The translations under genes were made by a program, and so were the position numbers. This document shows, one piece after another, positions 1-64,000 of a stretch of 64,000 bases of DNA. The notes under the pieces were generated by a model. It was not told the DNA's origin and searched no databases. It saw only the letters and a program-made list of their open reading frames with translations. The stretch's first letter is position 1. Every line of letters begins with the position of its first letter. This stretch comes from Actinoalloteichus fjordicus (GTDB lineage: Bacteria > Actinomycetota > Actinomycetes > Mycobacteriales > Pseudonocardiaceae): positions 5,688,001 to 5,752,000 of the forward strand of contig NZ_CP016076.1 in assembly GCF_001941625.1 (NCBI RefSeq). Direction: 5' to 3'.

Positions 1-57
1 GCCTGGCAGCTCGTCCACGCCGATCCCCGCTCACGGCGGAGGATGAAGAACAGGCTC
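1..57. mobile_element. MITE-like repeat, copy A, cut by window edge
   Basis: This is the end of a short inverted-repeat element. Bases 1-40 match the internal part of the full copies at 27417-27578 and 54610-54769 (GCCTGGCAGCTC, then CGATCCCCGCTCACGGCGGA). It finishes in the terminal repeat ...CAGGCTC, followed by TCA at 58-60, the expected TNA target duplication. The other end and its duplicate lie left of the window. There is no coding sequence. Confidence 0.8.
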
Positions 58-135
58 TCAGCCGGCGACGCGATCCCACCCCGTCGGCGCCCTTCCGGGG
101 TGTCCGTCCCCTGCGGGTCGCGTCGCCCGATGCCG

Positions 136-1446
136 TCAACTCCTGGTGAGCACCTCGACCGGGATGCCGTCCCTGGGGCGCAGTGCCGCGAAGCTGACGG
201 GGCGCACGCGGCCTGCGACGGGACGCAGGGTCGTCCTGGCCAGCAGCCGAGCGAGCATGACCGTCAGCTCGGTGGTGGCCATCGTGGAGCCGAGGCAGCG
301 GTGTGCACCGCCGCCGAAGGGCAGGAACTCGTGCGGTCCCGGCTTGCGGTGTCCCGGTTCCGCGGGGTCCCACCGCTGCGGACGAAAACTCAGCGGCTCC
401 GCCCACACCTCGGGCAGCCGGTGCGTCACGTACGGGCTGAAGATCATCAGCGGGCCCGCGTGCACCGTGCGTCCGGCGAACTCGAAGTCTTGAACGATCT
501 TGCGCGCCGAGATGACGGCGGGCGGCCACAACCGCAGCGTCTCCTGGACGACACCACCGAGGTAGGTCAGCCTGCGCAGGTCGTCACGGGTGGGGACGCG
601 GTCGCCGAGCACCGAGCGCACCTCCTCGGCGGCCCGTTCCCAGACGCCGGGCACGGTCAGCATGGCGTGCACCGCCCAGCCGAACACGCCGCTGGTGGTC
701 TCGTAGCCCGCCGCGATCAGCGAGGCCGTCTGATCGCGGATCTCGACGTCGCTCAGCGCGTCGCCGTCCTCGCCTCGGCCGTTGACGAGGGTGGCCAGCA
801 CGTTGTCGTCACCGTCGACCTCGCCGCGCCGGGTCCGGGCGATCTCGGCGTAGATGCGCTCGTCGACCACCGCACGGTCGACGACCGCCCGGCGCCACGC
901 CGCCGTCCGAAACCGGCGCCGCAGGGCCAGCACGGTCGGCAGGTCGTTCATCAGCGACAGCAGCGACTGGAGATGCCGACCGAAGAAGTCGGCGTCGGCG
1001 GCGAGCCTGCGGCCGAAGAGCGACTCGATCGTGGTGCGCCGGATCGCCGCGCGGAACTCCTGGTAGGCGTCCACGGTCTGGCCGGGATTCCAGGCGTCCA
1101 GCGTCGCGTCCGCATGGGCCGCCATGATCGACAGGTAGCCGTCGATCTGCCGGTGGTGCAGCGCGGGCGCCATCAGTCGGCGACGACGGCGGTGGACGTC
1201 ACCGTCACTGAGCAGCAGCGAACTCTCGCCGTTGACCGGCACGAGCACCTCGAACGCCTCCCGCGTCCGGAAGAGCCCGGCGTTGGCGAAGATGAAGGAG
1301 TTCGCCTCCGGTCCCATCAGATACACGAATCCCCGCCGACCGACGCCCGCCCGCATCAGCGGTCCGAAGCGCCGATGCATGGCCGCCAGTGTGTCTCCCG
1401 GCCGGTAGCCGATCGTCGGCCCCGACGCCCCCGTGATCTCCGACAT
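136..1446 (-). CDS. cytochrome P450
   Basis: A haem-thiolate monooxygenase of 436 aa, normal length for a soluble bacterial P450. Visible landmarks are the I-helix oxygen-activation motif AGYETTSG, the K-helix ExxR in QETLRLWPP, and the haem loop FLPFGGGAHRCLG with Cys384 as axial ligand. It needs a separate ferredoxin and reductase, neither of which is adjacent. The substrate cannot be read from sequence. ATG at 1446 was chosen over the GTG at 1449 because the GGGGGA Shine-Dalgarno sits at better distance. It is the last of three genes on this strand (hydrolase, TetR, P450). A GCTACA-GA-TGTAGC inverted repeat just upstream suggests repressor control, possibly by the TetR at 1879-2481. Confidence 0.93.
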   Translation of the reverse strand: MSEITGASGPTIGYRPGDTLAAMHRRFGPLMRAGVGRRGFVYLMGPEANSFIFANAGLFRTREAFEVLVPVNGESSLLLSDGDVHRRRRRLMAPALHHRQIDGYLSIMAAHADATLDAWNPGQTVDAYQEFRAAIRRTTIESLFGRRLAADADFFGRHLQSLLSLMNDLPTVLALRRRFRTAAWRRAVVDRAVVDERIYAEIARTRRGEVDGDDNVLATLVNGRGEDGDALSDVEIRDQTASLIAAGYETTSGVFGWAVHAMLTVPGVWERAAEEVRSVLGDRVPTRDDLRRLTYLGGVVQETLRLWPPAVISARKIVQDFEFAGRTVHAGPLMIFSPYVTHRLPEVWAEPLSFRPQRWDPAEPGHRKPGPHEFLPFGGGAHRCLGSTMATTELTVMLARLLARTTLRPVAGRVRPVSFAALRPRDGIPVEVLTRS

Positions 1447-1469
1447 CACGCATTCCCCCAGCCCGTTCC

Positions 1470-1483
1470 GCTACAGATGTAGC
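1470..1483. promoter_or_regulatory. candidate operator upstream of the P450
   Basis: GCTACA-GA-TGTAGC is an inverted repeat with perfect 6-bp arms, 24 bp upstream of the P450 start codon. The size and position fit a repressor operator. The nearest regulator is the TetR protein encoded next door, but binding is inferred only. Confidence 0.4.
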
Positions 1484-1878
1484 AATCACGATACGGGAGG
1501 GCGCCCGCGCCGAGGACGGGAACCCGAGTTTCACCGGTGGACTCCGCCGTGCGGCCGATCGCCGGGGAGTGCTGGCGGCCGGGCCGACGCGTTGGCCCGG
1601 CCCGGTCCGGAACGCACTGCGGTCTCGGTTGCGCTCAGCCCTGAGCGGGCTGTCCTCTTCGGAGCTGTGCGTCGATCGGCCGGGCAGTCGGGGTCAGGAG
1701 CGACCGCCTCCCGGCGTCGAGTCGATCAGCGCCTGCCCGACGCCGGCAGGCCGTGCCCCTGCCTGCGGCAGCGCGGGAGACCCGATCGGCGACGCACGGA
1801 GTAGGGCGCCTGCGTGGCGAACTCCCGCCGAATGAGCCGGGGACGCCCGAGACCGGCCTGGTCGGGTCGCCCTCGCCA
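1484..1878. other. intergenic region without recognised gene
   Basis: About 395 bp between the P450 promoter and the TetR stop. Open frames here are short, arginine/alanine-rich shadows without recognisable domains. It presumably holds the P450 promoter; I see no clear terminator hairpin. Confidence 0.5.
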
Positions 1879-2481
1879 TCAGGGCACGAATCCTCGCAGC
1901 ATCACCTCCACCGAACGGCGCAGGCCGGCTCGTTCGGCGCCGCCGAGGAACGGCCGGGCCAGTGCGGAGTAGAGGATTCCGTCGAGGCCCGCGAGCAGCA
2001 CCCGCGCCGCCTCCTCCGGCTCGGTGACCCCCACCTCCCGCATCCCGGCGGCGGCGCGGACCACGAATCGACGGCTGGCCGCCTCCAACTCGGTGGACAG
2101 CTCGCTTCGTCGCATCGCGTCCAGATACAGCTCCATCCTGGCGAGCGTGCGGGATCGCGCCGGACCCAGCCAGTGCGCGAGCAGGTCGGTGTAGACGTCG
2201 ACGATGCGGGCCTGGTCCTCGGCCGTGGCGACGCTCCACCCGGTGGTCGGGATCTGCTCCGCCCAGGCCTCGTCCAGCTCGACCAGCCGGTCCAGCACCC
2301 CCGACAGCAGGGCCAGCCGAGTGCGAAAACAACTGCTGGTGCTGCCGACGGGCAGCCCCGCCTTCGCATCGACGGCCCGATGGGTCAGCCCGCGCAGCCC
2401 GTCCTCGGCGATCACCTCGATCGCCGCGTCCGCGGCACGCTGTCTTCGTGGTCGGTTCCTCGTGGTGCTCGTCACCGGCAT
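1879..2481 (-). CDS. TetR/AcrR family transcriptional regulator
   Basis: Predicted dimeric DNA-binding repressor of 200 aa. The N-terminal helix-turn-helix covers roughly residues 10-55 (AADAAIEVIAEDGLRGLTHRAVDAKAGLPVGSTSSCF). The rest is the helical ligand-binding and dimerisation domain with the usual C-terminal LLAGLDGILYSALARPF segment. The start is set at MPVTSTTRNR because upstream in-frame residues are basic and unlike the family. It lies between the serine hydrolase (102 bp upstream) and the P450 on the same strand, so it may control one or both. The ligand is unknown. Confidence 0.85.
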   Translation of the reverse strand: MPVTSTTRNRPRRQRAADAAIEVIAEDGLRGLTHRAVDAKAGLPVGSTSSCFRTRLALLSGVLDRLVELDEAWAEQIPTTGWSVATAEDQARIVDVYTDLLAHWLGPARSRTLARMELYLDAMRRSELSTELEAASRRFVVRAAAGMREVGVTEPEEAARVLLAGLDGILYSALARPFLGGAERAGLRRSVEVMLRGFVP

Positions 2482-2583
2482 CACGATGCTGCCGCGTGCC
2501 CGTCGAGGGCAAGTCCGGCCGGGCGCCGGCTGCCGCATACCTCGCGGCGACCAGCCGAGGCGGACGGAGCCGACCGGCCGTGC

Positions 2584-3900
2584 TCAGTCCAGCGCGGCGA
2601 GGACGAGACTCCGGATCGCCCGGTGACACCGCGTCTGGAGCGGCTCCGACAGCGTGTGGGTGAAGAAGACCACGCCCAGATCCTCGCGCGGGTCCGCCCA
2701 CCAGGTGGTGCCCGCCGCTCCCGGCCAGCTGACCTCGCCGACCGAGCCGAGTCCCGCCGCCCCGCCCGAGGCGGTCCGCACCGCCAAGCCGAGGCCGAAG
2801 CGGTGTCCTGGACTCCATCCCGGCTGTTGGAGCTGCCGCACGTCGGTCGTCTCGTCGAGCTGATCGGACAGCATGTGCTCGACGGTCTTGCGACCCAGCA
2901 GGCGTCGCCCATCGACCTGCCCACCGCCCAACAGCAGCCGGATGAACCGCAGATAGTCCCCGGCGGAACCGACCAGGCCCGCGCCGCCGGAGTCGAACCG
3001 GGCAATCGACAGATCGGGCAGTTCCTGCGGCCTTCCCGTCAGCGGGTCCAGCGGCGCGGCCGCCGCGTAGCGCTCGCGCTGCCCGGCAGGCACGCCGAAG
3101 GTCGTCGACCGCATGGCCAGCGGGTCCAGGATGCTCTCGTGGAGGAAGTCGCCGAGCGACATCCCGGTGACGGACTCGATGACGAAGCCGGTGAGGTCCA
3201 GCCCCCACCCGTAGTGCCAGCGACGTCCCGGCTCGTGCAGCAGCGGCAACGCCGCCAGGCGATCGGCGAACTCTTCTCCGGTGAGGTCGGTCATCCCGCC
3301 GCCGACCGCTTCGGCGTAGAGGGCGTGCACCGGAGTGTCGTCGAGCAGTCCCTCCGGAATCCCCGCCGTGTGTCGCAGCAGGTCACGCACGGTCGGTTGG
3401 CGTTCGGCCCGCCGGGTCGGGATCGGCATGCCCTCGGCCCGGCCGCCGGGCGTGGCAGCCGAGTCGGGAAGGTCCGCGACTCGCCGATCGCGGAACTGCG
3501 GCAGGTACGTCCCGACCTCCGCGTCCAGATCGAGCCGACCCTGCTCGACGAGGGTCAGTGCCGCCGCCGTGGTGAGCGGCTTGGTCATCGAGGCGATCCA
3601 GAACAGCGCGTCGGTCGTCATCGGGATGCGGCGAACCGGGTCGCGGTGGCCGACCGCAGCCGACCAGACCAGTCCCTCGCTGCGGACGATGCCGACGACC
3701 GCACCGGGAATCCGGCCCGCCGCCACCTCGGCCGCCAGGAAGCTCTCGATTCGCGCGAGCCGGGACGGCGAGAAGCCTGCGGAGGCCGCGTCGAGGCGCG
3801 GCGGTTCGACGCCATGTGGTTCGACGCCATGTGGTTCGACGCCGCGTGATTCGACGCCGCGTGATTCGACGGCCGAGGCGCCGTCCGGTGCCCGGGTCAT
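2584..3900 (-). CDS. beta-lactamase-fold serine hydrolase (class C / EstB-like)
   Basis: Probable esterase or D-amino-acid peptidase of 438 aa with the penicillin-binding-protein fold. The SxxK nucleophile motif is SMTK in WIASMTKPLTTAAAL. The second motif region reads HYGWGLDLTG rather than a clear YxN, and FFTHTLSEPLQ closes the domain. There is no convincing signal peptide, so it is probably cytoplasmic. ATG at 3900 is preceded by GAAGGGA. Residues about 10-32 are a low-complexity VE(S/P)(R/H)G segment made by a 15-bp tandem repeat, so the folded domain starts near residue 40. It diverges from the LysR gene at 4073, a common regulator-target arrangement. Confidence 0.85.
   Translation of the reverse strand: MTRAPDGASAVESRGVESRGVEPHGVEPHGVEPPRLDAASAGFSPSRLARIESFLAAEVAAGRIPGAVVGIVRSEGLVWSAAVGHRDPVRRIPMTTDALFWIASMTKPLTTAAALTLVEQGRLDLDAEVGTYLPQFRDRRVADLPDSAATPGGRAEGMPIPTRRAERQPTVRDLLRHTAGIPEGLLDDTPVHALYAEAVGGGMTDLTGEEFADRLAALPLLHEPGRRWHYGWGLDLTGFVIESVTGMSLGDFLHESILDPLAMRSTTFGVPAGQRERYAAAAPLDPLTGRPQELPDLSIARFDSGGAGLVGSAGDYLRFIRLLLGGGQVDGRRLLGRKTVEHMLSDQLDETTDVRQLQQPGWSPGHRFGLGLAVRTASGGAAGLGSVGEVSWPGAAGTTWWADPREDLGVVFFTHTLSEPLQTRCHRAIRSLVLAALD
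3805..3864. repeat. 15-bp tandem repeat, four units, within a coding region
   Basis: Four head-to-tail 15-bp units: two of TTCGACGCCATGTGG, then two of TTCGACGCCGCGTGA, followed by a partial fifth. Because 15 is divisible by 3 the reading frame is preserved. On the minus strand it encodes repeated five-residue blocks near the N-terminus of the serine hydrolase. The pairwise identity of units suggests stepwise duplication by slippage. Confidence 0.9.
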
Positions 3901-4072
3901 GACCGGTCCCTTCGATGATCCGCTGACGGCGATCGAGACCCGATCGGCAACGCTCGCCGGTCGGCGGCGCAGGCCCTGGCTCTCGGCTTCGCACTCCCTT
4001 CGCCGCCCATGCTGCGGGCCTCGTGACATCATGTCCAACGATGGATTCCGATCGAGTGGATCGAGGATGTCG

Positions 4073-4975
4073 ATGGAGACGCGACTGTTGCGGAGCTTCC
4101 TCGCGGTCGTCCGCACCGGGGGCATCACGGCGGCGGCGGCCGAACTGTCCTTCGTGCAGTCCACCGTCACCGCCCACGTTCAGTCGCTGGAACGACTGCT
4201 CGGGGTGCCGCTGTTCGAACGACTGCCCGGCGGAACGCTGCCCACGGATGCGGGCCGCCGACTCGCCGGGCACGCCGCCGACATCCTCGACCGAGAGGAT
4301 CGAATGCTCGCCGAGTTCGGCCCGGCGGGGCTCCGACCCGCCGGCATCGTGCGGCTCTGCGCGCCCGAGTCGATCTGCGCCTACTGCCTGCCGCCCGTCC
4401 TGCGGCTGCTCGGCAGGCGGTACCCGGACGTCCGGCTCTCGCTCGTGCCTGCGACGACCAAGGCGGCGCTGACGGCGGTCCTGGACCGCCGGGCCGATCT
4501 CGCCCTGGTCATGGAACCGGCGGTGGCCGCAGCGGGCATCGACGTCGTCGGACTCGCACCGCAGCGGCTCTCCGTCATCGCTCCGCCGGACACCGCGCTG
4601 CCGCGCGATCGCGCTCCGACGATCGCCGAACTCGCCGCTGAGGGCGTTCTGCTGCTGGAAGAGGGCTGCGGATACAGCGACGAGCTGGCCGCGCTCCTCG
4701 CCGCCGTCGACCCGACCACCAGTCCGCCCCGCTACGGCAGCGTCGAGACGGTGAAGCGCTGCGTGGAAGCAGGCCTCGGGGTGGCCCTGCTGCCCGCGCT
4801 CACCGTCGAGACGGAGTCGGCGCAGGCGCGGCTCGTCGAACTCGAACCGCCGCCGATGGCGGCCCAGCAGCTCTGGCTGGCGCGCCAGGCGAGCCGCTGG
4901 GCCTCCCCCGCCGTCCAGGCGGTGCGCACCCTGCTCGTCGAGGAGTGCGGCATCGACGGGGCTGCGCGGGCCTGA
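4073..4975 (+). CDS. LysR family transcriptional regulator
   Basis: Predicted 300-aa activator/repressor. The N-terminal winged helix-turn-helix (METRLLRSFLAVVRTGG...AELSFVQSTVTAHVQSLERLLGVPLFER) is followed by a periplasmic-binding-like effector domain (IVRLCAPESICAYCLPPVLRLLGRRYP onward). ATG at 4073 has GAGG 6 nt upstream; ATG at 4067 is an in-frame alternative. It is divergent from the serine hydrolase, its likely target. Its TGA stop is also the left copy of the target duplication of the repeat element at 4976-5037. Confidence 0.92.
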   Translation: METRLLRSFLAVVRTGGITAAAAELSFVQSTVTAHVQSLERLLGVPLFERLPGGTLPTDAGRRLAGHAADILDREDRMLAEFGPAGLRPAGIVRLCAPESICAYCLPPVLRLLGRRYPDVRLSLVPATTKAALTAVLDRRADLALVMEPAVAAAGIDVVGLAPQRLSVIAPPDTALPRDRAPTIAELAAEGVLLLEEGCGYSDELAALLAAVDPTTSPPRYGSVETVKRCVEAGLGVALLPALTVETESAQARLVELEPPPMAAQQLWLARQASRWASPAVQAVRTLLVEECGIDGAARA

Positions 4976-5037
4976 AAGCCTGTCTGTGATCCCCACTTTC
5001 CTGTTGCGCGGGGCCCAGTGGGATCAAGGACAGGCTC
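4976..5037. mobile_element. MITE-like repeat, copy D, internally deleted (62 bp)
   Basis: Short member of the repeat family. Its left end AAGCCTGTCTGTGATCCCC and right end GGGATCAAGGACAGGCTC are the inverted termini. The left 40 bp match the full copies, after which most of the interior is missing. TGA flanks it on both sides (4973-4975 and 5038-5040), a perfect 3-bp TNA target duplication. It lies between the convergent LysR and Nramp-like genes, where the folded termini could act as a bidirectional terminator (inference). Confidence 0.85.
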
Positions 5038-5073
5038 TGAGTGCGCCGCCCCGTGGATCGGCGGCCCCTCGGC

Positions 5074-6327
5074 TCAGCTGAACGTGGTGATCAGCCGCAG
5101 GCAGGTCGCCGCGATCGAGAGGAGACCGATCGTCGCGACGATGTTCTGCCACCACCGATTGCGCAGGTCGCCCATCAGTCGTCTGGTGTTGGCCAGCAGG
5201 AAGAGCAGCACGCCGAGGAACGGCGCGACCAGGACCGTCAGCGCCTGGGCCAGGATGATCAACTCGACCGGGGAGCCCTGCGCGAGCACCGCGACCAGGG
5301 CGCCGAAGGCGAGCACCACCAGGATCATGGCCCGCACTCGCCGGGACGAGAGTCGGTTGCCCCAGCCCAGTCCGTCGGAGAGCAGGGTGCCGCCCGCCGT
5401 TGCGTTGGCCACCATCGAGGAGAAGGCCGCGCCGAAGAAGCCGAGGGCGAAGATGATCCGGCCTGCCGGACCCGCGACCGGTTCGAGCACCTCCGCGAGT
5501 TGTTGCAGGGTCCCGCCGCTGCTCCCGCCCAGTGCCGCGGCACCCGCGACGATCACCAGGATCGTCATGATGCCGGGCGCGACGATGCCGGGGATGGTGT
5601 CCGAGATCGTCACGTCGCGGTACTGCGAGCGGGTCAGTCCGCGTTCCCGCGTGGCATAACCGGTGTAGAAGGCGGCGTTGATCGAGAAGTTGGTCCCGAC
5701 CAGCGCGATGAGGAGCAGGCCTACGCCCGGCGGGAGGTTGGGAATGAAGCCTGCCGCCACGTCGCCCCAGTCGGGCCGGGTGAGGACCGCGCTGGCGATG
5801 AAGCCGACGGCCATCAGCACCACGATGGCGAGCAGCAGCCGTTCCACCACCGTGTAGAAGTCGCGCGCGAGCACGACGACCGCCACCACCACGGTGCAGA
5901 CCAGGGTCCAGATCACCGGCGAACCGCCGAAGACCAGCGACAGACCGAGCCCCGACCCCACCGCGTTGCCCACGGAGAACATCAGGCTGATCCCGAAGAC
6001 GCCGATCCCGGCCAGGACACCGGTCACCTTGCCGAGCACTCGTTTGACCGTCTCGACCATGGACTCGCCGGAGGACAGCGCGATCCGCACGCTCATGTCG
6101 GTGAACATGATCATGAGTGCCGTGGACACGACGATGACCCAGATCAGCCGATAGCCGAAGAGGCCGCCCGCCTGGACGGCCGAGGTGAGATTGCCTGGAC
6201 CGAACTGCCAGGCGCCGACCACGAAGGCCGGGCCGATCAGTGCCAGTCGGCGCAGCAGCCGGGACCGGCGGTTGCCGCCTCCCGGCTCGGCCGCCGCGTC
6301 GGCCGTGGTGCGGGCGTCGTCGTGCAT
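5074..6327 (-). CDS. Nramp-fold membrane transporter lacking metal-ligand residues
   Basis: Integral membrane protein of 417 aa with about eleven hydrophobic segments, resembling the Nramp/MntH superfamily. In canonical members TM1 carries DPGN and TM6 carries MPHN, supplying metal ligands. Here TM1 reads FGPGNLTSAVQAG (Asp replaced by Gly) and the TM6 region reads VGTNFSINAAFYTGY, without Met-Pro-His. It is therefore unlikely to bind divalent metal in the usual way. ATG at 6327 is preceded by a strong AAGGAGG; an in-frame upstream extension is unlikely. It is transcribed with the DapA-family gene 64 bp upstream, behind a LacI-type operator, so an organic substrate for that enzyme is a reasonable guess. 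Confidence 0.82.
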   Translation of the reverse strand: MHDDARTTADAAAEPGGGNRRSRLLRRLALIGPAFVVGAWQFGPGNLTSAVQAGGLFGYRLIWVIVVSTALMIMFTDMSVRIALSSGESMVETVKRVLGKVTGVLAGIGVFGISLMFSVGNAVGSGLGLSLVFGGSPVIWTLVCTVVVAVVVLARDFYTVVERLLLAIVVLMAVGFIASAVLTRPDWGDVAAGFIPNLPPGVGLLLIALVGTNFSINAAFYTGYATRERGLTRSQYRDVTISDTIPGIVAPGIMTILVIVAGAAALGGSSGGTLQQLAEVLEPVAGPAGRIIFALGFFGAAFSSMVANATAGGTLLSDGLGWGNRLSSRRVRAMILVVLAFGALVAVLAQGSPVELIILAQALTVLVAPFLGVLLFLLANTRRLMGDLRNRWWQNIVATIGLLSIAATCLRLITTFS

Positions 6328-6391
6328 CGCGACACCTCCTTCATCTCCCGAGGCCACTCTGCGCTCGGAAGGTCGACGGGGCCTGCGAGAG

Positions 6392-7312
6392 TCAGATCAG
6401 GTCGGCGTGCTTCAGCGCGATGGTGATCTCGTCCGCCGCGGAGGCGACCAGGGGAAGCAGGGGCGACCGGACGGTGGCACTCGGCAGCACACCTCGTGCG
6501 ACCAGGCCCAGCTTGAGTGCCACGGTGCCCTCCATGTGCGAGCCGCGGTGGTAGACGGCCTTGGTCAGCGGCAGCAGTTGGTCGTGGATGCGCCGCGCGG
6601 CGGGGTAGTCGCCTGCCATACCTGCCGCGATGAGCCGGACGAGCGGCTCGGGGGCGAGACTGCCGTACCCGACGAGGGCGCCGTCGACGTCGAACATCGT
6701 GTGCAGCAGATACTCGTCGTGGCAGGTGAGGATCTGCAGCTCGGGATTCTCCCGCCGGAGCACCGGGATCTCGGTGTCCCAGCGCCGCATGTTGCGCACC
6801 CCGTTCTTGGTGGCGAACACGCCGGGCTGCGCGGCGATCTCCAGCTGGGTCTCGAGGTCGTAGGAGGCCTTGGTGACGTCCGGGTACTGGAAGAGGATCA
6901 GCGGCAGACCCGACTCCTCGTGCAGCACGCGATAGCGCTCCTGGGGAGCGCCTGCCTGGAAGCCGAACCGCAGCCAGCCGTGTGAAGGATAGACCAACCC
7001 TGCCGACGCACCCGCCGCGACCGCACGCCTGGACTCCTCGACCGAGACGTGCGTGCCCTCGCCGGTGATGCCCGCGATGATCGGGATCGCCCCGTCCACC
7101 GCCGTCACCAGCGTGCGAATGACGGCCTGCTGCTCCGCCGAGGTCAGGTACGTGCCCTCGCCCGCGTGTCCGAGGCAGACCAGTCCCTTGACTCCCGCAA
7201 CGCCCGCGAGCCATCGGCCCAGGTCGGCGAGGGCGGCGTGGTCGACGGCGCCGTCGGGTGTGAAGGGCGTGACGGGAGCGGGCACCAGGCCGCGAAGGTC
7301 GATCGAAGACAT
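6392..7312 (-). CDS. dihydrodipicolinate synthase (DapA) family aldolase/lyase
   Basis: Class I aldolase-type TIM barrel of 306 aa. These enzymes form a Schiff base with a 2-oxo acid and make or break a C-C bond; members include DapA, N-acetylneuraminate lyase and 2-keto-3-deoxy-sugar-acid aldolases. The substrate-carboxylate GxxGE signature is GHAGE in VCLGHAGEGTY. The Schiff-base lysine lies in VFATKNGVRNM, and FQYPDVTKASYD occupies the YN(x)P region. ATG at 7312 follows GGAAGGA. Context (LacI regulator, transporter) suggests a catabolic enzyme for an imported acid rather than lysine biosynthesis. Confidence 0.88.
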   Translation of the reverse strand: MSSIDLRGLVPAPVTPFTPDGAVDHAALADLGRWLAGVAGVKGLVCLGHAGEGTYLTSAEQQAVIRTLVTAVDGAIPIIAGITGEGTHVSVEESRRAVAAGASAGLVYPSHGWLRFGFQAGAPQERYRVLHEESGLPLILFQYPDVTKASYDLETQLEIAAQPGVFATKNGVRNMRRWDTEIPVLRRENPELQILTCHDEYLLHTMFDVDGALVGYGSLAPEPLVRLIAAGMAGDYPAARRIHDQLLPLTKAVYHRGSHMEGTVALKLGLVARGVLPSATVRSPLLPLVASAADEITIALKHADLI

Positions 7313-7336
7313 CCGTGATCCTTCCAATAACGATTG

Positions 7337-7350
7337 CGGGAACGTTCCCG
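7337..7350. promoter_or_regulatory. LacI-type operator
   Basis: CGGGAACGTTCCCG is a perfect 14-bp palindrome with a central CG, typical of LacI/GalR family sites. It lies 25 bp upstream of the DapA-family start and in the region divergent to the LacI gene at 7643. It is the natural binding site for that regulator. Confidence 0.75.
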
Positions 7351-7642
7351 TAGTGTGCGGCGTGTCGTGGCTCACGTCAAGGAGGTCCGGCTGGGCGAGG
7401 GCAGGCAGCGGCGTTGCCGGCCTTCAAGCGGTGCGTCGGCCCGACCGCTCACCGGACGCGTGCGCGAACGGCGCAGGCGGATCGGCGGCAGCAGGCGACG
7501 TGCGGCGCAGCCGGGCGGCTCGGCGCGAACGCGGCGGGCCCGGACGGCCCCTGCGACGCGCGGGGACAGGGCCGCACCGCGTGACGACGCCGAGCGTCGC
7601 GAGAGGCCTAGGCTACGGAGCAGTCGGGGAAGGGATCACACG

Positions 7643-8695
7643 ATGGACGGCACCGCCGGGGCAGCGGGCGGCTCCTCGGGGCGGCCCGCGCGACCCGTCA
7701 CGATCCACGACGTGGCACGAGCCGCAGGCGTGAGCACCTCGACGGTCTCCCGCGTACTCGACGAACGCCTGCCCCCCTCCCGCAGCGCCACCGCGCAGCG
7801 AGTCCGCGAGGCCGCCACCACCCTCGGCTACACCCGCGACGTCTACGCCGCCAGTCTGCGGCGACAGGGGACCAACACCATCGGCGTCCTCGTCCCCCGG
7901 CTCAGCGACACCGTCATGGCGATCCTGTACGAGGAGCTAGCGACGGCGTGCGAACAGCGCTCCCGATTCGCGGTCGTGGCCACCACCCAGGAGGACCGCG
8001 CGGCGGAACGCGCCGCCGCCGAGAGCCTGCTGCGCAGACGGGTCGACGGCCTGGTGATGACCACCGCCCGTTCCGACGACGACTTCCCCGCCGAGCTGCG
8101 GGCCAGGGGCGTGCCCCACGTGCTGGCGCTGCGCACCGACGGCGTCAGCGCCTCCTCGGTCGGGGACGACGAACTCGGCGGCTATCTCGCCACCCGGCAT
8201 CTGCTGGACCTCGGACATCGACGTGTCGCGCTGGTCGCGGGTCCCGATTACGCCTCCAGCGCCCGCAATCGGCGGGCCGGGTACCACCGCGCCATGGCCG
8301 AGCAGGGCGTGGACGCCGGTCCCGAACTGGTCCGCGAGTCGGGTTTCAGCATCGACGCGGGCGAGGACACCGGTCACGCCCTGCTCACCCACGCACCGCG
8401 TCCCACCGCGATCTTTGCCGTCAACGACAACACCGCCATCGGCGTGATGGCCGCCGCCCACCGGCTGAACCTGCGCGTTCCCGAGGACCTCTCCGTCGTC
8501 GGATACAACGACATCCCGCTGGTCAGCAGGCTTCCCGTGCCGTTGACCAGCGTCAAGGTCCCGTTCCACCTCATCGCGGCCGAGGCGTTGAACCTGCTGC
8601 TCGCGCCCCCGCGCGCCGGGGAGCAGGCCGTCCACGTCTGCACGCCGACGCTGATCCCCCGCGCGTCCACCACGCGCCCGGCCGCCGGGACCTGA
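7643..8695 (+). CDS. LacI family transcriptional regulator
   Basis: Repressor of 350 aa. After a short glycine/alanine-rich leader, the LacI headpiece reads TIHDVARAAGVSTSTVSRVLDERLPPS, with the hinge helix at YAASLRRQGTNTIGVLVP. The remainder is the two-lobed sugar-binding domain (ATRHLLDLGHRRVALVAGP, AIFAVNDNTAIGVMAAAHRLNLRVPEDLSVVGYNDIP). ATG at 7643 follows GGGAAGGGATC. It is divergent from the DapA-family/Nramp-like operon, with a perfect palindrome between them, so it most likely represses that operon in the absence of its inducer. Confidence 0.93.
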   Translation: MDGTAGAAGGSSGRPARPVTIHDVARAAGVSTSTVSRVLDERLPPSRSATAQRVREAATTLGYTRDVYAASLRRQGTNTIGVLVPRLSDTVMAILYEELATACEQRSRFAVVATTQEDRAAERAAAESLLRRRVDGLVMTTARSDDDFPAELRARGVPHVLALRTDGVSASSVGDDELGGYLATRHLLDLGHRRVALVAGPDYASSARNRRAGYHRAMAEQGVDAGPELVRESGFSIDAGEDTGHALLTHAPRPTAIFAVNDNTAIGVMAAAHRLNLRVPEDLSVVGYNDIPLVSRLPVPLTSVKVPFHLIAAEALNLLLAPPRAGEQAVHVCTPTLIPRASTTRPAAGT

Positions 8696-8970
8696 GCAGG
8701 CACGCTCGGGCCATACCGACCGCGAGAGCGCGAAATCCGCCTCGGAGGCCGGAGTCGCAGGCCGCACCCACGGCGGTGCCCCGCCGTTCCGCCGTGACTC
8801 CGGCAGGCGATTCATCTCGCCACGGAGTACGTCGACCCGAGAACTGACGGTCATCGACGCTAGGTTCGCCAGTGATCGGCGGACTTGCCGACAACCCGGG
8901 CTTCGCGTGTGCTCCGATCAGCGGCGAGCGGTGCCGGGGCCGGTTCTCGGATGTCGGATAGGGGCAGCAG

Positions 8971-9723
8971 ATGTCGTTGTTGGAGAACAAGGTCGCCGTG
9001 GTCTACGGCGGCGGCGGAGCGATCGGCGGCGCGGTGGCACGCGCATTCGCTCGGAACGGCGCCCAGGTCTTCCTGGCCGGACGGACCGCCGACCCGATGG
9101 CGAAGGTCGTCGCCGACATCCGGACGGCAGGCGGCACGGCGGAGTCGGTCGAGATGGACGCGCTCGACGAGACCGCCGTCGACTCCTTCGTGGACAGCGT
9201 GGTCGCGCGGACGGGCCGGGTCGACGTCTCGTTCAATCTCATCGGTCTCGGCGACGTCCAGCAGCCCCTCACCGAGATCTCGGTGGACGACTTCCTCACG
9301 CCGATCAGCACGGCGATGCGGTCCCACTTCCTCACGACCAGGGCCGCCGCCCGCCACATGATCCCGCAGGGATCCGGCGTGGTCCTGGCCTTCGGCGGCT
9401 CCGGCCCCCAGACCCTGCCGGGCCTGGGCGGCTTCAAGATCGCGCTGGACGCGCTGGAGGGTCTCCGCAGGCAGTGGGCCTGCGAACTGGGCAGACACGG
9501 CATCCGCGTCGTCACCCTCACCACCGGCGGAGTGCCGGAGTCGATCCCAGTCGACTTCGCGGTGCGGGCGGAGATCACCGAGGGCATCGTCCAGTCCGGC
9601 CTGCTCGACCGGGCCGCGACGCTGTCCGACGTCGGCGAGGTCGCCGTCTTCGTGGCCTCGGACCGGGCCAGGACGATCACCTCCGCCGCCGTCAACATGT
9701 CCTGCGGGGCGATCGTGGACTGA
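8971..9723 (+). CDS. SDR family protein with altered active site
   Basis: Rossmann-fold short-chain dehydrogenase/reductase homologue of 250 aa. The dinucleotide loop is VVYGGGGAIGGAVARAF and the usual C-terminal VAVFVASDRARTITSAAVNMSCG is present. The catalytic serine region reads LAFGGSGPQ. At the YxxxK position the sequence is LPGLGGFKIALDAL: the Lys is kept but the Tyr four residues before it is Leu. It may therefore be catalytically weak, use another residue, or be non-enzymatic. It stands alone on this strand; 275 bp upstream hold no gene. Confidence 0.85.
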   Translation: MSLLENKVAVVYGGGGAIGGAVARAFARNGAQVFLAGRTADPMAKVVADIRTAGGTAESVEMDALDETAVDSFVDSVVARTGRVDVSFNLIGLGDVQQPLTEISVDDFLTPISTAMRSHFLTTRAAARHMIPQGSGVVLAFGGSGPQTLPGLGGFKIALDALEGLRRQWACELGRHGIRVVTLTTGGVPESIPVDFAVRAEITEGIVQSGLLDRAATLSDVGEVAVFVASDRARTITSAAVNMSCGAIVD

Positions 9724-9881
9724 CGGGCTGCGCTGACGGTCCGGGCCGGGCGGGCCCGGGGCTCGACCAGGTGACGTGCCCGGCGCCGAGGCCCGGTCCT
9801 TCGAGGTCGGTCTCGCCGCCCGCACCGGCTCCAGACGGGCGAGGGCCTGGCCGGGCGCAGCACCCGACCTGCGAATCGTCC

Positions 9882-10703
9882 TCAGCCCCAGCCGATCCGC
9901 AGGCGCCGCCCGGCGGCCGCGCTGCCCTTGTACCGCACAGCGACCGCCGAGAGCGTCACGACGATGCCGACCAGCGCCGCGACCGCGACCAGCCCCGTCG
10001 ACGTGGTGAGCACGATCCAGGCCAGCGCCCAGGTCACCGAGGCGACGAAGCCGAACACCGCGAAGGCGTTGATCACCACGAGCGTGACGACGGCGGTCGT
10101 CGCCAGGACAGCGGCCACGGCCACCGACGCCGTGAGCCCGGCGGACAGCCGAAGGCCCAGCGCCGTGACCGTGGTGGCGGCCCCCACCACCGTCGCCATC
10201 GTCACCCAGCCCGCGTAGAACGTCACCGGGGTGTACAGCAGCAGTCGGTCGCCCCAGTCGCGTGCCGGAGTCTCCGTGAGCCGGACCCACGCCATGATCA
10301 GGCAGATCAGCAGCGCCACGATCACGACCTCGGCGAACGCGATCCAGCGTTGACCGAACACGAGCACCCAGCCCGCGTTGAGCACGCCCGCTGCCACGAG
10401 CCACCAGCCCGCCCTGCGATACACCCGACGGCCGCGCTGGGCAGGCAGCGCGGCCCGCACGGCCAGCGCCAGGGTCGAGACGTAGATCAGCGACCAGATC
10501 GCGAAGGCGCCGCCGCCCGGCAGCAGCGGCGTGGGATACGAGTTCGCGACCGTGCCGATCTGCTCGCCCCACACCCCGATCCCGCCGACAGCCCCCGCCG
10601 CGACCTGCGCGACCATCGCGATCAGCAGTGCGACCGAGCGCACCGAGTCGGCCGGTCGTGGCGCGGCGCCGTCAGTGACGTCCGTGGTGCTCGTCTCACT
10701 CAT
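9882..10703 (-). CDS. TspO/MBR-like (tryptophan-rich) membrane protein
   Basis: Polytopic membrane protein of 273 aa. Its first half resembles the TspO/tryptophan-rich sensory protein fold (PGGGAFAIWSLIYVSTLALAVRA, WWLVAAGVLNAGWVLVFG). Several further hydrophobic helices extend beyond the five of classical TspO, so it belongs to the larger actinobacterial group of relatives. Known TspO proteins bind tetrapyrroles or sterol-like ligands; that function is not demonstrated for this group. ATG at 10703 gives better spacing to AGGAG than the adjacent ATG at 10706. The neighbouring SDR is on the same strand. Confidence 0.75.
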   Translation of the reverse strand: MSETSTTDVTDGAAPRPADSVRSVALLIAMVAQVAAGAVGGIGVWGEQIGTVANSYPTPLLPGGGAFAIWSLIYVSTLALAVRAALPAQRGRRVYRRAGWWLVAAGVLNAGWVLVFGQRWIAFAEVVIVALLICLIMAWVRLTETPARDWGDRLLLYTPVTFYAGWVTMATVVGAATTVTALGLRLSAGLTASVAVAAVLATTAVVTLVVINAFAVFGFVASVTWALAWIVLTTSTGLVAVAALVGIVVTLSAVAVRYKGSAAAGRRLRIGWG

Positions 10704-10766
10704 CATCCGCTCCTGTCGATCGGCGGTCCGTCCCGACCGCGTGCTCGGCGGTCCGTCCGCTGGTGA

Positions 10767-11744
10767 TCAGGGTTCGAGATCCACCGCCCGAGCGCAGAAC
10801 TCCCACAGCGACTGCCGTTGCGCCGCCGTCTCCCTCGTCCACGGCAGCAGCGACACCGGACGGGCCCGCCGGTCATGCCAGAACCGGCCCAGGACCGGCC
10901 GTGGCTCCACCGCAGCCAGCCAGACCGTCGTGTCGGCGCCCTGCTCGGCGGTGCGCAGCACTCGCAGGGTGCGTCGGTGGAAGCCCGGCAGCGCCGAGGC
11001 GATGCCGGGGGTGTCCACCCAGCCCGGATGCATCGCATAGACCGCGATGCCGTCCGCCGACCATCGCCGAGCCAGCACGGGCAGCAGGGTCACCTGGATG
11101 CGCTTGCTGCGCGCGTAGGCGGCAGCTCCCCGATAACGGCCCCGGTTGTACTCCGGATCGACCACCGGCGACGGCTGCGCGTACATCCCGCCGGAGGACA
11201 CCCAGATCACCCGGGCGGCCCCCGCCGCACGCAGTTCCGGACGCAGCGACTCGGTCATCAGCAGCGGTCCGAGGACGTGCGTGGCCAGTGTCAGCTCGTC
11301 ACCACGCTCGGTGGTCCGCCGATGCTCCGGCAGTACGCCCGCGTTGTGCACCAGTATGTCGAGCGTCGACTCGGTCCGGCGGAACTCTTCGACGAAGCGT
11401 CGGACGTCGTCGAGGTCGGCCACGTCGCACCGCCAGACCCGCAGCCGGGCGGTCGGGTCGGCGGCGGCCAGGTCGGCACGGGTCCGCTCTCCCTTGGCCG
11501 GGTCGCGGACCAGCAGATGGACTCGCGCGCCGAGCCGGGTCAGCCCGGCGGCGGTGGCCTTGCCGAGCCCAGAGTTCGCCCCGGTGACGATCGCGGAGCG
11601 GCCCGCCAAGGCGTCCGGGGCCGGGTCGGGCTGCCAACCGGGCAGGCGACGGCGCAGTGCGAGGCCCCACCGGGGATAGCCGCCGAGCACGGTCCGATCC
11701 AGCAGTGTGTCCAGCAGCAGGCCGCTCCGTTCCGCCACGGTCAT
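10767..11744 (-). CDS. short-chain dehydrogenase/reductase (retinol-dehydrogenase-like)
   Basis: NAD(P)-dependent oxidoreductase of 325 aa, longer than a classical SDR through an N-terminal extension (LLLDTLLDRTVLGGYPRWGLALRRRLPGW). Motifs are the cofactor loop TGANSGLG, DILVHNAG, catalytic Ser in VIWVSSGGMY and YARSK as YxxxK. This pattern resembles the eukaryote-like retinol dehydrogenase/DHRS group, whose substrates are lipophilic alcohols or ketones. ATG at 11744 (MTVAERSG) is preceded by GAGGGGAGC and preferred over a longer frame from 11789. It may be cotranscribed with the TspO-like gene. Confidence 0.85.
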   Translation of the reverse strand: MTVAERSGLLLDTLLDRTVLGGYPRWGLALRRRLPGWQPDPAPDALAGRSAIVTGANSGLGKATAAGLTRLGARVHLLVRDPAKGERTRADLAAADPTARLRVWRCDVADLDDVRRFVEEFRRTESTLDILVHNAGVLPEHRRTTERGDELTLATHVLGPLLMTESLRPELRAAGAARVIWVSSGGMYAQPSPVVDPEYNRGRYRGAAAYARSKRIQVTLLPVLARRWSADGIAVYAMHPGWVDTPGIASALPGFHRRTLRVLRTAEQGADTTVWLAAVEPRPVLGRFWHDRRARPVSLLPWTRETAAQRQSLWEFCARAVDLEP

Positions 11745-11953
11745 CTCGACAGCTCCCCTCGACGCACGTCCTCGGTCCCTTGCAGGCATTCCCGGCCGTC
11801 GGCCGCGTCCCGACCGAAGGCCCTATGAGGTTCGTACCCGGCGGCGGTCCGGTTCTCCCCTTTTCGGCGCGAGTTCCGGAGATCTCCGCCTGCTCGACCG
11901 ATGTCGGGGACCGCGCGGAGGGCGAAATCGCAGCCGAGGAGCCGTTCGCGTCG

Positions 11954-12355
11954 CTACTGCGCCGCGCTCATGTCCATCCAGGTGACCTCCCACTGGTGAC
12001 CGTCGAGGTCCTGGAAGCCGCGCAGATACATCGAGCCCTCATCCATCGTCTCGGTGTCGGACACCCCGCCTGCGGCCAGGGCCGCGTCGGCCAACCGGTC
12101 CACCGCGGCTCGGTCCTCGGCGCTCAACGCCAGGATCGTCTCGGTGCTTCGGGTGGCGTCCGCGACGGGCTTGGTGGTGAAGGTCGAGAAGAAGGGCTCG
12201 ACGAGCAGCATCACGTAGATGGCGTCGCTGATCACCATGCAGGAGGCGTTCTCGTCGGAGAACTGCGGATTCCGGGTGAAGCCCAGCTCCTGATAGAACG
12301 TGGTCGCCCGCCCGAGATCCTTGACGGGCAGGTTCACGAAGATCATCGGGTTCAT
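11954..12355 (-). CDS. VOC (glyoxalase/bleomycin-resistance fold) family protein
   Basis: Small 133-aa protein with two paired beta-alpha-beta-beta-beta modules: IFVNLPVKDLGRATTFYQELGFTRNPQFS and the closing MYLRGFQDLDGHQWEVTWMDM. DLDGHQWE supplies the C-terminal metal-ligand glutamate. The family includes glyoxalases, extradiol dioxygenases and antibiotic-binding proteins; which role applies here is unknown. ATG at 12355 was chosen because MNPMIFVNLPVKDL is the conserved start of such proteins. Confidence 0.85.
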   Translation of the reverse strand: MNPMIFVNLPVKDLGRATTFYQELGFTRNPQFSDENASCMVISDAIYVMLLVEPFFSTFTTKPVADATRSTETILALSAEDRAAVDRLADAALAAGGVSDTETMDEGSMYLRGFQDLDGHQWEVTWMDMSAAQ

Positions 12356-13048
12356 CGACCACTCATCTCTCTCGGGTAGCGGAATCGGGCGGACGAGGCC
12401 GGACGGGATCAGGGCATCGACCGGGACCGAGGCGAGCCTCGAAGCCACCCTGGCACCTCCCCACGCCGATCGGTCGCGACGCGCCCGCCCCGAAAGGAGT
12501 GCCTTTCCGGCCTGCCCTGCCCGATGCCGCAACACCGCGCAAGCCGTCGCGGGACGACCGCACGCCGCTTTCGCTCCTCGATGCGGCGGCCTGATCCGGC
12601 CGACGGGCCGCGCCTGCCCTCGTGCCCGACGACGCAGGCAGGATCATCCGGTCGATTCGCGCGGGCGGGCCGACTGGTCAGCCCCGGCCGTGCGCCTCAT
12701 TCCCCGGCCGGTTCCCCGGTCGCGGTCCTCGTCGACCGGTCCGGTTCGTACGTGGGCGTTGGAGCGGCCGTCGACGTTGCGGGGAGTTGGCGGCCCGGAG
12801 GACTCGCAGCGCGCTCAGCGTGATCCAGCAGTGCTCATTCCGGTGCGCCTGCCGCCGAGCACGAGGCCCGGTCGACGGTCCACCCGCCGTCGTCACGTCG
12901 TCGGGCAGCGAGCCGGTCGGAGGTCCTGCTCGATCGCGGCGGCGGAGTAAGCGCTCGGGTGCGAGACCGATCTCCTCGATCGTGCGCGGCGGCCTCGAAC
13001 CCGACCGTAACCGGTCTCGGTCTTCGACCGGTTGCGGTGGGGAGGCCG
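12356..13048. other. long intergenic region, no gene recognised
   Basis: About 690 bp between the VOC gene promoter and the stop of the alpha/beta hydrolase. Open frames in all registers are compositionally biased (Arg, Pro, Gly, Ser) without domains, and no RNA gene or long repeat is apparent. It may be remnant sequence. Confidence 0.5.
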
Positions 13049-13939
13049 TCAGCCCGCCGCCTTGCCGTACTTCGCTCGGTCGGCGGCGAGGAAGTCGATG
13101 ATCAGGCCGTTGACCCGCTCCGGCGACTGGCGATTGGACCAGTGACCATTGCCCGCCAGCATCTCCAGTCGCGCGCCCGGCACCTTGGCCGCCGCCGCCA
13201 CCGTGTGCTTCGGCCGGATGCCCACGTCCTTGTCACCCTGGATGAAGAGCGTCGGGCAGGAGATCTCCGCCAGTCTCGGCCGCAGATCGAGCTTCATCTT
13301 CAGGAAGCCGATCGAGCCGTTCTGCCAGTCCGACGACCCGGCGCCGCCGTCGAGGACCAGCTGGTGGACCTCGTCGACGATCTCCTCGAAGTCGTCGACC
13401 GGGCCGGGGATCAGGGTGTTCCTGACCAGGGAGGCGACCGCCTTGCGTTTGCGGAACATCATCGTCGACAGGCCGTGGCTCAGCAGCGGCAGCTTGGCGA
13501 TCAGCCACAACAGCTGGTGCACGCCGGGCGGGAAGGAGATGATGCCCCCCGGCGCGATGGGAACGATGTTGCGCACCCGCTCCGGGTGCTCGATGGCGTA
13601 GGCCAGGGTCATCCCGCCGCCCTGGGACATGCCGACGAGGTTCACCGTCTCCAGGCCGAAGTGATCGAGGACGCCGGTGATGCAGCGCAGCATCGTCGAG
13701 TGATCGGCGATTCCCGCCCAGTCCCGACTGCCGCCCTGCTTCGGCCAGTCCAGCGCGAACACCCGGTGCTCGGCGGCGAGCGCGGGGATGAGGTGTCGCC
13801 AGCTGAGCATCGCGTTGTCCAGGCCCGCGCCGCTCAACAACAGCACCGGCGGCCCGTGGTCGCCCGCCGTGATGACGCGGAGGCGGCCCTCCGGGAACTC
13901 GACGTAGGTGCTCTCGTACAGATCCTGCTGGTCGGTCAT
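13049..13939 (-). CDS. alpha/beta-hydrolase
   Basis: Serine hydrolase of 296 aa. The nucleophile elbow is GMSQGG, the oxyanion region VLLLSGAGLDN, the acid lies near LFIQGDKDVGI, and the catalytic His is in AGNGHWSNRQSPE. It resembles esterase/C-C hydrolase or haloperoxidase-like members; the substrate is undetermined. It follows a TetR gene with a 4-bp ATGA overlap, so the two are translationally coupled and the hydrolase is probably the repressed function. The start at 13939 is fixed by that overlap. Confidence 0.88.
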   Translation of the reverse strand: MTDQQDLYESTYVEFPEGRLRVITAGDHGPPVLLLSGAGLDNAMLSWRHLIPALAAEHRVFALDWPKQGGSRDWAGIADHSTMLRCITGVLDHFGLETVNLVGMSQGGGMTLAYAIEHPERVRNIVPIAPGGIISFPPGVHQLLWLIAKLPLLSHGLSTMMFRKRKAVASLVRNTLIPGPVDDFEEIVDEVHQLVLDGGAGSSDWQNGSIGFLKMKLDLRPRLAEISCPTLFIQGDKDVGIRPKHTVAAAAKVPGARLEMLAGNGHWSNRQSPERVNGLIIDFLAADRAKYGKAAG

Positions 13940-14625
13940 GCCGATCCTCTCTCTGGTGCCTGCAACTGGGTCGCCACCCGATCGAGCAGCCGGAGCTGCG
14001 CCGCCTGCGTCTCCTGCCGGTCCGCGTCCGCCTCGGACCGGTCCAGCCCCCGCTCGACCAGTTCGGTGATCACGTCCAGCGCGCCGTCGAGCTGCTTCTC
14101 GCTCAACCCGCCCATCAGCGGGCCGACGGACAGGAAGCCGACGGTCACGGCGCTCAGGGCGAGGGCGACGGCGTCGGAGTCGATGTCGGCGCGAATCGCG
14201 CCCGCCCGCTGGAGTTCGGCGAGGTACTCGGTGAGCCAGGCGAGACGCAGGGCGTAGCGGTCGTCGGTTCGATCGCGGGCGTAGGAACCGAGTACGTCGG
14301 AGGTGCCGTAGAGGAAGGCGTACACGAGCGGCTCGCCCCGCAGCGCCTGGATGCCGAACCGGTACACGGCCGCCAGTCCCATCGGCTCGGCGTCCTCCTC
14401 CACTCGAGCGCGCACGTCGGCGACGAGCCTGCCGACGCTGCGGACGAGCAGGGCGTCGAGCACCGCCTCCTTGCTCGGGTACTCCCGGTACACCGCTCCC
14501 TTCGCGATCCCGGCGCGCTCGGCGATGTCGGCGACCGTCGTGCGGTCGTAGCCACGCGTCCGGATCAGGTCCTCCGCGGTGTCGAGGATGACGGCGGAGC
14601 GATTCGGGATCAGCGGTCTCGGCAT
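13936..14625 (-). CDS. TetR family transcriptional regulator
   Basis: Repressor of 229 aa. The helix-turn-helix reads DTAEDLIRTRGYDRTTVADIAERAGIAKGAVYREYPSKEAVLDALL, very close to the family consensus. A helical C-terminal ligand domain follows. It is the first gene of a two-gene operon with the alpha/beta hydrolase (4-bp overlap). A 10-bp-arm inverted repeat 14-47 bp upstream of the start is a likely autoregulatory operator. Confidence 0.92.
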   Translation of the reverse strand: MPRPLIPNRSAVILDTAEDLIRTRGYDRTTVADIAERAGIAKGAVYREYPSKEAVLDALLVRSVGRLVADVRARVEEDAEPMGLAAVYRFGIQALRGEPLVYAFLYGTSDVLGSYARDRTDDRYALRLAWLTEYLAELQRAGAIRADIDSDAVALALSAVTVGFLSVGPLMGGLSEKQLDGALDVITELVERGLDRSEADADRQETQAAQLRLLDRVATQLQAPERGSA

Positions 14626-14638
14626 GGGCGCCCCCCTT

Positions 14639-14672
14639 CGTAGTGACCAGATTATCAGATTGGGTCACTACG
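14639..14672. promoter_or_regulatory. operator/promoter of the TetR-hydrolase operon
   Basis: Perfect 10-bp inverted arms CGTAGTGACC (14639-14648) and GGTCACTACG (14663-14672) are separated by 14 bp. The spacer is A/T-rich, and on the minus strand contains TGATAATCT, which could serve as a -10. A repressor bound here would cover the promoter. Confidence 0.7.
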
Positions 14673-14865
14673 AGGCGATCCTCCACATCTCCCCTGTTCA
14701 GAGACTCGGTTTTCGCCGTTGCGGCCTCGGGCACCCCTCCGGTGTGCGGGTGACAGCGCATCGGTGGCAGCCCCCGTCGACGGGCCGACGACCACCGCGA
14801 CCGCACCCCGCGCACGCAACGACATCCGACGCCGGACACACCCGGCCAGCGACGAGGAGGCGGCG

Positions 14866-15294
14866 ATGACCACGATGACCACTGCCGAGTACGAGAGCTT
14901 CATCCAGGACGGCACCCGCACGGCGAAGGTCGCCACGGTGCGTGCCGACGGACGCCCGCACGTCACGCCGGTGTGGTTCGTCCTAGACGGCTCGGACCTC
15001 GTGTTCACCACGAGTGCGCACTCCGCCAAGGGCCATGACCTGATCCGCACCGCACAGGCGGCCGTGTGTGTCGAGGACGACGACCCGCCGTTCTCCTTCG
15101 CCGTCGTGGAGGGCACCGTCGCGACCGAGGACGAGCCCGCCGACGTCCTGCACTGGTCGACGCGCAACGCCGCCCGCTACATGGGCGAGGAGCTGGCCGA
15201 GGAGTACGGGCGGCTCAATGCGGGCGAGGGCATGATGACGGTGCGTCTCACGCCCACCAAGATCATCGCGGAGAAGGACCTGACGAACGGCTGA
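14866..15294 (+). CDS. PPOX-class (split beta-barrel) F420/FMN-binding protein
   Basis: Protein of 142 aa with the pyridoxamine-5'-phosphate-oxidase-like fold. TAKVATVRADGRPHVTPVWFVLDGSDLVFTT is the typical N-terminal half, and MMTVRLTPTKIIAEKDL closes the barrel. In actinobacteria such single-domain proteins are often F420-dependent reductases, acting on varied electron-poor substrates; FMN or haem use cannot be excluded. ATG at 14866 follows GAGGAGG. It is divergent from the TetR-hydrolase pair. Confidence 0.85.
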   Translation: MTTMTTAEYESFIQDGTRTAKVATVRADGRPHVTPVWFVLDGSDLVFTTSAHSAKGHDLIRTAQAAVCVEDDDPPFSFAVVEGTVATEDEPADVLHWSTRNAARYMGEELAEEYGRLNAGEGMMTVRLTPTKIIAEKDLTNG

Positions 15295-15515
15295 GCCGCC
15301 CCGGGGCGCCCTGCGAGATACCCGGCCCGTCCTGGCTGATCGCAGCCGCCCTCCGCCGCCTCCGCCCGCACCCTGGGCAGGCGGCCACCCTGGGCAGGCG
15401 GCTTCCGACTCGAGCTCCGACAGGTTCTCGCCGTCGAGGCCCGCCGCTTACAGTGTTCGTCGGCGATGGCCGGACAGGTTCTTCGGCGGCAGCCGGATGG
15501 CGAGGGGGCAGGCGG

Positions 15516-16535
15516 TTGGTCGAGGGCGTACGACGGGTGTCGATGGCCGACGTCGCGCGGCTGGCGGGCGTGTCCTCGCAGACGGTGTCCAGGGTGTCCA
15601 ACGGACATCCCAGCGTCATGGAGTCGACCCGGCGCCAGGTGGTGCTGGCGATGCAGGAGCTGGGCTACCGGCCCAACAGCGCGGCCCGTGCCCTCAAGCG
15701 CGGCGAGTTCCGCACGATCGGCGTCATCCTGTTCACCCTGTCCAGCACCGGCAACGTCCGCACGCTGGAGGCGATCTCCGTATCGGCCGCCAACGAGGGC
15801 TATGCCGTGACCCTGTTGCCGGTGAGCGTGCCGACGCAGGCGGGGATGCACGGTGCCTTCACCCGGCTCGGCGAGCTGGCGGTGGACGCGATCATCGTCA
15901 TCATGGAGGTGCATCTGCTGGATGCGACGACGGTGGACCTGCCGCGCAACGTGCCGATCGTGGTCGCCCAGTCCGGTGAGGACGACCTCTACAGCATCGT
16001 CGACACCGATCAGGTCGGCGGCACCCGGGACGCGGTGCGGCACCTGCTCGACCTGGGACATCGCACCGTCTGGCATCTCGCGGGGCCGGACGAGTCCTTC
16101 GCGGCCCGGCGCAGGGCCGCCGCCTGGGAGCAGGTGCTGCGCGAGCAGGGGCGCGAGGTCCCGCCGCCGGTCCGAGGCGACTGGTCGGCCGACTCCGGCC
16201 ACCGCGCGGGCCTGCTGCTCGCGGCGGAACCCGACTGCACGGCGATCTTCGCGGCCAACGACCAAATGGCCCTCGGCCTGCTCCGCGCCCTGCACGAGGC
16301 GGGCCGCGCGGTGCCTGCGGACGTCAGCGTCGTCGGCTTCGACGACATTCCGGACGCAGGCTCGTTCCTGCCGCCGCTGACCACGATCCACCAGGACTTC
16401 ACCGAGGTCGGTCGTCGACTCGTCGCCGGAGTGCTGCATCAGATGCGCGGCGAGGCCGTCGAACGAGGCCGGACGCTGGTACCCACCCGTCTCGTACTAC
16501 GCGAGAGCACCGCGCCGCCCCATGATCGGCGCTGA
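15516..16535 (+). CDS. LacI family transcriptional regulator
   Basis: Regulator of 339 aa. The headpiece reads RRVSMADVARLAGVSSQTVSRVSNGHPSVMESTRRQV, with the hinge at AARALKRGEFRTIGVIL. The sugar-binding lobes include AVRHLLDLGHRTVWHLAGP and AIFAANDQMALGLLRALHEAG...VSVVGFDDIPDAGSFLPPLTTI. The SxQTVSRV recognition helix is like that of E. coli LacI. TTG at 15516, with GAGGGGG 7 nt upstream, is favoured because the RRVSM residues before the usual core are conserved; ATG at 15543 would cut them. No metabolic target lies immediately beside it; the sugar loci downstream are candidates. Confidence 0.88.
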   Translation: MVEGVRRVSMADVARLAGVSSQTVSRVSNGHPSVMESTRRQVVLAMQELGYRPNSAARALKRGEFRTIGVILFTLSSTGNVRTLEAISVSAANEGYAVTLLPVSVPTQAGMHGAFTRLGELAVDAIIVIMEVHLLDATTVDLPRNVPIVVAQSGEDDLYSIVDTDQVGGTRDAVRHLLDLGHRTVWHLAGPDESFAARRRAAAWEQVLREQGREVPPPVRGDWSADSGHRAGLLLAAEPDCTAIFAANDQMALGLLRALHEAGRAVPADVSVVGFDDIPDAGSFLPPLTTIHQDFTEVGRRLVAGVLHQMRGEAVERGRTLVPTRLVLRESTAPPHDRR

Positions 16536-16685
16536 TCGCGGCCAATCCGCAGCACGACACGCTCGAGGGCTGGACCGCCGCATCGGAATGGGCCGGTCAC
16601 CGACAGCCGAGCACCCTCGCATCGGGACCTCCCTCGCATCGCGACATTTCGCGCGCCCCGACACCGCATACCGCCGTCAGTAAAC

Positions 16686-16699
16686 ATACCGATCGGTAT
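16686..16699. promoter_or_regulatory. TetR-type operator (orphan)
   Basis: ATACCGATCGGTAT is a perfect 14-bp palindrome of the kind bound by TetR repressors that control their own and oxidoreductase genes. It lies 15 bp upstream of the ATG of the truncated oxidoreductase at 16715, so the promoter outlived the gene. No TetR gene adjoins it. Confidence 0.65.
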
Positions 16700-16714
16700 A
16701 CCTAGGAGAATGTC

Positions 16715-16843
16715 ATGCGGGCCGTGCAGCTCGCCGGCTTCGGCGGGCCGGATCGATTCGTCTACCGCGACGACGTCGCCGACCCGGTGGCAGGCCCCGG
16801 CGAAATCCGCGTCGACGTCGGCGCTGCCGCGATCGACATAAGC
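16715..16843 (+). pseudogene. 5' remnant of a quinone-oxidoreductase/MDR gene
   Basis: The first 40 or so codons encode MRAVQLAGFGGPDRF..., then a VADPVAGPGEIRVDVGAAAID-like segment. This is the conserved N-terminus of zinc-independent medium-chain quinone oxidoreductases (normally about 320 aa). Homology then stops, and the convergent regulator gene ends at 16885, so at least 85% of the gene is missing. A good ribosome site (AGGAGAATGTC) and an operator remain. The exact right boundary of the remnant is uncertain. Confidence 0.75.
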
Positions 16844-16884
16844 GACACCGGCGGAGACGACGAGCCCGCGACGAGCGCACGTCG

Positions 16885-17976
16885 TCAGAAGGCCAGTCCC
16901 CCGCAGGATTCCCGGACCTCCAGCGTCGGCCACAGCTCGACCCGATGGACCGGGCGCATCCCGCCCTCAGCCGCGCGGGCCAGCGCCAGCTCGGCAGCGA
17001 GGCGACCGAGCCGATGCTTCTGCGGCCGGACGGCCGTCAGCGGTGGATCGGACGCGGCGGCGACCTCGTCGTCATAGGACACCACCGCGAGGTCGCCCGG
17101 CACGTCGATCCCCAGGTCACGGGCGCGTTCCAGCATCCCGACGGCCTCCCGATCGGAGTGCACCAGCATGGCGCGGACGCCGTCCCGTCGACAACTGAGC
17201 AGCACGTCGTCGTAGGTGGCTGGCCAGCCTGCCGTGCCGTAGGCGGGGACCTCGACGTCGATCCGGTCGGACCTCGGCAGCCCGAGTTCGGCCGTGGTGT
17301 CCCGCCAGCCGGTGCGCAGGGCTCGGCTGGTGGGGCTGGATCGCGAGGTCACCAGCGCCACGGATCGGTGCCCCAGCGTGACGAGATGCCGGACGGCGAG
17401 CCCGGCGCCCATGGCGTGCGCGGTGGTGGCGGCGTCGAGCGCCAGCATCGGCAGTTCCGGCGGGGGACGACGCTCGACGAGCACGACCGATGCGGCCAGT
17501 CCGCCCAGCCAGCGCAGCAGTTCGCGCCCCGCGTCGCCGGAGACGACCGGGGCGACCAGCAGGGTCTTCACTCCCCGATCGAGGAGATCGTTGATCTGTC
17601 GGCGGTCCTCGCCGGGCTGGTAGTGGGTCACGCGCATCACGAGGCGACCGTCGGCGGCGGCAACGGCGGCCTGCGCACCTTGGATGACGTGCGGCCAGTA
17701 GTACTCCACCGAGGGAACGACCATGCCGACGGCGGTGCGCAGCACCGTCGCGCCGAAGACGGAGCCGCGCGGCCCGGCGTCCTGGGCGCCGCGCCGAGGC
17801 AGGGTGATCCCGCCGTGCACTCGGACCACCAGCCCGCGATCGGCCAGGGCCGTGACGTCGCGCCGCACGGTGACGGCGGAGACGCGCAGCAGCGTCACCA
17901 GCTCGGAGAGCCGGGCGCCGCCGCAGCGGCGGACGAACGCGAGGATGGCGTCCTGTCGCTGAGCTGCCAGGGTCAC
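16885..17976 (-). CDS. DeoR-type HTH fused to LacI-type sensor, transcriptional regulator
   Basis: Hybrid regulator of 363 aa. The N-terminus is a DeoR winged helix (QRQDAILAFVRRCGGARLSELVTLLRVSAVTVRRDVTALADRGLVVRVHGG) instead of a LacI headpiece. From about residue 80 it has a LacI/periplasmic-binding sensor domain (GMVVPSVEYYWPHVIQGAQAAVAAA, VRHLVTLGHRSVALVTSR, DLAVVSYDDEVAAASDPPLTAVRPQ). GTG at 17976 overlaps the stop of the upstream lyase gene as GTGA, so it is translationally coupled to its probable target. It most likely senses a sugar or oligosaccharide and controls the divergent transport operon. Confidence 0.88.
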   Translation of the reverse strand: MTLAAQRQDAILAFVRRCGGARLSELVTLLRVSAVTVRRDVTALADRGLVVRVHGGITLPRRGAQDAGPRGSVFGATVLRTAVGMVVPSVEYYWPHVIQGAQAAVAAADGRLVMRVTHYQPGEDRRQINDLLDRGVKTLLVAPVVSGDAGRELLRWLGGLAASVVLVERRPPPELPMLALDAATTAHAMGAGLAVRHLVTLGHRSVALVTSRSSPTSRALRTGWRDTTAELGLPRSDRIDVEVPAYGTAGWPATYDDVLLSCRRDGVRAMLVHSDREAVGMLERARDLGIDVPGDLAVVSYDDEVAAASDPPLTAVRPQKHRLGRLAAELALARAAEGGMRPVHRVELWPTLEVRESCGGLAF

Positions 17977-20123
17977 GGCGCGGCCTCCAGTCGAACGCGG
18001 GCGGCGGTCACCGTCGGGGAGACGGCGGCGAGGGTGAGCCTGGTGAGCTGCGCACCCCAGGAGCCGCGCAGCAGCGGATCGGTCAGTGGACGGTGTTCGA
18101 GTTCGGCGACGAGCGAGGTCGGGTCCCAGCTCACCAGCAGCGACCGCCCCGAGGCCGGGGTCACGAGTGCCCGCCCGGAGGCCAGTTCGACGGTGCCGGT
18201 GAGGACATGTCGCACGAGCACCGGCGTCGCGTCGCCGCGAGCCCGGGAATCGCCGAGAGCCCAGGAGTCGTCGATGAGGACGTGGGCCGGTTCCCATTCG
18301 GCGGCCCGGACCAGCCGCACGGTCCGCGACCACCGGGTGAGCAGGCCTGCGGGATAGGCGTCGGTCAGCTCGGCGTGCAGCGCGGTGGTCTGGTCGGCCT
18401 GCTCGACGGAGACCTCGCGCGCGGCGTGGGCGGCCCCGGGCAGCTGGCCCGCACCGGGCTCGGGGACGTTGTGCCATTCACTGCGCAGCGGCCAGGCCGC
18501 GTAGCGGTCCGCACCGAAGCTGCCCGAGGTGTAGGTGGGCTGGCCGACATCCACGACCAGCGGTGTTCCGTCGAGCGCGACCCAGTAGGAGCCGACGTCG
18601 AGGTGGTTGTGTCGTTCGCCGTTGTGGCCCGCCTTCGCGGCCAGGGTGAGGCCGTGTGTGGTGCCCGCCGTCTCGCGGGCGACGAGCACCTGCACGCGGG
18701 GCAGCCAGCCATCGCGGCTCAGCCAGGAGCCCTGCTCCTCGTCGGCGGCGGCGGCCGGAGCGGTGGGCCGCTCGGCGCCGACGGACGGGCCGCCGGGCGC
18801 GGCGCGGCAGGCAGCGGACCGCTCGACGTCGGGGCCGGCCGACTCGACGTCGGCACGGTCCACGCCGGACCGAACCGACCCGGCCCGTCCTGCGGCGGCA
18901 CGGGCGGCCGTGTGGGCAGCACGCCAGTCCGCATCGACGAGCCCGGTCAGCGCGCTGCCGAGCCCGGACTCCGGCCGGACCGCGAACGGGTCCCGCCCGC
19001 CTCGGGCGGCCGCATGCTCGCAGACGGCCTGCTCGGACAGTGCCCGTCCCCAGCGATGAGCGACGTGCCAGGGCTGGGCGCCGGACAGCCGGGCCGGGCC
19101 GTCGCCCGCGTTGACGTACCAGAGCCCGCCGAGATGCATGCGGTGCGGAAAGCGGGCCAGGCTCGCGAAGATCGGCAGTCCCCTGGCGTCCAGCGCCGGA
19201 CCGCCCACCGTGGCGAGCAGGTCGAGCGACTCCCACAGCCGCCCCGCGCCGTGCCACCAGTACGCCACGCCCTCGTCGATCCCGCCGTCGTCCGGCAGCG
19301 CGGCGAGGAACCGATCGAGTCCGGCAGGCACCAGCCGGATCACGGCGGCCTGCTCGGCGGGATCGTCGAGCAGCGCCAGTGCGGCGATCAGCACGGCACT
19401 GTGAATCCACGGGTTCCAGTTGTCGGCGGGCCGGTCCAGCCCCAGCCAGGGCCAGTCCCGCCGGGTGGTGAACGGCGTGAGGAGCCGAGCCCGCACCTCG
19501 CGTCGAATCCGGCGGCGCAGGCCGGGCACGCGGCGGTCCAGGTGCGGACCGAGAACGTGATCCGCCCAGGCCAGCAGGCCGCCGACCTCGGCGGCACCGA
19601 GGTCGAGATAGGGGTCGTCCGGATCGGGCAGCACCTCGCGACGCGCTGCGGTGTGCGAGTCATGGGGCGCCCAGCACCACGTGCTCATCTCGCACAGGGC
19701 CACGATTCCGTCCGCTGCGGCGTCGAGATCGGGCACGACGCCGGGCGGCGCATCGGCCTCGGCGTGTTCGCCGGACAGCACTGCGGCGAGGACGAACCCG
19801 GCGGTGCGCGTCCGGAGCAGACGCGCGGCGTCCTCGTGCGCGGTGCGGTTGCCGTCGCGGAAGGCACGGGCCCAGTCCGAGGCATGCAGCGGCGGCGCGG
19901 AGCGGGCTCGCTGCTCCGCCGCGAGCCGAAGCAGCCCGTCCCGAGTCCGCGGATCGACCGCGTCCCAGACGCTGCGATCGGTCACCGGAGGAACGGGCAG
20001 CCGAGTCCTGGCATCACGCAGAGCGAGCACGACAGGATCGGGGTCACCGGGCTCCCGCATGCCTCCGTCACCGAGAATCGCCTGCTCTCCGGCGAGCAGG
20101 CCTGCGAGAAGACCGTCTGCCAC
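17973..20123 (-). CDS. heparinase II/III-like polysaccharide lyase
   Basis: Large enzyme of 716 aa with an N-terminal alpha/alpha-toroid and C-terminal beta-sandwich, the heparinase II/III architecture. Such enzymes cleave uronic-acid-containing polysaccharides by beta-elimination. Family landmarks are NWNPWIHSAV, the Tyr/His segment VAYWWHGAGR, and the metal/substrate segment GHNGERHNHLDVGSYWVALDGTPLVVDVGQPTYT. About 50 residues of Ala/Glu/Arg/Pro-rich low-complexity sequence form a linker between the domains (18740-18900). No signal peptide is seen, so it likely acts on imported oligosaccharide. The GTG start at 20123 has CAGGAG at ideal spacing; a GTG at 20159 lacks one. Confidence 0.85.
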   Translation of the reverse strand: MADGLLAGLLAGEQAILGDGGMREPGDPDPVVLALRDARTRLPVPPVTDRSVWDAVDPRTRDGLLRLAAEQRARSAPPLHASDWARAFRDGNRTAHEDAARLLRTRTAGFVLAAVLSGEHAEADAPPGVVPDLDAAADGIVALCEMSTWCWAPHDSHTAARREVLPDPDDPYLDLGAAEVGGLLAWADHVLGPHLDRRVPGLRRRIRREVRARLLTPFTTRRDWPWLGLDRPADNWNPWIHSAVLIAALALLDDPAEQAAVIRLVPAGLDRFLAALPDDGGIDEGVAYWWHGAGRLWESLDLLATVGGPALDARGLPIFASLARFPHRMHLGGLWYVNAGDGPARLSGAQPWHVAHRWGRALSEQAVCEHAAARGGRDPFAVRPESGLGSALTGLVDADWRAAHTAARAAAGRAGSVRSGVDRADVESAGPDVERSAACRAAPGGPSVGAERPTAPAAAADEEQGSWLSRDGWLPRVQVLVARETAGTTHGLTLAAKAGHNGERHNHLDVGSYWVALDGTPLVVDVGQPTYTSGSFGADRYAAWPLRSEWHNVPEPGAGQLPGAAHAAREVSVEQADQTTALHAELTDAYPAGLLTRWSRTVRLVRAAEWEPAHVLIDDSWALGDSRARGDATPVLVRHVLTGTVELASGRALVTPASGRSLLVSWDPTSLVAELEHRPLTDPLLRGSWGAQLTRLTLAAVSPTVTAARVRLEAAP

Positions 20124-20225
20124 TTTCGCTCCTGATCGATTGTGATCGGTTCTGGCCACAATGATTGACCACGAACGATTTCACACGATGGAGTGACGCA
20201 GGTAACTGCCAGAAGGGAATCAGCA
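20124..20225. promoter_or_regulatory. divergent promoter region of the polysaccharide locus
   Basis: This 102-bp region between two divergent transcription units is visibly richer in A/T than its surroundings. It contains the inverted 6-mers ATTGTG and CACAAT, together with related GATTG and ATTGACC/CGATTTCAC words. These are candidate binding sites for the DeoR/LacI hybrid regulator encoded at 16885. The exact operator cannot be fixed by eye. Confidence 0.45.
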
Positions 20226-21551
20226 ATGGGGCTTGATACCGGCTGGTCGCGCCGCGCCTTCCTCCGCGCCTCGGCCTGCACCGCCGTCGCCGTCTCGGGC
20301 GGGTCACTGCTCGCGGGCTGCGCCACCTCGACGAGCGCGCCGCCCGGAGCCACCACGGTCCGGCTGTGGTCCTGGTTGACCGGGATGGATCGCTATGTCG
20401 CGGCGTTCAACGCGTCCCAGCGCGAGGTCCACGTGGAGCTGAGTGTGCTGGCCGCCGGGCTCTCCGGCGGCTATGCGCAGCAGACGAACGCGATCCGCGC
20501 ACACAACGCGCCCGACATCATGCACGTCGAGTACCAGGGTCTGATCCAGATCCTCGCCACGGGCGGCCTGCGCGACATCACCGAGGAGACCGCCGATCTG
20601 GCCGACGGCTACTCGCCTGCCGCCTGGCAGGCCGTGCGGCCGGACGGTCGTACCTGGGCGGTGCCGATGGACATGGCGCCGATGGCCTTCTACTACCGCA
20701 AAGACCTCTTCGACGAGGCCGGGCTTCCCGTGCCGCGCACCTGGGAGGAGTTCCGCGGAGCCGCCGAGACGATCCGCACGCTGGACTCCGACGCGCGCAT
20801 CACGACGTTCCCGCTGAACGACGGCTCCTTCTTCGCGGGGATGTCCTGGCAGGCGGGCGACCCGTGGTGGGAGATCGACGGAGACACCTGGGTGGTCGAC
20901 GTCGCGGGCGAGGGCACGCTGCGCACCGGCGAGTACTGGCAGGACCTGATCAGCGCCGACCTGGTGGGCAGCGGATCGACCGGCACCCAGGACTGGATCG
21001 CCGCCATGCACGACGGGCGGCTGTGGGGGCTGCTCGGCGCCTCGTGGAGCGTCGGGACGCTGCAGAAGTCGATTCCCGACGACCGAGGCCGCTGGGCCGT
21101 GACCACCATGCCCACCTGGGGCGGCGAGCCCGCCAACGGGATTCAAGGCGGCACGGCGTTCGGCGTCTCACGGGAGAGCGAGGTGCCGGAGGCGGCGCTG
21201 ACATTCCTGCGGTGGCTGAGCACCGATCCCGAGGTGCCGCGCATCGGCTCCGAGTTCACCTCGCCGTTCCCCGCCTACCTGCCCAACCGGGAGGTGGCGC
21301 GCGGGCTGGCCCCGAGCGACTACTTCGTCGGCGATCCGGTCTACGACGTGCTGGACGAGGCCGACTCCCGAGTGCCGGACTGGACATGGGGCCCCAATGC
21401 CCTCGGTCTCTTCTCGACGGTCGCCGACGCCTTCGGCGGCGTCACCGGCGGGCGCACCACCATTCCGGAGGCGCTGGCGGGCGTACAGGCCGCCGCCGTG
21501 GCGGGAATGCGCGACCGGGGCCTGTCGGTGCGCGAGCGGAGGCAGTCATGA
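20226..21551 (+). CDS. ABC transporter, sugar-binding lipoprotein
   Basis: Extracytoplasmic carbohydrate-binding protein of 441 aa. The signal carries a twin-arginine motif (SRRAFLRAS) and a lipobox LLAGC, so it is probably exported folded via Tat and lipid-anchored. The body is a family 1 solute-binding protein (TVRLWSWLTGMDRYVAAFNASQ...; PMDMAPMAFYYRKDLFDEAGLPVPRTWEEF). ATG at 20226 follows AGAAGGGAATC. It is the first gene of a five-gene operon; the next ATG overlaps its stop. The context suggests oligosaccharides from a uronic-acid polymer. Confidence 0.92.
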   Translation: MGLDTGWSRRAFLRASACTAVAVSGGSLLAGCATSTSAPPGATTVRLWSWLTGMDRYVAAFNASQREVHVELSVLAAGLSGGYAQQTNAIRAHNAPDIMHVEYQGLIQILATGGLRDITEETADLADGYSPAAWQAVRPDGRTWAVPMDMAPMAFYYRKDLFDEAGLPVPRTWEEFRGAAETIRTLDSDARITTFPLNDGSFFAGMSWQAGDPWWEIDGDTWVVDVAGEGTLRTGEYWQDLISADLVGSGSTGTQDWIAAMHDGRLWGLLGASWSVGTLQKSIPDDRGRWAVTTMPTWGGEPANGIQGGTAFGVSRESEVPEAALTFLRWLSTDPEVPRIGSEFTSPFPAYLPNREVARGLAPSDYFVGDPVYDVLDEADSRVPDWTWGPNALGLFSTVADAFGGVTGGRTTIPEALAGVQAAAVAGMRDRGLSVRERRQS

Positions 21552-22480
21552 CCGTCGTCGCGCCGTCCGGCGAGCCCACCGCGTCGAAGAGGTCGACGGG
21601 ACCGCAACCGCGACGCCGAGGCAGGCTGCGCCTGGCACCGCTGGTGCTGGCGGCGCCGTTCGCGCTGCTGCTGACGGGCACGGTCCTCGTCCCGATCGGC
21701 TATGCCCTCTACCTGAGCCTGTTCACCGAACGACTCACCGGCCTCGGCTTCGCCGGGCCGCAGGAGGTCTTCGTCTGGCTGGCCAACTACGCCGAGGTGC
21801 TCGGCGATCCCGCCTTCCTGACGAGTCTGGTCAACGTGGCGGTCTACGCCCTGGTCCACGTCCCGCTGATGCTGGGCTGCGCACTGGTGCTGGCCCTGCT
21901 GCTGGACGGCGCGGTGAAGCGCCTTCGCCAGATGTGGTCGCTGATGGTGTTCCTGCCGTACGCCGTGCCCGGCGTGATCGCGGGCCTGATCTGGTCCTAC
22001 CTGTTCAGCCCCGGCATCGGACCGCTCAACGACGTGCTGCCGTGGAATCCCCTCGGCGCCGACGGCGTGCTGCCCTCGATCGTCGTGATGGCCACCTGGC
22101 AGTGGATGGGCTACAACATGATCATCTTCTACACGGCGTTGCGGACCGTGCCGCGCGACGTGCTGGAGGCGGCCAAGGTCGACGGCGCCGGGCCGATCCG
22201 CACCGCACTGTCGATCAAAGTGCCGATGATCCGGCCGACGATCTTCGTGGCGCTGGTCTTCACCGTCATCGGCTCCCTCCAGCTGTTCACCGAGCCGCTC
22301 ATCCTCAGCTCGTTTACCAACTCCGTGACCAGCACCTGGACCCCGAGCCTCTACGTGTACGAGGCGGCGTTCATCACCAACGACTACGGCCGGGCCGCCG
22401 CAGCCTCCCTCGTGCTGGCCATCGCCTCGGCAGTGTTGTCGGCGCTGGTCATGCGACTGTCCACCCGGAGGGCTCGATGA
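21548..22480 (+). CDS. ABC sugar transporter permease (MalF-like)
   Basis: Inner-membrane permease of 310 aa with six hydrophobic segments. The EAA loop that docks the ATPase reads LEAAKVDGAGPIRTALSIKVPMIRPT. It starts with ATGA overlapping the binding-protein stop and ends overlapping the next permease, so the three are translationally coupled. No ATPase is encoded in this locus; a shared MsiK-type ATPase is the usual solution in actinomycetes (inference). Confidence 0.92.
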   Translation: MTVVAPSGEPTASKRSTGPQPRRRGRLRLAPLVLAAPFALLLTGTVLVPIGYALYLSLFTERLTGLGFAGPQEVFVWLANYAEVLGDPAFLTSLVNVAVYALVHVPLMLGCALVLALLLDGAVKRLRQMWSLMVFLPYAVPGVIAGLIWSYLFSPGIGPLNDVLPWNPLGADGVLPSIVVMATWQWMGYNMIIFYTALRTVPRDVLEAAKVDGAGPIRTALSIKVPMIRPTIFVALVFTVIGSLQLFTEPLILSSFTNSVTSTWTPSLYVYEAAFITNDYGRAAAASLVLAIASAVLSALVMRLSTRRAR

Positions 22481-23331
22481 CCACGACCAGACCGACCTCC
22501 CGCTGGACCTCGCGGGGCGCCGTCCACGCGCTGCTGCTGCTGGCCGCCCTCTACAGCGTGCTGCCGCTGATCTGGCTGCTGACCTCGGCCACGAAGAACG
22601 TCGGCGACTTCTCCACGACCGGCGCGTTCGAGCTGGGCGAGTGGAATCTCATGGGCAACATGCGCGACCTGTTCGCCGAGGAGAACGGCATCTTCCTCGA
22701 CTGGGCTCGCAACTCCCTGCTGTACGCGGGAGCAGGCGCGCTGCTGGGCGCGCTGATCTGCACGGCCTGCGGATACGCCATCGCCCGGCTGGACTTCCCC
22801 GGCCGCAGGCTGCTGTTCGCCGTCACGCTGGCGGGCGTCCTGGTCCCCACCACCGCACTGGCCCTCCCGCTCTATCTGCTGGCCACGGAACTGCGCATCG
22901 TCGACACGTTCTGGGCGGTGTTCATCCCGCTGCTGACCAACCCCTTCGGCGTCTATCTCGCGCGCGCCTATGCCGAGGCAGCCGTGCCGAACGAGCTGCT
23001 GGAGGCCGCACGCATCGACGGCGCGGGCGAACTGCGGACCTTCGTCACCGTCGCGCTGCCGCTGCTGCGGCCCGGCGTGGTCACCATCCTGCTGTTCCAG
23101 TTCGTCGGCATCTGGAACAACTTCTTCCTGCCCCTGGTCATGCTCACCGATCCGAAGCTGTTCCCCGTCACCCTCGGCCTCTTCCAATGGAGTTCCCGCG
23201 TGTCGCAGTTCCCGTACTACAACCCGCTGGTCATCACCGGGTCCCTGCTGGCCGTGGTGCCGCTGGTGCTCGCGTTCGTCGTCCTGCAACGACAGTGGCG
23301 GTCCGGCCTGGCCGCCGGGAGCGTGAAGTGA
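22477..23331 (+). CDS. ABC sugar transporter permease (MalG-like)
   Basis: Second permease of 284 aa. Six membrane segments and the EAA loop LLEAARIDGAGELRTFVTVALPLLRPG are seen, followed by the typical WNNFFLPLVMLTDPKLFPVTLGL stretch and the C-terminal QRQWRSGLAAGSVK. It pairs with the permease just upstream (ATGA overlap), and its TGA stop overlaps the GTG start of the dehydrogenase gene. Confidence 0.92.
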   Translation: MTTTRPTSRWTSRGAVHALLLLAALYSVLPLIWLLTSATKNVGDFSTTGAFELGEWNLMGNMRDLFAEENGIFLDWARNSLLYAGAGALLGALICTACGYAIARLDFPGRRLLFAVTLAGVLVPTTALALPLYLLATELRIVDTFWAVFIPLLTNPFGVYLARAYAEAAVPNELLEAARIDGAGELRTFVTVALPLLRPGVVTILLFQFVGIWNNFFLPLVMLTDPKLFPVTLGLFQWSSRVSQFPYYNPLVITGSLLAVVPLVLAFVVLQRQWRSGLAAGSVK

Positions 23332-24344
23332 CGCCGCACCGGCCGGAGACGATGCTGGTGATGGGCGCCGAGGCGTTCGCAGCCCAGTTCGGCCCCGCCG
23401 AGCACGACCGCCTGCGGACGCTGGCGAGCCTCGGCGATCCGGTGCACACCGAGGAGCTGACCTCCCCGGCGGCGCGGCGCAGGCTCGCCGAGGTCGAGGT
23501 GCTGATCACCTCCTGGGGAGCCCCGCCGCTGGACGCGGAGGTGCTGCGGGCAGCGCCCGGTCTGCGGGCCGTCCTGCACGCGGCGGGCAGCGTCCGAGGT
23601 CACGTCGGCGATGAGGTCTTCGATCGGGACATCCTGGTGACCACGGCCGCGGCGGCCAACGCCGAGCCGGTCGCCCAGTTCACCCTGGCCTCGGTGCTGT
23701 GGGCGTTCAAGAAGGTGCCGTTCCTGGCGGCCGACGCCCGCGTGCACCGAGCCGACTGGAGCTACCGAGACGGGCGCGGGCCGCTCTCCGGCCGCGACCG
23801 CACGGTGGTCGTCCTCGGCTACTCACGCGTGGGACGCCGCGTCGTCGACCTGCTCGTGTCGCTGGCGGTGGCACGGGTCCTGGTGGTGGACCCGGTCGTC
23901 GATCCCGCCGTGATCACCGCCGCCGGAGCCGAGCCCGTGAGCCTGGCCGAGGCACTGCCGCAGGCGGACGTGCTGAGCCTGCACGCCCCGTCACTCCCCG
24001 AGACCCGACATCTCATCGGCGCCGCCGAGCTGGCCGCCCTGCCCCCGGGATCGGTGCTGATCAACACGGCTCGGGGCGCGCTGGTCGACACCGCCGCGCT
24101 CACCTCGGCCTGTCAGCGGGACGGGCTGCACGCGATCCTGGACGTCACCGAGCCGGAGCCGCTGCCCGCCGACTCCCCGCTGTACGACCTGCCGAACGTG
24201 GTGATCACCCCGCACATCGCGGGCTCGCTCGACTCCGAGACCCGCAGACTCACGGCGGCGGCCCTGACCGAGCTGGAACGCCTCGGCGCCGGTCTGCCCG
24301 CCCTGGACGAGGTCACCCGAGAGACCAGGGCGGCGCAGGCATGA
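23328..24344 (+). CDS. D-2-hydroxyacid dehydrogenase (NAD-dependent)
   Basis: Oxidoreductase of 338 aa. The NAD-binding Rossmann loop is VVLGYSRVGRRVVDLL, the signature reads LPPGSVLINTARGALVDTAAL, and the catalytic His is in VITPHIAGSLDSETR. Family members reduce 2-oxo acids to D-2-hydroxyacids or the reverse. It sits between transporter and DUF2264 genes with 4-bp overlaps at both ends, so it probably handles an acidic sugar derivative released by the lyase. GTG at 23328 is fixed by the overlap; no better start is visible. Confidence 0.88.
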   Translation: MTPHRPETMLVMGAEAFAAQFGPAEHDRLRTLASLGDPVHTEELTSPAARRRLAEVEVLITSWGAPPLDAEVLRAAPGLRAVLHAAGSVRGHVGDEVFDRDILVTTAAAANAEPVAQFTLASVLWAFKKVPFLAADARVHRADWSYRDGRGPLSGRDRTVVVLGYSRVGRRVVDLLVSLAVARVLVVDPVVDPAVITAAGAEPVSLAEALPQADVLSLHAPSLPETRHLIGAAELAALPPGSVLINTARGALVDTAALTSACQRDGLHAILDVTEPEPLPADSPLYDLPNVVITPHIAGSLDSETRRLTAAALTELERLGAGLPALDEVTRETRAAQA

Positions 24345-26383
24345 CACCACCGACGGATCATCGGCTCTCCCCGTACACCGGCTGGACCAGGACGCACTGG
24401 GCCGACCTCGCCGACTCGATGCTGGCGGCGGTGCAGCGGCACCGCTCGCCCCTGGGCGCCCGCTACGACCTGCCGGGTCCCGCCAGCCGCAACGGCCGGG
24501 TCTCCGACGGCTTGGAAGGCTTCGCCAGGACCTTCCTGCTGGCGGGCTTCCGCATCGCGGGCGAGCGCGGCGCCGACCCGACGGGCCTGCTGGACCGCTA
24601 TGCCGAGGGGCTGCGGGCGGGCACTGATCCCGCCTCTCCGGAGTACTGGCCGCGCCCGGACGAACTCGGGCAGGCCAAGGTCGAGGCCGCCTCCCTCGCG
24701 CTGATCCTTCAACTCACCCGGCCCTGGTTGTGGGACCGACTGGACGACGGCGTGCGAGAGCGGACGCTGGACTGGCTGGCCGGGGTGGTCGGACAGCCGT
24801 ATCCCCCGATCAACTGGGTGTGGTTCCGGATCATCGTCGAGTCGTTCCTGCGCGAGGCGGGCGGCGCGTGGTCGGCCGAGGATGTCGAAGGGGACCTCGC
24901 GGTGCACGCCGCCCTGCGCAGACCCGGCGGCTGGTTGTCCGACGGCGCGGACGAGCGGGCCTACGACCACTACACGGGCTGGGCGCTGCACGTCTACCCG
25001 CTGCTGTGGACCGAGTGGTTCGACGTGACGGGCTCGTTGTGCCCGCCGGAGCTGCGCGCTCAGTGGGCCGAGGACCTGTCCCGCTATCTGGCCGACGCCC
25101 TGGTGCTCACCGGGTCGGACGGATCGCCGCTGATGCAGGGCCGCAGCCTGATCTATCGCTTCGCCGCCGCCGCGCCGCTGTGGACCGGCGCGATCACCGG
25201 CGTGGGCGGGCTACCGCCCGGACAGGTGAGGCGGGCGGCGAGCGGCATCATCGCCCATTTCCTCGACCGAGGCGCCCGCGACGACGACGGTCTGCTGACG
25301 CTCGGCTGGCACGGGCCGTGGCCCGCGATGCGGCAGGACTACTCCGGCCCCGCCTCGCCGTACTGGGCGGCCAAGGGAATGCTCGGCCTGGCCCTGCCCG
25401 CCGACCATCCGGTGTGGACGAATCGTGAGGTCGGCCTGCCGGTGGAGACCGAGGACGTGTCTCGGGTGATCGCCGCGCCCGGCTGGCTGGTCTCCGCTCG
25501 CCGCCGCGACGGCATCGCCGTGGTGCTCAATCACGGCACGGATCACGCCCGGCCCGGTGCGCAGATCACCGACTCGCCGCTGTACGCCCGTCTCGGTTAC
25601 TCCACCGCCACCGTGCCGCCGCTGGTCGGGCCGAGCGTGACCGATCCGCTGGACAACGCCGTGGTGCTCCTCGACCACGAGGGGCGGGCGACGCACCGCA
25701 GCGGCTTCACCACCCTCGTCACCCGCCGCGAGCCGGACGGGGTGCTCGTCGGAGCCTCGACGGGCCGGGTGAACTGGGTCGACGCGGGTTCGGACGCCTC
25801 GGCCGACCATGGCTCCGGGCGCACCGGGACGGTCACCGAGGGGCCGGTGATCACCGTGGCCTCGGTGGTCCGCGACGGCGTCGAGGTGCGCATCGCGCGG
25901 GTCGGCCCGCACCTCGACACGGCGCGGGCCCACACCCTGCGACTGGGCGGCTGGCCGGTGTCGGCGGCGGCGGAGCCGCGCGTCGGGCCCGGCGCCCACG
26001 CGTCCATCGCGGGACTGCGCTCGTCGCTGCGGGCGGCGCGGGTGGAGGTGATGACGACGGCGCCCGGTGTCGCGCGCGGACGGTCCCTCCCCGTCACGGC
26101 CGAGGACGTCGCACTGGACCGAGACGTGAGCCCGCTGGGAGTCTGGACGGCGATTCCGTGGCTCGCCTTCGACGTCTCGTCCGCCGCCGACGGACGCGCC
26201 GAGCCAGGCCCCACGGCCGATCCCGATCACGCCGTCGTGGTGGCCGTGGTGGTGCGCCTGGACGACGGCACCGAGGAACTCGGCCCCGACCCGACCGTGA
26301 CGGTCGCAGGCACGACGGTCGTCGTCCGCTGGCCCGACGAGGTGGAGACCGAAGTCGAGCTGACCCCGCAGGCAGGCGGCTGA
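24341..26383 (+). CDS. DUF2264 domain-containing protein
   Basis: Protein of 680 aa matching the DUF2264 family, which occurs in polysaccharide-utilisation loci. The N-terminal helical part is rich in Trp/Tyr/Asp motifs (RNGRVSDGLEGFARTFLL, YWPRPDELGQAKVEAASLALIL, INWVWFRIIVESFLREAGG, GWLSDGADERAYDHYTGWALHVYPLLW), and a beta-rich C-terminal half follows. The helical toroid plus beta-sandwich plan resembles that of lyases and unsaturated-glycan hydrolases. The activity is not established. It is the last gene of the operon, its ATG overlapping the upstream stop, and a hairpin terminator lies 200 bp downstream. Confidence 0.85.
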   Translation: MTPPTDHRLSPYTGWTRTHWADLADSMLAAVQRHRSPLGARYDLPGPASRNGRVSDGLEGFARTFLLAGFRIAGERGADPTGLLDRYAEGLRAGTDPASPEYWPRPDELGQAKVEAASLALILQLTRPWLWDRLDDGVRERTLDWLAGVVGQPYPPINWVWFRIIVESFLREAGGAWSAEDVEGDLAVHAALRRPGGWLSDGADERAYDHYTGWALHVYPLLWTEWFDVTGSLCPPELRAQWAEDLSRYLADALVLTGSDGSPLMQGRSLIYRFAAAAPLWTGAITGVGGLPPGQVRRAASGIIAHFLDRGARDDDGLLTLGWHGPWPAMRQDYSGPASPYWAAKGMLGLALPADHPVWTNREVGLPVETEDVSRVIAAPGWLVSARRRDGIAVVLNHGTDHARPGAQITDSPLYARLGYSTATVPPLVGPSVTDPLDNAVVLLDHEGRATHRSGFTTLVTRREPDGVLVGASTGRVNWVDAGSDASADHGSGRTGTVTEGPVITVASVVRDGVEVRIARVGPHLDTARAHTLRLGGWPVSAAAEPRVGPGAHASIAGLRSSLRAARVEVMTTAPGVARGRSLPVTAEDVALDRDVSPLGVWTAIPWLAFDVSSAADGRAEPGPTADPDHAVVVAVVVRLDDGTEELGPDPTVTVAGTTVVVRWPDEVETEVELTPQAGG

Positions 26384-26584
26384 CCCGTCCCCGTCCGGCG
26401 GCGACGAAGTAGGGCGGCGACGCCGAACGGGGCCGTCCAGGGCACGGGTGGGTCGGCCTTGCGCCACGGACGGGGCCCCCGCGATGCCGCCGAGCAGGCA
26501 GGCACACCAGCCAGGCCCGCTCAGACGGAGCCGCCCGACGCCGGTAGGCGGACAGCCGACGGCTCGCCGAGGATTCGGCGACGA

Positions 26585-26627
26585 ACAGGCGGGCACCGCT
26601 CCCCCACGGGGCTCGGTGCCCGCCTGT
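26585..26627. terminator. strong hairpin between convergent units
   Basis: Perfect 14-bp arms ACAGGCGGGCACCG and CGGTGCCCGCCTGT enclose a 15-nt loop that can itself pair (CCCC/GGGG). It lies between the end of the DUF2264 operon (+) and the end of the GH30 pseudogene (-), and could terminate both. There is no U-tract, as is common in actinobacteria. Confidence 0.75.
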
Positions 26628-26658
26628 CTCGGTGCCTGCCTGCGATCCGCCTACCCGA

Positions 26659-28104
26659 TCACGACCCGGCGGGATCGGTCTCGTCGATCACCTGCCAGCG
26701 CTGGCGCGCGCCGGAGTTGGGCGTCCAGACCGAGACCTCGGCGCCGTCGTGCGTCGCCTCCCCGCTCACCTCCAGGAGCAGGCCCGCCTCGGCGTTGATC
26801 AGCGTCCAGGTCCCGTCGCCGGTGGTCGAGCCGATCCACTGCGCGGCGGCGTCCGCCTGTCCCTGCGCGTCCTCGAGGCCGACCTCGTCGTCCCGCAGCG
26901 CCGGCCGCCGATCGGTGTCGGCGGTGGTGACGACGTAACGGGCCCGGTTGCTGAGGTCCTCGGCCGAATCGGCGACCCTGGTCAGCCGCCACGCCTGCGC
27001 GGCGTTCCCGTCGACCGGGGTGCGGATCTCCGTGCCCGTGCCGTCGGCGGCGACCGTCAGGGATCGGCCGCTGCCGACCCCGGTAAGCCGGTAGTCCCGG
27101 CCGTCCCGAATCGTCGCGGCGTCCTCGGCCACCCCGGACACGCCGCTCACCGCCAGCGTGGCGACCGACCGGGCGGGGACCTCCACCGTGGCCGTGCCCG
27201 TGGCGGCGTCCACGGGCACCTGCGGGACGAGCCCCCGTCTGCGCTGGTCGCCACCGGGGTCACCGTGGCATCGGCAGCGACGTCGGCGAACCGGATGCCG
27301 TGCGCCGCCTCCAGACGTTCCACCGCGCCCACCAGGGTCCGCGGCGAAGTCCTCGACGTCGTCCACCTTGAGCTGATCCTGCTGCGCGTCGAACCCGCCG
27401 GAGACATACCCGCTCAGAGCCTGTCGTTGATCCCTGCCTTCGGAGTTGCGCGGGGCCGGCGCGGCGATCTGCGGCGTTGTCGTCGGTCACCATGACTCCG
27501 CCATGGCTCCCTCCTGTCGCCTGGCAGCTCATCCACGCCGATCCCCGCTCACGACGGAGAGGAATCAAAGACAGACTCTCAGTCATGAACCACGGCGGCG
27601 AGTTGCTGAAGGCCTCCCAGTGGTCGATCTGCCCCTTGATCCGGTCGACCCACCATCGCTTTAGTCTGATCCGCGTCCGGGTTCCCGTGCGCCGGATCGT
27701 CCGCCGACCACCAGTCGACGTCCTCACGGGTCGTGCCCGCCGGCGCCTGCCACCAGCCCGGCACCGCAGCCCCGGCGCGCAGGTAGTCCGGCACGTCGGG
27801 GGCGTTCCCGCCGCCGATGTTGTAGCGGGCGAGGTTCAGGGCCAGCCCCTCGGCGGGCGAAGACCAGCTCGGCGAGTTCCTCGCGGATCTCGTCGGGATA
27901 GCCCCCGGTGGCGCTGGCGAACCAGACCAGGCTGGTGCCCCAGCCCTCGAAATCCGGCCCCTGGTAGGAGGGGTCGGGGGTGATGGTGACCGCCGAGGCG
28001 GGCTTCACCGCGACGGCGGGCCCGGCCCCCGCTGCGGCGGAGCCGGTCGCCATCGCGATGACGCCCAGGCCTGCAACCAGGCGCTGCGTACGTGGTCGTC
28101 TCAT
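26659..28104 (-). pseudogene. GH30-type beta-1,6-galactanase with ricin-like domain, multiply disrupted
   Basis: Remnant of a secreted glycosidase. Pieces read in order: signal peptide and GPDFEGWGTSLVWFASATGGYPDEIREEL; a frame change near 27858; PDYLRAGAAVPGWWQAPAGTT...ADQTK; another near 27660; RWWVDRIKGQIDHWEAFSNSPPWFMT; the 162-bp repeat element at 27417-27578; SGYVSGGFDAQQDQLKVDDVEDFAA; a frame change; LVGAVERLEAAHGIRF. The catalytic core with both acid residues is then missing, and the text resumes at a closing beta-strand segment and a ricin-B-like repeat ending WTPNSGARQRWQVIDE. At least four frame changes, one insertion and one large deletion are visible, so it is not functional. An intact homologue would be far longer. 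It lies downstream of GH42 on the same strand. Confidence 0.88.
27417..27578. mobile_element. MITE-like repeat, copy B (162 bp) inside the GH30 pseudogene
   Basis: Near-full copy. Left terminus GAGCCTGTCGTTGATCCC, right terminus GAATCAAAGACAGACTC. It is flanked by TCA on both sides (27414-27416 and 27579-27581), a perfect TNA target duplication. It aligns along its whole length with the reverse complement of copy C at 54610-54769. An internal stem (27490-27496 with 27500-27506, loop TCC) is conserved between copies through paired changes. No transposase is encoded. Confidence 0.9.
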
Positions 28105-28216
28105 TCCGGTGTCCTCTCGAGTCCTTGACGAGCGGTGCGGAGATGAACTCGTGGCCGAGACGACTTCGGCGGTGAGCGCCGGGCCTCGGCGGTCGATCCG
28201 GATCAGCGGGTCTCGA

Positions 28217-30289
28217 TCAGGCGGTCTCCTCCGGGGAGCGGCTCAGCACCAGGACGTCCCTCGGCCCCAGCACCAGCGGCGACGGCCCCGAGTCCTCGGC
28301 CCCGCGCTGCGTCCCGGTCCCGGCGAGGACCTCGCCGAGCACGCCGGGCAGTTCGACGGGTTCGTCCGTGCGATTGACCAGGAACCAGTAGACGGCGTCC
28401 GCCGAGCGGCGCACCGTCAGCTCGACGCTGCCGCGCGCGGACTCGGGCAGCTCGCTGGCCACGCCCGCCGCGCCGAGGAGTCGGGCCAGCACGCCGCGCA
28501 GACCGTCGGGCCCCAGCCGGGTCGACACGTAGGAGGCCGAGCCCGCGCCGACCACGCGCCGCGTCACGGCGGGCAGACCGGCCAGGTCGCCGTCGGCGTA
28601 GCGGGTCAGCACCTCCACGTCGGACTCGACGCGGCTGATCCGGTCGGTCCACAGCGTCCCGATCCCGCCGTCGTCGAGCACGGCCTGCCGACCGTCCAGC
28701 AGCGGCTCGAACTCCTCGATCCGGATGCCGAGCAGCTCACGCAGCGCCCCCGGATATCCGCCGAGCCAGGCGTGGTCGTTCTCGTCGACGATCCCGGAGA
28801 AGTAGGTGGTGACCAGGTGTCCGCCGCCCTGGACGTAGTCGGCGAGCCGGTCGCGCAGCTCTGCGGTGACCACGTGCAGCACGGGCGCGATGACGACGTC
28901 GTAGCCTGCCAGCTCAGCCGCCACCGGGACGACGTCGACCCGGACGCCCTCGGCGAGGAAGGCCGAGTACCAGTCCAGCGCCTCACGGTGGTACCGCAGC
29001 AGCGAGGTCGGGTGCGAGTCCTGCTCGCTGGCCCACCACGACTGCCAGTCGAAGACGATGGCGGCCCGGGCGGGCTCGCGGGCGGAACCGGCGATCGGCG
29101 CGAGGTCGCGCAGCAGTCCGCCGAGCCGAGTGACCGAGCGGAACACCTCGCTGTCGGCCCCGGCGTGCGGCACCATCGCCGAGTGGTACTTCTCGGCCCC
29201 GGCTGCGGACTGCCGCCACTGGAAGTAGCAGACCGCGTCGGCCCCGTGGGCGACGTGCACCAGCGAGTCCCGCGCGAGTTCGCCTGCCCTCTTGGCCAGG
29301 TTCACCGGCTGCCAGTTCACCGCACTCGTCGAGTGCTCCATGAGGAACCACGGGCTGCCTCCCGCGATGCCGCTGGTGAGGTTCGCCGAGAAGGACAGCT
29401 CGTCGCGGGCCTGTGGACCGGGAATGACGTAGTGGTCGTTGGAGACGAAGTCGACCTCGCTCGCCCAGTCCGCGTAGTCCATCCGCTTCGTGCCGCCCAT
29501 GACCATGAAGTTCGTGGTGACCGGCACCTCCGGCGTGATCCGGCGCAGGATCTCGCGCTCGGCCACCAGGTAGTCCTTGAGCGCGTCGGAGGAGAAGCGG
29601 GCGAAGTCGAGCTGCTGGGTCGGATTGGGATGCGAGGCCGCGAGTCGGGGCGGCAGGATCTGGTCCCACTCGGAGTAACGCTGGGCCCAGAAGGCCGTTC
29701 CCCAGGCGTGGTTGAGGCCGTCGAGCGTGGTGTAGCGGGCCCGCAGCCACTGGCGGAAGGCGCGCGCGGCGTCGTCGGAGTAGTCGTAGACGTTGTGGCA
29801 GCCCAGCTCGTTGGACACGTGCCAGGCGACCAGCGCCGGATGGTCCCGATACCGCTCGGCCAGCGCGGTGACCAGTCGCAGGGCGTGTTCCCGGAACACC
29901 GGCGAGGTCGGTCGCCAGTGCTGGCGGGCGCCCGGCGAGAGGACCTCGCCGGTTCGCGTGACGGGCAGGATCTCGGGGTGTTCGGCAGCCAGCCACGGCG
30001 GCGGCGACGCGGTGGCCGTGGCCAGGTCGACGGCGATCCCGTTGGCGTGCAGCAGGTCCATCGCCTCGTCGAGCCAGGCGAAGTCCCACTCCTCGCGCCG
30101 AGGCTGGATGCGGGCCCAGGAGAAGATGCCGAGCGACACGATCGTGACGCCCGCCTGGCGCATCAGGGCGACGTCGTCGTCCCACACCGATCGCGGCCAC
30201 TGTTCCGGGTTGTAGTCGGCCCCGAAGGCCAGCCCCCTCGGGGAGCCGGTCGGCATTCGCAGCCAGCGCGGGGAGGTGGGGGAAGACAT
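28217..30289 (-). CDS. beta-galactosidase, GH42 family
   Basis: Retaining beta-galactosidase of 690 aa acting on galactose-terminated oligosaccharides. The TIM barrel starts FGADYNPEQWPRSVWDDDVALM. The acid/base Glu161 is in AWHVSNELGCHN and the nucleophile Glu318 in PWFLMEHSTSAVNWQP. A trimerisation domain (ARAAIVFDWQSWWASEQ onward) and a small C-terminal beta domain follow. No signal peptide, so cytoplasmic. ATG at 30289 has AGAGGATCGAC upstream; a much longer in-frame extension is Arg/Thr-rich and rejected. It follows an ABC sugar importer and precedes the dead galactanase, pointing to galactan-derived oligosaccharides. Confidence 0.93.
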   Translation of the reverse strand: MSSPTSPRWLRMPTGSPRGLAFGADYNPEQWPRSVWDDDVALMRQAGVTIVSLGIFSWARIQPRREEWDFAWLDEAMDLLHANGIAVDLATATASPPPWLAAEHPEILPVTRTGEVLSPGARQHWRPTSPVFREHALRLVTALAERYRDHPALVAWHVSNELGCHNVYDYSDDAARAFRQWLRARYTTLDGLNHAWGTAFWAQRYSEWDQILPPRLAASHPNPTQQLDFARFSSDALKDYLVAEREILRRITPEVPVTTNFMVMGGTKRMDYADWASEVDFVSNDHYVIPGPQARDELSFSANLTSGIAGGSPWFLMEHSTSAVNWQPVNLAKRAGELARDSLVHVAHGADAVCYFQWRQSAAGAEKYHSAMVPHAGADSEVFRSVTRLGGLLRDLAPIAGSAREPARAAIVFDWQSWWASEQDSHPTSLLRYHREALDWYSAFLAEGVRVDVVPVAAELAGYDVVIAPVLHVVTAELRDRLADYVQGGGHLVTTYFSGIVDENDHAWLGGYPGALRELLGIRIEEFEPLLDGRQAVLDDGGIGTLWTDRISRVESDVEVLTRYADGDLAGLPAVTRRVVGAGSASYVSTRLGPDGLRGVLARLLGAAGVASELPESARGSVELTVRRSADAVYWFLVNRTDEPVELPGVLGEVLAGTGTQRGAEDSGPSPLVLGPRDVLVLSRSPEETA

Positions 30290-30506
30290 GTCGATCCTCT
30301 CGATGCGTGGGCGGGGGTCGTGTCGTTCGTGTGCGGCGGTCTCGGACAGCCGAGCGCTGCGGTGGTTCGCCGACGGGCTTCGTCGGGTCTGTCGAGTTCG
30401 CGACGTGGCAGGCCCTCCCGTCGTCGGGGTGGTCACGGCGTCCGCGCGGCGAGCTCGGACGCGCGACCTGCGGACGGACTCGGCCGTGCCGGACCGCCCG
30501 CCGTGC

Positions 30507-31838
30507 TCAGCCGACGTCGAAGCCCTGGTCGACGCCGTAGGCCGACACGCTGTCCTCCCAACGGCCCAACGCGTCGGCCAGCGGTAAGTCCGAGACGTAG
30601 GCCTGACCGACGGTGTCGTTGAAGATCGAGTTCGCATACGCCTGATAGGGCAGGTAGGACCAGTCGTCGGCGACACCGGCCGCCGCGTCGGCGAAGATCT
30701 GGTTCGCCTGCTGGCCGCCGAAGTACGGCAGCTCGGCCGAGAGGAACTCCTCGGACTCCAGCTCGGCGACGGTCGCCGGGAAGGCCCCGGCGTCCAGGCG
30801 GGTGACCACGCCCTCTCCGGTCGTCACGTAGTCGATGAAGGCGTAGGCGAGCAGCTTGTTCCCGCTCGCCGTCGGCACGGCCAGCCCGCTGCCGCCGTTC
30901 TCCGCCTCGGCGGACTCGCCCGCCGCCCACTGCGGCAGCGGCGCCACCCGCCACGATCCCGCGCCGGAGGGGACACCGGAGGAGAGGTTGGCGGGCATCC
31001 AGGCCCCGGTCGCGAGACTGGCGATGCTGCCGTCCGCCATCCCCTGGTACCACTCGTCGGTCCAGGAGTTGATCGGCGAGACCAGGTCCTCGTCGATGAG
31101 CTGCTGCCAGATCTCGGTGTAGCGGGCGGTGCCCTCATCGGAGAAGTCGATCTCCACGCTGGTGCCGTCCACGGTGAAGGGGCGCCCGCCCGCCTGCCAG
31201 ATGAGGCTGGTGGTCAGGCCCGCCTCGCCGTTGTCGCTGGTGATGTAGACGTCCGGGTCCGCAGCCTGCAGCGCACGCGCCGCGTCGAGATACTCCTCCC
31301 AGGTGGTCGGCACCTCGACGCCGTGTTCCTCGAAGAGGTCCTGGTTGTAGAACAGTGCCATCGGCCCGGAGTCCATCGGCAGGGCGTGCACTCCCCCGCC
31401 GCCGGTCACCGAGTTCCACGGCCCCGGCGAGAAGAGGTCTTCGAGATCGCCCGCCCCGAAGCCCGCCAGGTCCGACACCGCTCCGGAGACGGAGAACTGT
31501 CCCAGCGCGAAGTACTCGATCTGTGCCACGTCGGGACCGCCGTTGCCCGCGGAATGGGCGTTCTGCAGGGCGGCGTACTGGTCGTCGCCGGTGCCGACGT
31601 TGACGATCTCGACCTCCACGCCCGGATGCAGCTCCTGGAAGTCGACGGCGGTCTGGGCCAGCGTCGGCTCCCAGGCCCACACGGTGATCGAGCCGCCCTC
31701 GTCGAGCGCGGCCTGGATCTCGGCCGCCGAGGCCGAGGTGGGACCGTCGTCGCCACCGGAGCCGCAGGCGGTCAGGCCGAGGACGACGACGAGAGCGGTT
31801 CCGATGCCACGCGCGAGGCGGCGGGGACTCGTGTTCAT
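30507..31838 (-). CDS. ABC transporter, sugar-binding lipoprotein
   Basis: Lipid-anchored carbohydrate-binding protein of 443 aa. The signal peptide ends in the lipobox VLGLTAC. The mature part is a family 1 solute-binding protein (ITVWAWEPTLAQTAVDFQELHPGVEVEIVNVG; PMDSGPMALFYNQDLFEEHGVEVPTTWEEY), distantly similar to the binding protein at 20226. It lies downstream of its two permeases and 217 bp before GH42; that gap holds no recognisable gene. Probable substrate: galacto-oligosaccharides. Confidence 0.92.
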   Translation of the reverse strand: MNTSPRRLARGIGTALVVVLGLTACGSGGDDGPTSASAAEIQAALDEGGSITVWAWEPTLAQTAVDFQELHPGVEVEIVNVGTGDDQYAALQNAHSAGNGGPDVAQIEYFALGQFSVSGAVSDLAGFGAGDLEDLFSPGPWNSVTGGGGVHALPMDSGPMALFYNQDLFEEHGVEVPTTWEEYLDAARALQAADPDVYITSDNGEAGLTTSLIWQAGGRPFTVDGTSVEIDFSDEGTARYTEIWQQLIDEDLVSPINSWTDEWYQGMADGSIASLATGAWMPANLSSGVPSGAGSWRVAPLPQWAAGESAEAENGGSGLAVPTASGNKLLAYAFIDYVTTGEGVVTRLDAGAFPATVAELESEEFLSAELPYFGGQQANQIFADAAAGVADDWSYLPYQAYANSIFNDTVGQAYVSDLPLADALGRWEDSVSAYGVDQGFDVG

Positions 31839-31938
31839 GATCGACTCAGCTCGCTTCGCTGTCGGTGTCGAACGTGGACGATGGGCAGCAGGCCCGCCTG
31901 GGCGGCGAGGACCGGCGGCTGCCGAGGGGCGTCGGCGC

Positions 31939-32868
31939 TCACTCCTTGACGCTCCCGGCGGCCAGACCCGACTGCCAGTAGCGCTGAAGCAGCAGGAATG
32001 CGGCGATCAACGGCAGGATGGTGATCAGCGAACCGGTGATCACCAGGTGGAACACCACCTCGCCGCCCGCCGTCGCCGCCTGGGCGTTCCAGGCGTTGAG
32101 CCCCAGGGTCAGCGGGAACCAGTCGGGATCCCTGATCATGATCAGCGGCAGGAAGTAGTTGTTCCAGGTGGCGACCATGCTGAACAGCAGGACGGTGACC
32201 GTGCCGGGCACCAGCAGCGGGAGGCTGATGCGGAAGAAGCTCCTGATCTCCCCCGCACCGTCGATCCGCGCCGACTCCAGCAGCTCCCGAGGGATCGCCT
32301 GCGCCGCGAAGACCCACATCAGGTAGAGGCCGAACGGGGTGATCAGCGAGGGGATGATCACCGCCCACGGCGTGTTCGTCAGCCCCATCCGGCTGAACAT
32401 CAGGAACGTCGGGACGGCCAGCGCGGTGCCCGGCACGGCGACCGCGCCGATGACGACGGCGAAGACGGCGCGCTTGCCGGGGAAGTCGAAGATCGCGAGC
32501 GCGTAGCCGCCGAGCACCGCGAGGAAGGTCGCGCCGCCCGCGCCCACGACGACGTAGAGCAGCGTGTTGGCCAGCCAGCGGGCGAAGACGCCGCCGTCGT
32601 AGGTGAAGGTGGCGACGATGTTGTCCCAGAGCGCGAAGTCCTCGGCGAACCACAGGCCGAAGGAGTCGAACAGCCCGCCCGGCGTCTTGGTCGCGTTGAT
32701 GAGCAGCCAGCCGAGCGGCAGGAGGCTGTAGACGAGGATGAGGCCGGTGAGCACGGTGAGCAGCACGCTGCGACGCGGGCGGGTGACCGTGCTCGGCCGT
32801 CGCGGCGTCCGCAGCCGGGCGTATCCGGGCCCCTTGCTCCGAGGGGCGGTGGTGACCGGGGTGCTCAT
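31939..32868 (-). CDS. ABC sugar transporter permease (MalG-like)
   Basis: Permease of 309 aa with six hydrophobic segments. The EAA loop is LLESARIDGAGEIRSFFRISLPLLVPG, followed by ATWNNYFLPLIMIRDPDWFPLTLGLNAW and the terminal QRYWQSGLAAGSVKE. The first 30 residues are a basic cytoplasmic tail. It is 4 bp from the preceding permease and 100 bp before the binding protein, so one operon. It is the same type as the permease at 22477. Confidence 0.92.
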   Translation of the reverse strand: MSTPVTTAPRSKGPGYARLRTPRRPSTVTRPRRSVLLTVLTGLILVYSLLPLGWLLINATKTPGGLFDSFGLWFAEDFALWDNIVATFTYDGGVFARWLANTLLYVVVGAGGATFLAVLGGYALAIFDFPGKRAVFAVVIGAVAVPGTALAVPTFLMFSRMGLTNTPWAVIIPSLITPFGLYLMWVFAAQAIPRELLESARIDGAGEIRSFFRISLPLLVPGTVTVLLFSMVATWNNYFLPLIMIRDPDWFPLTLGLNAWNAQAATAGGEVVFHLVITGSLITILPLIAAFLLLQRYWQSGLAAGSVKE

Positions 32869-32872
32869 CGAC

Positions 32873-33802
32873 TCACACGTCCTTTCGCATGCCGCGAAGC
32901 TGCACCGCGTAGGCGATGACCATCGTGACGAGCCCCATGAGGATCGCGACCGTCGCCGCGTAGTTGTGCTGCTGCGCGGCGAACGAGAGCGAGAAGGTGT
33001 ACAGGTTCGGCGTGAAGTAGGTGCTGATCGCGTTCGGCGCGAGATTCTGCAGGATGCTGGGCTCGTTGAAGAGCTGGAAGCTCCCGATGATCGAGAAGAT
33101 CGTGGCGATCACCATCGCGCCTCGGATCGCGGGCAGCTTCACCGAGGTGATGACCCGCAGTTGCCCGGCTCCGTCGATCTCCGCCGCCTCGTAGAGCGAG
33201 TGCGGGATGACGCGCAGCGCCGAGTAGAAGATCAGCATGTTGTACCCGATGAACTCCCAGGTCACGATGTTGCCGATCGAGGCGAGTACGAGATCCGGCG
33301 ACAGCGGGTTGGGCAGGGTGATGCCGAAGGCGTCGTTGATGTTGCCGACGAGCCCGAAGCGCGTGCCGTACATGAAGCCCCACATCAGCGTGGCGACCAC
33401 GGCGGGCACCGCGTAGGGCAGGAAGATCGAGATCCGGAAGAAGCTCCGGCCGTAGAGCCTGCCGCTGTCGATCGCCAGCGCGACCAGCAGCGCGATGCCC
33501 AGCATGATCGGCACCTGCACGGCCAGGAACAGTCCCACCCGGCCTAAAGCCTGCCAGAACTGTGGGTCGGCCATGGCCCGCTGGTAGTTCTCCAGGCCGA
33601 CGAAGGAGTTGCCGCCGACCAGCTTGTCCCGGAAGAAGCTCAGATAGATCGAATACGCGATCGGCGCGAGGAACACCAGGGCGAAGACGACCATGAACGG
33701 TCCCATGAAGCCCCAGCCGACCCAGGATCGACGATCGGCCTGACCGGCTCCGGAGGCCGAGCGTCTCGACCGCCCTACCGGCGGCGATGACAGCGCTGTC
33801 AT
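32873..33802 (-). CDS. ABC sugar transporter permease (MalF-like)
   Basis: Permease of 309 aa and first gene of the galactoside operon. Six membrane spans and the EAA loop LYEAAEIDGAGQLRVITSVKLPAIRGA are visible. The order permease-permease-binding protein-GH42 differs from the other locus, where the binding protein is first. No ATPase gene is nearby. A candidate operator lies 51 bp upstream of the start. Confidence 0.92.
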   Translation of the reverse strand: MTALSSPPVGRSRRSASGAGQADRRSWVGWGFMGPFMVVFALVFLAPIAYSIYLSFFRDKLVGGNSFVGLENYQRAMADPQFWQALGRVGLFLAVQVPIMLGIALLVALAIDSGRLYGRSFFRISIFLPYAVPAVVATLMWGFMYGTRFGLVGNINDAFGITLPNPLSPDLVLASIGNIVTWEFIGYNMLIFYSALRVIPHSLYEAAEIDGAGQLRVITSVKLPAIRGAMVIATIFSIIGSFQLFNEPSILQNLAPNAISTYFTPNLYTFSLSFAAQQHNYAATVAILMGLVTMVIAYAVQLRGMRKDV

Positions 33803-33852
33803 GTGGCTCCCTAGCTCCCACCACCGGAGGCTCCATCGCCTTCGGGGGCCGA

Positions 33853-33866
33853 TGTTTACGTAACCA
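33853..33866. promoter_or_regulatory. candidate LacI-type operator of the galactoside operon
   Basis: TGTTTACGTAACCA has a perfect TTACGTAA centre and matches its reverse complement at 12 of 14 positions. The central CG and symmetric arms are characteristic of LacI-family sites. It lies just upstream of the first permease gene. No LacI gene is encoded within this operon, so the regulator is unlinked or is one of the two LacI proteins at 7643 and 15516. Confidence 0.55.
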
Positions 33867-34430
33867 TCGAGGTGCGCGAAATGCTGTCACCGCTGGGTGA
33901 AGGTCGTCAAGAGAGCGCGCGGCGGCCTCAATCGATGAAGGGGGCTCTGAGTCGAACCGCACGCCTGACGCCGAGCGCGTGCGCTGCCTGGACAGGCGCC
34001 AGTGCCCGGATGCCCGCCGTCCCCGATCGCGGCAGCAGAGGCCGTTCGACCCCGTGCAGCGCGGCGGCCTGACCACCCAGGCACCCGAGGCGCACCGGGG
34101 TGCCCGCCCAGGCGATCGGTGACCTCCGCAGGCCGTCCGGCCCCCGCAGTCAGGCCGGATCCGGCCATCTGCGCAGCCGGCGGCCGAGGCCGACGGGTCT
34201 CCTGCGCCTGAACCGCGAAGACAGCCGGCCTCGTCGAGCCTGCGTGGCATGTCCCGATCGGGACACCGTTACCACCGCAGGGCCGCCGCAGGCCGGTCTG
34301 CCCGGCGGTGCCGAAGCACATCGGTCCGCAGTGCCCTGCTTCCGACGGCATCCCGGCCGTCGCCTGCCCGCCGCCGTCGCCTACCCGCCGGCTCCGCCTG
34401 CCCGCAGGCACAGCCCGTCCGCACCGGTCC
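33867..34430. other. intergenic region, no gene recognised
   Basis: About 560 bp between the galactoside-operon promoter and the stop of the gamma-glutamyltransferase gene. It is highly GC-rich, with short proline/arginine-rich frames only. The promoter of the operon occupies its left end. Confidence 0.5.
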
Positions 34431-36260
34431 TCAACCGGTCTGATCCGCAGGCGTTGGCCGCACGACCGCAGCCGCGCCACCGCCCCGGCGCACCGGTTCG
34501 GCGGCGGCCAGCCACCGTCCGTCCGGCAGCCGCTCCACCCCGGTGACCGCACCGATCGACGAGGGTTGCGTGGCGAACCCCTGGCCTCGGTCCCGCAGCT
34601 CGGCGACGGCGGGCAGGTCGAGGAACGCCTGCTCGACCCCGGCCGTGGCGGCATTGCGCTGCGAGACGCGTGGCGCGGCGACGGCCGCAGGCAGCGAGAG
34701 GCCTCGGTCCAACCGCTGGAGCAGCACCCCGAGGATCGTGGTGATGATCGTGGTGCCACCCGGAGACCCGACGGCCAGCAGCGGCTCGCCGTCGCGGAGC
34801 ACGATGGTCGGTGTCATCGAGGAGCGCGGCCGCTTGCCCGCATCGGGAAGGTTCGGGTCCGGAACGCCGGGCGTGACCGGCGTGAACGAGAAATCGGTCA
34901 GCTCGTTGTTCAACAGGAAGCCGCGACCGGGCACCACCATGCCGCTGCCGCCCTCCTGCTCGATAGTCAGTGTGTAGGCCACCACGTTGCCCCAGCGATC
35001 GGCCACGGTCAGGTGGGTGGTGCTCTCCCCCTCGTAAGGCGTCGGCGCAGGCGGGCCGTGGCTGCCACAGGCCTCCGGACTGCGCGGATCGCCGGGGGCG
35101 ACGGGACTGGTCAACGCCTGCCCGGCCTCGAGGTCGATCAGGCAGCTCCGGCTGTCGGCGAACTCCTGTCCGGCGAACTCGACGGCGGGCACGTCGGCGA
35201 AGTCCGGGTCGCCGATCCACCGGTTCCGATCGGCGAAGGAGATCCGACTGGCCTCCAGATAGCCGTGCAGGTAGTCGGTCTCCGAGGCGTTCGCAAGGTC
35301 GAAGCGCTCCAGCATGTTCAGCGCCAGCCCCACGGTGAGCCCGCCGGAGGAGGGGGCAGGCATGCCGTAGACGTCCAGCCCCCGGTAGTCGACATGCGTG
35401 GGATCACGCGGCACGACGCGATACCCGGCAAGGTCGTCCACCGTCATCGCGCCAGGGCGGACGTTGCGGTCCGAAGCCGGGTCGACCCGCGGTTCTTGCA
35501 CCGTCGCGGCGACGTCCGCGCCGATCTCCCCGCGATACAACGCGTCCACTCCGGAGCGGGCGAGCAGCCGATAGGTGTCGGCGAGATCGGGGTTGCGGAA
35601 GACCGAGCCGACTGCGGGAGCGTGGCCGTCGGGCAGGAACAGGTCGCGAGTGGCCGGGAAGACGGAGAACCGGTCCGCGTTGTTGGCGATCTGCCCGTGG
35701 AACGTCGAGTCCACGACGAACCCGTGCTCGGCGAGCCGCGTCGCGGGCCGCAGCAGGGCGGCGAGCGAACGCGTGCCCCACCGCTCGACGGCGTCCCGCC
35801 AGGTCGCAGGAGTGCCCGGGACCCCGACCGACAACCCGCTGGTGACAGCCTCGGAGAACGGCAACGGAGCACCGTCCTCAAGGAACAGGTTCTCGTCGAC
35901 GGCGGCGGGCGCCGTCTCCCGGCCGTCCAGGGTGTGCACCCGCCCGGAGGCTGCGTCGAAATACATGATGAAGCCGCCGCCCCCGATGCCCGCGGAGAAC
36001 GGATCGGTGACGCCCAGCGCGGCGGCGGTGGCCACGGCGGCGTCCACCGCGTTGCCCCCGCGCCGCAGCACGTCGATCCCGATCGCCGTGGCGTCCGCGT
36101 CCACGCTGGACACCGCACCGAAGTCGCCAACGGCCACCGGCTGTTTCGCGGTCGGCGGCGTATCTCCGACCGCGTGCGGCAGAGTCAGCGGGATAGCGGG
36201 ACCGAGCAGTACCGTAGCGGCGGCGACGGCCAGGACCCGATGAGCGCGGCGAAGACGCAT
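34431..36260 (-). CDS. ggt: gamma-glutamyltransferase
   Basis: Ntn-hydrolase of 609 aa that transfers or hydrolyses the gamma-glutamyl group of glutathione-type compounds; actinobacteria also use such enzymes on other gamma-glutamyl peptides. A signal peptide (RRAHRVLAVAAATVLLGPAIPLTLPHAVG) predicts export. The large-subunit signature GGNAVDAAVATAAALGVTDPFSAGIGGGGF is clear. Autocleavage should occur before the Thr in GESTTHLTVADRWGNVVAYT, and the small subunit carries the oxyanion SPGGTTIITTILGV. ATG at 36260 was chosen so that the signal peptide is at the N-terminus; its ribosome site is weak. It is monocistronic. Confidence 0.93.
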   Translation of the reverse strand: MRLRRAHRVLAVAAATVLLGPAIPLTLPHAVGDTPPTAKQPVAVGDFGAVSSVDADATAIGIDVLRRGGNAVDAAVATAAALGVTDPFSAGIGGGGFIMYFDAASGRVHTLDGRETAPAAVDENLFLEDGAPLPFSEAVTSGLSVGVPGTPATWRDAVERWGTRSLAALLRPATRLAEHGFVVDSTFHGQIANNADRFSVFPATRDLFLPDGHAPAVGSVFRNPDLADTYRLLARSGVDALYRGEIGADVAATVQEPRVDPASDRNVRPGAMTVDDLAGYRVVPRDPTHVDYRGLDVYGMPAPSSGGLTVGLALNMLERFDLANASETDYLHGYLEASRISFADRNRWIGDPDFADVPAVEFAGQEFADSRSCLIDLEAGQALTSPVAPGDPRSPEACGSHGPPAPTPYEGESTTHLTVADRWGNVVAYTLTIEQEGGSGMVVPGRGFLLNNELTDFSFTPVTPGVPDPNLPDAGKRPRSSMTPTIVLRDGEPLLAVGSPGGTTIITTILGVLLQRLDRGLSLPAAVAAPRVSQRNAATAGVEQAFLDLPAVAELRDRGQGFATQPSSIGAVTGVERLPDGRWLAAAEPVRRGGGAAAVVRPTPADQTG

Positions 36261-36764
36261 CGTGCAAGTCTCGCGACATTCCGTGCGCGGCCGCAATACT
36301 TCGGCTCAGGCCCGCTGTCGGTGATTTTCGGTCGGGCGAGGTCGCGGATTCTCCGGGACTGCGTGAGAGAGCCCGTCAGAGACCCCGGTTACCAGGCACA
36401 TCAGCGGGGGCCGGTCGAGGAACACGCGGCACTACCGGCGGCCTCGCCGGCTTCCGACCGCGGCAGCCGTCCTCGCCATGCGACGGTCGGTCGCCCCACG
36501 AGGGTGGATTCTGGGTTGCTTCGCAGGTGTCGGTTCTTCTCCTGTCGATGTGTGGTGCGGTCGGCCGGGTCGGCGCGGTCGCCCGCATCCGATCAACCAC
36601 AGCTGCGGAATCGTTCAGAATTCAACCACCGCAACCCGGCCCGCCGAGCCGTTGACCGACTCCGACCGGTCACCGAACCCGCGCCTCCCGAGACTCGCTA
36701 GGATCACGATCGCCCGATCCGCGCGACGAGGTTCCCCCTCCGAACGCGCAGGTCGACGGCGCCG
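36261..36764. other. intergenic region upstream of a tRNA
   Basis: About 500 bp with no credible coding sequence. A TAGGAT hexamer at 36699-36704, about 60 bp before the tRNA, is a candidate -10 for the tRNA promoter; no good -35 is seen at normal spacing. It also holds the promoter of the ggt gene on the other strand. Confidence 0.4.
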
Positions 36765-36838
<74 letters not shown>

Positions 36839-37064
36839 CAAGATCACGCCACGCGGAGCAGAGCGGCCCACGGCCGCTTGCATGGGCCGCTCGGCTTGCG
36901 TTTCGCCCAACACCCCAGCCAATCAGGCATGGCGGGCGTCACTGGTCATCACCAGTGAGCAAAGACCTCGCCGAGCATCAATCTTCGACGGCCTCGATCC
37001 TGCGACCGCCGCCGCGCCCGCAGCCGAAGACGGTCACGGCGACGGCCAACCAGTCACCAACGGC

Positions 37065-37535
37065 TCACAGCGGCCTCAGCACGTCACGGGGGTTCGCGTC
37101 GAGTCCGAGTGTGTCGAGCACGGACAGGAGGCTGCGTTCCTCGTAGCGGAAGTGGTTCTCCATGATCGCGGCGATCCCCTCGAGGTGTTGGTCGAGTTCG
37201 GCCGGGGAGGCGGCTCGCTCGACGGCCGTCTGCAGCTCGGCGAGGAGATAGGCGATCATCGAGTGATCCTGCTCCAGCAGTCGCAGGGTCTCGCGCAGCT
37301 CTGGATGCGCCGCCTCGATGGCGGGGAACAGGCTGCGATCTTCGCCTTCGTGGTGATCGGTCAGCGCAGCGCAGAAGCCGTGGCAGAACAGCAGCAGATC
37401 GCGGGTGGCGGACCCGGCGGTCTCGCCGTCGCGCACCGCGTCCCGGGTGATTCGCAGAGTTTCGCGCAGTCGCTGATGAACGGCGCGCAGTTCATGACTC
37501 CAGGCGGTCAGCCTGGCCTTCTCGCCCTCAGCCAT
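37065..37535 (-). CDS. hemerythrin-domain protein
   Basis: Four-helix-bundle protein of 156 aa with the His/Glu pattern of a di-iron hemerythrin-like (HHE) site: WSHELRAVHQRL, TDHHEGEDRSLFPAI, LEQDHSMIAYLL and ENHFRYEERSLLSVL. Such proteins bind oxygen, NO or iron, and in actinobacteria often sense redox or NO stress. It stands alone, 240 bp from the PadR gene on the same strand, and is probably cytoplasmic. Confidence 0.88.
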   Translation of the reverse strand: MAEGEKARLTAWSHELRAVHQRLRETLRITRDAVRDGETAGSATRDLLLFCHGFCAALTDHHEGEDRSLFPAIEAAHPELRETLRLLEQDHSMIAYLLAELQTAVERAASPAELDQHLEGIAAIMENHFRYEERSLLSVLDTLGLDANPRDVLRPL

Positions 37536-37775
37536 ACGAGGGCGAAGGGAACGACGTGGTCATCGTCGCGCTCCTTCGTGCTTCGACGCCTCCATGCCTG
37601 GCACTGCCTGCCACCGACACGCGACGCTGGAACCACGGTATCCGACCGCGGTTCGCCGCCGATCCCCGACGCCTGTCCCCTGTTCGGTCCCCGCCGCACC
37701 GACCTCCCGGCCACACCGACCTCCCGGCCACTACGGCGGACGGCGATCGACCCTGCCCGGCTGTCGTGATCACCG

Positions 37776-38318
37776 TCACGAACGACGCTGCGCTTCGTCG
37801 CGATCGATGTGGTCGCGGAACCGGCCGAGCATGAACCGCAGCGAGGCGAGGCCGTAGTCGAGGGTCGCACGCTGGTAGGTGGCGACCTCGCGAAGCTCCT
37901 CGGGGACGTCGGCGGCGTTGACGCGTTCGTCGAGCTCCGAGAGCTTCGCCAGGTCGGCCACGATGCGCGTCTCGATGCGGTGCAGTACCGGCGCGCGTTC
38001 TGGCTGGTCCAGCAGGCCGAGGAAGTAGAGCCGGGAGAGCGCTGCGCCCTCCAGATCCGATCCGGACAGCTCGCTCGTCATCCACGTGTGGAACTCCCGC
38101 CGACCGGCCTCGGTCACGCGGTACACCTTCCTGCCTCGGCCGACGGGTTCGACGCTGGCGACCTCGATGAGACCACGCTCGAGCAGGGAGTCCAGGGCGC
38201 GCTTGATGCTGCCCGAGCTGGCGCTGTAGAGGAGCGCGACGCCTGCCTCGAATGCCTTGATGAGGTCGTAGAGGCTCTGCGGCGCGATCAGGAGCAGGCC
38301 GAGGATCACGTGTGCCAT
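37776..38318 (-). CDS. PadR family transcriptional regulator
   Basis: Regulator of 180 aa. The N-terminal winged helix is typical of PadR (HVILGLLLIAPQSLYDLIKAFEAG...SSGSIKRALDSLLERGLIEVASVEPVGRGRKVYRVTEAGRREF), and the C-terminal helices mediate dimerisation (Vir_Tra-like). It is divergent from the serine hydrolase at 38392. The 73 bp between them contain a perfect 26-bp palindrome, most likely its operator, repressing both genes. Confidence 0.92.
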   Translation of the reverse strand: MAHVILGLLLIAPQSLYDLIKAFEAGVALLYSASSGSIKRALDSLLERGLIEVASVEPVGRGRKVYRVTEAGRREFHTWMTSELSGSDLEGAALSRLYFLGLLDQPERAPVLHRIETRIVADLAKLSELDERVNAADVPEELREVATYQRATLDYGLASLRFMLGRFRDHIDRDEAQRRS

Positions 38319-38338
38319 GCGTCGAATCTAGCCTATAG

Positions 38339-38364
38339 TCTCTCATAGACATGTCTATGAGAGA
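38339..38364. promoter_or_regulatory. 26-bp perfect palindrome, PadR operator
   Basis: Every base of 38339-38364 is matched by its reverse complement. The half site is TCTCTCATAGACA and the centre is ACATGT. It lies 21 bp upstream of the PadR start and 28 bp upstream of the hydrolase GTG, in the only A/T-rich patch of the area. An additional partial copy TGTCTAT follows at 38365-38371. Confidence 0.85.
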
Positions 38365-38391
38365 TGTCTATCCGCCGAGGAGGACCACCCC

Positions 38392-39534
38392 GTGACAGCG
38401 CCGCTCGCCATGACGCAGGCACCCGACAACCACGTGCCCGCCGACGTGGACACGCGACTGACCGACCTGCTCGCGGAGCTCGCTTCTCGCGGCGGGATTC
38501 GCCAGGCTGCCGTCGCCGTCGCAAGCGACGACGGCACGCAGCGCTGGTCGGCCGCCGCCGGTCCGGCCGACACCATCGCGCATCCGCTGCGTCCCGATAC
38601 TCCGTTCTTCATCGCGAGCATCACCAAGCGGTTCGTCATCACGCTGGTGCTCCAGGCTCAGGAGCGCGGGGAGATCGACCTCGCTGCGCCGATCACCGAC
38701 TATCTGCCCGCGAACACGATCACGGGTCTGCACGTCTTCGGCGGAGTCGACCGCACGTCCTCGATCACCGTGCGGCACCTCGCGAGCCACACCTCCGGGC
38801 TGCCGGACCATTTCGAGAGGCGTCGCGACGGCCCCAGTCTGAACGAGCACCTGCTCGCCGGTCGGGATACGGCCTGGACCTTCGAGGACGTGATCAGGAC
38901 CACCCGCGACCGGCAACGTCCGCACTTCGCACCGCAGGATCTCGCTGCCCCGCGACAGAAGGCGCGCTACTCCGACACCGGCTTCCAGCTGCTCATTCGA
39001 ATCCTGGAGACGGTGACCGGTCGGCCGTTCGCCGATCTGCTCGCCGAACGGATCACCGAGCCGCTCGGCCTGACCAGCACCTGGTTACCCGGTCACCGCC
39101 CGGCAGGCGCGACGACCACTGCACTGCTCCCGCTCTATTCGGGCCGAACCCCCGTGGAACTGACCTCGTTGCTGGAGTCCAGCAACGACCTGTTCAGCAC
39201 CACCGGCGACCTGCTCGCCTTCCAACGGGCACTGCTTCGCGGCGACCTCTTCCGCGACCCGCACTCCCGAGGGCTGCTCACCGAGCGACGCAACCGCCTG
39301 CGCAACATTCCCATCCTGCGTTACGGACTGGGCACCATGTTCTACAAGGTCGGTCGTCTCGTGTCCGGGGGGCGCCGCCCTGTCACCCTCATCGGCCACT
39401 CGGGAGCCACCGGAACGTGGCTCTTTCACTGCCCGGAACTCCAGCTGCATCTGACCGGCACCGTCAACCAGGTCAAGGGGCAGGCCGTCCCCTTCAGCCT
39501 CATGGCGCGGGCGCTGGGCATCTGGCGGGCATGA
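38392..39534 (+). CDS. beta-lactamase-fold serine hydrolase
   Basis: Enzyme of 380 aa of the class C beta-lactamase/D-Ala-D-Ala peptidase/esterase fold. The complete motif set is visible: SxxK as SITK in FFIASITKRFVIT, YxN-type motif RYSDTGFQ, and the third motif HSG in IGHSGATGTWLF. No signal peptide. GTG at 38392 has a strong GAGGAGG upstream. It is controlled from a divergent promoter shared with PadR. Substrate unknown; a detoxifying esterase is plausible given the PadR control. Confidence 0.88.
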   Translation: MTAPLAMTQAPDNHVPADVDTRLTDLLAELASRGGIRQAAVAVASDDGTQRWSAAAGPADTIAHPLRPDTPFFIASITKRFVITLVLQAQERGEIDLAAPITDYLPANTITGLHVFGGVDRTSSITVRHLASHTSGLPDHFERRRDGPSLNEHLLAGRDTAWTFEDVIRTTRDRQRPHFAPQDLAAPRQKARYSDTGFQLLIRILETVTGRPFADLLAERITEPLGLTSTWLPGHRPAGATTTALLPLYSGRTPVELTSLLESSNDLFSTTGDLLAFQRALLRGDLFRDPHSRGLLTERRNRLRNIPILRYGLGTMFYKVGRLVSGGRRPVTLIGHSGATGTWLFHCPELQLHLTGTVNQVKGQAVPFSLMARALGIWRA

Positions 39535-39569
39535 CCGGCCGACCTCGGAGTGCGTCCACGCCACGGATG

Positions 39570-39605
39570 CAGGCCCCGCCGCTGGGGTCGAAGCGGCGGG
39601 GCCTG
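39570..39605. terminator. bidirectional terminator hairpin
   Basis: Perfect 13-bp arms CAGGCCCCGCCGC and GCGGCGGGGCCTG with a 10-nt loop lie between the convergent ends of the serine hydrolase (+) and the CocE-like gene (-). It is the clearest hairpin in this interval and suits termination in both directions. Confidence 0.8.
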
Positions 39606-39634
39606 GCTTGCGCACCCCCGTGCGGAGGGTCGGA

Positions 39635-41350
39635 TCAGCCCCTGGCGGGCGGCACCGTGAAGGACGGGGTGCCGATGGGCAGCTCCTTGCTCCACGCCGC
39701 CAGATAGGTGTCCAGGTACGGTGCCCGCTCGCCGGGGACGCCGTTGTCATCGGCCGGGTCGTCCAGGGCCAGCTCGAGTTCGACGTCGTCGACCTGGATC
39801 GTCTCGTGGGCCGGGGTCTTGAGCCAGTCGCCGCCGGGCTGGATGGTGCCGATCTCGACGGCCAGGGAGTGGCCTGCGGCCATGGTCCAGTCGGTCGACT
39901 TGAGATCGAAGCCCATCGCGCCCGGCTTCACCCGGGAGACCTGCTCGTCGAACATGACCGCGTTGCCGTCCGGGGCGACGTCGTACAGCTTGACCATGAG
40001 GTCGCCGTATCCCCCGGCGGCCAGGGAGATGCGCGGCGTGCCGGTGATCCGGGTGTCCTGCTCAAGCGGCTCGGACCACTGGACGAACGTGTTCTCGTCC
40101 GTGGGGCCGGCCTCGGCGCCGTCGTCCAGGTAGGAGCCGCCGCCGATCGGGAGGGTGGCGGCGCTGTCCGTGACGGGCCAGGAGTCCTGGGCGCGCCAGG
40201 TGCCGTTGCTGTCCTGAACGGCGAAGTTCGGGTACTCGACGGACGGTTCGACGTCCTTGAGGTACTGGTCGTAGAAGGAGATCGTCTCCTCGAACCAGCC
40301 CTCGCGGCCCATGGCCAGTCTGCCGTCCTCGACACGGTCGTTGCCGCGCACGTGGTCCCACTGGCCGAGCCAGCCGCGCTGGGGTCCCTCGTGATTCTCC
40401 AGGAACTCCTGCATCGCCTCCGGCTCGGTGTTCCACTCGAGGAAGCCCTGGGTCACGAACAGCGGTGTGTCGGTGCCCTTGGCGTGTTCCGCGAAGTCGC
40501 GGGCCCGCCAGTACTCCGACTCCGGGTCGGCGTTCTGGTATCCGAGCAGGTTCTCCACGATGCACATCGGGTTGTCGTCCTCGTACGCGGCGTTCGCCAG
40601 ATAGCGGGGATCGTCGTCCGGCATCTGGGGCAGCTCGGCGATCTTGTTGTACGCGTTGGCCGTGTTGACGATGGTGGTGCGGGGCACCCCGTTCGAGCGG
40701 ATGTTGCGTTGCAGGTCCCAGATGGGTTCCTGGGCGACGACGGCCTTGAGGGCGTCCTGATCCAGGTTGTTGCCCATCAGGCCGGTGATGGCGTCCCAGG
40801 ACTTGCCGTACATTCCCACGGCGCCGGTGGACCAGGACTGGTCCGCGGCCCAGTCGATCGCCGCCTTGACGTCGGCCTCGTCGCCGGGGCCCGCGAAGTC
40901 GAGGCAGCCGGTGGAGCCGCCGAAGCCGCGCGTGTCCACCATGACGAAGGCGTAGCCCCGGTCGAACAGGTCGGTGCCTTCGATGAAGTCGTTGAAGCGG
41001 TCCGAGGGGCCGGTGTGCGTCCAGTCTTCGACGTCGGTCTGCCCGGAGTGTCCGAAGTACGCGCCTGCCGACAGGATGACCGGCACCTGCTCGCCCTCGG
41101 CCAGGTCTGCGGGCAGCAGGACGTCGGCGTGCAGTTCCACCTCCGAGCCGTCCGAGGACGGAAAGTAGTGCTGCGTCCAGGCCGCACCCTCGGGGACGCG
41201 GTCGTTCTCCTCGTGGGTGACCGACTTGTCGGCCGTGGCGACCGCACCGGTCGCAGGCTCGGCGACGGCGGAGCCTGCCATCGCACCGGTCGCGGCGAGT
41301 ACGACAGCGGCCGCGGCCGAGACAGCCACCGGATGTCGGGATCTGTTCAC
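39635..41350 (-). CDS. secreted CocE/NonD-family hydrolase (X-Pro dipeptidyl-peptidase type)
   Basis: Exported serine hydrolase of 571 aa. A signal peptide (HPVAVSAAAAVVLAATGAMAGSAVAEPA) precedes an alpha/beta-hydrolase domain with nucleophile Ser in VGMYGKSWDAITG. A cap region and His-containing loop (WLGQWDHVRGND) follow, then the C-terminal jelly-roll (ITGTPRISLAAGGYGDLMVKLYDVAPDG) typical of X-Pro dipeptidyl-peptidases and cocaine esterase. It probably releases X-Pro dipeptides or cleaves esters outside the cell. GTG at 41350 is preferred because GGAGGA lies 5 nt before it; the ATG at 41362 overlaps that ribosome site. Confidence 0.85.
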   Translation of the reverse strand: MNRSRHPVAVSAAAAVVLAATGAMAGSAVAEPATGAVATADKSVTHEENDRVPEGAAWTQHYFPSSDGSEVELHADVLLPADLAEGEQVPVILSAGAYFGHSGQTDVEDWTHTGPSDRFNDFIEGTDLFDRGYAFVMVDTRGFGGSTGCLDFAGPGDEADVKAAIDWAADQSWSTGAVGMYGKSWDAITGLMGNNLDQDALKAVVAQEPIWDLQRNIRSNGVPRTTIVNTANAYNKIAELPQMPDDDPRYLANAAYEDDNPMCIVENLLGYQNADPESEYWRARDFAEHAKGTDTPLFVTQGFLEWNTEPEAMQEFLENHEGPQRGWLGQWDHVRGNDRVEDGRLAMGREGWFEETISFYDQYLKDVEPSVEYPNFAVQDSNGTWRAQDSWPVTDSAATLPIGGGSYLDDGAEAGPTDENTFVQWSEPLEQDTRITGTPRISLAAGGYGDLMVKLYDVAPDGNAVMFDEQVSRVKPGAMGFDLKSTDWTMAAGHSLAVEIGTIQPGGDWLKTPAHETIQVDDVELELALDDPADDNGVPGERAPYLDTYLAAWSKELPIGTPSFTVPPARG

Positions 41351-41534
41351 AAGTTCCTCCATAGCGGCGTGATGGTCGGCGGAAACCGCTTCGGAGGTCA
41401 GCAGACACCCGGCCGTAACGGCACAGTCAAACGTCGCCGTGGTGATTCGGTTCACAGATCACGCCGGAAGGTCATCGATGCGGCGCCGCCGTCGGAGCCC
41501 GACGGCGACGGTGCATGCCAGGTGTCCGGCCTGG

Positions 41535-42752
41535 TCAGGACGAGACGGGCGTCGCGATGGACCGACGTCCGCGATAGGCGAGGGCGCGCAGCAGCCACTC
41601 GGCGGGTCCGCGCCTGCCTGCGCGTTCGAGCAGGACGGCGAAGGCCATCGAGACGAGCCACGCCGCCACCGCCACCAGCGCGGCCTGCCACTCGTCGAGG
41701 ACGCCGCCCAGCCCGAGGCCCCAGGCGGACAACAGCGGCGCGAAGATCACCGACTGTAGGAGGTAGCAGGAGAGGGACCGCTTGCCGACGGCCGTCAGGC
41801 CACGGACCAGCAGGCCGGGCGTGCGTGTCGTCGCGAAGCGTGCGGCGATGAGAGCGAACAGCGCCGCATAGCCGAGTGCGGCGAACAGCCCGGTCAGCGC
41901 ATGGAGCAGGATTGGGGACCACTCTGGCAGGTCCCAGACTCCGTGGTGCACGAGCACGGAGGGCACCGCGCCGAGCCAGCCGACGGAGATGCCGACGATC
42001 GCGGTGCGTCGGAGCAGCGGTCGGTGGGTCTCCGGTGATTCGAGCACCCGACGACGCGCGCAGACGATCGCCAGGAGCACGGCGATCGGCACCACGAGGC
42101 TCAGCACGCCCTGCGCGACCGCCAGGGTGAGCCAGAACAGGAATCGAGACGTGATCGAGTCGACGTACGAGGTCATCGCGGCTAACTGCGGCAGCGCGGC
42201 CTCGGCCATGTCGAGATCATCCGGGGCGGTCATCCCGGCCAGCGACACCAGTGCCGTGACGATCGCGAGGAGGCTGCCGAGCGCGATGATCCACCTGCGC
42301 AGAGTCCGGTCGGTGCGCCGCAGGAACAGCCAGACCACGATGAGGCCGATGAGACCGTAGGCGCCGACGACGTCGCCCTGCCAGAGCAGCGCCGCGTGCA
42401 CCGCGCCGAAGACGATCATCCAGAAGTGACGGAGCTGGAGCAGCCGCCGCGCGGACTTCTCCTCGACGCCTGCCGCCGCCTGCCTCAGGTAGAGCTGCCA
42501 GATGCCGTATCCGAAGAGAAAGGCGAAGAGCGGATAGCTTCGCCCGTCGATCGCGACGATCGCGATGGTCTGCCACACCACGTCGAGGCCGGTCGCATCA
42601 GGCCGGTGGACGCTGCCGAGCGCGGTGGGCTCCCCGTAGAGGAACCAGGGAACATTGGCCAGCGCGATGAACAGGAGCATGAGTCCGCGGGCGAGGTCCG
42701 GTGCGATGGCCCGGCTCAGTGGCGGAGTCGGATGGTCGTGCGTCGTCGTCAT
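41535..42752 (-). CDS. DUF418 family membrane protein
   Basis: Polytopic membrane protein of 405 aa with about ten hydrophobic segments. It begins with the family motif RAIAPDLARGLMLLFIALANVPWFLYG and ends with the DUF418 C-terminal pattern (LTAVGKRSLSCYLLQSVIFAPLLSAWGLGLG... FAVLLERAGRRGPAEWLLRALAYRG). It belongs to the wider acyltransferase-like heparan-alpha-glucosaminide superfamily; the function is not established. It stands alone. Confidence 0.85.
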   Translation of the reverse strand: MTTTHDHPTPPLSRAIAPDLARGLMLLFIALANVPWFLYGEPTALGSVHRPDATGLDVVWQTIAIVAIDGRSYPLFAFLFGYGIWQLYLRQAAAGVEEKSARRLLQLRHFWMIVFGAVHAALLWQGDVVGAYGLIGLIVVWLFLRRTDRTLRRWIIALGSLLAIVTALVSLAGMTAPDDLDMAEAALPQLAAMTSYVDSITSRFLFWLTLAVAQGVLSLVVPIAVLLAIVCARRRVLESPETHRPLLRRTAIVGISVGWLGAVPSVLVHHGVWDLPEWSPILLHALTGLFAALGYAALFALIAARFATTRTPGLLVRGLTAVGKRSLSCYLLQSVIFAPLLSAWGLGLGGVLDEWQAALVAVAAWLVSMAFAVLLERAGRRGPAEWLLRALAYRGRRSIATPVSS

Positions 42753-43418
42753 CGTGGTCCTTCTCGTCTGAACGAAGCTGTTCTACCTGCGGCGTATGGG
42801 GTCCGGGGTATCCCGGCCGGGCGAGTTCGTCGCGGGCGGCCCGGATGATCGGCCGTCGCCGACGGGAGGCCGGTGCGCGGCGTTCGGGGATCGCGGGCGA
42901 GTCGAGGGACGAGCGCATCGGCGGTGAACTCCGCGGCCGCGATCGGGCTTGCCGCACTCGCTGATCTGCCGGAACCCACGTGGCGAGGTCGGGCTGGCGC
43001 TGACGCTCGTCCGCTTCGGCGGCCCGTCCCCCGCGACCATCCGCCATCGGCCGCAGGCGAGAATTCGTGACCGCCTTCACCTGATCGTCGATCTCCACAG
43101 CACAGCGCACAGCAGGCAGGCCCGCTCGTCCGACGAGAAGCCCGTCGACGGTCAAGAGTACTGATTCTGCGGTCGTCGTGGTCGACGGAAGTGATCTCTG
43201 CGGCCCGGCGCACGGCACCGACCGTCGTCGTGGGCAGGATTCCGCATATCCGACCTGCGGCTCTCGCCGCCACGGCGCGGACCCGGTGGCCCCGCTCGGG
43301 TCGAGCCCTCGTCTCGCGTCTCCAGTCGCACCCACGGCCGCCTCCGGAGGCCGTCGGCGTCCTGAGCTGCCAGAACACCCCGGGAACGATCACGAGGGCA
43401 CCCCGACCCGCCGACATC
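42753..43418. other. long intergenic region, no gene recognised
   Basis: About 665 bp between the divergent DUF418 and PadR genes. Frames are Arg/Pro/Gly/Ser-rich without domains and no RNA gene is seen. It presumably includes both promoters; the functional part on the right is the palindrome at 43419. Confidence 0.5.
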
Positions 43419-43436
43419 TATTCTAGCGCTAGAATA
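43419..43436. promoter_or_regulatory. 18-bp perfect palindrome, PadR operator
   Basis: TATTCTAGCGCTAGAATA is fully self-complementary and ends only 6 bp before the GTG start of the PadR gene. TAGAAT also makes a plausible -10 hexamer, so repressor binding would block the promoter directly. Confidence 0.8.
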
Positions 43437-43442
43437 ACGGGT

Positions 43443-43964
43443 GTGGAGCTGACCCCGTCCGAGCTGACCGTGCTCGGCCTGATCATCGAACGCCCGCAGC
43501 ACGGCTACGACCTGGAACGGGTCATCGAGCGGCGCGGTGTCCGGCAGTGGACGGACATCGGGTTCTCGTCGATCTACTACCTGCTCACCAAGCTGGAGGG
43601 CCGAGGGCTGGTCCACGTACCGGCGGCTCCCGTCGCGGCGAGGTCTCGCCGCGTCTTCCACGCCACCGGCGCAGGTCGAGAGGCGGCGGCACGCACCGCG
43701 CTCGCCCTCGTCACCGAGCTGCATCCCGTCCCGAGCCCGTTCCTGGTCGGCGTCGCCAACCTGCCGCTGCTCTCCGCGCCGGAGTACGCCCAGGCGTTGC
43801 GGGCGCGTCTCGCCCAGGTCGACGCCCGCATCACCGCCGTTCGGCAGGCCGAGCAGGCGCCGGTCCCCCTCGCGTCCCCGGCACGCGAGGTCTTCTCCTA
43901 CGCACTGAGCCTTCTCGAGGCAGAGAGGTCGTGGCTCGCCAGCCGAGTCGGAGGAACCCGATGA
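43443..43964 (+). CDS. PadR family transcriptional regulator
   Basis: Regulator of 173 aa. The winged helix reads PSELTVLGLIIERPQHGYDLERVIERRGVRQWTDIGFSSIYYLLTKLEGRGLVHVPAAPV. The C-terminal helical part (SPAREVFSYALSLLEAERSWLASRV) mediates dimerisation. The only in-frame start compatible with the family is GTG at 43443. It has no ribosome site and lies 6 bp after the operator/-10, so the mRNA is probably leaderless. The stop overlaps the next ATG (ATGA), coupling it to the GyrI-like gene. Confidence 0.9.
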   Translation: MELTPSELTVLGLIIERPQHGYDLERVIERRGVRQWTDIGFSSIYYLLTKLEGRGLVHVPAAPVAARSRRVFHATGAGREAAARTALALVTELHPVPSPFLVGVANLPLLSAPEYAQALRARLAQVDARITAVRQAEQAPVPLASPAREVFSYALSLLEAERSWLASRVGGTR

Positions 43965-44596
43965 CGAACAAGACTGACTTCACGAAGAGTCTCGACTCCT
44001 ACCAGGCGAAACGCGGCGAGTTCCGGATCGTGGCGGTACCAGACCTGCAGTACCTCATGATCGACGGGCACGGCGACCCGAACACCGCACCGGCGTTCGC
44101 CGAAGCGGTCGAGGCGCTCTACCCGGTGGCCTACAAGCTGAAGTTCGCCAGTAAGCGCGACCATGGACGGGACTACGTCGTCACCCCGCTGGAAGGCCTG
44201 TGGTGGGCGACGGACATGGACTCGTTCACGACGACGCGGGACAAGTCCCGCTGGGACTGGACCTTGATGATCATGACGCCGGACTGGATCGACCAGGACA
44301 TGTTCGCCGCCGCCGTGGCGCAGGTCGACAAGAAGAAACGACCGGCCCGGCTCGGCGAGATCCGACTGGAGACCCTGTCCGAGGGCCGGTGCGTGCAGAC
44401 GCTGCACGTGGGTTCGTTCGACGACGAGACCGAGCTGCTCACCAGGATGCATGACGAGTTCATCCCGGCCAACGGGCTGCGCATGGTCGCCAAGCATCAC
44501 GAGATCTACCTCAGCGACGCCCGCAGGGTCGCACCCGAGAAGCTGCGCACCATCCTCCGCCAGCCGGTCGTCGCCGCAGCCGTCTCGGACGAGTAG
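43961..44596 (+). CDS. GyrI-like small-molecule-binding domain protein
   Basis: Protein of 211 aa of the GyrI/SOUL-like effector-binding superfamily: VAVPDLQYLMIDGHGDPNTAPAFAEAVEALYPVAYKLKFASK and VQTLHVGSFDDETELLTRMHDEFIPANGLRMVAKHHEIYLSD. Stand-alone members bind amphipathic or aromatic compounds, and some hydrolyse cyclopropanoid toxins. A GGAGGAACCCG ribosome site lies inside the PadR gene, whose stop overlaps its ATG. The pair looks like a regulator plus drug-binding protein responding to the same compound. Confidence 0.88.
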   Translation: MTNKTDFTKSLDSYQAKRGEFRIVAVPDLQYLMIDGHGDPNTAPAFAEAVEALYPVAYKLKFASKRDHGRDYVVTPLEGLWWATDMDSFTTTRDKSRWDWTLMIMTPDWIDQDMFAAAVAQVDKKKRPARLGEIRLETLSEGRCVQTLHVGSFDDETELLTRMHDEFIPANGLRMVAKHHEIYLSDARRVAPEKLRTILRQPVVAAAVSDE

Positions 44597-44662
44597 CCGC
44601 TGGCTGCGCAGCAATGCCTCGCCGGTGAGCTGCGGCGGACCGGGCGATCACGGCGCACGGCT

Positions 44663-44689
44663 CGGGTGATCGGGCGTCCCGATCACCCG
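44663..44689. terminator. bidirectional terminator overlapping a stop codon
   Basis: Perfect 12-bp arms CGGGTGATCGGG and CCCGATCACCCG with a 3-nt loop lie between the convergent GyrI-like gene (+) and response regulator (-). The right arm includes the last two codons and stop of the response regulator (44683-44685), so coding and termination signals overlap. Confidence 0.8.
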
Positions 44690-45318
44690 TCGCCCCGCAC
44701 GGTCAGGTAGCCGCGGGAGAACGCGGTCGCCACCGCAGCAGCCCGGTCCTTGACACCGAGTTTCGCGTACACGTGCAGCAGGTGTGTCTTCACGGTCGCC
44801 TCGCTGATGAAGAGCTGCCGTGCCGCCTCGCGGTTCGTCGAGCCCTTGGCAATCAGCTCCAACACCGCCAGTTCGCGCTGCGACAGCAGCTCGGTGGCGG
44901 GCCTGCGCATCTGACCCATCAGCCGGGTCGCGACTGCGGGGGCCAGCGCCGCCTGTCCCCGCGCGGCCGCCTCCACCGCACGGAACAGCTCCTCCCTCGG
45001 CGCGTCCTTCAGCAGGTAGCCGGTGGCGCCCGCCTCGATGGCGGGCAGGACGTCGCTGTCGGTGTCGTAGGTGGTGAGCACGAGCACGCGGGCGGGCACA
45101 CCGCGCCGGGCCAGCTCCTTGATGGCGGCGACGCCGTCGACCCTCGGCATCCGCAGGTCCATCAGGATCACGTCGGGCTGGAGTCGTTCGCCTGCGGTGA
45201 CGGCCTCCGCGCCGTCGCAGGCCTCGCCGAGGACGCCGAAACGCGGATCGGCGCCGAACATGCCGCGCAGGCCGTCCCGCACCACCGGGTGGTCGTCGAC
45301 GATCAACAAAGAGATCAC
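44683..45318 (-). CDS. NarL/LuxR-type response regulator
   Basis: Two-domain DNA-binding response regulator of 211 aa. The receiver domain has acidic pocket IVDDHP, phospho-acceptor Asp in DVILMDLRMPRVDG, conserved Thr in LVLTTYDTDS and Lys in GYLLKDAP. The LuxR helix-turn-helix reads LSQRELAVLELIAKGSTNREAARQLFISEATVKTHLLHVYAKLGVKDRAAAV. GTG at 45318 overlaps the kinase stop as GTGA. It is the last gene of a four-gene operon with its kinase and an ABC exporter. Confidence 0.93.
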   Translation of the reverse strand: MISLLIVDDHPVVRDGLRGMFGADPRFGVLGEACDGAEAVTAGERLQPDVILMDLRMPRVDGVAAIKELARRGVPARVLVLTTYDTDSDVLPAIEAGATGYLLKDAPREELFRAVEAAARGQAALAPAVATRLMGQMRRPATELLSQRELAVLELIAKGSTNREAARQLFISEATVKTHLLHVYAKLGVKDRAAAVATAFSRGYLTVRGDG

Positions 45319-46595
45319 GAGCCGCACCCGGCCGGGATCGCAGGCACCGACGCCGAGATTGCGGTGCCGCCGCCGGGTTCCGACTCGATGTCGAGCCTGC
45401 CCGCGAGGCGTTGCACCCGCTGCCGCATGCCCGCGAGCCCGAACCCACCGCTCGCCGAACCGCCCGCAGGCCTGGCGTCGGGATCGAATCCCCTCCCGTC
45501 GTCGCGCACGTCCAGGGTCACCAGGTCCTCCATGTAAGACAGGGTCAGGCCGACGCGGCCCGCGTTCGCATGCTTGGCCACGTTGGCGAGCGCCTCCTGC
45601 GCGGCACGCAGCAGCGTCACCTCGACGTCGGCATGCATCGGCCGAGGGTCGCCGGTGGTGGTCAGCATCGCGTCGATGTCGTTGGCCTCCGACCAGCGGC
45701 GGGTCACGTCGCTGATCGCGTCCGCGAGCCGGGCGTCGGCGAGCAGCTCCGGCCCCACCGCGTGGACGGTCCGGCGGGCCTCGGTGAGACTCTCGCGAGC
45801 GAGATTCATCGCGTTCGTCATGTGACGGTTCAGCGTCGACGGCTCGTCCGTCGTCTGCTCGGCGGCCTGGAGCTGAGTGAGGATGCCCGCGAGACTCTGC
45901 GCCAGCGTGTCGTGGATCTCCCGTGCCATCCGCTGCCGTTCGTCGAGCACGCCTGCCTCCCGGGCCTGGACCAGCAGCTGAGCCTGCAGGCCCGCGTTCT
46001 CCTCCAGCGCCGCCGCCAGCTTGACGTTGGCCTCGTGCAGCTCGGCGAGCGCGCGCTGCTGCTGGTCGTTACGGCGATACCCCAGCTCGGCGAAGTGGAA
46101 GAACGACGAGGCCAGCACCAGCGTGATGCCGAAGAGCGCCGCCCACTCCCACCAGCCGTTGCCGTCGATCTCGGCGATGCCGCCCACGTACGACACGGCC
46201 GCGATCATCGCCGTGACGGTGACGCCGAGGTACCGCCAGCGGCCGTGCAGGAAGAGGAACGCATGAACGTAGCCGACGAAGGCGAAGATGCCGTACCACG
46301 GCGCGATCGCCGTCAGGCTGCCCGCGAGGACCGTCAACCCGGCGTAGTACAGGACCGTCGACGGGCCGTTCCGCCGCCCCCTCGCCTGCACCACGTCGAA
46401 CCAGACCAGCCAGAGCGCGGTGAGCAGCGCGAGGCCGAGCACGAGCGGCCCGGGTACCGGCTCACCCCAGACCGGTTGCAGCAACGTGACGACGGTGCTG
46501 GCCGCCAAGAGGAGGTACGGAAGGACGCTGATGACCACGATCTCCCGGCGTTCCTCCCGGTCGAACTCCGCACGCAGCTCGGCCTCGATGCTCAA
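45315..46595 (-). CDS. NarL-family sensor histidine kinase
   Basis: Membrane sensor kinase of 426 aa. The N-terminal half has about six hydrophobic spans with almost no extracellular loop, suggesting intramembrane sensing. A coiled segment precedes the HisKA_3 box MAREIHDTLAQSLAGILTQLQAAE, and the ATPase motifs are VRDDGRGFDPDA and GGFGLAGMRQRVQRL. The TTG start at 46595 is supported by GGGAGTAGG 4-10 nt upstream. It lies 4 bp after the ABC permease gene, so a signal linked to exporter function (cell-envelope stress or an antibiotic) is likely. Confidence 0.9.
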   Translation of the reverse strand: MSIEAELRAEFDREERREIVVISVLPYLLLAASTVVTLLQPVWGEPVPGPLVLGLALLTALWLVWFDVVQARGRRNGPSTVLYYAGLTVLAGSLTAIAPWYGIFAFVGYVHAFLFLHGRWRYLGVTVTAMIAAVSYVGGIAEIDGNGWWEWAALFGITLVLASSFFHFAELGYRRNDQQQRALAELHEANVKLAAALEENAGLQAQLLVQAREAGVLDERQRMAREIHDTLAQSLAGILTQLQAAEQTTDEPSTLNRHMTNAMNLARESLTEARRTVHAVGPELLADARLADAISDVTRRWSEANDIDAMLTTTGDPRPMHADVEVTLLRAAQEALANVAKHANAGRVGLTLSYMEDLVTLDVRDDGRGFDPDARPAGGSASGGFGLAGMRQRVQRLAGRLDIESEPGGGTAISASVPAIPAGCGS

Positions 46596-46599
46596 CGAC

Positions 46600-47340
46600 C
46601 TACTCCCAACGGAAATACCGCGCGGCCAGTCCGCCTGCCACGATCGTCCACCCCAGCATGACGACCACGTGCAACAGTTGCGGCCAGTGCCCTGCCGCGG
46701 CGTCCTGCAATGACTGCACGCCCGCCCCCAACGGGCTGAAGTCGCTGATCGTCCGCAGGAGGTCGTTCATCGAGTCGCGTGGCACCCACAGGCCTGCGAA
46801 GAAGGCGATCGGGAAGAACAGCACCAGCCCGATCGCGCTGGCGCTCGTGCTGCTCGGCGCCAGCGCGGCCACGAGCAGCCCCACCGCGAGCATCGCCAGC
46901 GCCGCCAGCAGATAGACCACCGGGTAGGCGAGCAGTTGCCTCGGCAGGTTCACCTCGAAAGCCACCCTGCCGACGGCGACCACGACCAGCATCGTCACCA
47001 CGGACATGATCGTGCACATCAGCAGGTGCGCGCCGAGCATCAGCGCGGGCTTGACCGGGGTGGTCCGCATGCGCCGCAGGACGCCCTTCTCCCGGTACGC
47101 GGCGAGCTGCTGGGGCAGGCTGACGAGTGCCAGGGTGGCGATCGCCAACGCGACGAGGATGGGCGTGTACACGTCGATCGGCCGCGCCCCGCCGAGATCG
47201 GCGGAGGCCTCGCGAAGCGACGGGATCGAGCCGAGGATGACGAGCAGGATCGGGGGGAAGCCGAGCACGAAGATCATGCTGATCGGCTCCCGGAAGAACA
47301 GTCTGGTCTCGGTGGCGGTGAGTCGGAGCAGGGGCGGCAT
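46600..47340 (-). CDS. ABC-2 type transporter permease
   Basis: Membrane component of 246 aa with six hydrophobic segments (MIFVLGFPPILLVILGS; ILVALAIATLALVSLP; LLMCTIMSVVTMLVVVAVG; VVYLLAALAMLAVGLLVAALAP; IGLVLFFPIAFFAGLWVPRDSMNDLL), as in DrrB-like exporters. ATG at 47340 has GAGGAG 6 nt upstream; an ATG at 47358 would overlap both that site and the ATPase gene. It works with the ATPase gene just upstream. Confidence 0.9.
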   Translation of the reverse strand: MPPLLRLTATETRLFFREPISMIFVLGFPPILLVILGSIPSLREASADLGGARPIDVYTPILVALAIATLALVSLPQQLAAYREKGVLRRMRTTPVKPALMLGAHLLMCTIMSVVTMLVVVAVGRVAFEVNLPRQLLAYPVVYLLAALAMLAVGLLVAALAPSSTSASAIGLVLFFPIAFFAGLWVPRDSMNDLLRTISDFSPLGAGVQSLQDAAAGHWPQLLHVVVMLGWTIVAGGLAARYFRWE

Positions 47341-47350
47341 TGCGGTCTCC

Positions 47351-48259
47351 TCAGACATCGACGGGGTGGCCGGTGAGCGCGACGAACGCGTCGTCCAGCG
47401 AGGCCTGCTCGACGCGGAGGTCGGCGGCGATGACCTGGTGCCGGGCGAGCACGGTGGTCACGGCGTGCAGCAGGTTCCCGCTGCCGGTCACGACGAGCTG
47501 CCCGCCCGCCCGCTCGACCGACGCGACCTCCGGCAACGCGGTCAGCACGGCGTGATCCAGCGGCACGGACGGTCGGAAGCGAATCCGCTGCCGGTCGTTG
47601 ACCCTGGAGACCAGTCCGGCCGGGGTGTCGAGCGCGACGAGACGGCCCGCGTCGATCACGGCCAGCCGGTCGCAGAGCCGCTCCGCCTCCTCCATGAAGT
47701 GTGTGACCAGCAGGACCGTCACGCCCCGGTCGCGGATGCCCTCGATGAGGTCCCACGTGTCGCGGCGGGCCTGCGGGTCGAGACCGGTGGTGAGCTCGTC
47801 GAGCACCGTCACCTTCGGACCGCCGATCATCGCGAGCGCGATCGACAGCCGCTGCTTCTGCCCGCCGGAGAGCCGACGGAACTGCGTGTCCAGTCGGTCG
47901 GTGAGCCGCAGCGCCTCGATCAGTTCGCGCCAGTCGACGGGGGCGCGGTAGAAGGAGCTGTACAGCTCCATCGCCTCGCCCACCTTGAGCTTGGCGGGCA
48001 GCTCGCTCTCCTGGAGCTGCACGCCGAGCAGCTGCCGCAGCTCACCGGTGTCCCGTCTCGGGTCGATGCCGCAGACCCGGACGCCCCCGCCGTCGGGGGT
48101 GCGCAGGCCCTCGATGCACTCGACCGTGGTGGTCTTGCCCGCCCCGTTGGGCCCCAGAATCCCGAATATCTCGCTCTGCTCGACGGTGAAGCTGACGCCC
48201 TTGACCGTGGTGTGATCGCCGTAGCGCTTGACGAGGTCGGTCACCTCGATGATTGCCAT
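47351..48259 (-). CDS. ABC transporter ATP-binding protein (DrrA/CcmA-like)
   Basis: ATPase of 302 aa. Walker A is GPNGAGKTTT, the ABC signature LSGGQKQRLSIA, Walker B KVTVLDELTTGLD, H-loop VLLVTHFMEEAERLCDRL. The last 80 residues form the accessory domain usual in drug/lipid exporters. It is the first gene of the operon ATPase, permease, kinase, regulator, an arrangement seen for efflux systems that regulate themselves. Confidence 0.93.
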   Translation of the reverse strand: MAIIEVTDLVKRYGDHTTVKGVSFTVEQSEIFGILGPNGAGKTTTVECIEGLRTPDGGGVRVCGIDPRRDTGELRQLLGVQLQESELPAKLKVGEAMELYSSFYRAPVDWRELIEALRLTDRLDTQFRRLSGGQKQRLSIALAMIGGPKVTVLDELTTGLDPQARRDTWDLIEGIRDRGVTVLLVTHFMEEAERLCDRLAVIDAGRLVALDTPAGLVSRVNDRQRIRFRPSVPLDHAVLTALPEVASVERAGGQLVVTGSGNLLHAVTTVLARHQVIAADLRVEQASLDDAFVALTGHPVDV

Positions 48260-48324
48260 ACGTCGAAGCGTGCCGCCTGCCCGCGATGCGTCACATCGAC
48301 TGCGCGGTCAGGCCGATGCCGGGT

Positions 48325-48348
48325 TCGGTGGATGCCGCCATCCACCGA
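48325..48348 (-). terminator. hairpin downstream of the saccharopine-dehydrogenase-like gene
   Basis: Ten-bp arms TCGGTGGATG and CATCCACCGA with a 4-nt loop lie 160 bp after the stop of the gene at 48509 and 66 bp upstream of the ABC ATPase start, all on the minus strand. It probably separates the two units. Confidence 0.5.
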
Positions 48349-48508
48349 TCGGTTGGTGCCGGGGTCGGCAAGGCGGGCAGGGGTCGAGGTCGCGCCGGGG
48401 GCCGTCTGCCTGCTCGAGACGTCGCGGCCTGCCCCGACCGATGTCGATGCGCGTGCAGGCGAGCGCCGCCTGCACGCACCGCGCGCCATGCCGCGTCACT
48501 CGCCGTGC

Positions 48509-49564
48509 TCAGCCTCGGGGCAGGTCGACCGTGACGTGCGCGGCCAGCGCGCGCAGGAAGTCGGGTGCGTCGAAGAGCCTGCCCGCCGAGGCGACGCCCG
48601 TCGTGCGAGTCCGCCCGGAGAGGATGCGGTCGACCGCCTCCACCGCCAGCGGGGCAGTGACGGCGTAGATGTCCTGCCCCCGCGCGGCCGCCCGTCGCCG
48701 GGTGTCGCCGGAGCGGACGATCACGTCGACGAGGAAGGTCTGGGCGGATCGACCCCGCTCGTCGACGGGGACCGGGCCGGCCGGGTCTGGCACCGACAGG
48801 TCCTTCGCCGCGTCGACGGCCATGTACGTGCGCACCTCGGGGACCGACAGATGGCTGGGGATGGTGACGACGTCGGTCATCGTGAACCCGCCGAGAACGG
48901 GCCGCACCCCGAGCGGAGCGGGGAAGTCCCAGTCCAGGACCGGCGACGCGTCGTCGTGGTAGGCCAGTTCGCCTGCGGTGTAGCGGACGCCCCTGCCGTT
49001 GCGCCGCTCCCGCGAGACCCTGCCTGCCGCGAGGGTCCCGGCAGTGGGATGCCAGCTGCTCAGGCCGTAGGCGACGTGCACCTCGTCGGCGGCCGTCCAG
49101 TCGCCCATCGCCGTGGTGGCCAACAGATCGCCGAGACCGCCGTAGAAGGCCATCGCGGGGAGCACGACGGTGCCCGCCTCGCGGGCCCGGTCTCCGAAGT
49201 GCGCGAACGCGTCGATGTTGGCCTCGATCTCGGCCGACACGTCCACATACGGGATGCCCGCGCGCAGGGCGGCCTCGATCACCTGGGCAGCGGTGGCGGC
49301 GAAGGGCCCGGCAGCGTTGATCACCGCTGCCGCTCCGGCGAGCGCGCGATCGAGCGCGGCCGAGTCGTCGACGGACGCCTGCCGAGCGTCGAGTCCGGGG
49401 TGTTCCGCTGCCAGCGCATGCAGCCGCTCCGCGTCACGTCCCGCCAGGAGCGGGACGAACCCTCGCTCGCGCAGCTCGGCCACCACGAACCGTCCGGTGT
49501 GCCCGTAGGCGCCGAACACCGCGACCGTGTGACCCGATTCCCGCTGTTCCGCGGTCATGCTCAT
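48509..49564 (-). CDS. saccharopine dehydrogenase-like NAD(P)-binding protein
   Basis: Oxidoreductase-like protein of 351 aa. The Rossmann motif is VAVFGAYGHTGRFVVAELRERG, followed by GRDAERLHALA and VINAAGPFAATAAQVIEAALRAGIPYVDVSAE, a pattern shared with saccharopine dehydrogenase-like and trans-acting enoyl reductase-like proteins. It is unlikely to be a lysine-pathway enzyme; the substrate is unknown. ATG at 49564 (MSMTAEQ) is chosen; GTG at 49573 and ATG at 49558 are alternatives. It is divergent from the AraC-type gene, its likely regulator. Confidence 0.82.
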   Translation of the reverse strand: MSMTAEQRESGHTVAVFGAYGHTGRFVVAELRERGFVPLLAGRDAERLHALAAEHPGLDARQASVDDSAALDRALAGAAAVINAAGPFAATAAQVIEAALRAGIPYVDVSAEIEANIDAFAHFGDRAREAGTVVLPAMAFYGGLGDLLATTAMGDWTAADEVHVAYGLSSWHPTAGTLAAGRVSRERRNGRGVRYTAGELAYHDDASPVLDWDFPAPLGVRPVLGGFTMTDVVTIPSHLSVPEVRTYMAVDAAKDLSVPDPAGPVPVDERGRSAQTFLVDVIVRSGDTRRRAAARGQDIYAVTAPLAVEAVDRILSGRTRTTGVASAGRLFDAPDFLRALAAHVTVDLPRG

Positions 49565-49644
49565 GTGATCCACGGTGAGAATCGTGGCCGAGGGGAGCAG
49601 GCGCCACGAGTGTCTTGAACGCCGTCATGCGTACAGTTTCGGAC

Positions 49645-50580
49645 ATGAGCACGATCGCGGTGGCCGTTGCCGACGGGATGCGGCACTTCGAGCTGTCGGT
49701 GGCGTACGAGATCTTCGGCGCCGACCGGACAGGGCAGGCCGACGCCTGGTACGACCTCGTGATCTGCGGCTCGGGCCCAGTGCGGCTCGGCCGGTTCCGG
49801 CTGGAGCCGGACGGCGGGCTCGACCGGTTGGCCTGCGCGGACACGGTGATCGTTCCCGCACTGGCCGACGCCGACGAGCCGCCGCCCGCCGACCTCGTCG
49901 ACGCGGTGCGCACGGCCCACGAGGCGGGCGCGCGAACGGTCTCGCTGTGCACGGGGGCGTTCGTGCTGGCCGCCGCAGGCCTGCTGGACGGCAGGCGCGC
50001 CACCACGCACTGGGCCCACGCCGGGGCGCTCGCCGCCCGCCATCCCCGCGTGACAGTCGACCCGGACGTGCTCTACGTCGACGACGGCAGCGTCCTCACC
50101 TCGGCGGGCAAGGCCGCAGCGGTGGACCTGTGCCTGCATCTGGTCCGCTCCGACCACGGCTCGGCGGTCGCCAACACGATCGCCCGCAGCCTGGTCGTGC
50201 CGCCGCACCGGACCGGCGGCCAGGCCCAGTTCGTCACCGCCCCGGTGCCGGCCCGAGACACGCACCCGCTCGCCCGGCTCCTCCCCTGGGCGGCACAACG
50301 GCTGGAGCATCCGCTGACCGTCGCGGATCTCGCCCGCCAGGCGAACATGAGCTCACGCAACCTCGGTCGCCATTTCCGATCCGCGACCGGCACCACCCCG
50401 CTGCACTGGCTGTCGACGCAACGAATCCGCCGCGCCCAGGAACTGCTGGAAACCACCGACGACGGCATCGACGCCGTCGCAGCGGCGGTGGGCATGGGCA
50501 CGGCGGCCACCTTGCGCAGGCATTTCCACCGCACGGTGGGCGTGCCGCCGGACGCCTACCGCCGCACCTTTCGCAGCTAG
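49645..50580 (+). CDS. GlxA-type AraC regulator with DJ-1/PfpI domain
   Basis: Regulator of 311 aa. Residues 1-170 form a DJ-1/PfpI-like domain (IAVAVADGMRHFELSVAYEIFG; VIVPALADADE; VSLCTGAFVLAAAGLLDGRRATTHWAHA) with the Cys of the nucleophile-elbow position. The C-terminus has two AraC helix-turn-helices (TVADLARQANMSSRNLGRHFRSATGTTPLHWLSTQRIRRAQELLE and GMGTAATLRRHFHRTVGVPPDAYRRTF). ATG at 49645 is the best family start, though without a clear ribosome site. It is divergent from the saccharopine-dehydrogenase-like gene. Confidence 0.9.
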   Translation: MSTIAVAVADGMRHFELSVAYEIFGADRTGQADAWYDLVICGSGPVRLGRFRLEPDGGLDRLACADTVIVPALADADEPPPADLVDAVRTAHEAGARTVSLCTGAFVLAAAGLLDGRRATTHWAHAGALAARHPRVTVDPDVLYVDDGSVLTSAGKAAAVDLCLHLVRSDHGSAVANTIARSLVVPPHRTGGQAQFVTAPVPARDTHPLARLLPWAAQRLEHPLTVADLARQANMSSRNLGRHFRSATGTTPLHWLSTQRIRRAQELLETTDDGIDAVAAAVGMGTAATLRRHFHRTVGVPPDAYRRTFRS

Positions 50581-51043
50581 GTCGCCACCCGCGAGATCCG
50601 CCCCGCGGCGATGCTCGCCGAGCGCAGCCGGCTCGTCAGCCGCGCGGCAGGCTCGGCGCCGATCACCTCGGGGATCACGCCGCGTCAGCCGCCTGCCGGC
50701 GGGCGCTTCTTCCGCGCCGCCGGACGTCACCGGGCGCGTCAGGTCTCACCGGACCGGACGTCAGCAGCCTGCCCGAACCGCCCGACAGCCCGAACTGCCC
50801 GAGCCGCTCGGCTGCCCCGCGATACTGCGCAGGCGTCGCCGTCGGATGCCTCGCCGGTCGTGGCGCGGTTCGGTGCCGGACCTGCTTCCGAGTCCGCCCC
50901 GCACCGCAGGCTGGTCGTCGCGGGTCGGCACCGAGTTCACGAACCGCACCCCGCCGGGATCACCGGCATCGACGCGGAGAGGTCAGCACCGCCGTCAGGT
51001 GCAGGCTCGGCGGCGAGTCCGCCCGCGAACCACAAATCACGAA
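50581..51043. other. intergenic region between convergent genes, no gene recognised
   Basis: About 460 bp after the AraC-type gene. A frame continuing past the AraC stop is Arg/Pro/Ala-rich and lacks domains. I see no strong terminator hairpin. Confidence 0.45.
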
Positions 51044-51865
51044 TCACAAGGCGAATCGTTGAAGCCCGGTGACGCGGAGAAGTTCCAGCGCCGATGCCGT
51101 CGCCGTGCCGGGTGCAGCCGAGTAGATGAGGACGGTCTGATCACCCTCGGGCTCCCGGAGCACGTCGACGTCCAGGGTCAGCATGCCGACTTCTGGATGC
51201 ACGCGGGTCACGCAGGCGGCGCGCAGCCGCCCGGAGCGGCCCGCTCGCCACAGACTGTCGAAGCGGGCGCTCCCGCCACGCAGGTCGGCCACGAGTCTCG
51301 CGAGGTCGGGATCATCGGGGTAGCGGGCCTGCGCCGTCCGCAGGCAGCCGACGCAGTCGGCGGCCGCCGAGGTCTCCGTATCGGGATTCGGGCCGAGAAA
51401 CCGCTGCCAGATGAGATTGCGTCGCGCGGTGGGCAACTCGGAGAAGTCGCCGAGCAGGGCGGCGCCGAGCGGGTTCCAGGCGAGCACATCGGACTTGGCC
51501 GACAGCACGAGGGCGGGCAGGTCGGACATCCGGTCGAGCAGGCGCAGCACGCTCGGCCGGACCAGCATCGGAATCCGGCCTGCCTGCGGCGGTTCCGCGC
51601 CCGCGAGCCGGAACATCATGTCGCGGTCATCGTCGCCGAGCCGCAGCGCCCTCGCCAGCGCGCCGAGTACCTGCGTCGACGGTCTCGGCCCCCGGCCCTG
51701 CTCGAGCCGGATCACATAGTCGACGCCCAGACCCGCCAGCTGGGCGACCTCCTCCCGACGGAGCCCGGGGACCTGCCTGCGCAGGCCGGTGGGCAGGCCG
51801 ACGTCGGCGGGTCTGACTCGTGATCGCGCAGTGCGCAGCACCGCGGCCAGTTCGGCTCTGTCCAC
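51044..51865 (-). CDS. XRE family regulator with MmyB-like ligand domain
   Basis: Regulator of 273 aa. The N-terminal Xre helix-turn-helix reads LRRQVPGLRREEVAQLAGLGVDYVIRLEQGRGPRPSTQVLGALARAL. The rest is the MmyB-like, PAS-related domain (DLPALVLSAKSDVLAWNPLGAALLGDF...RNLIWQRFLGP), thought to bind fatty acids or other hydrophobic ligands. The start is GTG at 51865 (VDRAELAAVL). It is divergent from an SDR gene; this regulator-SDR pairing recurs widely in actinobacteria. Confidence 0.92.
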   Translation of the reverse strand: MDRAELAAVLRTARSRVRPADVGLPTGLRRQVPGLRREEVAQLAGLGVDYVIRLEQGRGPRPSTQVLGALARALRLGDDDRDMMFRLAGAEPPQAGRIPMLVRPSVLRLLDRMSDLPALVLSAKSDVLAWNPLGAALLGDFSELPTARRNLIWQRFLGPNPDTETSAAADCVGCLRTAQARYPDDPDLARLVADLRGGSARFDSLWRAGRSGRLRAACVTRVHPEVGMLTLDVDVLREPEGDQTVLIYSAAPGTATASALELLRVTGLQRFAL

Positions 51866-51967
51866 GCACCCATCGTGCCGGCGGAGCGGCCCGTTCGGGG
51901 TGGTACCGGCGGTCCCAGGCCACCTCGGTCCTGGCGTCGGCGCCTCATCATCGGCGACGCTGGCAGC

Positions 51968-52693
51968 GTGTCGACGAACAAGATGACGACCGCCCTGGTG
52001 ACCGGGGCGAACAAGGGACTGGGACGCGAGACCGTGCGCAGACTCGCGGCCGCGGGCTGGGACGTGTTCCTCGGTGCGCGTGACGAGGCACGCGGCAGGA
52101 AGGCGGCGGCGGAACTGGCCGACGACGGCGTGACGGTGCGGTTCGTCCCGCTCGACGTGACCTCCGACGAGTCCGTCGCCGCGGCCGTGGACACGGTGCA
52201 GGCCCATGCCGGGCGGCTGGACGTGCTGGTGAACAACGCGGGCGTCGGCGGGCCGCCGAACCCGCCCGCCGAGGTGCGAGCCGACGATCTGCGGCAGCTG
52301 TTCGAGGTCAACGTGTTCGGCCCGGTCCGAGTCACGAACGCCTTCCTGCCGCTGCTGCGGGCCGCCGAGAAACCCCGGATCGTCATGGTGTCCAGCGGGA
52401 TGGGGTCCTTCGCGGTCTCGAACGACCCGCGTTGGTTCGGGCTGGTGCCGCCGACACTCGGCTATCCGGCGTCGAAAGCGGCGTTGAACATGATCACCAG
52501 CCAGTATGCCCGTGCGCTGGACGGAGTCCGGATCAACGCCGTGGACCCCGGCTACACCGCGACCGACCTCAACGGCCACACGGGCACCCAGACCGTGTCC
52601 GAGGGGACCGACGCGATCGTCCGGCTGGCCGGCCTCGGCTCGAATGAGCCGACCGGCGGCTTCTTCAACCGCGAGGGAGTCGTTCCGTGGTGA
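51968..52693 (+). CDS. short-chain dehydrogenase/reductase
   Basis: NADP-type oxidoreductase of 241 aa with a complete active site: TALVTGANKGLGRETVRRL, LDVLVNNAGVG, Ser in IVMVSSGMGS, YPASK as YxxxK, and NAVDPGYTATDLNGHTGTQTVSEGTDAIVRLA. It resembles carbonyl-reductase-like SDRs regulated by MmyB-type XRE proteins. GTG at 51968 or ATG at 51983 could be the start; neither has a clear ribosome site. Its stop overlaps the next gene. Confidence 0.9.
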   Translation: MSTNKMTTALVTGANKGLGRETVRRLAAAGWDVFLGARDEARGRKAAAELADDGVTVRFVPLDVTSDESVAAAVDTVQAHAGRLDVLVNNAGVGGPPNPPAEVRADDLRQLFEVNVFGPVRVTNAFLPLLRAAEKPRIVMVSSGMGSFAVSNDPRWFGLVPPTLGYPASKAALNMITSQYARALDGVRINAVDPGYTATDLNGHTGTQTVSEGTDAIVRLAGLGSNEPTGGFFNREGVVPW

Positions 52694-53118
52694 CGACGCA
52701 GGAAGAGCACACCGGTGATGTCGTCCTGTCGCTCGGGCTGCATCCGAGTGCGGTCGATTTCAGTCTCCACCCGGAGATCACCGAGGAGACGCTGACGGCC
52801 CGGCTCGCCGCAGGCGAGGCGGCGATCCGAGCAGCGGGGTTCGACCTCGTGCAGTGCCTGGTAGCGGCCGACGAGGCCGAGGCCGAGCGCACGATCCGGC
52901 AGTGCGTCGCCCGACGAGCAGTCCACGTCGTGATGATCGGTGCGGGCCTGCGCGTTGCACCGGAGCACACGCTGCTGTTCGAACGGGTCGTGAATCTGCT
53001 CAACGAACTCGTTCCCGGCATCGTGTTCTGCTTCAACACCTCGCCGGAGAACACCATCGACGCGTTGCGGCGGCACGCACGGCCCGGCAGCGGTCACGAC
53101 GGCATGGGACCGCGCTGA
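52690..53118 (+). CDS. conserved-looking small protein of unknown function coupled to the SDR
   Basis: A 142-aa protein translated from GTG at 52690 (GTGA overlap with the SDR stop; GTG at 52687 is an alternative). It contains LSLGLHPSAVDFSLHPEITEETL, alternating helix and strand blocks (IRAAGFDLVQCLVAADEAEAERTIRQCV, VHVVMIGAGLRVAPEHTLLFERVVNLLNELVPGIVFCFNTSP). This resembles a Rossmann-like flavodoxin-type fold, perhaps binding a small molecule. No named family is recognised. Coupling implies it serves the same pathway as the SDR. Confidence 0.75.
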   Translation: MTTQEEHTGDVVLSLGLHPSAVDFSLHPEITEETLTARLAAGEAAIRAAGFDLVQCLVAADEAEAERTIRQCVARRAVHVVMIGAGLRVAPEHTLLFERVVNLLNELVPGIVFCFNTSPENTIDALRRHARPGSGHDGMGPR

Positions 53119-53430
53119 CCTGCGACCACGCTGACGGGTGCGCGCCTCGGTGCGCACGCGGCCGTCGAGACGCCGACGGCCGCACCCGTTCGCGACCGGC
53201 CGGCTGCCATGGCAGTCCGCTTGCCGCACCGCTCGCCGTGACCTTCGGACACCGATCGAGGCCGCCCACGTCGCGCGCGGACCGGCCCGGATCGGGACGA
53301 AGCTCAACAGCATCAGGTGGGGAATCGAGTCCGACGCGCGACCGCAGGCACCGGCGTCGAAGGCCTGCGGGATTCGAGGGTCCGGCAGGCGCAGGCATCG
53401 CGATGCCGGGGTCTGCCGGTCGGCCCCGCC
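53119..53430. terminator. convergent intergenic region with hairpin at 53159-53182
   Basis: This 312-bp gap separates the end of the SDR operon (+) and the end of the epoxide hydrolase (-). At 53159-53182 the arms CGGCCGTCG and CGACGGCCG enclose a 6-nt loop. Outer arms ACGGGTGCG and CGCACCCGT can extend the structure. It is a likely terminator; nothing else is recognised. Confidence 0.55.
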
Positions 53431-54585
53431 TCAGGCAGCACGCAGGGTGCGGAAGAACGCCCGGACGTCCTCGACGAGCAGATCAGGAGCCTCCATCGCC
53501 GCGAAGTGGCCGCCCCGGTCGTACTCGGTCCAGCGCACGACGGTGTGCTGCTGCTCGGCGACGGCCCGGATGGTGACGTCGCCGGGGAAGAGCGCACAGG
53601 CGGTCGGGACGCCGGAGTCGGCCAGCTCGGCACCCCAGTGCGTGGACTCCTTGTAGATCCGAGTCGAGGACGCGAAGGTCTCGGTGAACCAGTAGATCAT
53701 CACGTTGGTGAGCAGCGCGTCCCGGTCCACCGCGTCCTCCGGCAGTTCCTTCGCCGGGTTCGAGAAGGTCTTGAACAGGTCGACGATCCAGCCCAGCAGC
53801 CCGACCGGCGAGTCGTGCAGGCCGAAGGCCAGCGTCTGCGGACGCGTGGACTGGATCGCCGCGTAGCCCCCGACCTCCTCGAAGCCGCCCTGCTCCGCCA
53901 GCCTTCGCTGATCGGCCTCGTCCCATCCGCTGGTGTCCTGGTCCCAGCCGCCGATGGTGAGCAGGCCGTTGACGTGGACGCCGACGACGTGCTCGGTGGC
54001 GATTCGGCCGATCTGCGGGCCGACGAGCGAACCGAAGTCGCCGCCCTGCGTGCCGTAGGAGGTGTAGCCCAGCCGAGCCATCAGCGCGGCGACGACCTCC
54101 GCGTGGCGTTCACTGCCGCTCTGCCCCGCCTCACGGGTGGGCCCCGAGAAGGCGAAGCCCGGCGGCGAGGGGATGACCAGATGGAAGGCGTCGGCGGGAT
54201 CGCCGCCGTGCGACCGGGGGTCGGTCAGCGGGCCGATCACGTCGAGGAACTCGACGAAGGACGCCGGCCAGCCGTGCATCATCACCAACGGCAGCGCGGC
54301 AGGCTCGGGAGAACGAATGTGCAGGAAGTGGACCTGCTGCCCGTCGATCTCGGTGATGTACTGCGGGATCTCGTTCAGCGCCGTCTCCTGCGCCCGCCAG
54401 TCGTACCCCGTCCGCCAGTACTCCACGAGCCCTCGCAGATAGGAGACCGGCATCCCGTGGTCCCACCCCATGCCCGGCAGTTCGTCCGGCCAGCGGGTGG
54501 CGGCCAGGCGGGCGGACAGGTCGTCGAGTCGATCCTGCGGAACGTCGATGCGAAACGGGCGGATCTCGGGGGTAGGAGTCGTCAT
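53431..54585 (-). CDS. epoxide hydrolase (EHN-type alpha/beta hydrolase)
   Basis: Epoxide hydrolase of 384 aa with the N-terminal EHN segment ([57 protein letters not shown]) found in juvenile-hormone/microsomal-type enzymes. The oxyanion motif is HGWP, the nucleophile Asp lies in [11 protein letters not shown], and the catalytic His in [14 protein letters not shown]. It converts an epoxide to a vicinal diol; the substrate is unknown. It is divergent from the WYL regulator, with a mobile element in the shared promoter region. Confidence 0.92.
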
Positions 54586-54609
54586 GGCGGCGACGGTAGA
54601 ACGGCGTTA

Positions 54610-54769
54610 GAGCCTGTCTTTGATCCCCCTCCGTCGTGAGCGGGGATCAGCGTGGATGAGCTGCAAGGCGGAGGAAGGAGACATAACGGAGTTATGTTGA
54701 CTGACGACAACGCCGCAGATCGCCGCGCTGGCCCCGCGCAACAGGAAAGTGGGGATCAAAGACAGGCTC
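54610..54769. mobile_element. MITE-like repeat, copy C, full length (160 bp)
   Basis: Best preserved member. AGAGCCTGTCTTTGATCCCC at 54609-54628 and its exact reverse complement at 54751-54770 form perfect 20-bp termini. The flanks are TTA on the left (54607-54609) and TGA on the right (54770-54772): both fit TNA but are not identical. The interior holds a perfect hairpin ACATAAC-GGA-GTTATGT at 54681-54697. It fills most of the 226 bp between the divergent epoxide hydrolase and WYL genes, so it likely carries or displaces their promoters. Confidence 0.92.
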
Positions 54770-54811
54770 TGAGGACCGGATCGCTCCTATGTTCCTGCGA
54801 GGATCGACGGC

Positions 54812-55774
54812 ATGTTGGAGACCTCCGCCCGCCTGCTCAAGCTGCTGTCCCTGCTGCAGGCACGCCGCGACTTCTCCGGTGCCGAGCTGGCCGAGCGGCT
54901 GGGGGTCAGCCGCCGCACGGTTCGCCGCGACGTCGAGCGGCTGCGGGACCTCGGCTATCCCGTGCACGCCAGCCAGGGCATCTCGGGCTATCGGCTGGGT
55001 GCAGGCGCCGCGCTGCCGCCGCTGCTGCTGGACGACGACGAGGCGGTCGCGGTGACCGTCGGACTGCGCACCTCGGCGGAGAACTCGGTGGCCGGCATCG
55101 AGGAGAGTGCCCTGGGGGCACTGGCGAAACTGGAACAGGTCCTGCCGTCCCGGCTGCGCCACCGCGTCGCGGTGCTGCACTCGACGACCATGCGGGTGGG
55201 CGATACTTCCGGCCCGCAGGTCTCCTCGCAGACTCTGATGGCCGTGGCCGACGCCTGCCACCGACGCGAGCGGCTGCGCTTCGATTACGCAGGCCCGCGT
55301 GGCGGGGTGACGATCCGGACGGTCGAGCCGCACAACCTCGTCAGCTTCAGCCGGCGCTGGTACCTGGTGGCCTTCGACGTCGATCGGGACGACTGGCGTG
55401 CCTTCCGCGTCGACCGGCTGACGCCGCGCACGCCGACCGGGCCCTCGTTCCCCCGCCGGACCCCGCCGCACGGCGACGCCGCGACATATCTGACGCACCG
55501 GCTGTCCGCGCGGACCTGGCCCTGTCAGGCGACGTTCACGCTGCACCACGCGGCCGAGGCCGTCGCGGACCGGATCTGGCCGGGAATGGGCGTCGTGGAG
55601 GCGGTCGACGAACGCAGCTGCCTCTTCCACGTCGGCGGCGAGACGGTGGCGGACCTCGTGTGGATGATCACCTCGGTACGGGTCGACTTCACCCTCGTCA
55701 CCGGCCCCGCCGAGCTGCCCGACGCGCTGCGGGCACAGGGTCTGCGCTGTCTCCGGGCCGTCGACGCGCCGTGA
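54812..55774 (+). CDS. WYL-domain transcriptional regulator
   Basis: Regulator of 320 aa. The N-terminal HTH_11-type winged helix reads ARLLKLLSLLQARRDFSGAELAERLGVSRRTVRRDVERLRDLGYPVHASQGISGYRLG. The WYL domain occupies the middle (RRERLRFDYAGPRGGVTIRTVEPHNLVSFSRRWYLVAFDVDRDDWRAFRVDRL), its signature here reading WYL in RRWYLVAF. A WCX-like C-terminal extension completes it. ATG at 54812 has GAGGATCGACGG upstream. The divergent epoxide hydrolase is the natural target. Confidence 0.92.
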   Translation: MLETSARLLKLLSLLQARRDFSGAELAERLGVSRRTVRRDVERLRDLGYPVHASQGISGYRLGAGAALPPLLLDDDEAVAVTVGLRTSAENSVAGIEESALGALAKLEQVLPSRLRHRVAVLHSTTMRVGDTSGPQVSSQTLMAVADACHRRERLRFDYAGPRGGVTIRTVEPHNLVSFSRRWYLVAFDVDRDDWRAFRVDRLTPRTPTGPSFPRRTPPHGDAATYLTHRLSARTWPCQATFTLHHAAEAVADRIWPGMGVVEAVDERSCLFHVGGETVADLVWMITSVRVDFTLVTGPAELPDALRAQGLRCLRAVDAP

Positions 55775-55800
55775 TCGTCTCGGCCCCGGCCGCAACGACG

Positions 55801-55826
55801 AAAAACCCCAGGCCGGCGGCCTGGGG
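55801..55826 (-). terminator. intrinsic terminator of tRNA-Asn
   Basis: Perfect 9-bp arms CCCCAGGCC and GGCCTGGGG with loop GGC are followed on the minus strand by five T residues (AAAAA at 55801-55805 on the plus strand). It lies 10 bp after the tRNA 3' end, a textbook factor-independent terminator and the only one here with a U-tract. Confidence 0.88.
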
Positions 55827-55835
55827 TGAGTGAGG

Positions 55836-55908
<73 letters not shown>

Positions 55909-56051
55909 AGGTTATTCAGTTCTCTCGCCGGACTTCAAGTCCGACGAGACATACTCTAGCGCACCATCGGAACCGGTTTTCACCACCCCTCGGTTGAACA
56001 CCTCGCGATGCGGGAACATGGTCCACACGAGCATCGACCGAGGAGGGCACC

Positions 56052-56252
56052 ATGACCAAGCTGTTGCTGGGCGCGGCCATTGGTTACGTATTGGGGGCCA
56101 AGGCTGGCCGGGCTCGGTACGAGCAGATCGTGCAGGCCTATCGCCGAGCCCTTGATCACCCGATCGTGCGAGACGTCACCGCGAAGGTGCGGGGCAGAGT
56201 GGAGCAGCAGACCCGCCCGAAGCACCCGCAGCCGGACGACCTGCTGGTCTGA
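56052..56252 (+). CDS. small YtxH-like conserved protein
   Basis: A 66-aa protein with an N-terminal glycine-rich hydrophobic helix (LLLGAAIGYVLGAKAGRARYEQI) and a basic, charged tail. This is the pattern of short YtxH-like proteins widespread in actinobacteria, probably membrane-attached; the function is unknown. A clear AGGAGGG ribosome site precedes the ATG. It is transcribed away from tRNA-Asn. Confidence 0.82.
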   Translation: MTKLLLGAAIGYVLGAKAGRARYEQIVQAYRRALDHPIVRDVTAKVRGRVEQQTRPKHPQPDDLLV

Positions 56253-56489
56253 CACCGGTTCGCACGAGAGAACACGGACGGCCGGGGGTCGAACCTCGGC
56301 CGTCCGCTTCGTCGAGTGCCACCCCCGGACCCCTGGACCCGCGGCCGCCGGGCCGCGCCGGCAGCGTCCGCGGCCAGGCCGTCGTCCCGGTTCACCAGTT
56401 CCGCGGCCGGACCGAGCCCGCCCCCGCCTCGACAGCGCAGGACGGGTTGCGCGACGGGACCGGTCAGGACGGCCCGAGCACCGCCGACC

Positions 56490-57269
56490 TCAGCCGAGCC
56501 GCCGGGCGACGACGAAGATCCGCCGGAACGGGAACCAGGTCACGCCGTCGGCCTGTCTCGGATACGCCGACCGAAGCCTCGGCCCGAGTTCGGCCCGGAA
56601 CTCGGCCCAGCCCGCCTGGGTCAACACGCTCCTGATCGGGCGCAACGCCGTTCCGCTCACCCAGTCGAGGACCGGGTCCTCCCCGGTCAGCCGCTGGAGG
56701 TAGGTGGTCTCCCAGGCGTCGACCTCGGCACCCAGCGCCGCCAGCGGAGTCGCGTAGCCCACCGCGTCGAGGACGGCACCCGGTGCGCGCATGGCCAGCC
56801 CGTCGAGGCGGTCTCGCCAGGCGGGCGACCCCGCCAACGTGCGGATCTCGTGATGCGAGGGCGCATCGAAGTTGCCGGGCACCTGAAAGGCCAGCCACGC
56901 GCCGGGCCGCAGCCGGGTCAGCCAGCTCCGCAGCAGCTCGCGATGGCCGGGAACCCACTGGAGCACCGCGTTGCTGAGCACGACGTCGACGTCCTCGTCG
57001 GGCTGCCAGGCCGTGACGTCGCACAGGCGCGCATGCACACCTGCCGCCTTCGCCGCGTCCACCATCTCCTGCGAGGAGTCGACCGCCTCGATGTCGGCGT
57101 CCGGCCAGCGTTGGGACAGCGTGGCGGTGAGGTTGCCCGGCCCACAGCCGAGGTCGACCACCCGCCGGGGATCTTCGGCACCGATTCGAGCGACCAGCTC
57201 GTGAAAGGGCCTGCCCCGCTGGTCGGCGAAGGTCAGGTAGGTCTCCGGATTCCACTTCGTCGTGGCCAT
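56490..57269 (-). CDS. tam: trans-aconitate 2-methyltransferase
   Basis: SAM-dependent methyltransferase of 259 aa that esterifies trans-aconitate, an inhibitor of aconitase formed spontaneously from cis-aconitate. It begins with the characteristic KWNPETYLTFADQRGRPFHELVARI. The SAM motif I is VVDLGCGPGNLTATL, with acidic Asp in EAVDSSQEMV and motif DVVLSNAVLQWVPGHRELL. The family-specific end WETTYLQRLTGEDPVLDWVSGTALRPI...FPFRRIFVVARR supports the assignment. ATG at 57269 follows AAGAGGAGG. A palindromic GTACGTACGTAC upstream suggests TetR control. Confidence 0.92.
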   Translation of the reverse strand: MATTKWNPETYLTFADQRGRPFHELVARIGAEDPRRVVDLGCGPGNLTATLSQRWPDADIEAVDSSQEMVDAAKAAGVHARLCDVTAWQPDEDVDVVLSNAVLQWVPGHRELLRSWLTRLRPGAWLAFQVPGNFDAPSHHEIRTLAGSPAWRDRLDGLAMRAPGAVLDAVGYATPLAALGAEVDAWETTYLQRLTGEDPVLDWVSGTALRPIRSVLTQAGWAEFRAELGPRLRSAYPRQADGVTWFPFRRIFVVARRLG

Positions 57270-57289
57270 CGCGCCTCCTCTTGAAAAAC

Positions 57290-57301
57290 GTACGTACGTA
57301 C
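57290..57301. promoter_or_regulatory. candidate TetR operator upstream of tam
   Basis: GTACGTACGTAC, flanked by AAAAAC and TTTATT, is a 12-bp palindrome 20 bp upstream of the tam start in an A/T-rich patch. Such ACGTAC repeats are typical of TetR-family sites. No TetR gene is adjacent. Confidence 0.5.
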
Positions 57302-57472
57302 TTTATTCCCTTCGTGGTGTCGATGGGGCCGGAACAGCCGGGATCGACGGGAGAAGTCCCACATCGTCACCGCCTGTCGACCGCGCCGTGACGCCGCCTC
57401 GACCGGACCCTGCGGACCCGCGAGGCGGCAGAAGGAGCACGGCGGAACGAATGAATCGGGAGAACCGAGTCG

Positions 57473-58021
57473 CTACTCGACGGGCGGTCTGGCCTGGGCG
57501 AGCTTCGCGGCCACCTCGGACGCGATGTCGGCCACCACGGCCCGGTCCGTGCCGGGGTCGATCCGTACCTGAAGCAGCACGCCGTCGCGGCCGGGCACCC
57601 GCCGCTGCACGAACCACGCCCCGCCGCCGGGCAGCTCACGATGATGCCGAGAGGTGATCGAGGCGTTCACCCGTTTCAGGACGGCCTCGGGGACGCGACC
57701 CGCCTCGGCGATGGCATACCGACGAGGCGGCAGGTCCGTGAGCAGCTCGGCCTCGCCCGCAGCACCCGCCGACTCCGCCTCGACCACCGTCAGGCTGCCG
57801 TCCTTCCAGGTCGCCTTGGAGATCAGGTGCCAGCCCACTCGCCGAGAGCCCGACACCTCGGGCAGCCACAGCCCGAGCCGGGTCGCGACGACCGCGCCGC
57901 CGCCCTTCGTGGTGGCCACCGCGAGCACCCGCTCATCGGTCTCCAGGGTTCCGGTGAAGCTCGCGGGCAGCTTCGGCGAACCGACCACCCACAGCCGCAG
58001 TCGACGGATGAGATCCCTCAC
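57473..58021 (-). CDS. conserved protein of unknown function downstream of dnaG
   Basis: A 182-aa soluble protein beginning with a basic segment, then beta-rich sequence (FTGTLETDERVLAVATTKGGGAVVATRLGLWLPEVSGSRRVGWHLISKATWKDGSLTVVEAE) and a C-terminal helix. It lacks catalytic motifs. Genes of this type follow dnaG in many actinobacteria, and here the GTG start overlaps the dnaG stop (GTGA), so it is coupled to primase. Function unknown. Confidence 0.8.
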   Translation of the reverse strand: MRDLIRRLRLWVVGSPKLPASFTGTLETDERVLAVATTKGGGAVVATRLGLWLPEVSGSRRVGWHLISKATWKDGSLTVVEAESAGAAGEAELLTDLPPRRYAIAEAGRVPEAVLKRVNASITSRHHRELPGGGAWFVQRRVPGRDGVLLQVRIDPGTDRAVVADIASEVAAKLAQARPPVE

Positions 58022-59934
58022 GACAGTCCTCCCACCGCCTGGTCCTGAAGCGCCTTCCGATACTGCTCCAGCCCGACCAGGTCTCCGAACAGGGCGTGAT
58101 ACTCCTCAGGCTCCTCCGTGGCCGACATCCGCTGCAACCGAGACTTCAGCTCGGCGATCTCCCTGGCCACCACGGACTCCTTGAGCCTGGCCAGCAGGCT
58201 CGCCACGTACAGCGCGTCCTCCTCCGATCGGGACCGCAGCGACTCCACCGACAGCTCGGTGAGCAGCGACCGGACCGAGGCGTGCGGGCAGTGCTCCGCC
58301 ATGGCCGCGACCAGTCCGGAGCCCGAGAGCCCGCCCGAGGCTCCGCCCGCCGCGATCAGCGCCCGATGCACCGCCAGGTAGGCGGGATGCGTGTAGGCCT
58401 GCTCGGAGATCGAGTCGTAGACGGGCCCCGCCAGCGCGGGCCACTGGAGCGCGACCTTCAGCGCCTCCCGTTGCAGCCAGAGCTGCGGGTCGTCCGGCGC
58501 GGGCCTCGGCGGGCCGCTGTCGTCCCCGGCTCCCCGCCCCGGCGCGGGCTGCCGGGCCTGCCGCGTCGGCCGCGCCGGTTCACGACGGCCGCCGCCTGCC
58601 AGTTCACGGACCTCGCGCACCACCGAGGGCGTGTCGTCCCAGCCCACCCAGCCCGACAGTCGACGGGCGTACTCGTCGCGCAGGGCGACGTCGCGGATCT
58701 GCGCCACCAGCGGCGTCGACGAGCGCAGCGCGGCGAGCTGGCCCTCTGCCGTGTCAAGATCATGGCTCTTGACCACGCCCCGGATGGCGAACTCGTACAG
58801 CGGGCGGCGGCGGGCGACCAGGTCGCGCACGGCGGGGTCGCCCTTCTCCTGCCGCAGCTCGCAGGGGTCCATGCCGTCCGGCGCCACGGCGATGAAGGTG
58901 TTCCCCGACCAGTTCTGGTCGCTGTCGAAGGCCTTTCGGGCCGCCGACTGGCCCGCCGCGTCGCCGTCGAAGGTGAAGATCACCTCGGAGCCGAGGGAGG
59001 CCTGGTTGAAGGAGGCGTCCATGAGCAGTCGCGACAGCACCTTGATGTGCTCGTCACCGAAGGCCGTTCCGCAGGAGGCGACCGCTGTCGGCACCCCGGC
59101 CAGGTGCATGGCCATCACGTCGGTGTAGCCCTCGACGACGACGACCTGATGCCGCCTGGCGATCTCCCGCTTGGCCATGTCGAGACCGAACAGCACCTGG
59201 GACTTGCGGTAGATCGGGCTCTCGGCGGTGTTGACGTACTTGGCCTGGATCGGGTCCTCGTCGAAGATGCGCCGCGCGCCGAAGCCGACGACGTCGCCGC
59301 TCAGGTCCTTGATCGGCCACAGCAGCCTGCGGTGGAACCGGTCGATCGGCCCCAGCCTGCCCTCCTTGGCCAGGCCCGCCTTGTACAGCTCCGCCGCCTC
59401 GAAACCTCGGCCCAGCAGGTGCTTGGTCAGCCGGTCCCATCCCGAGGGCGCGAATCCGCAGCCGAAGCGAGTCGCGGCGGCCTCGTCGAAACCTCGGGTC
59501 TTGAGGAACTCCCTGGCCTCGGCCGCCTCCGCGCTGCGCAGCGCCTCCGCATAGAACTCGGCGGCGGCCTTGTGCGCCTCGACCAGCCGCAGCCGGGTGC
59601 CCCGGTCGCGCTGCACGACGGCGCTGCCGCCGACGTAGTTGAGCCGGATGCCGACCCGATCCGCGAGGCGCTCCACGGACTCGACGAAGCTGAGGTGCTC
59701 GCGCTTCATCAGGAAGGCGATGACGTCGCCGCCCTCGCCGCAGCCGAAGCAGTGGAAGGTGCCGTGCGTGGGCCGGACGTTGAACGACGGACTCTTCTCA
59801 TCGTGGAAGGGACACAGCCCCTTCAACGCGCCCGCGCCCGCACGACGCAGTTCGAGGTACTCGCCGATCACCTCGTCGATCCGGTTCCGGTCGCGTACCT
59901 CGGCGATGTCGCTTTCCCGGATGCGTCCTGCCAC
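58018..59934 (-). CDS. dnaG: DNA primase
   Basis: Primase of 638 aa that synthesises RNA primers for replication. The CHC2 zinc-binding domain is at the N-terminus (Cys41, His44, Cys62, Cys65 in CPFHDEK and CFGCGEGG). The central TOPRIM core follows, with VVVEGYTDVMAMHLAG (Glu) and IFTFDGDAAGQSAARKAF (Asp-x-Asp). A C-terminal helicase-interaction domain is separated by a proline/arginine-rich linker. GTG at 59934 gives the family start VAGRIRESDIAEVRDRN. It sits in the expected dgt-dnaG region, though an ECF sigma gene and a serpin lie between dgt and dnaG. Confidence 0.97.
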   Translation of the reverse strand: MAGRIRESDIAEVRDRNRIDEVIGEYLELRRAGAGALKGLCPFHDEKSPSFNVRPTHGTFHCFGCGEGGDVIAFLMKREHLSFVESVERLADRVGIRLNYVGGSAVVQRDRGTRLRLVEAHKAAAEFYAEALRSAEAAEAREFLKTRGFDEAAATRFGCGFAPSGWDRLTKHLLGRGFEAAELYKAGLAKEGRLGPIDRFHRRLLWPIKDLSGDVVGFGARRIFDEDPIQAKYVNTAESPIYRKSQVLFGLDMAKREIARRHQVVVVEGYTDVMAMHLAGVPTAVASCGTAFGDEHIKVLSRLLMDASFNQASLGSEVIFTFDGDAAGQSAARKAFDSDQNWSGNTFIAVAPDGMDPCELRQEKGDPAVRDLVARRRPLYEFAIRGVVKSHDLDTAEGQLAALRSSTPLVAQIRDVALRDEYARRLSGWVGWDDTPSVVREVRELAGGGRREPARPTRQARQPAPGRGAGDDSGPPRPAPDDPQLWLQREALKVALQWPALAGPVYDSISEQAYTHPAYLAVHRALIAAGGASGGLSGSGLVAAMAEHCPHASVRSLLTELSVESLRSRSEEDALYVASLLARLKESVVAREIAELKSRLQRMSATEEPEEYHALFGDLVGLEQYRKALQDQAVGGLS

Positions 59935-60003
59935 GGTCGGCGAGTCTATGGGAGGGGGCCGACCTGGCGTCGCCGAGTCGGCGAGCGGGCGGAGAATGCC
60001 GGG

Positions 60004-61035
60004 GTGAGCCGTGTCGAGAAGGAGACCGCGGAAGCTGCGGGGACCGCGGATCTCGTGGAACTGGCCGAACGCTTCGAGGAGCACCGTCCGCACCTGACGG
60101 GAGTCGCCTACCGGCTGCACGGCACGCGTGCCGACGCCGAGGACGCCGTGCAGGAGGCGTGGCTGCGGCTGGCCGCGCTGGGGGCGCCGGATCGAGCAGG
60201 CATCCGGGACCTCCGTGCCTGGCTGACGACCGTGGTCGGCCGGATCTGCGTCGACCGGCTGCGCTCGGCGAGTGCGCGACGCGAACGGTACGTCGGGCCC
60301 TGGCTGCCGGAGCCGTTCGTCGCTCGCCCGGACGACGGTCGGGCGTCGACGCCCGATCCGCTGGAGCAGATCGTGCAGGCCGACGGGATGCGGATCGTCG
60401 CGCTGCTGGTGTTGGAGCGGCTCACCCCGGACCAGCGACTGGCCTTCGTCCTGCATGACGGCTTCGCGGTGCCCTTCGCCGAGATCGCCGACATCCTCGG
60501 CTGTTCGGTCGTCGCTGCCCGCCAGCACGCCTCGCGGGCCCGGCGGCTGGTGGCCGCCGCCGATCCGCCGCCGCGCGCCGATCCCGCCGAGCAACGACGG
60601 CTGCTCGAGGAGTTCCTGACCGCGCTGGCCGCCAGGGACACCGAGGCGCTGACGCGCGTACTGCATCCCGACGTGGTCGTCCACGGCGACGGCGGCGGCC
60701 GGGCCAAGACCGCCGTCCGGCCGGTTATCGGCGCGGAGAAGGTCATCCGCTTCCTGCTCGGTCTGGTCAACCGGTACGGCACTCGGCTCGCGCTAGGCGG
60801 CGTACCGGTGCTGGTGAACGGGGATCTCGGGGTGTTGATCGGCGGCGACAGGCCGAGCGCAGAAGGGCCGAGCGCAGCCGGGTCGAGTACGGGCGGGTCG
60901 GCAGTGGATGTCGCGGTCGAGGCCGACGGTGTGCCCATCGAACGCCGCGTCGCCTGGATCGCGATCCGGGACGGCCGCATCGAGGCCGTCTTCGATCTGG
61001 TCAATCCGGACAAGCTGACTCGCGTGGACGTCTGA
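60004..61035 (+). CDS. ECF41-type RNA polymerase sigma factor (SigJ-like)
   Basis: Alternative sigma factor of 343 aa. Region 2 is PHLTGVAYRLHGTRADAEDAVQEAWLRLA and region 4 LLVLERLTPDQRLAFVLHDGFAVPFAEIADILGCSVVAARQHASRARRLV. The C-terminal SnoaL_2-like extension (RLLEEFLTALAARDTEALTRVLHPDVVVHGDGGGRAK...) carries the ECF41 hallmarks DGGGR and NPDKL, so it regulates itself without an anti-sigma factor. A low-complexity Ser/Gly/Ala insert (GDRPSAEGPSAAGSSTGGSA) lies before the NPDKL end. GTG at 60004. The oxidoreductase gene that normally accompanies ECF41 is absent on both sides. Confidence 0.93.
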   Translation: MSRVEKETAEAAGTADLVELAERFEEHRPHLTGVAYRLHGTRADAEDAVQEAWLRLAALGAPDRAGIRDLRAWLTTVVGRICVDRLRSASARRERYVGPWLPEPFVARPDDGRASTPDPLEQIVQADGMRIVALLVLERLTPDQRLAFVLHDGFAVPFAEIADILGCSVVAARQHASRARRLVAAADPPPRADPAEQRRLLEEFLTALAARDTEALTRVLHPDVVVHGDGGGRAKTAVRPVIGAEKVIRFLLGLVNRYGTRLALGGVPVLVNGDLGVLIGGDRPSAEGPSAAGSSTGGSAVDVAVEADGVPIERRVAWIAIRDGRIEAVFDLVNPDKLTRVDV

Positions 61036-61637
61036 CCCGCGAGAGCGGCAACGCCGACGGCAGCGGCGGCATCCCGCGTGCTGGGCCTGCGGCGACGCGG
61101 GGCGCGGCCGCGAGGCGACGGCCATGCAGAACGCCTCGCTCAGTCGCACCCCGCCCGCTCCAGGGCGCCGAGGAATCCGCCCGCCGATGTCGGCGGCCTA
61201 CGCGACGTCGGTCGGCGATGAGTGCCGCCGTGGCATCGCAGGCCACCGTCCTCATCGCCTCGACGGCATCAAGTTCGTTTAATACTGAAGTAATTGTGGC
61301 GGCAATGGTGCTCGTGTCGCCCTCCTGATCCACGGCCGCCCGGCGGACTCGATCCGACGCCGTCGCACCGGCCTCGGTTCGTCACGTCCGACCCGACGAC
61401 GCAGCGACGGACGTGACGCAGGCGATGAGCCGACCGGCGGCGCTCACGAGGGGGTCGCATGCGAGCCCCTCGACCAGGATCACCGCGACGGTCGCCCGTG
61501 CCCGAGCCGAGGAGCAGGCGGCTTCCTCGGACCACGACCCCGAGACCACGCGGCGGCGCCCGCCCGGCACGGGTCCGGGTCGGCGCCGCCGAGGTCGAGT
61601 GGGCCCGGCACGCGCGGACGACGCCGCGCGCGGCGAC
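61036..61637. other. intergenic region with an A/T-rich patch
   Basis: About 600 bp between the convergent ECF41 and serpin genes. Around 61268-61300 (CAAGTTCGTTTAATACTGAAGTAATTG) the sequence is strikingly A/T-rich for this genome. A minus-strand frame starting at 61333 reads MDQEGDTSTIAATITSVLNE and soon becomes Arg-rich, so it is not convincing as a gene. The patch may hold a promoter or a fragment of transferred DNA. Confidence 0.4.
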
Positions 61638-62756
61638 TCAGCTCGGGTCGGTGACGCGGGCCAGGAAGTAGACCGAGCCGCTCCGACGATGGCGGATCAA
61701 CAGCAGGAACGGACGGTCGACCCGCACCGTGATCGGCCGCTGCGGGACCATCGCGCCCGCCAGCACGAACATCGCAGCCGTCGCGGCGGCGCCCTCCAGC
61801 CCCTCCTCGTCGATCTGCAGCACCGACTCGTGCAGCACCGAGGAGATCTGCACCGGATGCGACTCGCTCAGCCCGCTGAAGTCCGCATCGTCGCGGAACA
61901 TCGAGCGCACCCCGAGCCCGCTGAGCGAGGCCTTCAGGTCGGCACGGCCCGTGACGCGCAGCCGAGGCAGGAACAACTCGACCCGGGTGGCCCGAATCGC
62001 GTCGAGCAGGGCGCCCAGCGTCGCGCCGTCCAGGCCCGCCTCGGCCTCGGCCAGTTCGCCGTCTGGCAGCAGGATCACCGCCTCGACTCCGCCCTTCGCA
62101 GGCAGCCCGACGACCTGCCAGCCCGAGCGGACGGCGTAGGGCATCCGCTCCGTCAGCGTCATCGTCGGCACCTCGCGGACGCCCGCCCTCGCGTGGAACG
62201 GCAGCGGGCTGGTGGCGCCCTCGGTGAACCGATTGACCCACGCCGTCTTGAGGTACAGGGCGTTGACCAGCGCCGCCATCGTTCGCTTCTCGACGGTTCC
62301 TGCGGGCAGCAGCTCCGGAATGAGCCCCCTGGTGAGGTCGGCGACGTCCTCGTTGATCAACGTGCGCGCGCCCTCCGGGTCCGCCTCGAACGGCGCACCC
62401 TTGACCGCGCCGCCCGGCCACTGTTCGAGGTTGCGCCGGAACGAGGGGTGGACGACGAGATCGTCCCTGGTCCACAACGTGTTCGCCACCGAGAGGATCG
62501 GCGGGTCCTCGCCACCGCCCGAGGTGCTCAGCTCCGCCGACGCGATCAGCGGCCCCGCGACCCGATGCAGGTCGTCCGGCGAGCCGTCGGTGAGCACGCG
62601 GCTCAGTTCGTCTCGGGTGCTGCCCCGCGCGCCCGCCGCGGCCAGGCCGAGCGCGCTGGCGACGGACAGCGGTGACCAGCAGAAGTCACCGCCGTCGCTC
62701 GGAGCGAGCGCCCGGTGCAGGTTCAGTGCGAAGGAGAGGTGTGCACGGTCGTCCAC
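61638..62756 (-). CDS. serpin family protein
   Basis: Serine-protease-inhibitor fold of 372 aa, no signal peptide. The family core is evident: FCWSPLSVASALGLAAAGARGSTRDELSRVL, ILSVANTLWTRDDLVVHPSFRRNLEQWPGG, ALVNALYLKTAWVNRFTEGATSPLPFH, VELFLPRLRVTGRADLKASLSGLGVRSMF. The reactive-centre hinge reads EEGLEGAAATAAMFVLAGAM, ending in RPFLLLIRHRRSGSVYFLARVTDP. The alanine-rich P12-P9 region fits an inhibitory serpin, but P14 is Leu instead of the usual Thr/Ser. The predicted P1 is near Leu-Ala-Gly, suggesting an elastase- or subtilisin-like target. GTG at 62756 is the likeliest start. Confidence 0.9.
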   Translation of the reverse strand: MDDRAHLSFALNLHRALAPSDGGDFCWSPLSVASALGLAAAGARGSTRDELSRVLTDGSPDDLHRVAGPLIASAELSTSGGGEDPPILSVANTLWTRDDLVVHPSFRRNLEQWPGGAVKGAPFEADPEGARTLINEDVADLTRGLIPELLPAGTVEKRTMAALVNALYLKTAWVNRFTEGATSPLPFHARAGVREVPTMTLTERMPYAVRSGWQVVGLPAKGGVEAVILLPDGELAEAEAGLDGATLGALLDAIRATRVELFLPRLRVTGRADLKASLSGLGVRSMFRDDADFSGLSESHPVQISSVLHESVLQIDEEGLEGAAATAAMFVLAGAMVPQRPITVRVDRPFLLLIRHRRSGSVYFLARVTDPS

Positions 62757-63217
62757 GGTGATCAACAACCCCTGTCTGTCGTCGGCTCGATCGGCGAAAG
62801 GCGCACGGACGCGTGACCGAGCGGCAGGCCCAACACGCTGCGGCAGACATCGGCGGTGACGTCCATCGGGTTCCGACGGCTGGTCGGAGTCGCCGTCCGA
62901 CGGCCTTCCTCCGCCGTCGCGATCCCCTGCGGGACCTTCCCGCCGGCTCTCTCGGCGGGACATCCCACCGAATCTCCTGGCGGGACCTTCCCACCGCGAC
63001 CTCCCGGCCGCGACCTCCGATCAGCGCAACTCGGCCCCGGCGACCCCGGCTCGGCAGCGCCGCCGCTCGTGATCAACAGGCAGCCCCGCTGCCCGCCGAG
63101 CGAACATCGGAGCCTCGGCCCGGCGCCGCGCCCCCTGACGAGGTCGTCAGGTGCGAGAGCGATCCGCGCGCCATGGGCCCAGTCTGCCGGCCGAAGCGGG
63201 TCGGCCGGGGAGATCGC
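62757..63217. other. intergenic region with imperfect short repeats
   Basis: About 460 bp between serpin and dgt on the same strand. Between 62930 and 63010 a GGCGGGACCTTCCC-like motif recurs three times with variations. No coding sequence is recognised. It probably contains the serpin promoter. Confidence 0.45.
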
Positions 63218-64000
63218 TCACTCGATGCCGGGGCCGTCCCGGCCGGTCAGTCTGGCGTGCCACCGCACCGCCTGGCCGTCGGTCAGCGCGGCCACCTGGT
63301 CCAGGACCACCCGCAGCCGCGCCGCGTCGTCGCCCGCGACCTCCCAGGCGGGCCGCAACGCCGGGTCCAGCTCGTCGGGTGCTCGGTCGGCCAGTGCCTC
63401 GACCAGTTCGGCCAGCAGCTCGCGCTGGATGGTCTGCACCTGAAGCCGCTTCGGATCGCTCATCACATACCGCAGGGCGACCGCCTTGAGCAGGGCGACC
63501 TCGGCGGCGACCTCGGCGGGGACCACCAGATCGGCCCGGTAGCGACACAGTGGACCGTCGCCGAACTTCGCCCTGGTCCCGGACACCGCGGCGGCGGCGA
63601 ACCGGCCGACCAGTTCGCTGGTGAGACGCTTCAATGCCACCTGGTCGGACAGGCTGCCCGCGTGATCCAGGACGTCGACGACCACGGGCAGCCGCAGCAG
63701 CCCCTCGGCGGCGGCCTCCAGCGCGGCCGAGGAGTCGTCGGAGAAGCTCTCGGCCGCCAGCCGCGCCACGGCGGCCCGTTCCGCCGGATCGGCCAGCAGT
63801 CGCAGGGAGATCCGGCCGGACAACACCCCGTCCTCCACGTCGTGGACGGAGTAGGCGACGTCGTCCGCCCAGTCCATGACCTGCGCCTCCAGGCAACGAC
63901 GCCGGTCGGGGGCGCCCGCACGCATCCAGCCGAAGACCGGGAGGTCGTCCTCGTAGACACCGAACTTCCGCGTGCCTGCGACGCGCGGCCACGGATACTT
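63218..64000 (-). CDS. dgt: deoxyguanosinetriphosphate triphosphohydrolase (partial, 5' end outside window)
   Basis: C-terminal 260 residues of an HD-domain dNTPase that releases tripolyphosphate from dGTP. The reading frame is open to the window edge, starting KYPWPRVAGTRKFGVYEDDLPVFGWMRAGAPDRRRCLEAQVMDWADDVAYSVHDVEDG. It includes the YPW and AxxMDWADDxAYSxHDxED block, whose Asp completes the HD metal site. The HD motif itself lies upstream, beyond 64000. Dgt upstream of dnaG is the common actinobacterial order. Confidence 0.93.
   Translation of the reverse strand, partial: KYPWPRVAGTRKFGVYEDDLPVFGWMRAGAPDRRRCLEAQVMDWADDVAYSVHDVEDGVLSGRISLRLLADPAERAAVARLAAESFSDDSSAALEAAAEGLLRLPVVVDVLDHAGSLSDQVALKRLTSELVGRFAAAAVSGTRAKFGDGPLCRYRADLVVPAEVAAEVALLKAVALRYVMSDPKRLQVQTIQRELLAELVEALADRAPDELDPALRPAWEVAGDDAARLRVVLDQVAALTDGQAVRWHARLTGRDGPGIE

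Follow-up and report, generated by a model that had tools for sequence, protein, structure and literature searches.

Miniature mobile repeats of Actinoalloteichus fjordicus carry a folded core that recurs under differing IS5-type ends

The stretch of DNA analysed here, referred to as the window, comprises 64,000 nucleotides (positions 5688001-5752000) of the single contig, C1, of the 7.12-Mb genome of Actinoalloteichus fjordicus (G000). In it, two divergent predicted genes, by eye for an epoxide-hydrolase-like protein and a helix-turn-helix regulator, are separated by an interval (54585-54812) that holds a 160-bp element (Table 1), lying 25 and 43 bp away from the genes; the element could affect the promoters of both. 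A search of the window with the 19-base end of this element gave six sites at no more than three mismatches, as compared to 0.04 expected from shuffles, and these six are the two ends of the window's three complete copies.

An earlier note on this DNA had described four such places, and all four are borne out by the end search and by reading of their flanks, as is their occurrence in both orientations (Table 1). The long perfect termini that it ascribed to the elements hold over 19 bp for the copy at 54610 and not for those at 4976 and 27417, which differ from it at 2-3 positions. Likewise, the common interior is present in the full-length copies and has been lost from the copy at 4976, which on this comparison is a deletion derivative. 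The equal 3-bp flanks reported for the latter and the TCA on the one visible side of the copy at the window start were found as described, and equal flanks exist at 27417 as well; the duplication claimed for the copy at 54610 is wrong, since this element has TTA on its left and TGA on its right. Finally, the elements, at 58-165 bp, are too short to hold a transposase gene, as compared to the 858-bp transposase frame of the partner element described below.

Table 1. Features of the repeat family; positions refer to the window unless preceded by a locus label
Feature	Position	Strand	Basis
Full-length element, 160 bp	54610..54769	+ (core orientation)	end matches and fold
Left terminal inverted repeat GAGCCTGTCTTTGATCCCC	54610..54628	+	0 mismatches
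Right terminal inverted repeat, perfect	54751..54769	-	19-mer end search
Core of conserved structure, positions 1-107 of model R1	54637..54743	+	116.8 bits and covariation
5' block with the highest conservation in the core, GCAAGGCGGAGG	54663..54674	+	consensus; exact-pattern match includes the 54610 copy
3' block with the highest conservation in the core, CGACAACGC	54705..54713	+	consensus; exact-pattern match includes the 54610 copy
Apical hairpin CATAACGGAGTTATG	54682..54696	+	fold, alignment, helix 8
Full-length copy, 162 bp	27417..27578	-	core 27444-27551, minus strand, 102 bits
Target duplication TCA, left of the 27417 copy	27414..27416	.	flank read
Target duplication TCA, right of the 27417 copy	27579..27581	.	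flank read
62-bp derivative without core	4976..5037	-	starts directly after TGA stop of a predicted gene
Target duplication TGA, left of the 4976 copy (predicted stop codon)	4973..4975	.	
Target duplication TGA, right of the 4976 copy	5038..5040	.	
Copy cut by the window start	1..57	-	followed by TCA at 58-60
Core-less copies	L017:8580-8640, L033:8888-8948, L046:9079-9139, L060:15897-15957, L066:8304-8363		common junction by eye

In the genome as a whole the end occurs at 211 sites with up to two mismatches, as opposed to 17 sites for the reversed pattern, and the core at no fewer than 64, a lower bound because every one of the 64 candidates scored was a match; the prediction of many copies genome-wide thus holds. 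Sixty-two full-length copies were read from 60 stretches of the genome (G+C 68-73% in the stretches examined). The T and A of a TNA target are present on the left side of 52 of these copies, on the right side of 45 and on both sides of 38, and the intervening base is the same on both sides in 28 of the 38, where 10.1 are expected, so that the flanking TNA matches exceed chance. The insertion target reads YCTNAGR. Moreover, two insertions were compared with a sister species, G002, which has the precise empty site of one of them: at L022:5757-5917 the own genome has GCCTGA, the element and then TGAGTCGA, and G002 has GCCTGAGTCGA, at a stop codon. For the second, L022:7938-8097, the left flank is conserved up to a stop codon and the right flank is not alignable. 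By these comparisons the repeats are real and mobile, and terminal repeats, TNA duplications, copy number, the empty site and a partner insertion sequence (IS) in a relative all support their earlier reading as miniature inverted-repeat transposable elements (MITEs). Some copies lie next to others: two cores in the same orientation are 54 bp apart at 6431783-6432050 of C1, and a full and a partial copy adjoin at L027:9054-9297. Two longer elements of the family (L181, 256 bp; L222, 194 bp) keep both ends and have additional sequence within the hairpin.

The earlier note could not see that this interior folds into a conserved core, which other genera carry with ends unlike those found here. The whole 160-bp element folds as one hairpin of -100.6 kcal/mol (z -10.4), its opposite strand reaching -85.0 kcal/mol (z -9.0). 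An alignment of 26 rows made with MAFFT, in which structure was ignored (A1; 28 listed loci minus L079, L081, L087 and L096, plus two own copies), yields 29 consensus pairs, and double changes are seen in 19 of them. In a second alignment of 72 model-aligned rows, 70 of them distinct (A2; from a search of 70 sources, loci that repeat an included place being omitted), 94.8% of cells are paired, as compared to at most 44% for slid structures, 25 of the 29 pairs change on both sides, and covariation amounts to 0.631 as opposed to 0.177 after shuffling; being aligned to the model, A2 leans towards the structure, which the MAFFT-based A1 does not. The letters of the apical hairpin differ among family members with the pairing kept.

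The fold also has a polarity. At 24 pairs predicted from both strands, 46 cores less than 90% alike show G·U 41 times and A·C 6 times on the strand of GCAAGGCGGAGG; the p-value of 2e-7 is too small because related sequences are not independent, and yet the direction of the excess is clear and thus points to one strand as the folding one. The two blocks GCAAGGCGGAGG and CGACAACGC, which are partly unpaired, hold most of the columns of more than 85% identity; across the whole core unpaired columns (0.69) and paired columns (0.70) are conserved alike, with no difference in favour of the unpaired. As judged by eye, the stretch that separates the blocks from the apical hairpin can pair as a stack of GA/AG steps with G-C pairs in between (C-G instead in L092), and a kink-turn, likewise considered by eye, was dropped because the polarity is reversed with respect to the definition of that motif. 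The window copy and 17 further loci gave no match in Rfam 15 at the gathering score (best scores 16.6-26.5 bits as compared to thresholds of 47-87), which rules out a known structured RNA. Taken together, the alignments indicate that the core is a conserved single-strand fold of about 107 nt with a fixed polarity and two highly conserved blocks.

Used as a query, the 160-bp element matched 9 of 41 genomes, the own one included; in the seven genomes outside the genus it is the interior that matches, with query positions 3-140 as the widest extent and never both ends. Blastn searches of plasmid and phage collections, which are the searches that reached beyond the phylum for the core, matched 9 plasmid records with this query and 16 and 23 with two relatives as queries, all of them from Streptomyces, and no phage record. 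With the covariance model R1, 20 of 60 genomes (the own one and its relatives) proved to contain the core, as did 15 of 396 genomes sampled phylum-wide, own included, for which the nine best candidates were scored per genome. The exact two-block pattern occurs in 11 of the 396, again including the own genome, and the reversed pattern in none among the matches listed. The sampled phylum is presumably Actinomycetota, since cores of named Streptomyces plasmids are up to 93-94% identical to cores in the sampled genomes. Within the phylum sample this exact pattern is most frequent in G408 (16 matches forward, 12 in reverse), and the three copies read there carry the ends AGTGCTGTGRCCGGAAAGG. A gammaproteobacterial MAG locus that came up in a contig scan with the 19-mer was rejected, as only 21 bases match.

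Which transposase could move these elements? The own genome has no match to PF01609 or PF13359 and only four weak fragments matching NF033580, the best with E 3.6e-11 over 52 profile positions, so that an intact partner IS is ruled out there as far as these three profiles can tell. The end is present, however, in 13 of 200 genomes of the family that were searched, with nine sites in G015. As read at three of these nine sites, G015 contains a 974-bp IS5-family element with the ends GAGCCTGTCTTTGATCT and GAGGCTGTCTTGGATC, whose left end is identical to the first 16 bases of the left end at 54610 (16/16). Copies 2 and 3 differ from copy 1 at 1 and 2 bases, and the flanks TCA/TCA, TGA/TGA and TGA/TCA amount to duplications in two of the three copies read. 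The element encodes a 285-aa transposase of the DDE type that scores 210 bits with NF033580 (cut-off 110), matches PF01609 and PF13340 and belongs to the IS5 family. What the earlier note had asked for, an IS that bears these ends and encodes a DDE transposase, thus exists in a relative of the same bacterial family and was not found in the own genome. A second pair is formed by the ends of the Streptomyces atratus elements and a 982-bp IS5-family element on a plasmid of Streptomyces sp. NBC_01450, which has TTA on both sides and whose assignment to the family is by NF033580 (P0001, 136.6 bits).

IS partners were identified for just these two. When 200 genomes were searched with a third end set, no IS partner came to light, the matches being the copies of G016 itself and isolated single sites in other genomes; the MITE ends of G008, G010, G035, G042, G046, G048 and the own genome form no pair around the IS5 loci of these genomes; and the ends of L070, L172, L188 and L162 gave no clear IS partner on plasmids (three L172 and five L188 matches examined), two of the L188 matches lying near an IS5-family transposase gene with a single end site in the stretch read. 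The core is absent from all four IS copies examined with R1 at E up to 1 (L205, L215, L219, L128), and the lack of a common interior rules out that the MITEs are plain deletion derivatives of the partner IS. In three other genomes (L208, L216 and L220 in G475, L209 in G589, L210 in G601) this end also borders repeats whose interiors are unrelated, on a single side, the other side being degenerate; none of these repeats has a core match.

The ends differ, both between genomes and within genomes, around the same core. End pairs were taken from 66 of the 72 rows of A2 (omitted were L079, L173 twice, L174, L182 and L187) and are clear in 59; of these, 51 were typed, the near-duplicates left aside being the second window copy, L076, L089, L112, L171, L178, L179 and L185. 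At 75% single linkage the 51 elements, from 32 genomes or plasmid records, form 17 end sets, a count that depends on the threshold. Five genomes have two or more end sets and G008 has three. In the cleanest case, G164 contains L161, with the ends GACCGACCGGCAAATGG and a TAA duplication, and L175, with the ends GGTCTTTCGTTCGG and a CTAG duplication: the cores are 88% alike and the ends 38%. The pairs L112/L126, L083/L089 and L076/L089 were discarded as false because one end string extended into the flank.

We consider it probable that these are MITEs with a structured core under changing IS5-type ends, moved in trans, and that the core lineage acquires new ends. An IS5-family transposase of the NF033580 type would act in trans on the terminal repeats, with insertion at YCTNAGR and duplication of TNA. 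By taking the ends of another IS5-type element the core lineage would outlive the loss of any one transposase; most likely, fold-back (template-switching) replication or recombination would copy a neighbouring IS5 end onto both hairpin arms, and the core would be retained by selection on the folded single strand. We further put forward, tentatively, that evolution may act on the core as its unit. In this view a folded RNA, or a single strand of DNA, with a function and a fixed polarity would persist throughout the phylum by adopting, again and again, the ends of the IS5-type element that happens to be active; its hairpin would allow a single neighbouring end to be transferred to the two arms by fold-back copying. 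Five 60-61 bp copies without the core, four of them with perfect duplications, have one and the same deletion junction as judged by eye (Table 1). Most simply, these seem to have moved after the deletion, and the core is therefore probably dispensable in cis; the other explanation is that the same junction was deleted repeatedly.

But need the ends have been exchanged at all? One ancestral MITE whose ends drifted gradually alongside the transposases, with the core under selection, is a possible course of events, albeit one that we regard as doubtful. It would agree with the way the end sets grade into one another, 9 being counted at 70%, 17 at 75% and 22 at 80%, and with end identities of 0.62-0.82 among elements of close core within G042, G034 and G354. 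On the other hand, gradual change does not sit well with the G164 pair, nor with L088 and L097 of G008, whose cores are 97% and whose ends are 53% alike (L097 lacking a clear duplication), given that pairs with cores less than 60% alike have a mean end identity of 57%. We infer that ends have been exchanged, the route being fold-back copying or recombination, and consider gradual drift a less likely course. Mirrored changes in the two arms, which are only slightly above shuffles (see below), lend fold-back copying weak support.

Alternatively, the core might be an RNA or a transcription terminator of use to the host which happens to sit in a MITE. Its strong fold on a single strand and its fixed polarity would be in keeping with this, and in view of the lack of an Rfam match the core could be an undescribed RNA. 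The position of the elements relative to genes, as determined with a simple codon-usage gene caller written for this analysis, has some bearing here. Nearly all full-length copies are intergenic (57 of the 58 that could be classified among the 62), and 20 of the 62 (32%), L022:5757-5917 among them, as well as 6 of 10 short copies immediately follow a predicted stop codon; there the duplicated TGA or TAA is the stop codon itself, so that the protein is unharmed. Plain TNA sites would give 10% at stops (p 1.5e-6) and weighting by the target profile 20.5% (p 0.03), whereas stops make up 160 of the 555 non-coding CTNAG sites, for an expectation of 29% (p 0.58). The placement is thus largely what the CTNAG target predicts; the profile-weighted comparison leaves room for a slight excess, which would be in favour of a host role. 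Against a service to the host speak the orientations at stop codons, 11 sense and 9 antisense, and the patchy spread of the core, with one match in G002 and none in G001, both of them sister species. Nor is there a bias with respect to replication, 26 copies being co-oriented and 36 counter-oriented if the origin is taken near position 0 from the GC skew; orientation to genes and replication gives no hint of host function. We consider such a role unlikely.

The covariation, in turn, might arise from mutation. Quasi-palindrome correction is a known process, by which the arms of hairpin DNA would be corrected against each other in replication without any function. Mirrored changes at the arm ends do slightly exceed those in shuffles (13 as compared to 7.6 +/- 2.4), in part as a subfamily effect, and the absence of a higher conservation of unpaired columns over the whole core is compatible with such a process as well. 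Yet it should erase the partly unpaired blocks, where most of the highly conserved columns lie, and it should not lead to an excess of G·U relative to A·C on either of the strands, and we hold it to be an improbable source of the core's pairing. That the repeats are static or mere chance palindromes can practically be dismissed, as it is contradicted by the shuffle control, the empty site, the duplications and the copy number.

How do these elements compare with known ones? Correia/NEMIS, ERIC and REPIN are short intergenic palindromic mobile repeats, none of which is known to have more than one set of ends or tags, and the REPIN/RAYT system is marked by a GTAG tag and a RAYT transposase. The bcr1 repeats of the Bacillus cereus group are also short, mobile and strongly structured and have a target duplication; they are not actinobacterial and are not known to change IS-type ends. 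ISAba12 is a member of the IS5 family. MITEAba12 is an AT-rich, geneless element of 113 bp with 16-bp terminal repeats that match those of ISAba12, its proposed mover in trans, and with 9-bp duplications (PMC6382973). The elements described here resemble it in being short, without a gene and provided with terminal repeats that match an IS (PMC6382973), but they differ from it in that they duplicate TNA or CTAG and that a covarying interior recurs under many end sets. Among the titles and opening lines of abstracts listed for actinobacterial and Streptomyces MITEs, structured transposable elements and the letters of the core, a literature from which subscription papers are mostly missing, we found no earlier description, and the word Streptomyces is absent from the passages of PMC2267715 consulted; a prior description is possible. 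With the IS5-family elements of the IS1031/IS427 type they share the terminal repeats and the TNA duplications, these IS carrying a DDE transposase in G015 and NBC_01450, whereas the four IS copies read have no match to the core.

MITEs are commonly regarded as what deletion leaves of one IS, the ends being conserved and the middle without meaning. A middle that is conserved while the ends differ calls for a reason: the core might be an undescribed structured nucleic acid of importance to the element, or transposon parasites might have a way of passing from one host to another. The covariance model R1 detects the family where no feature is annotated.
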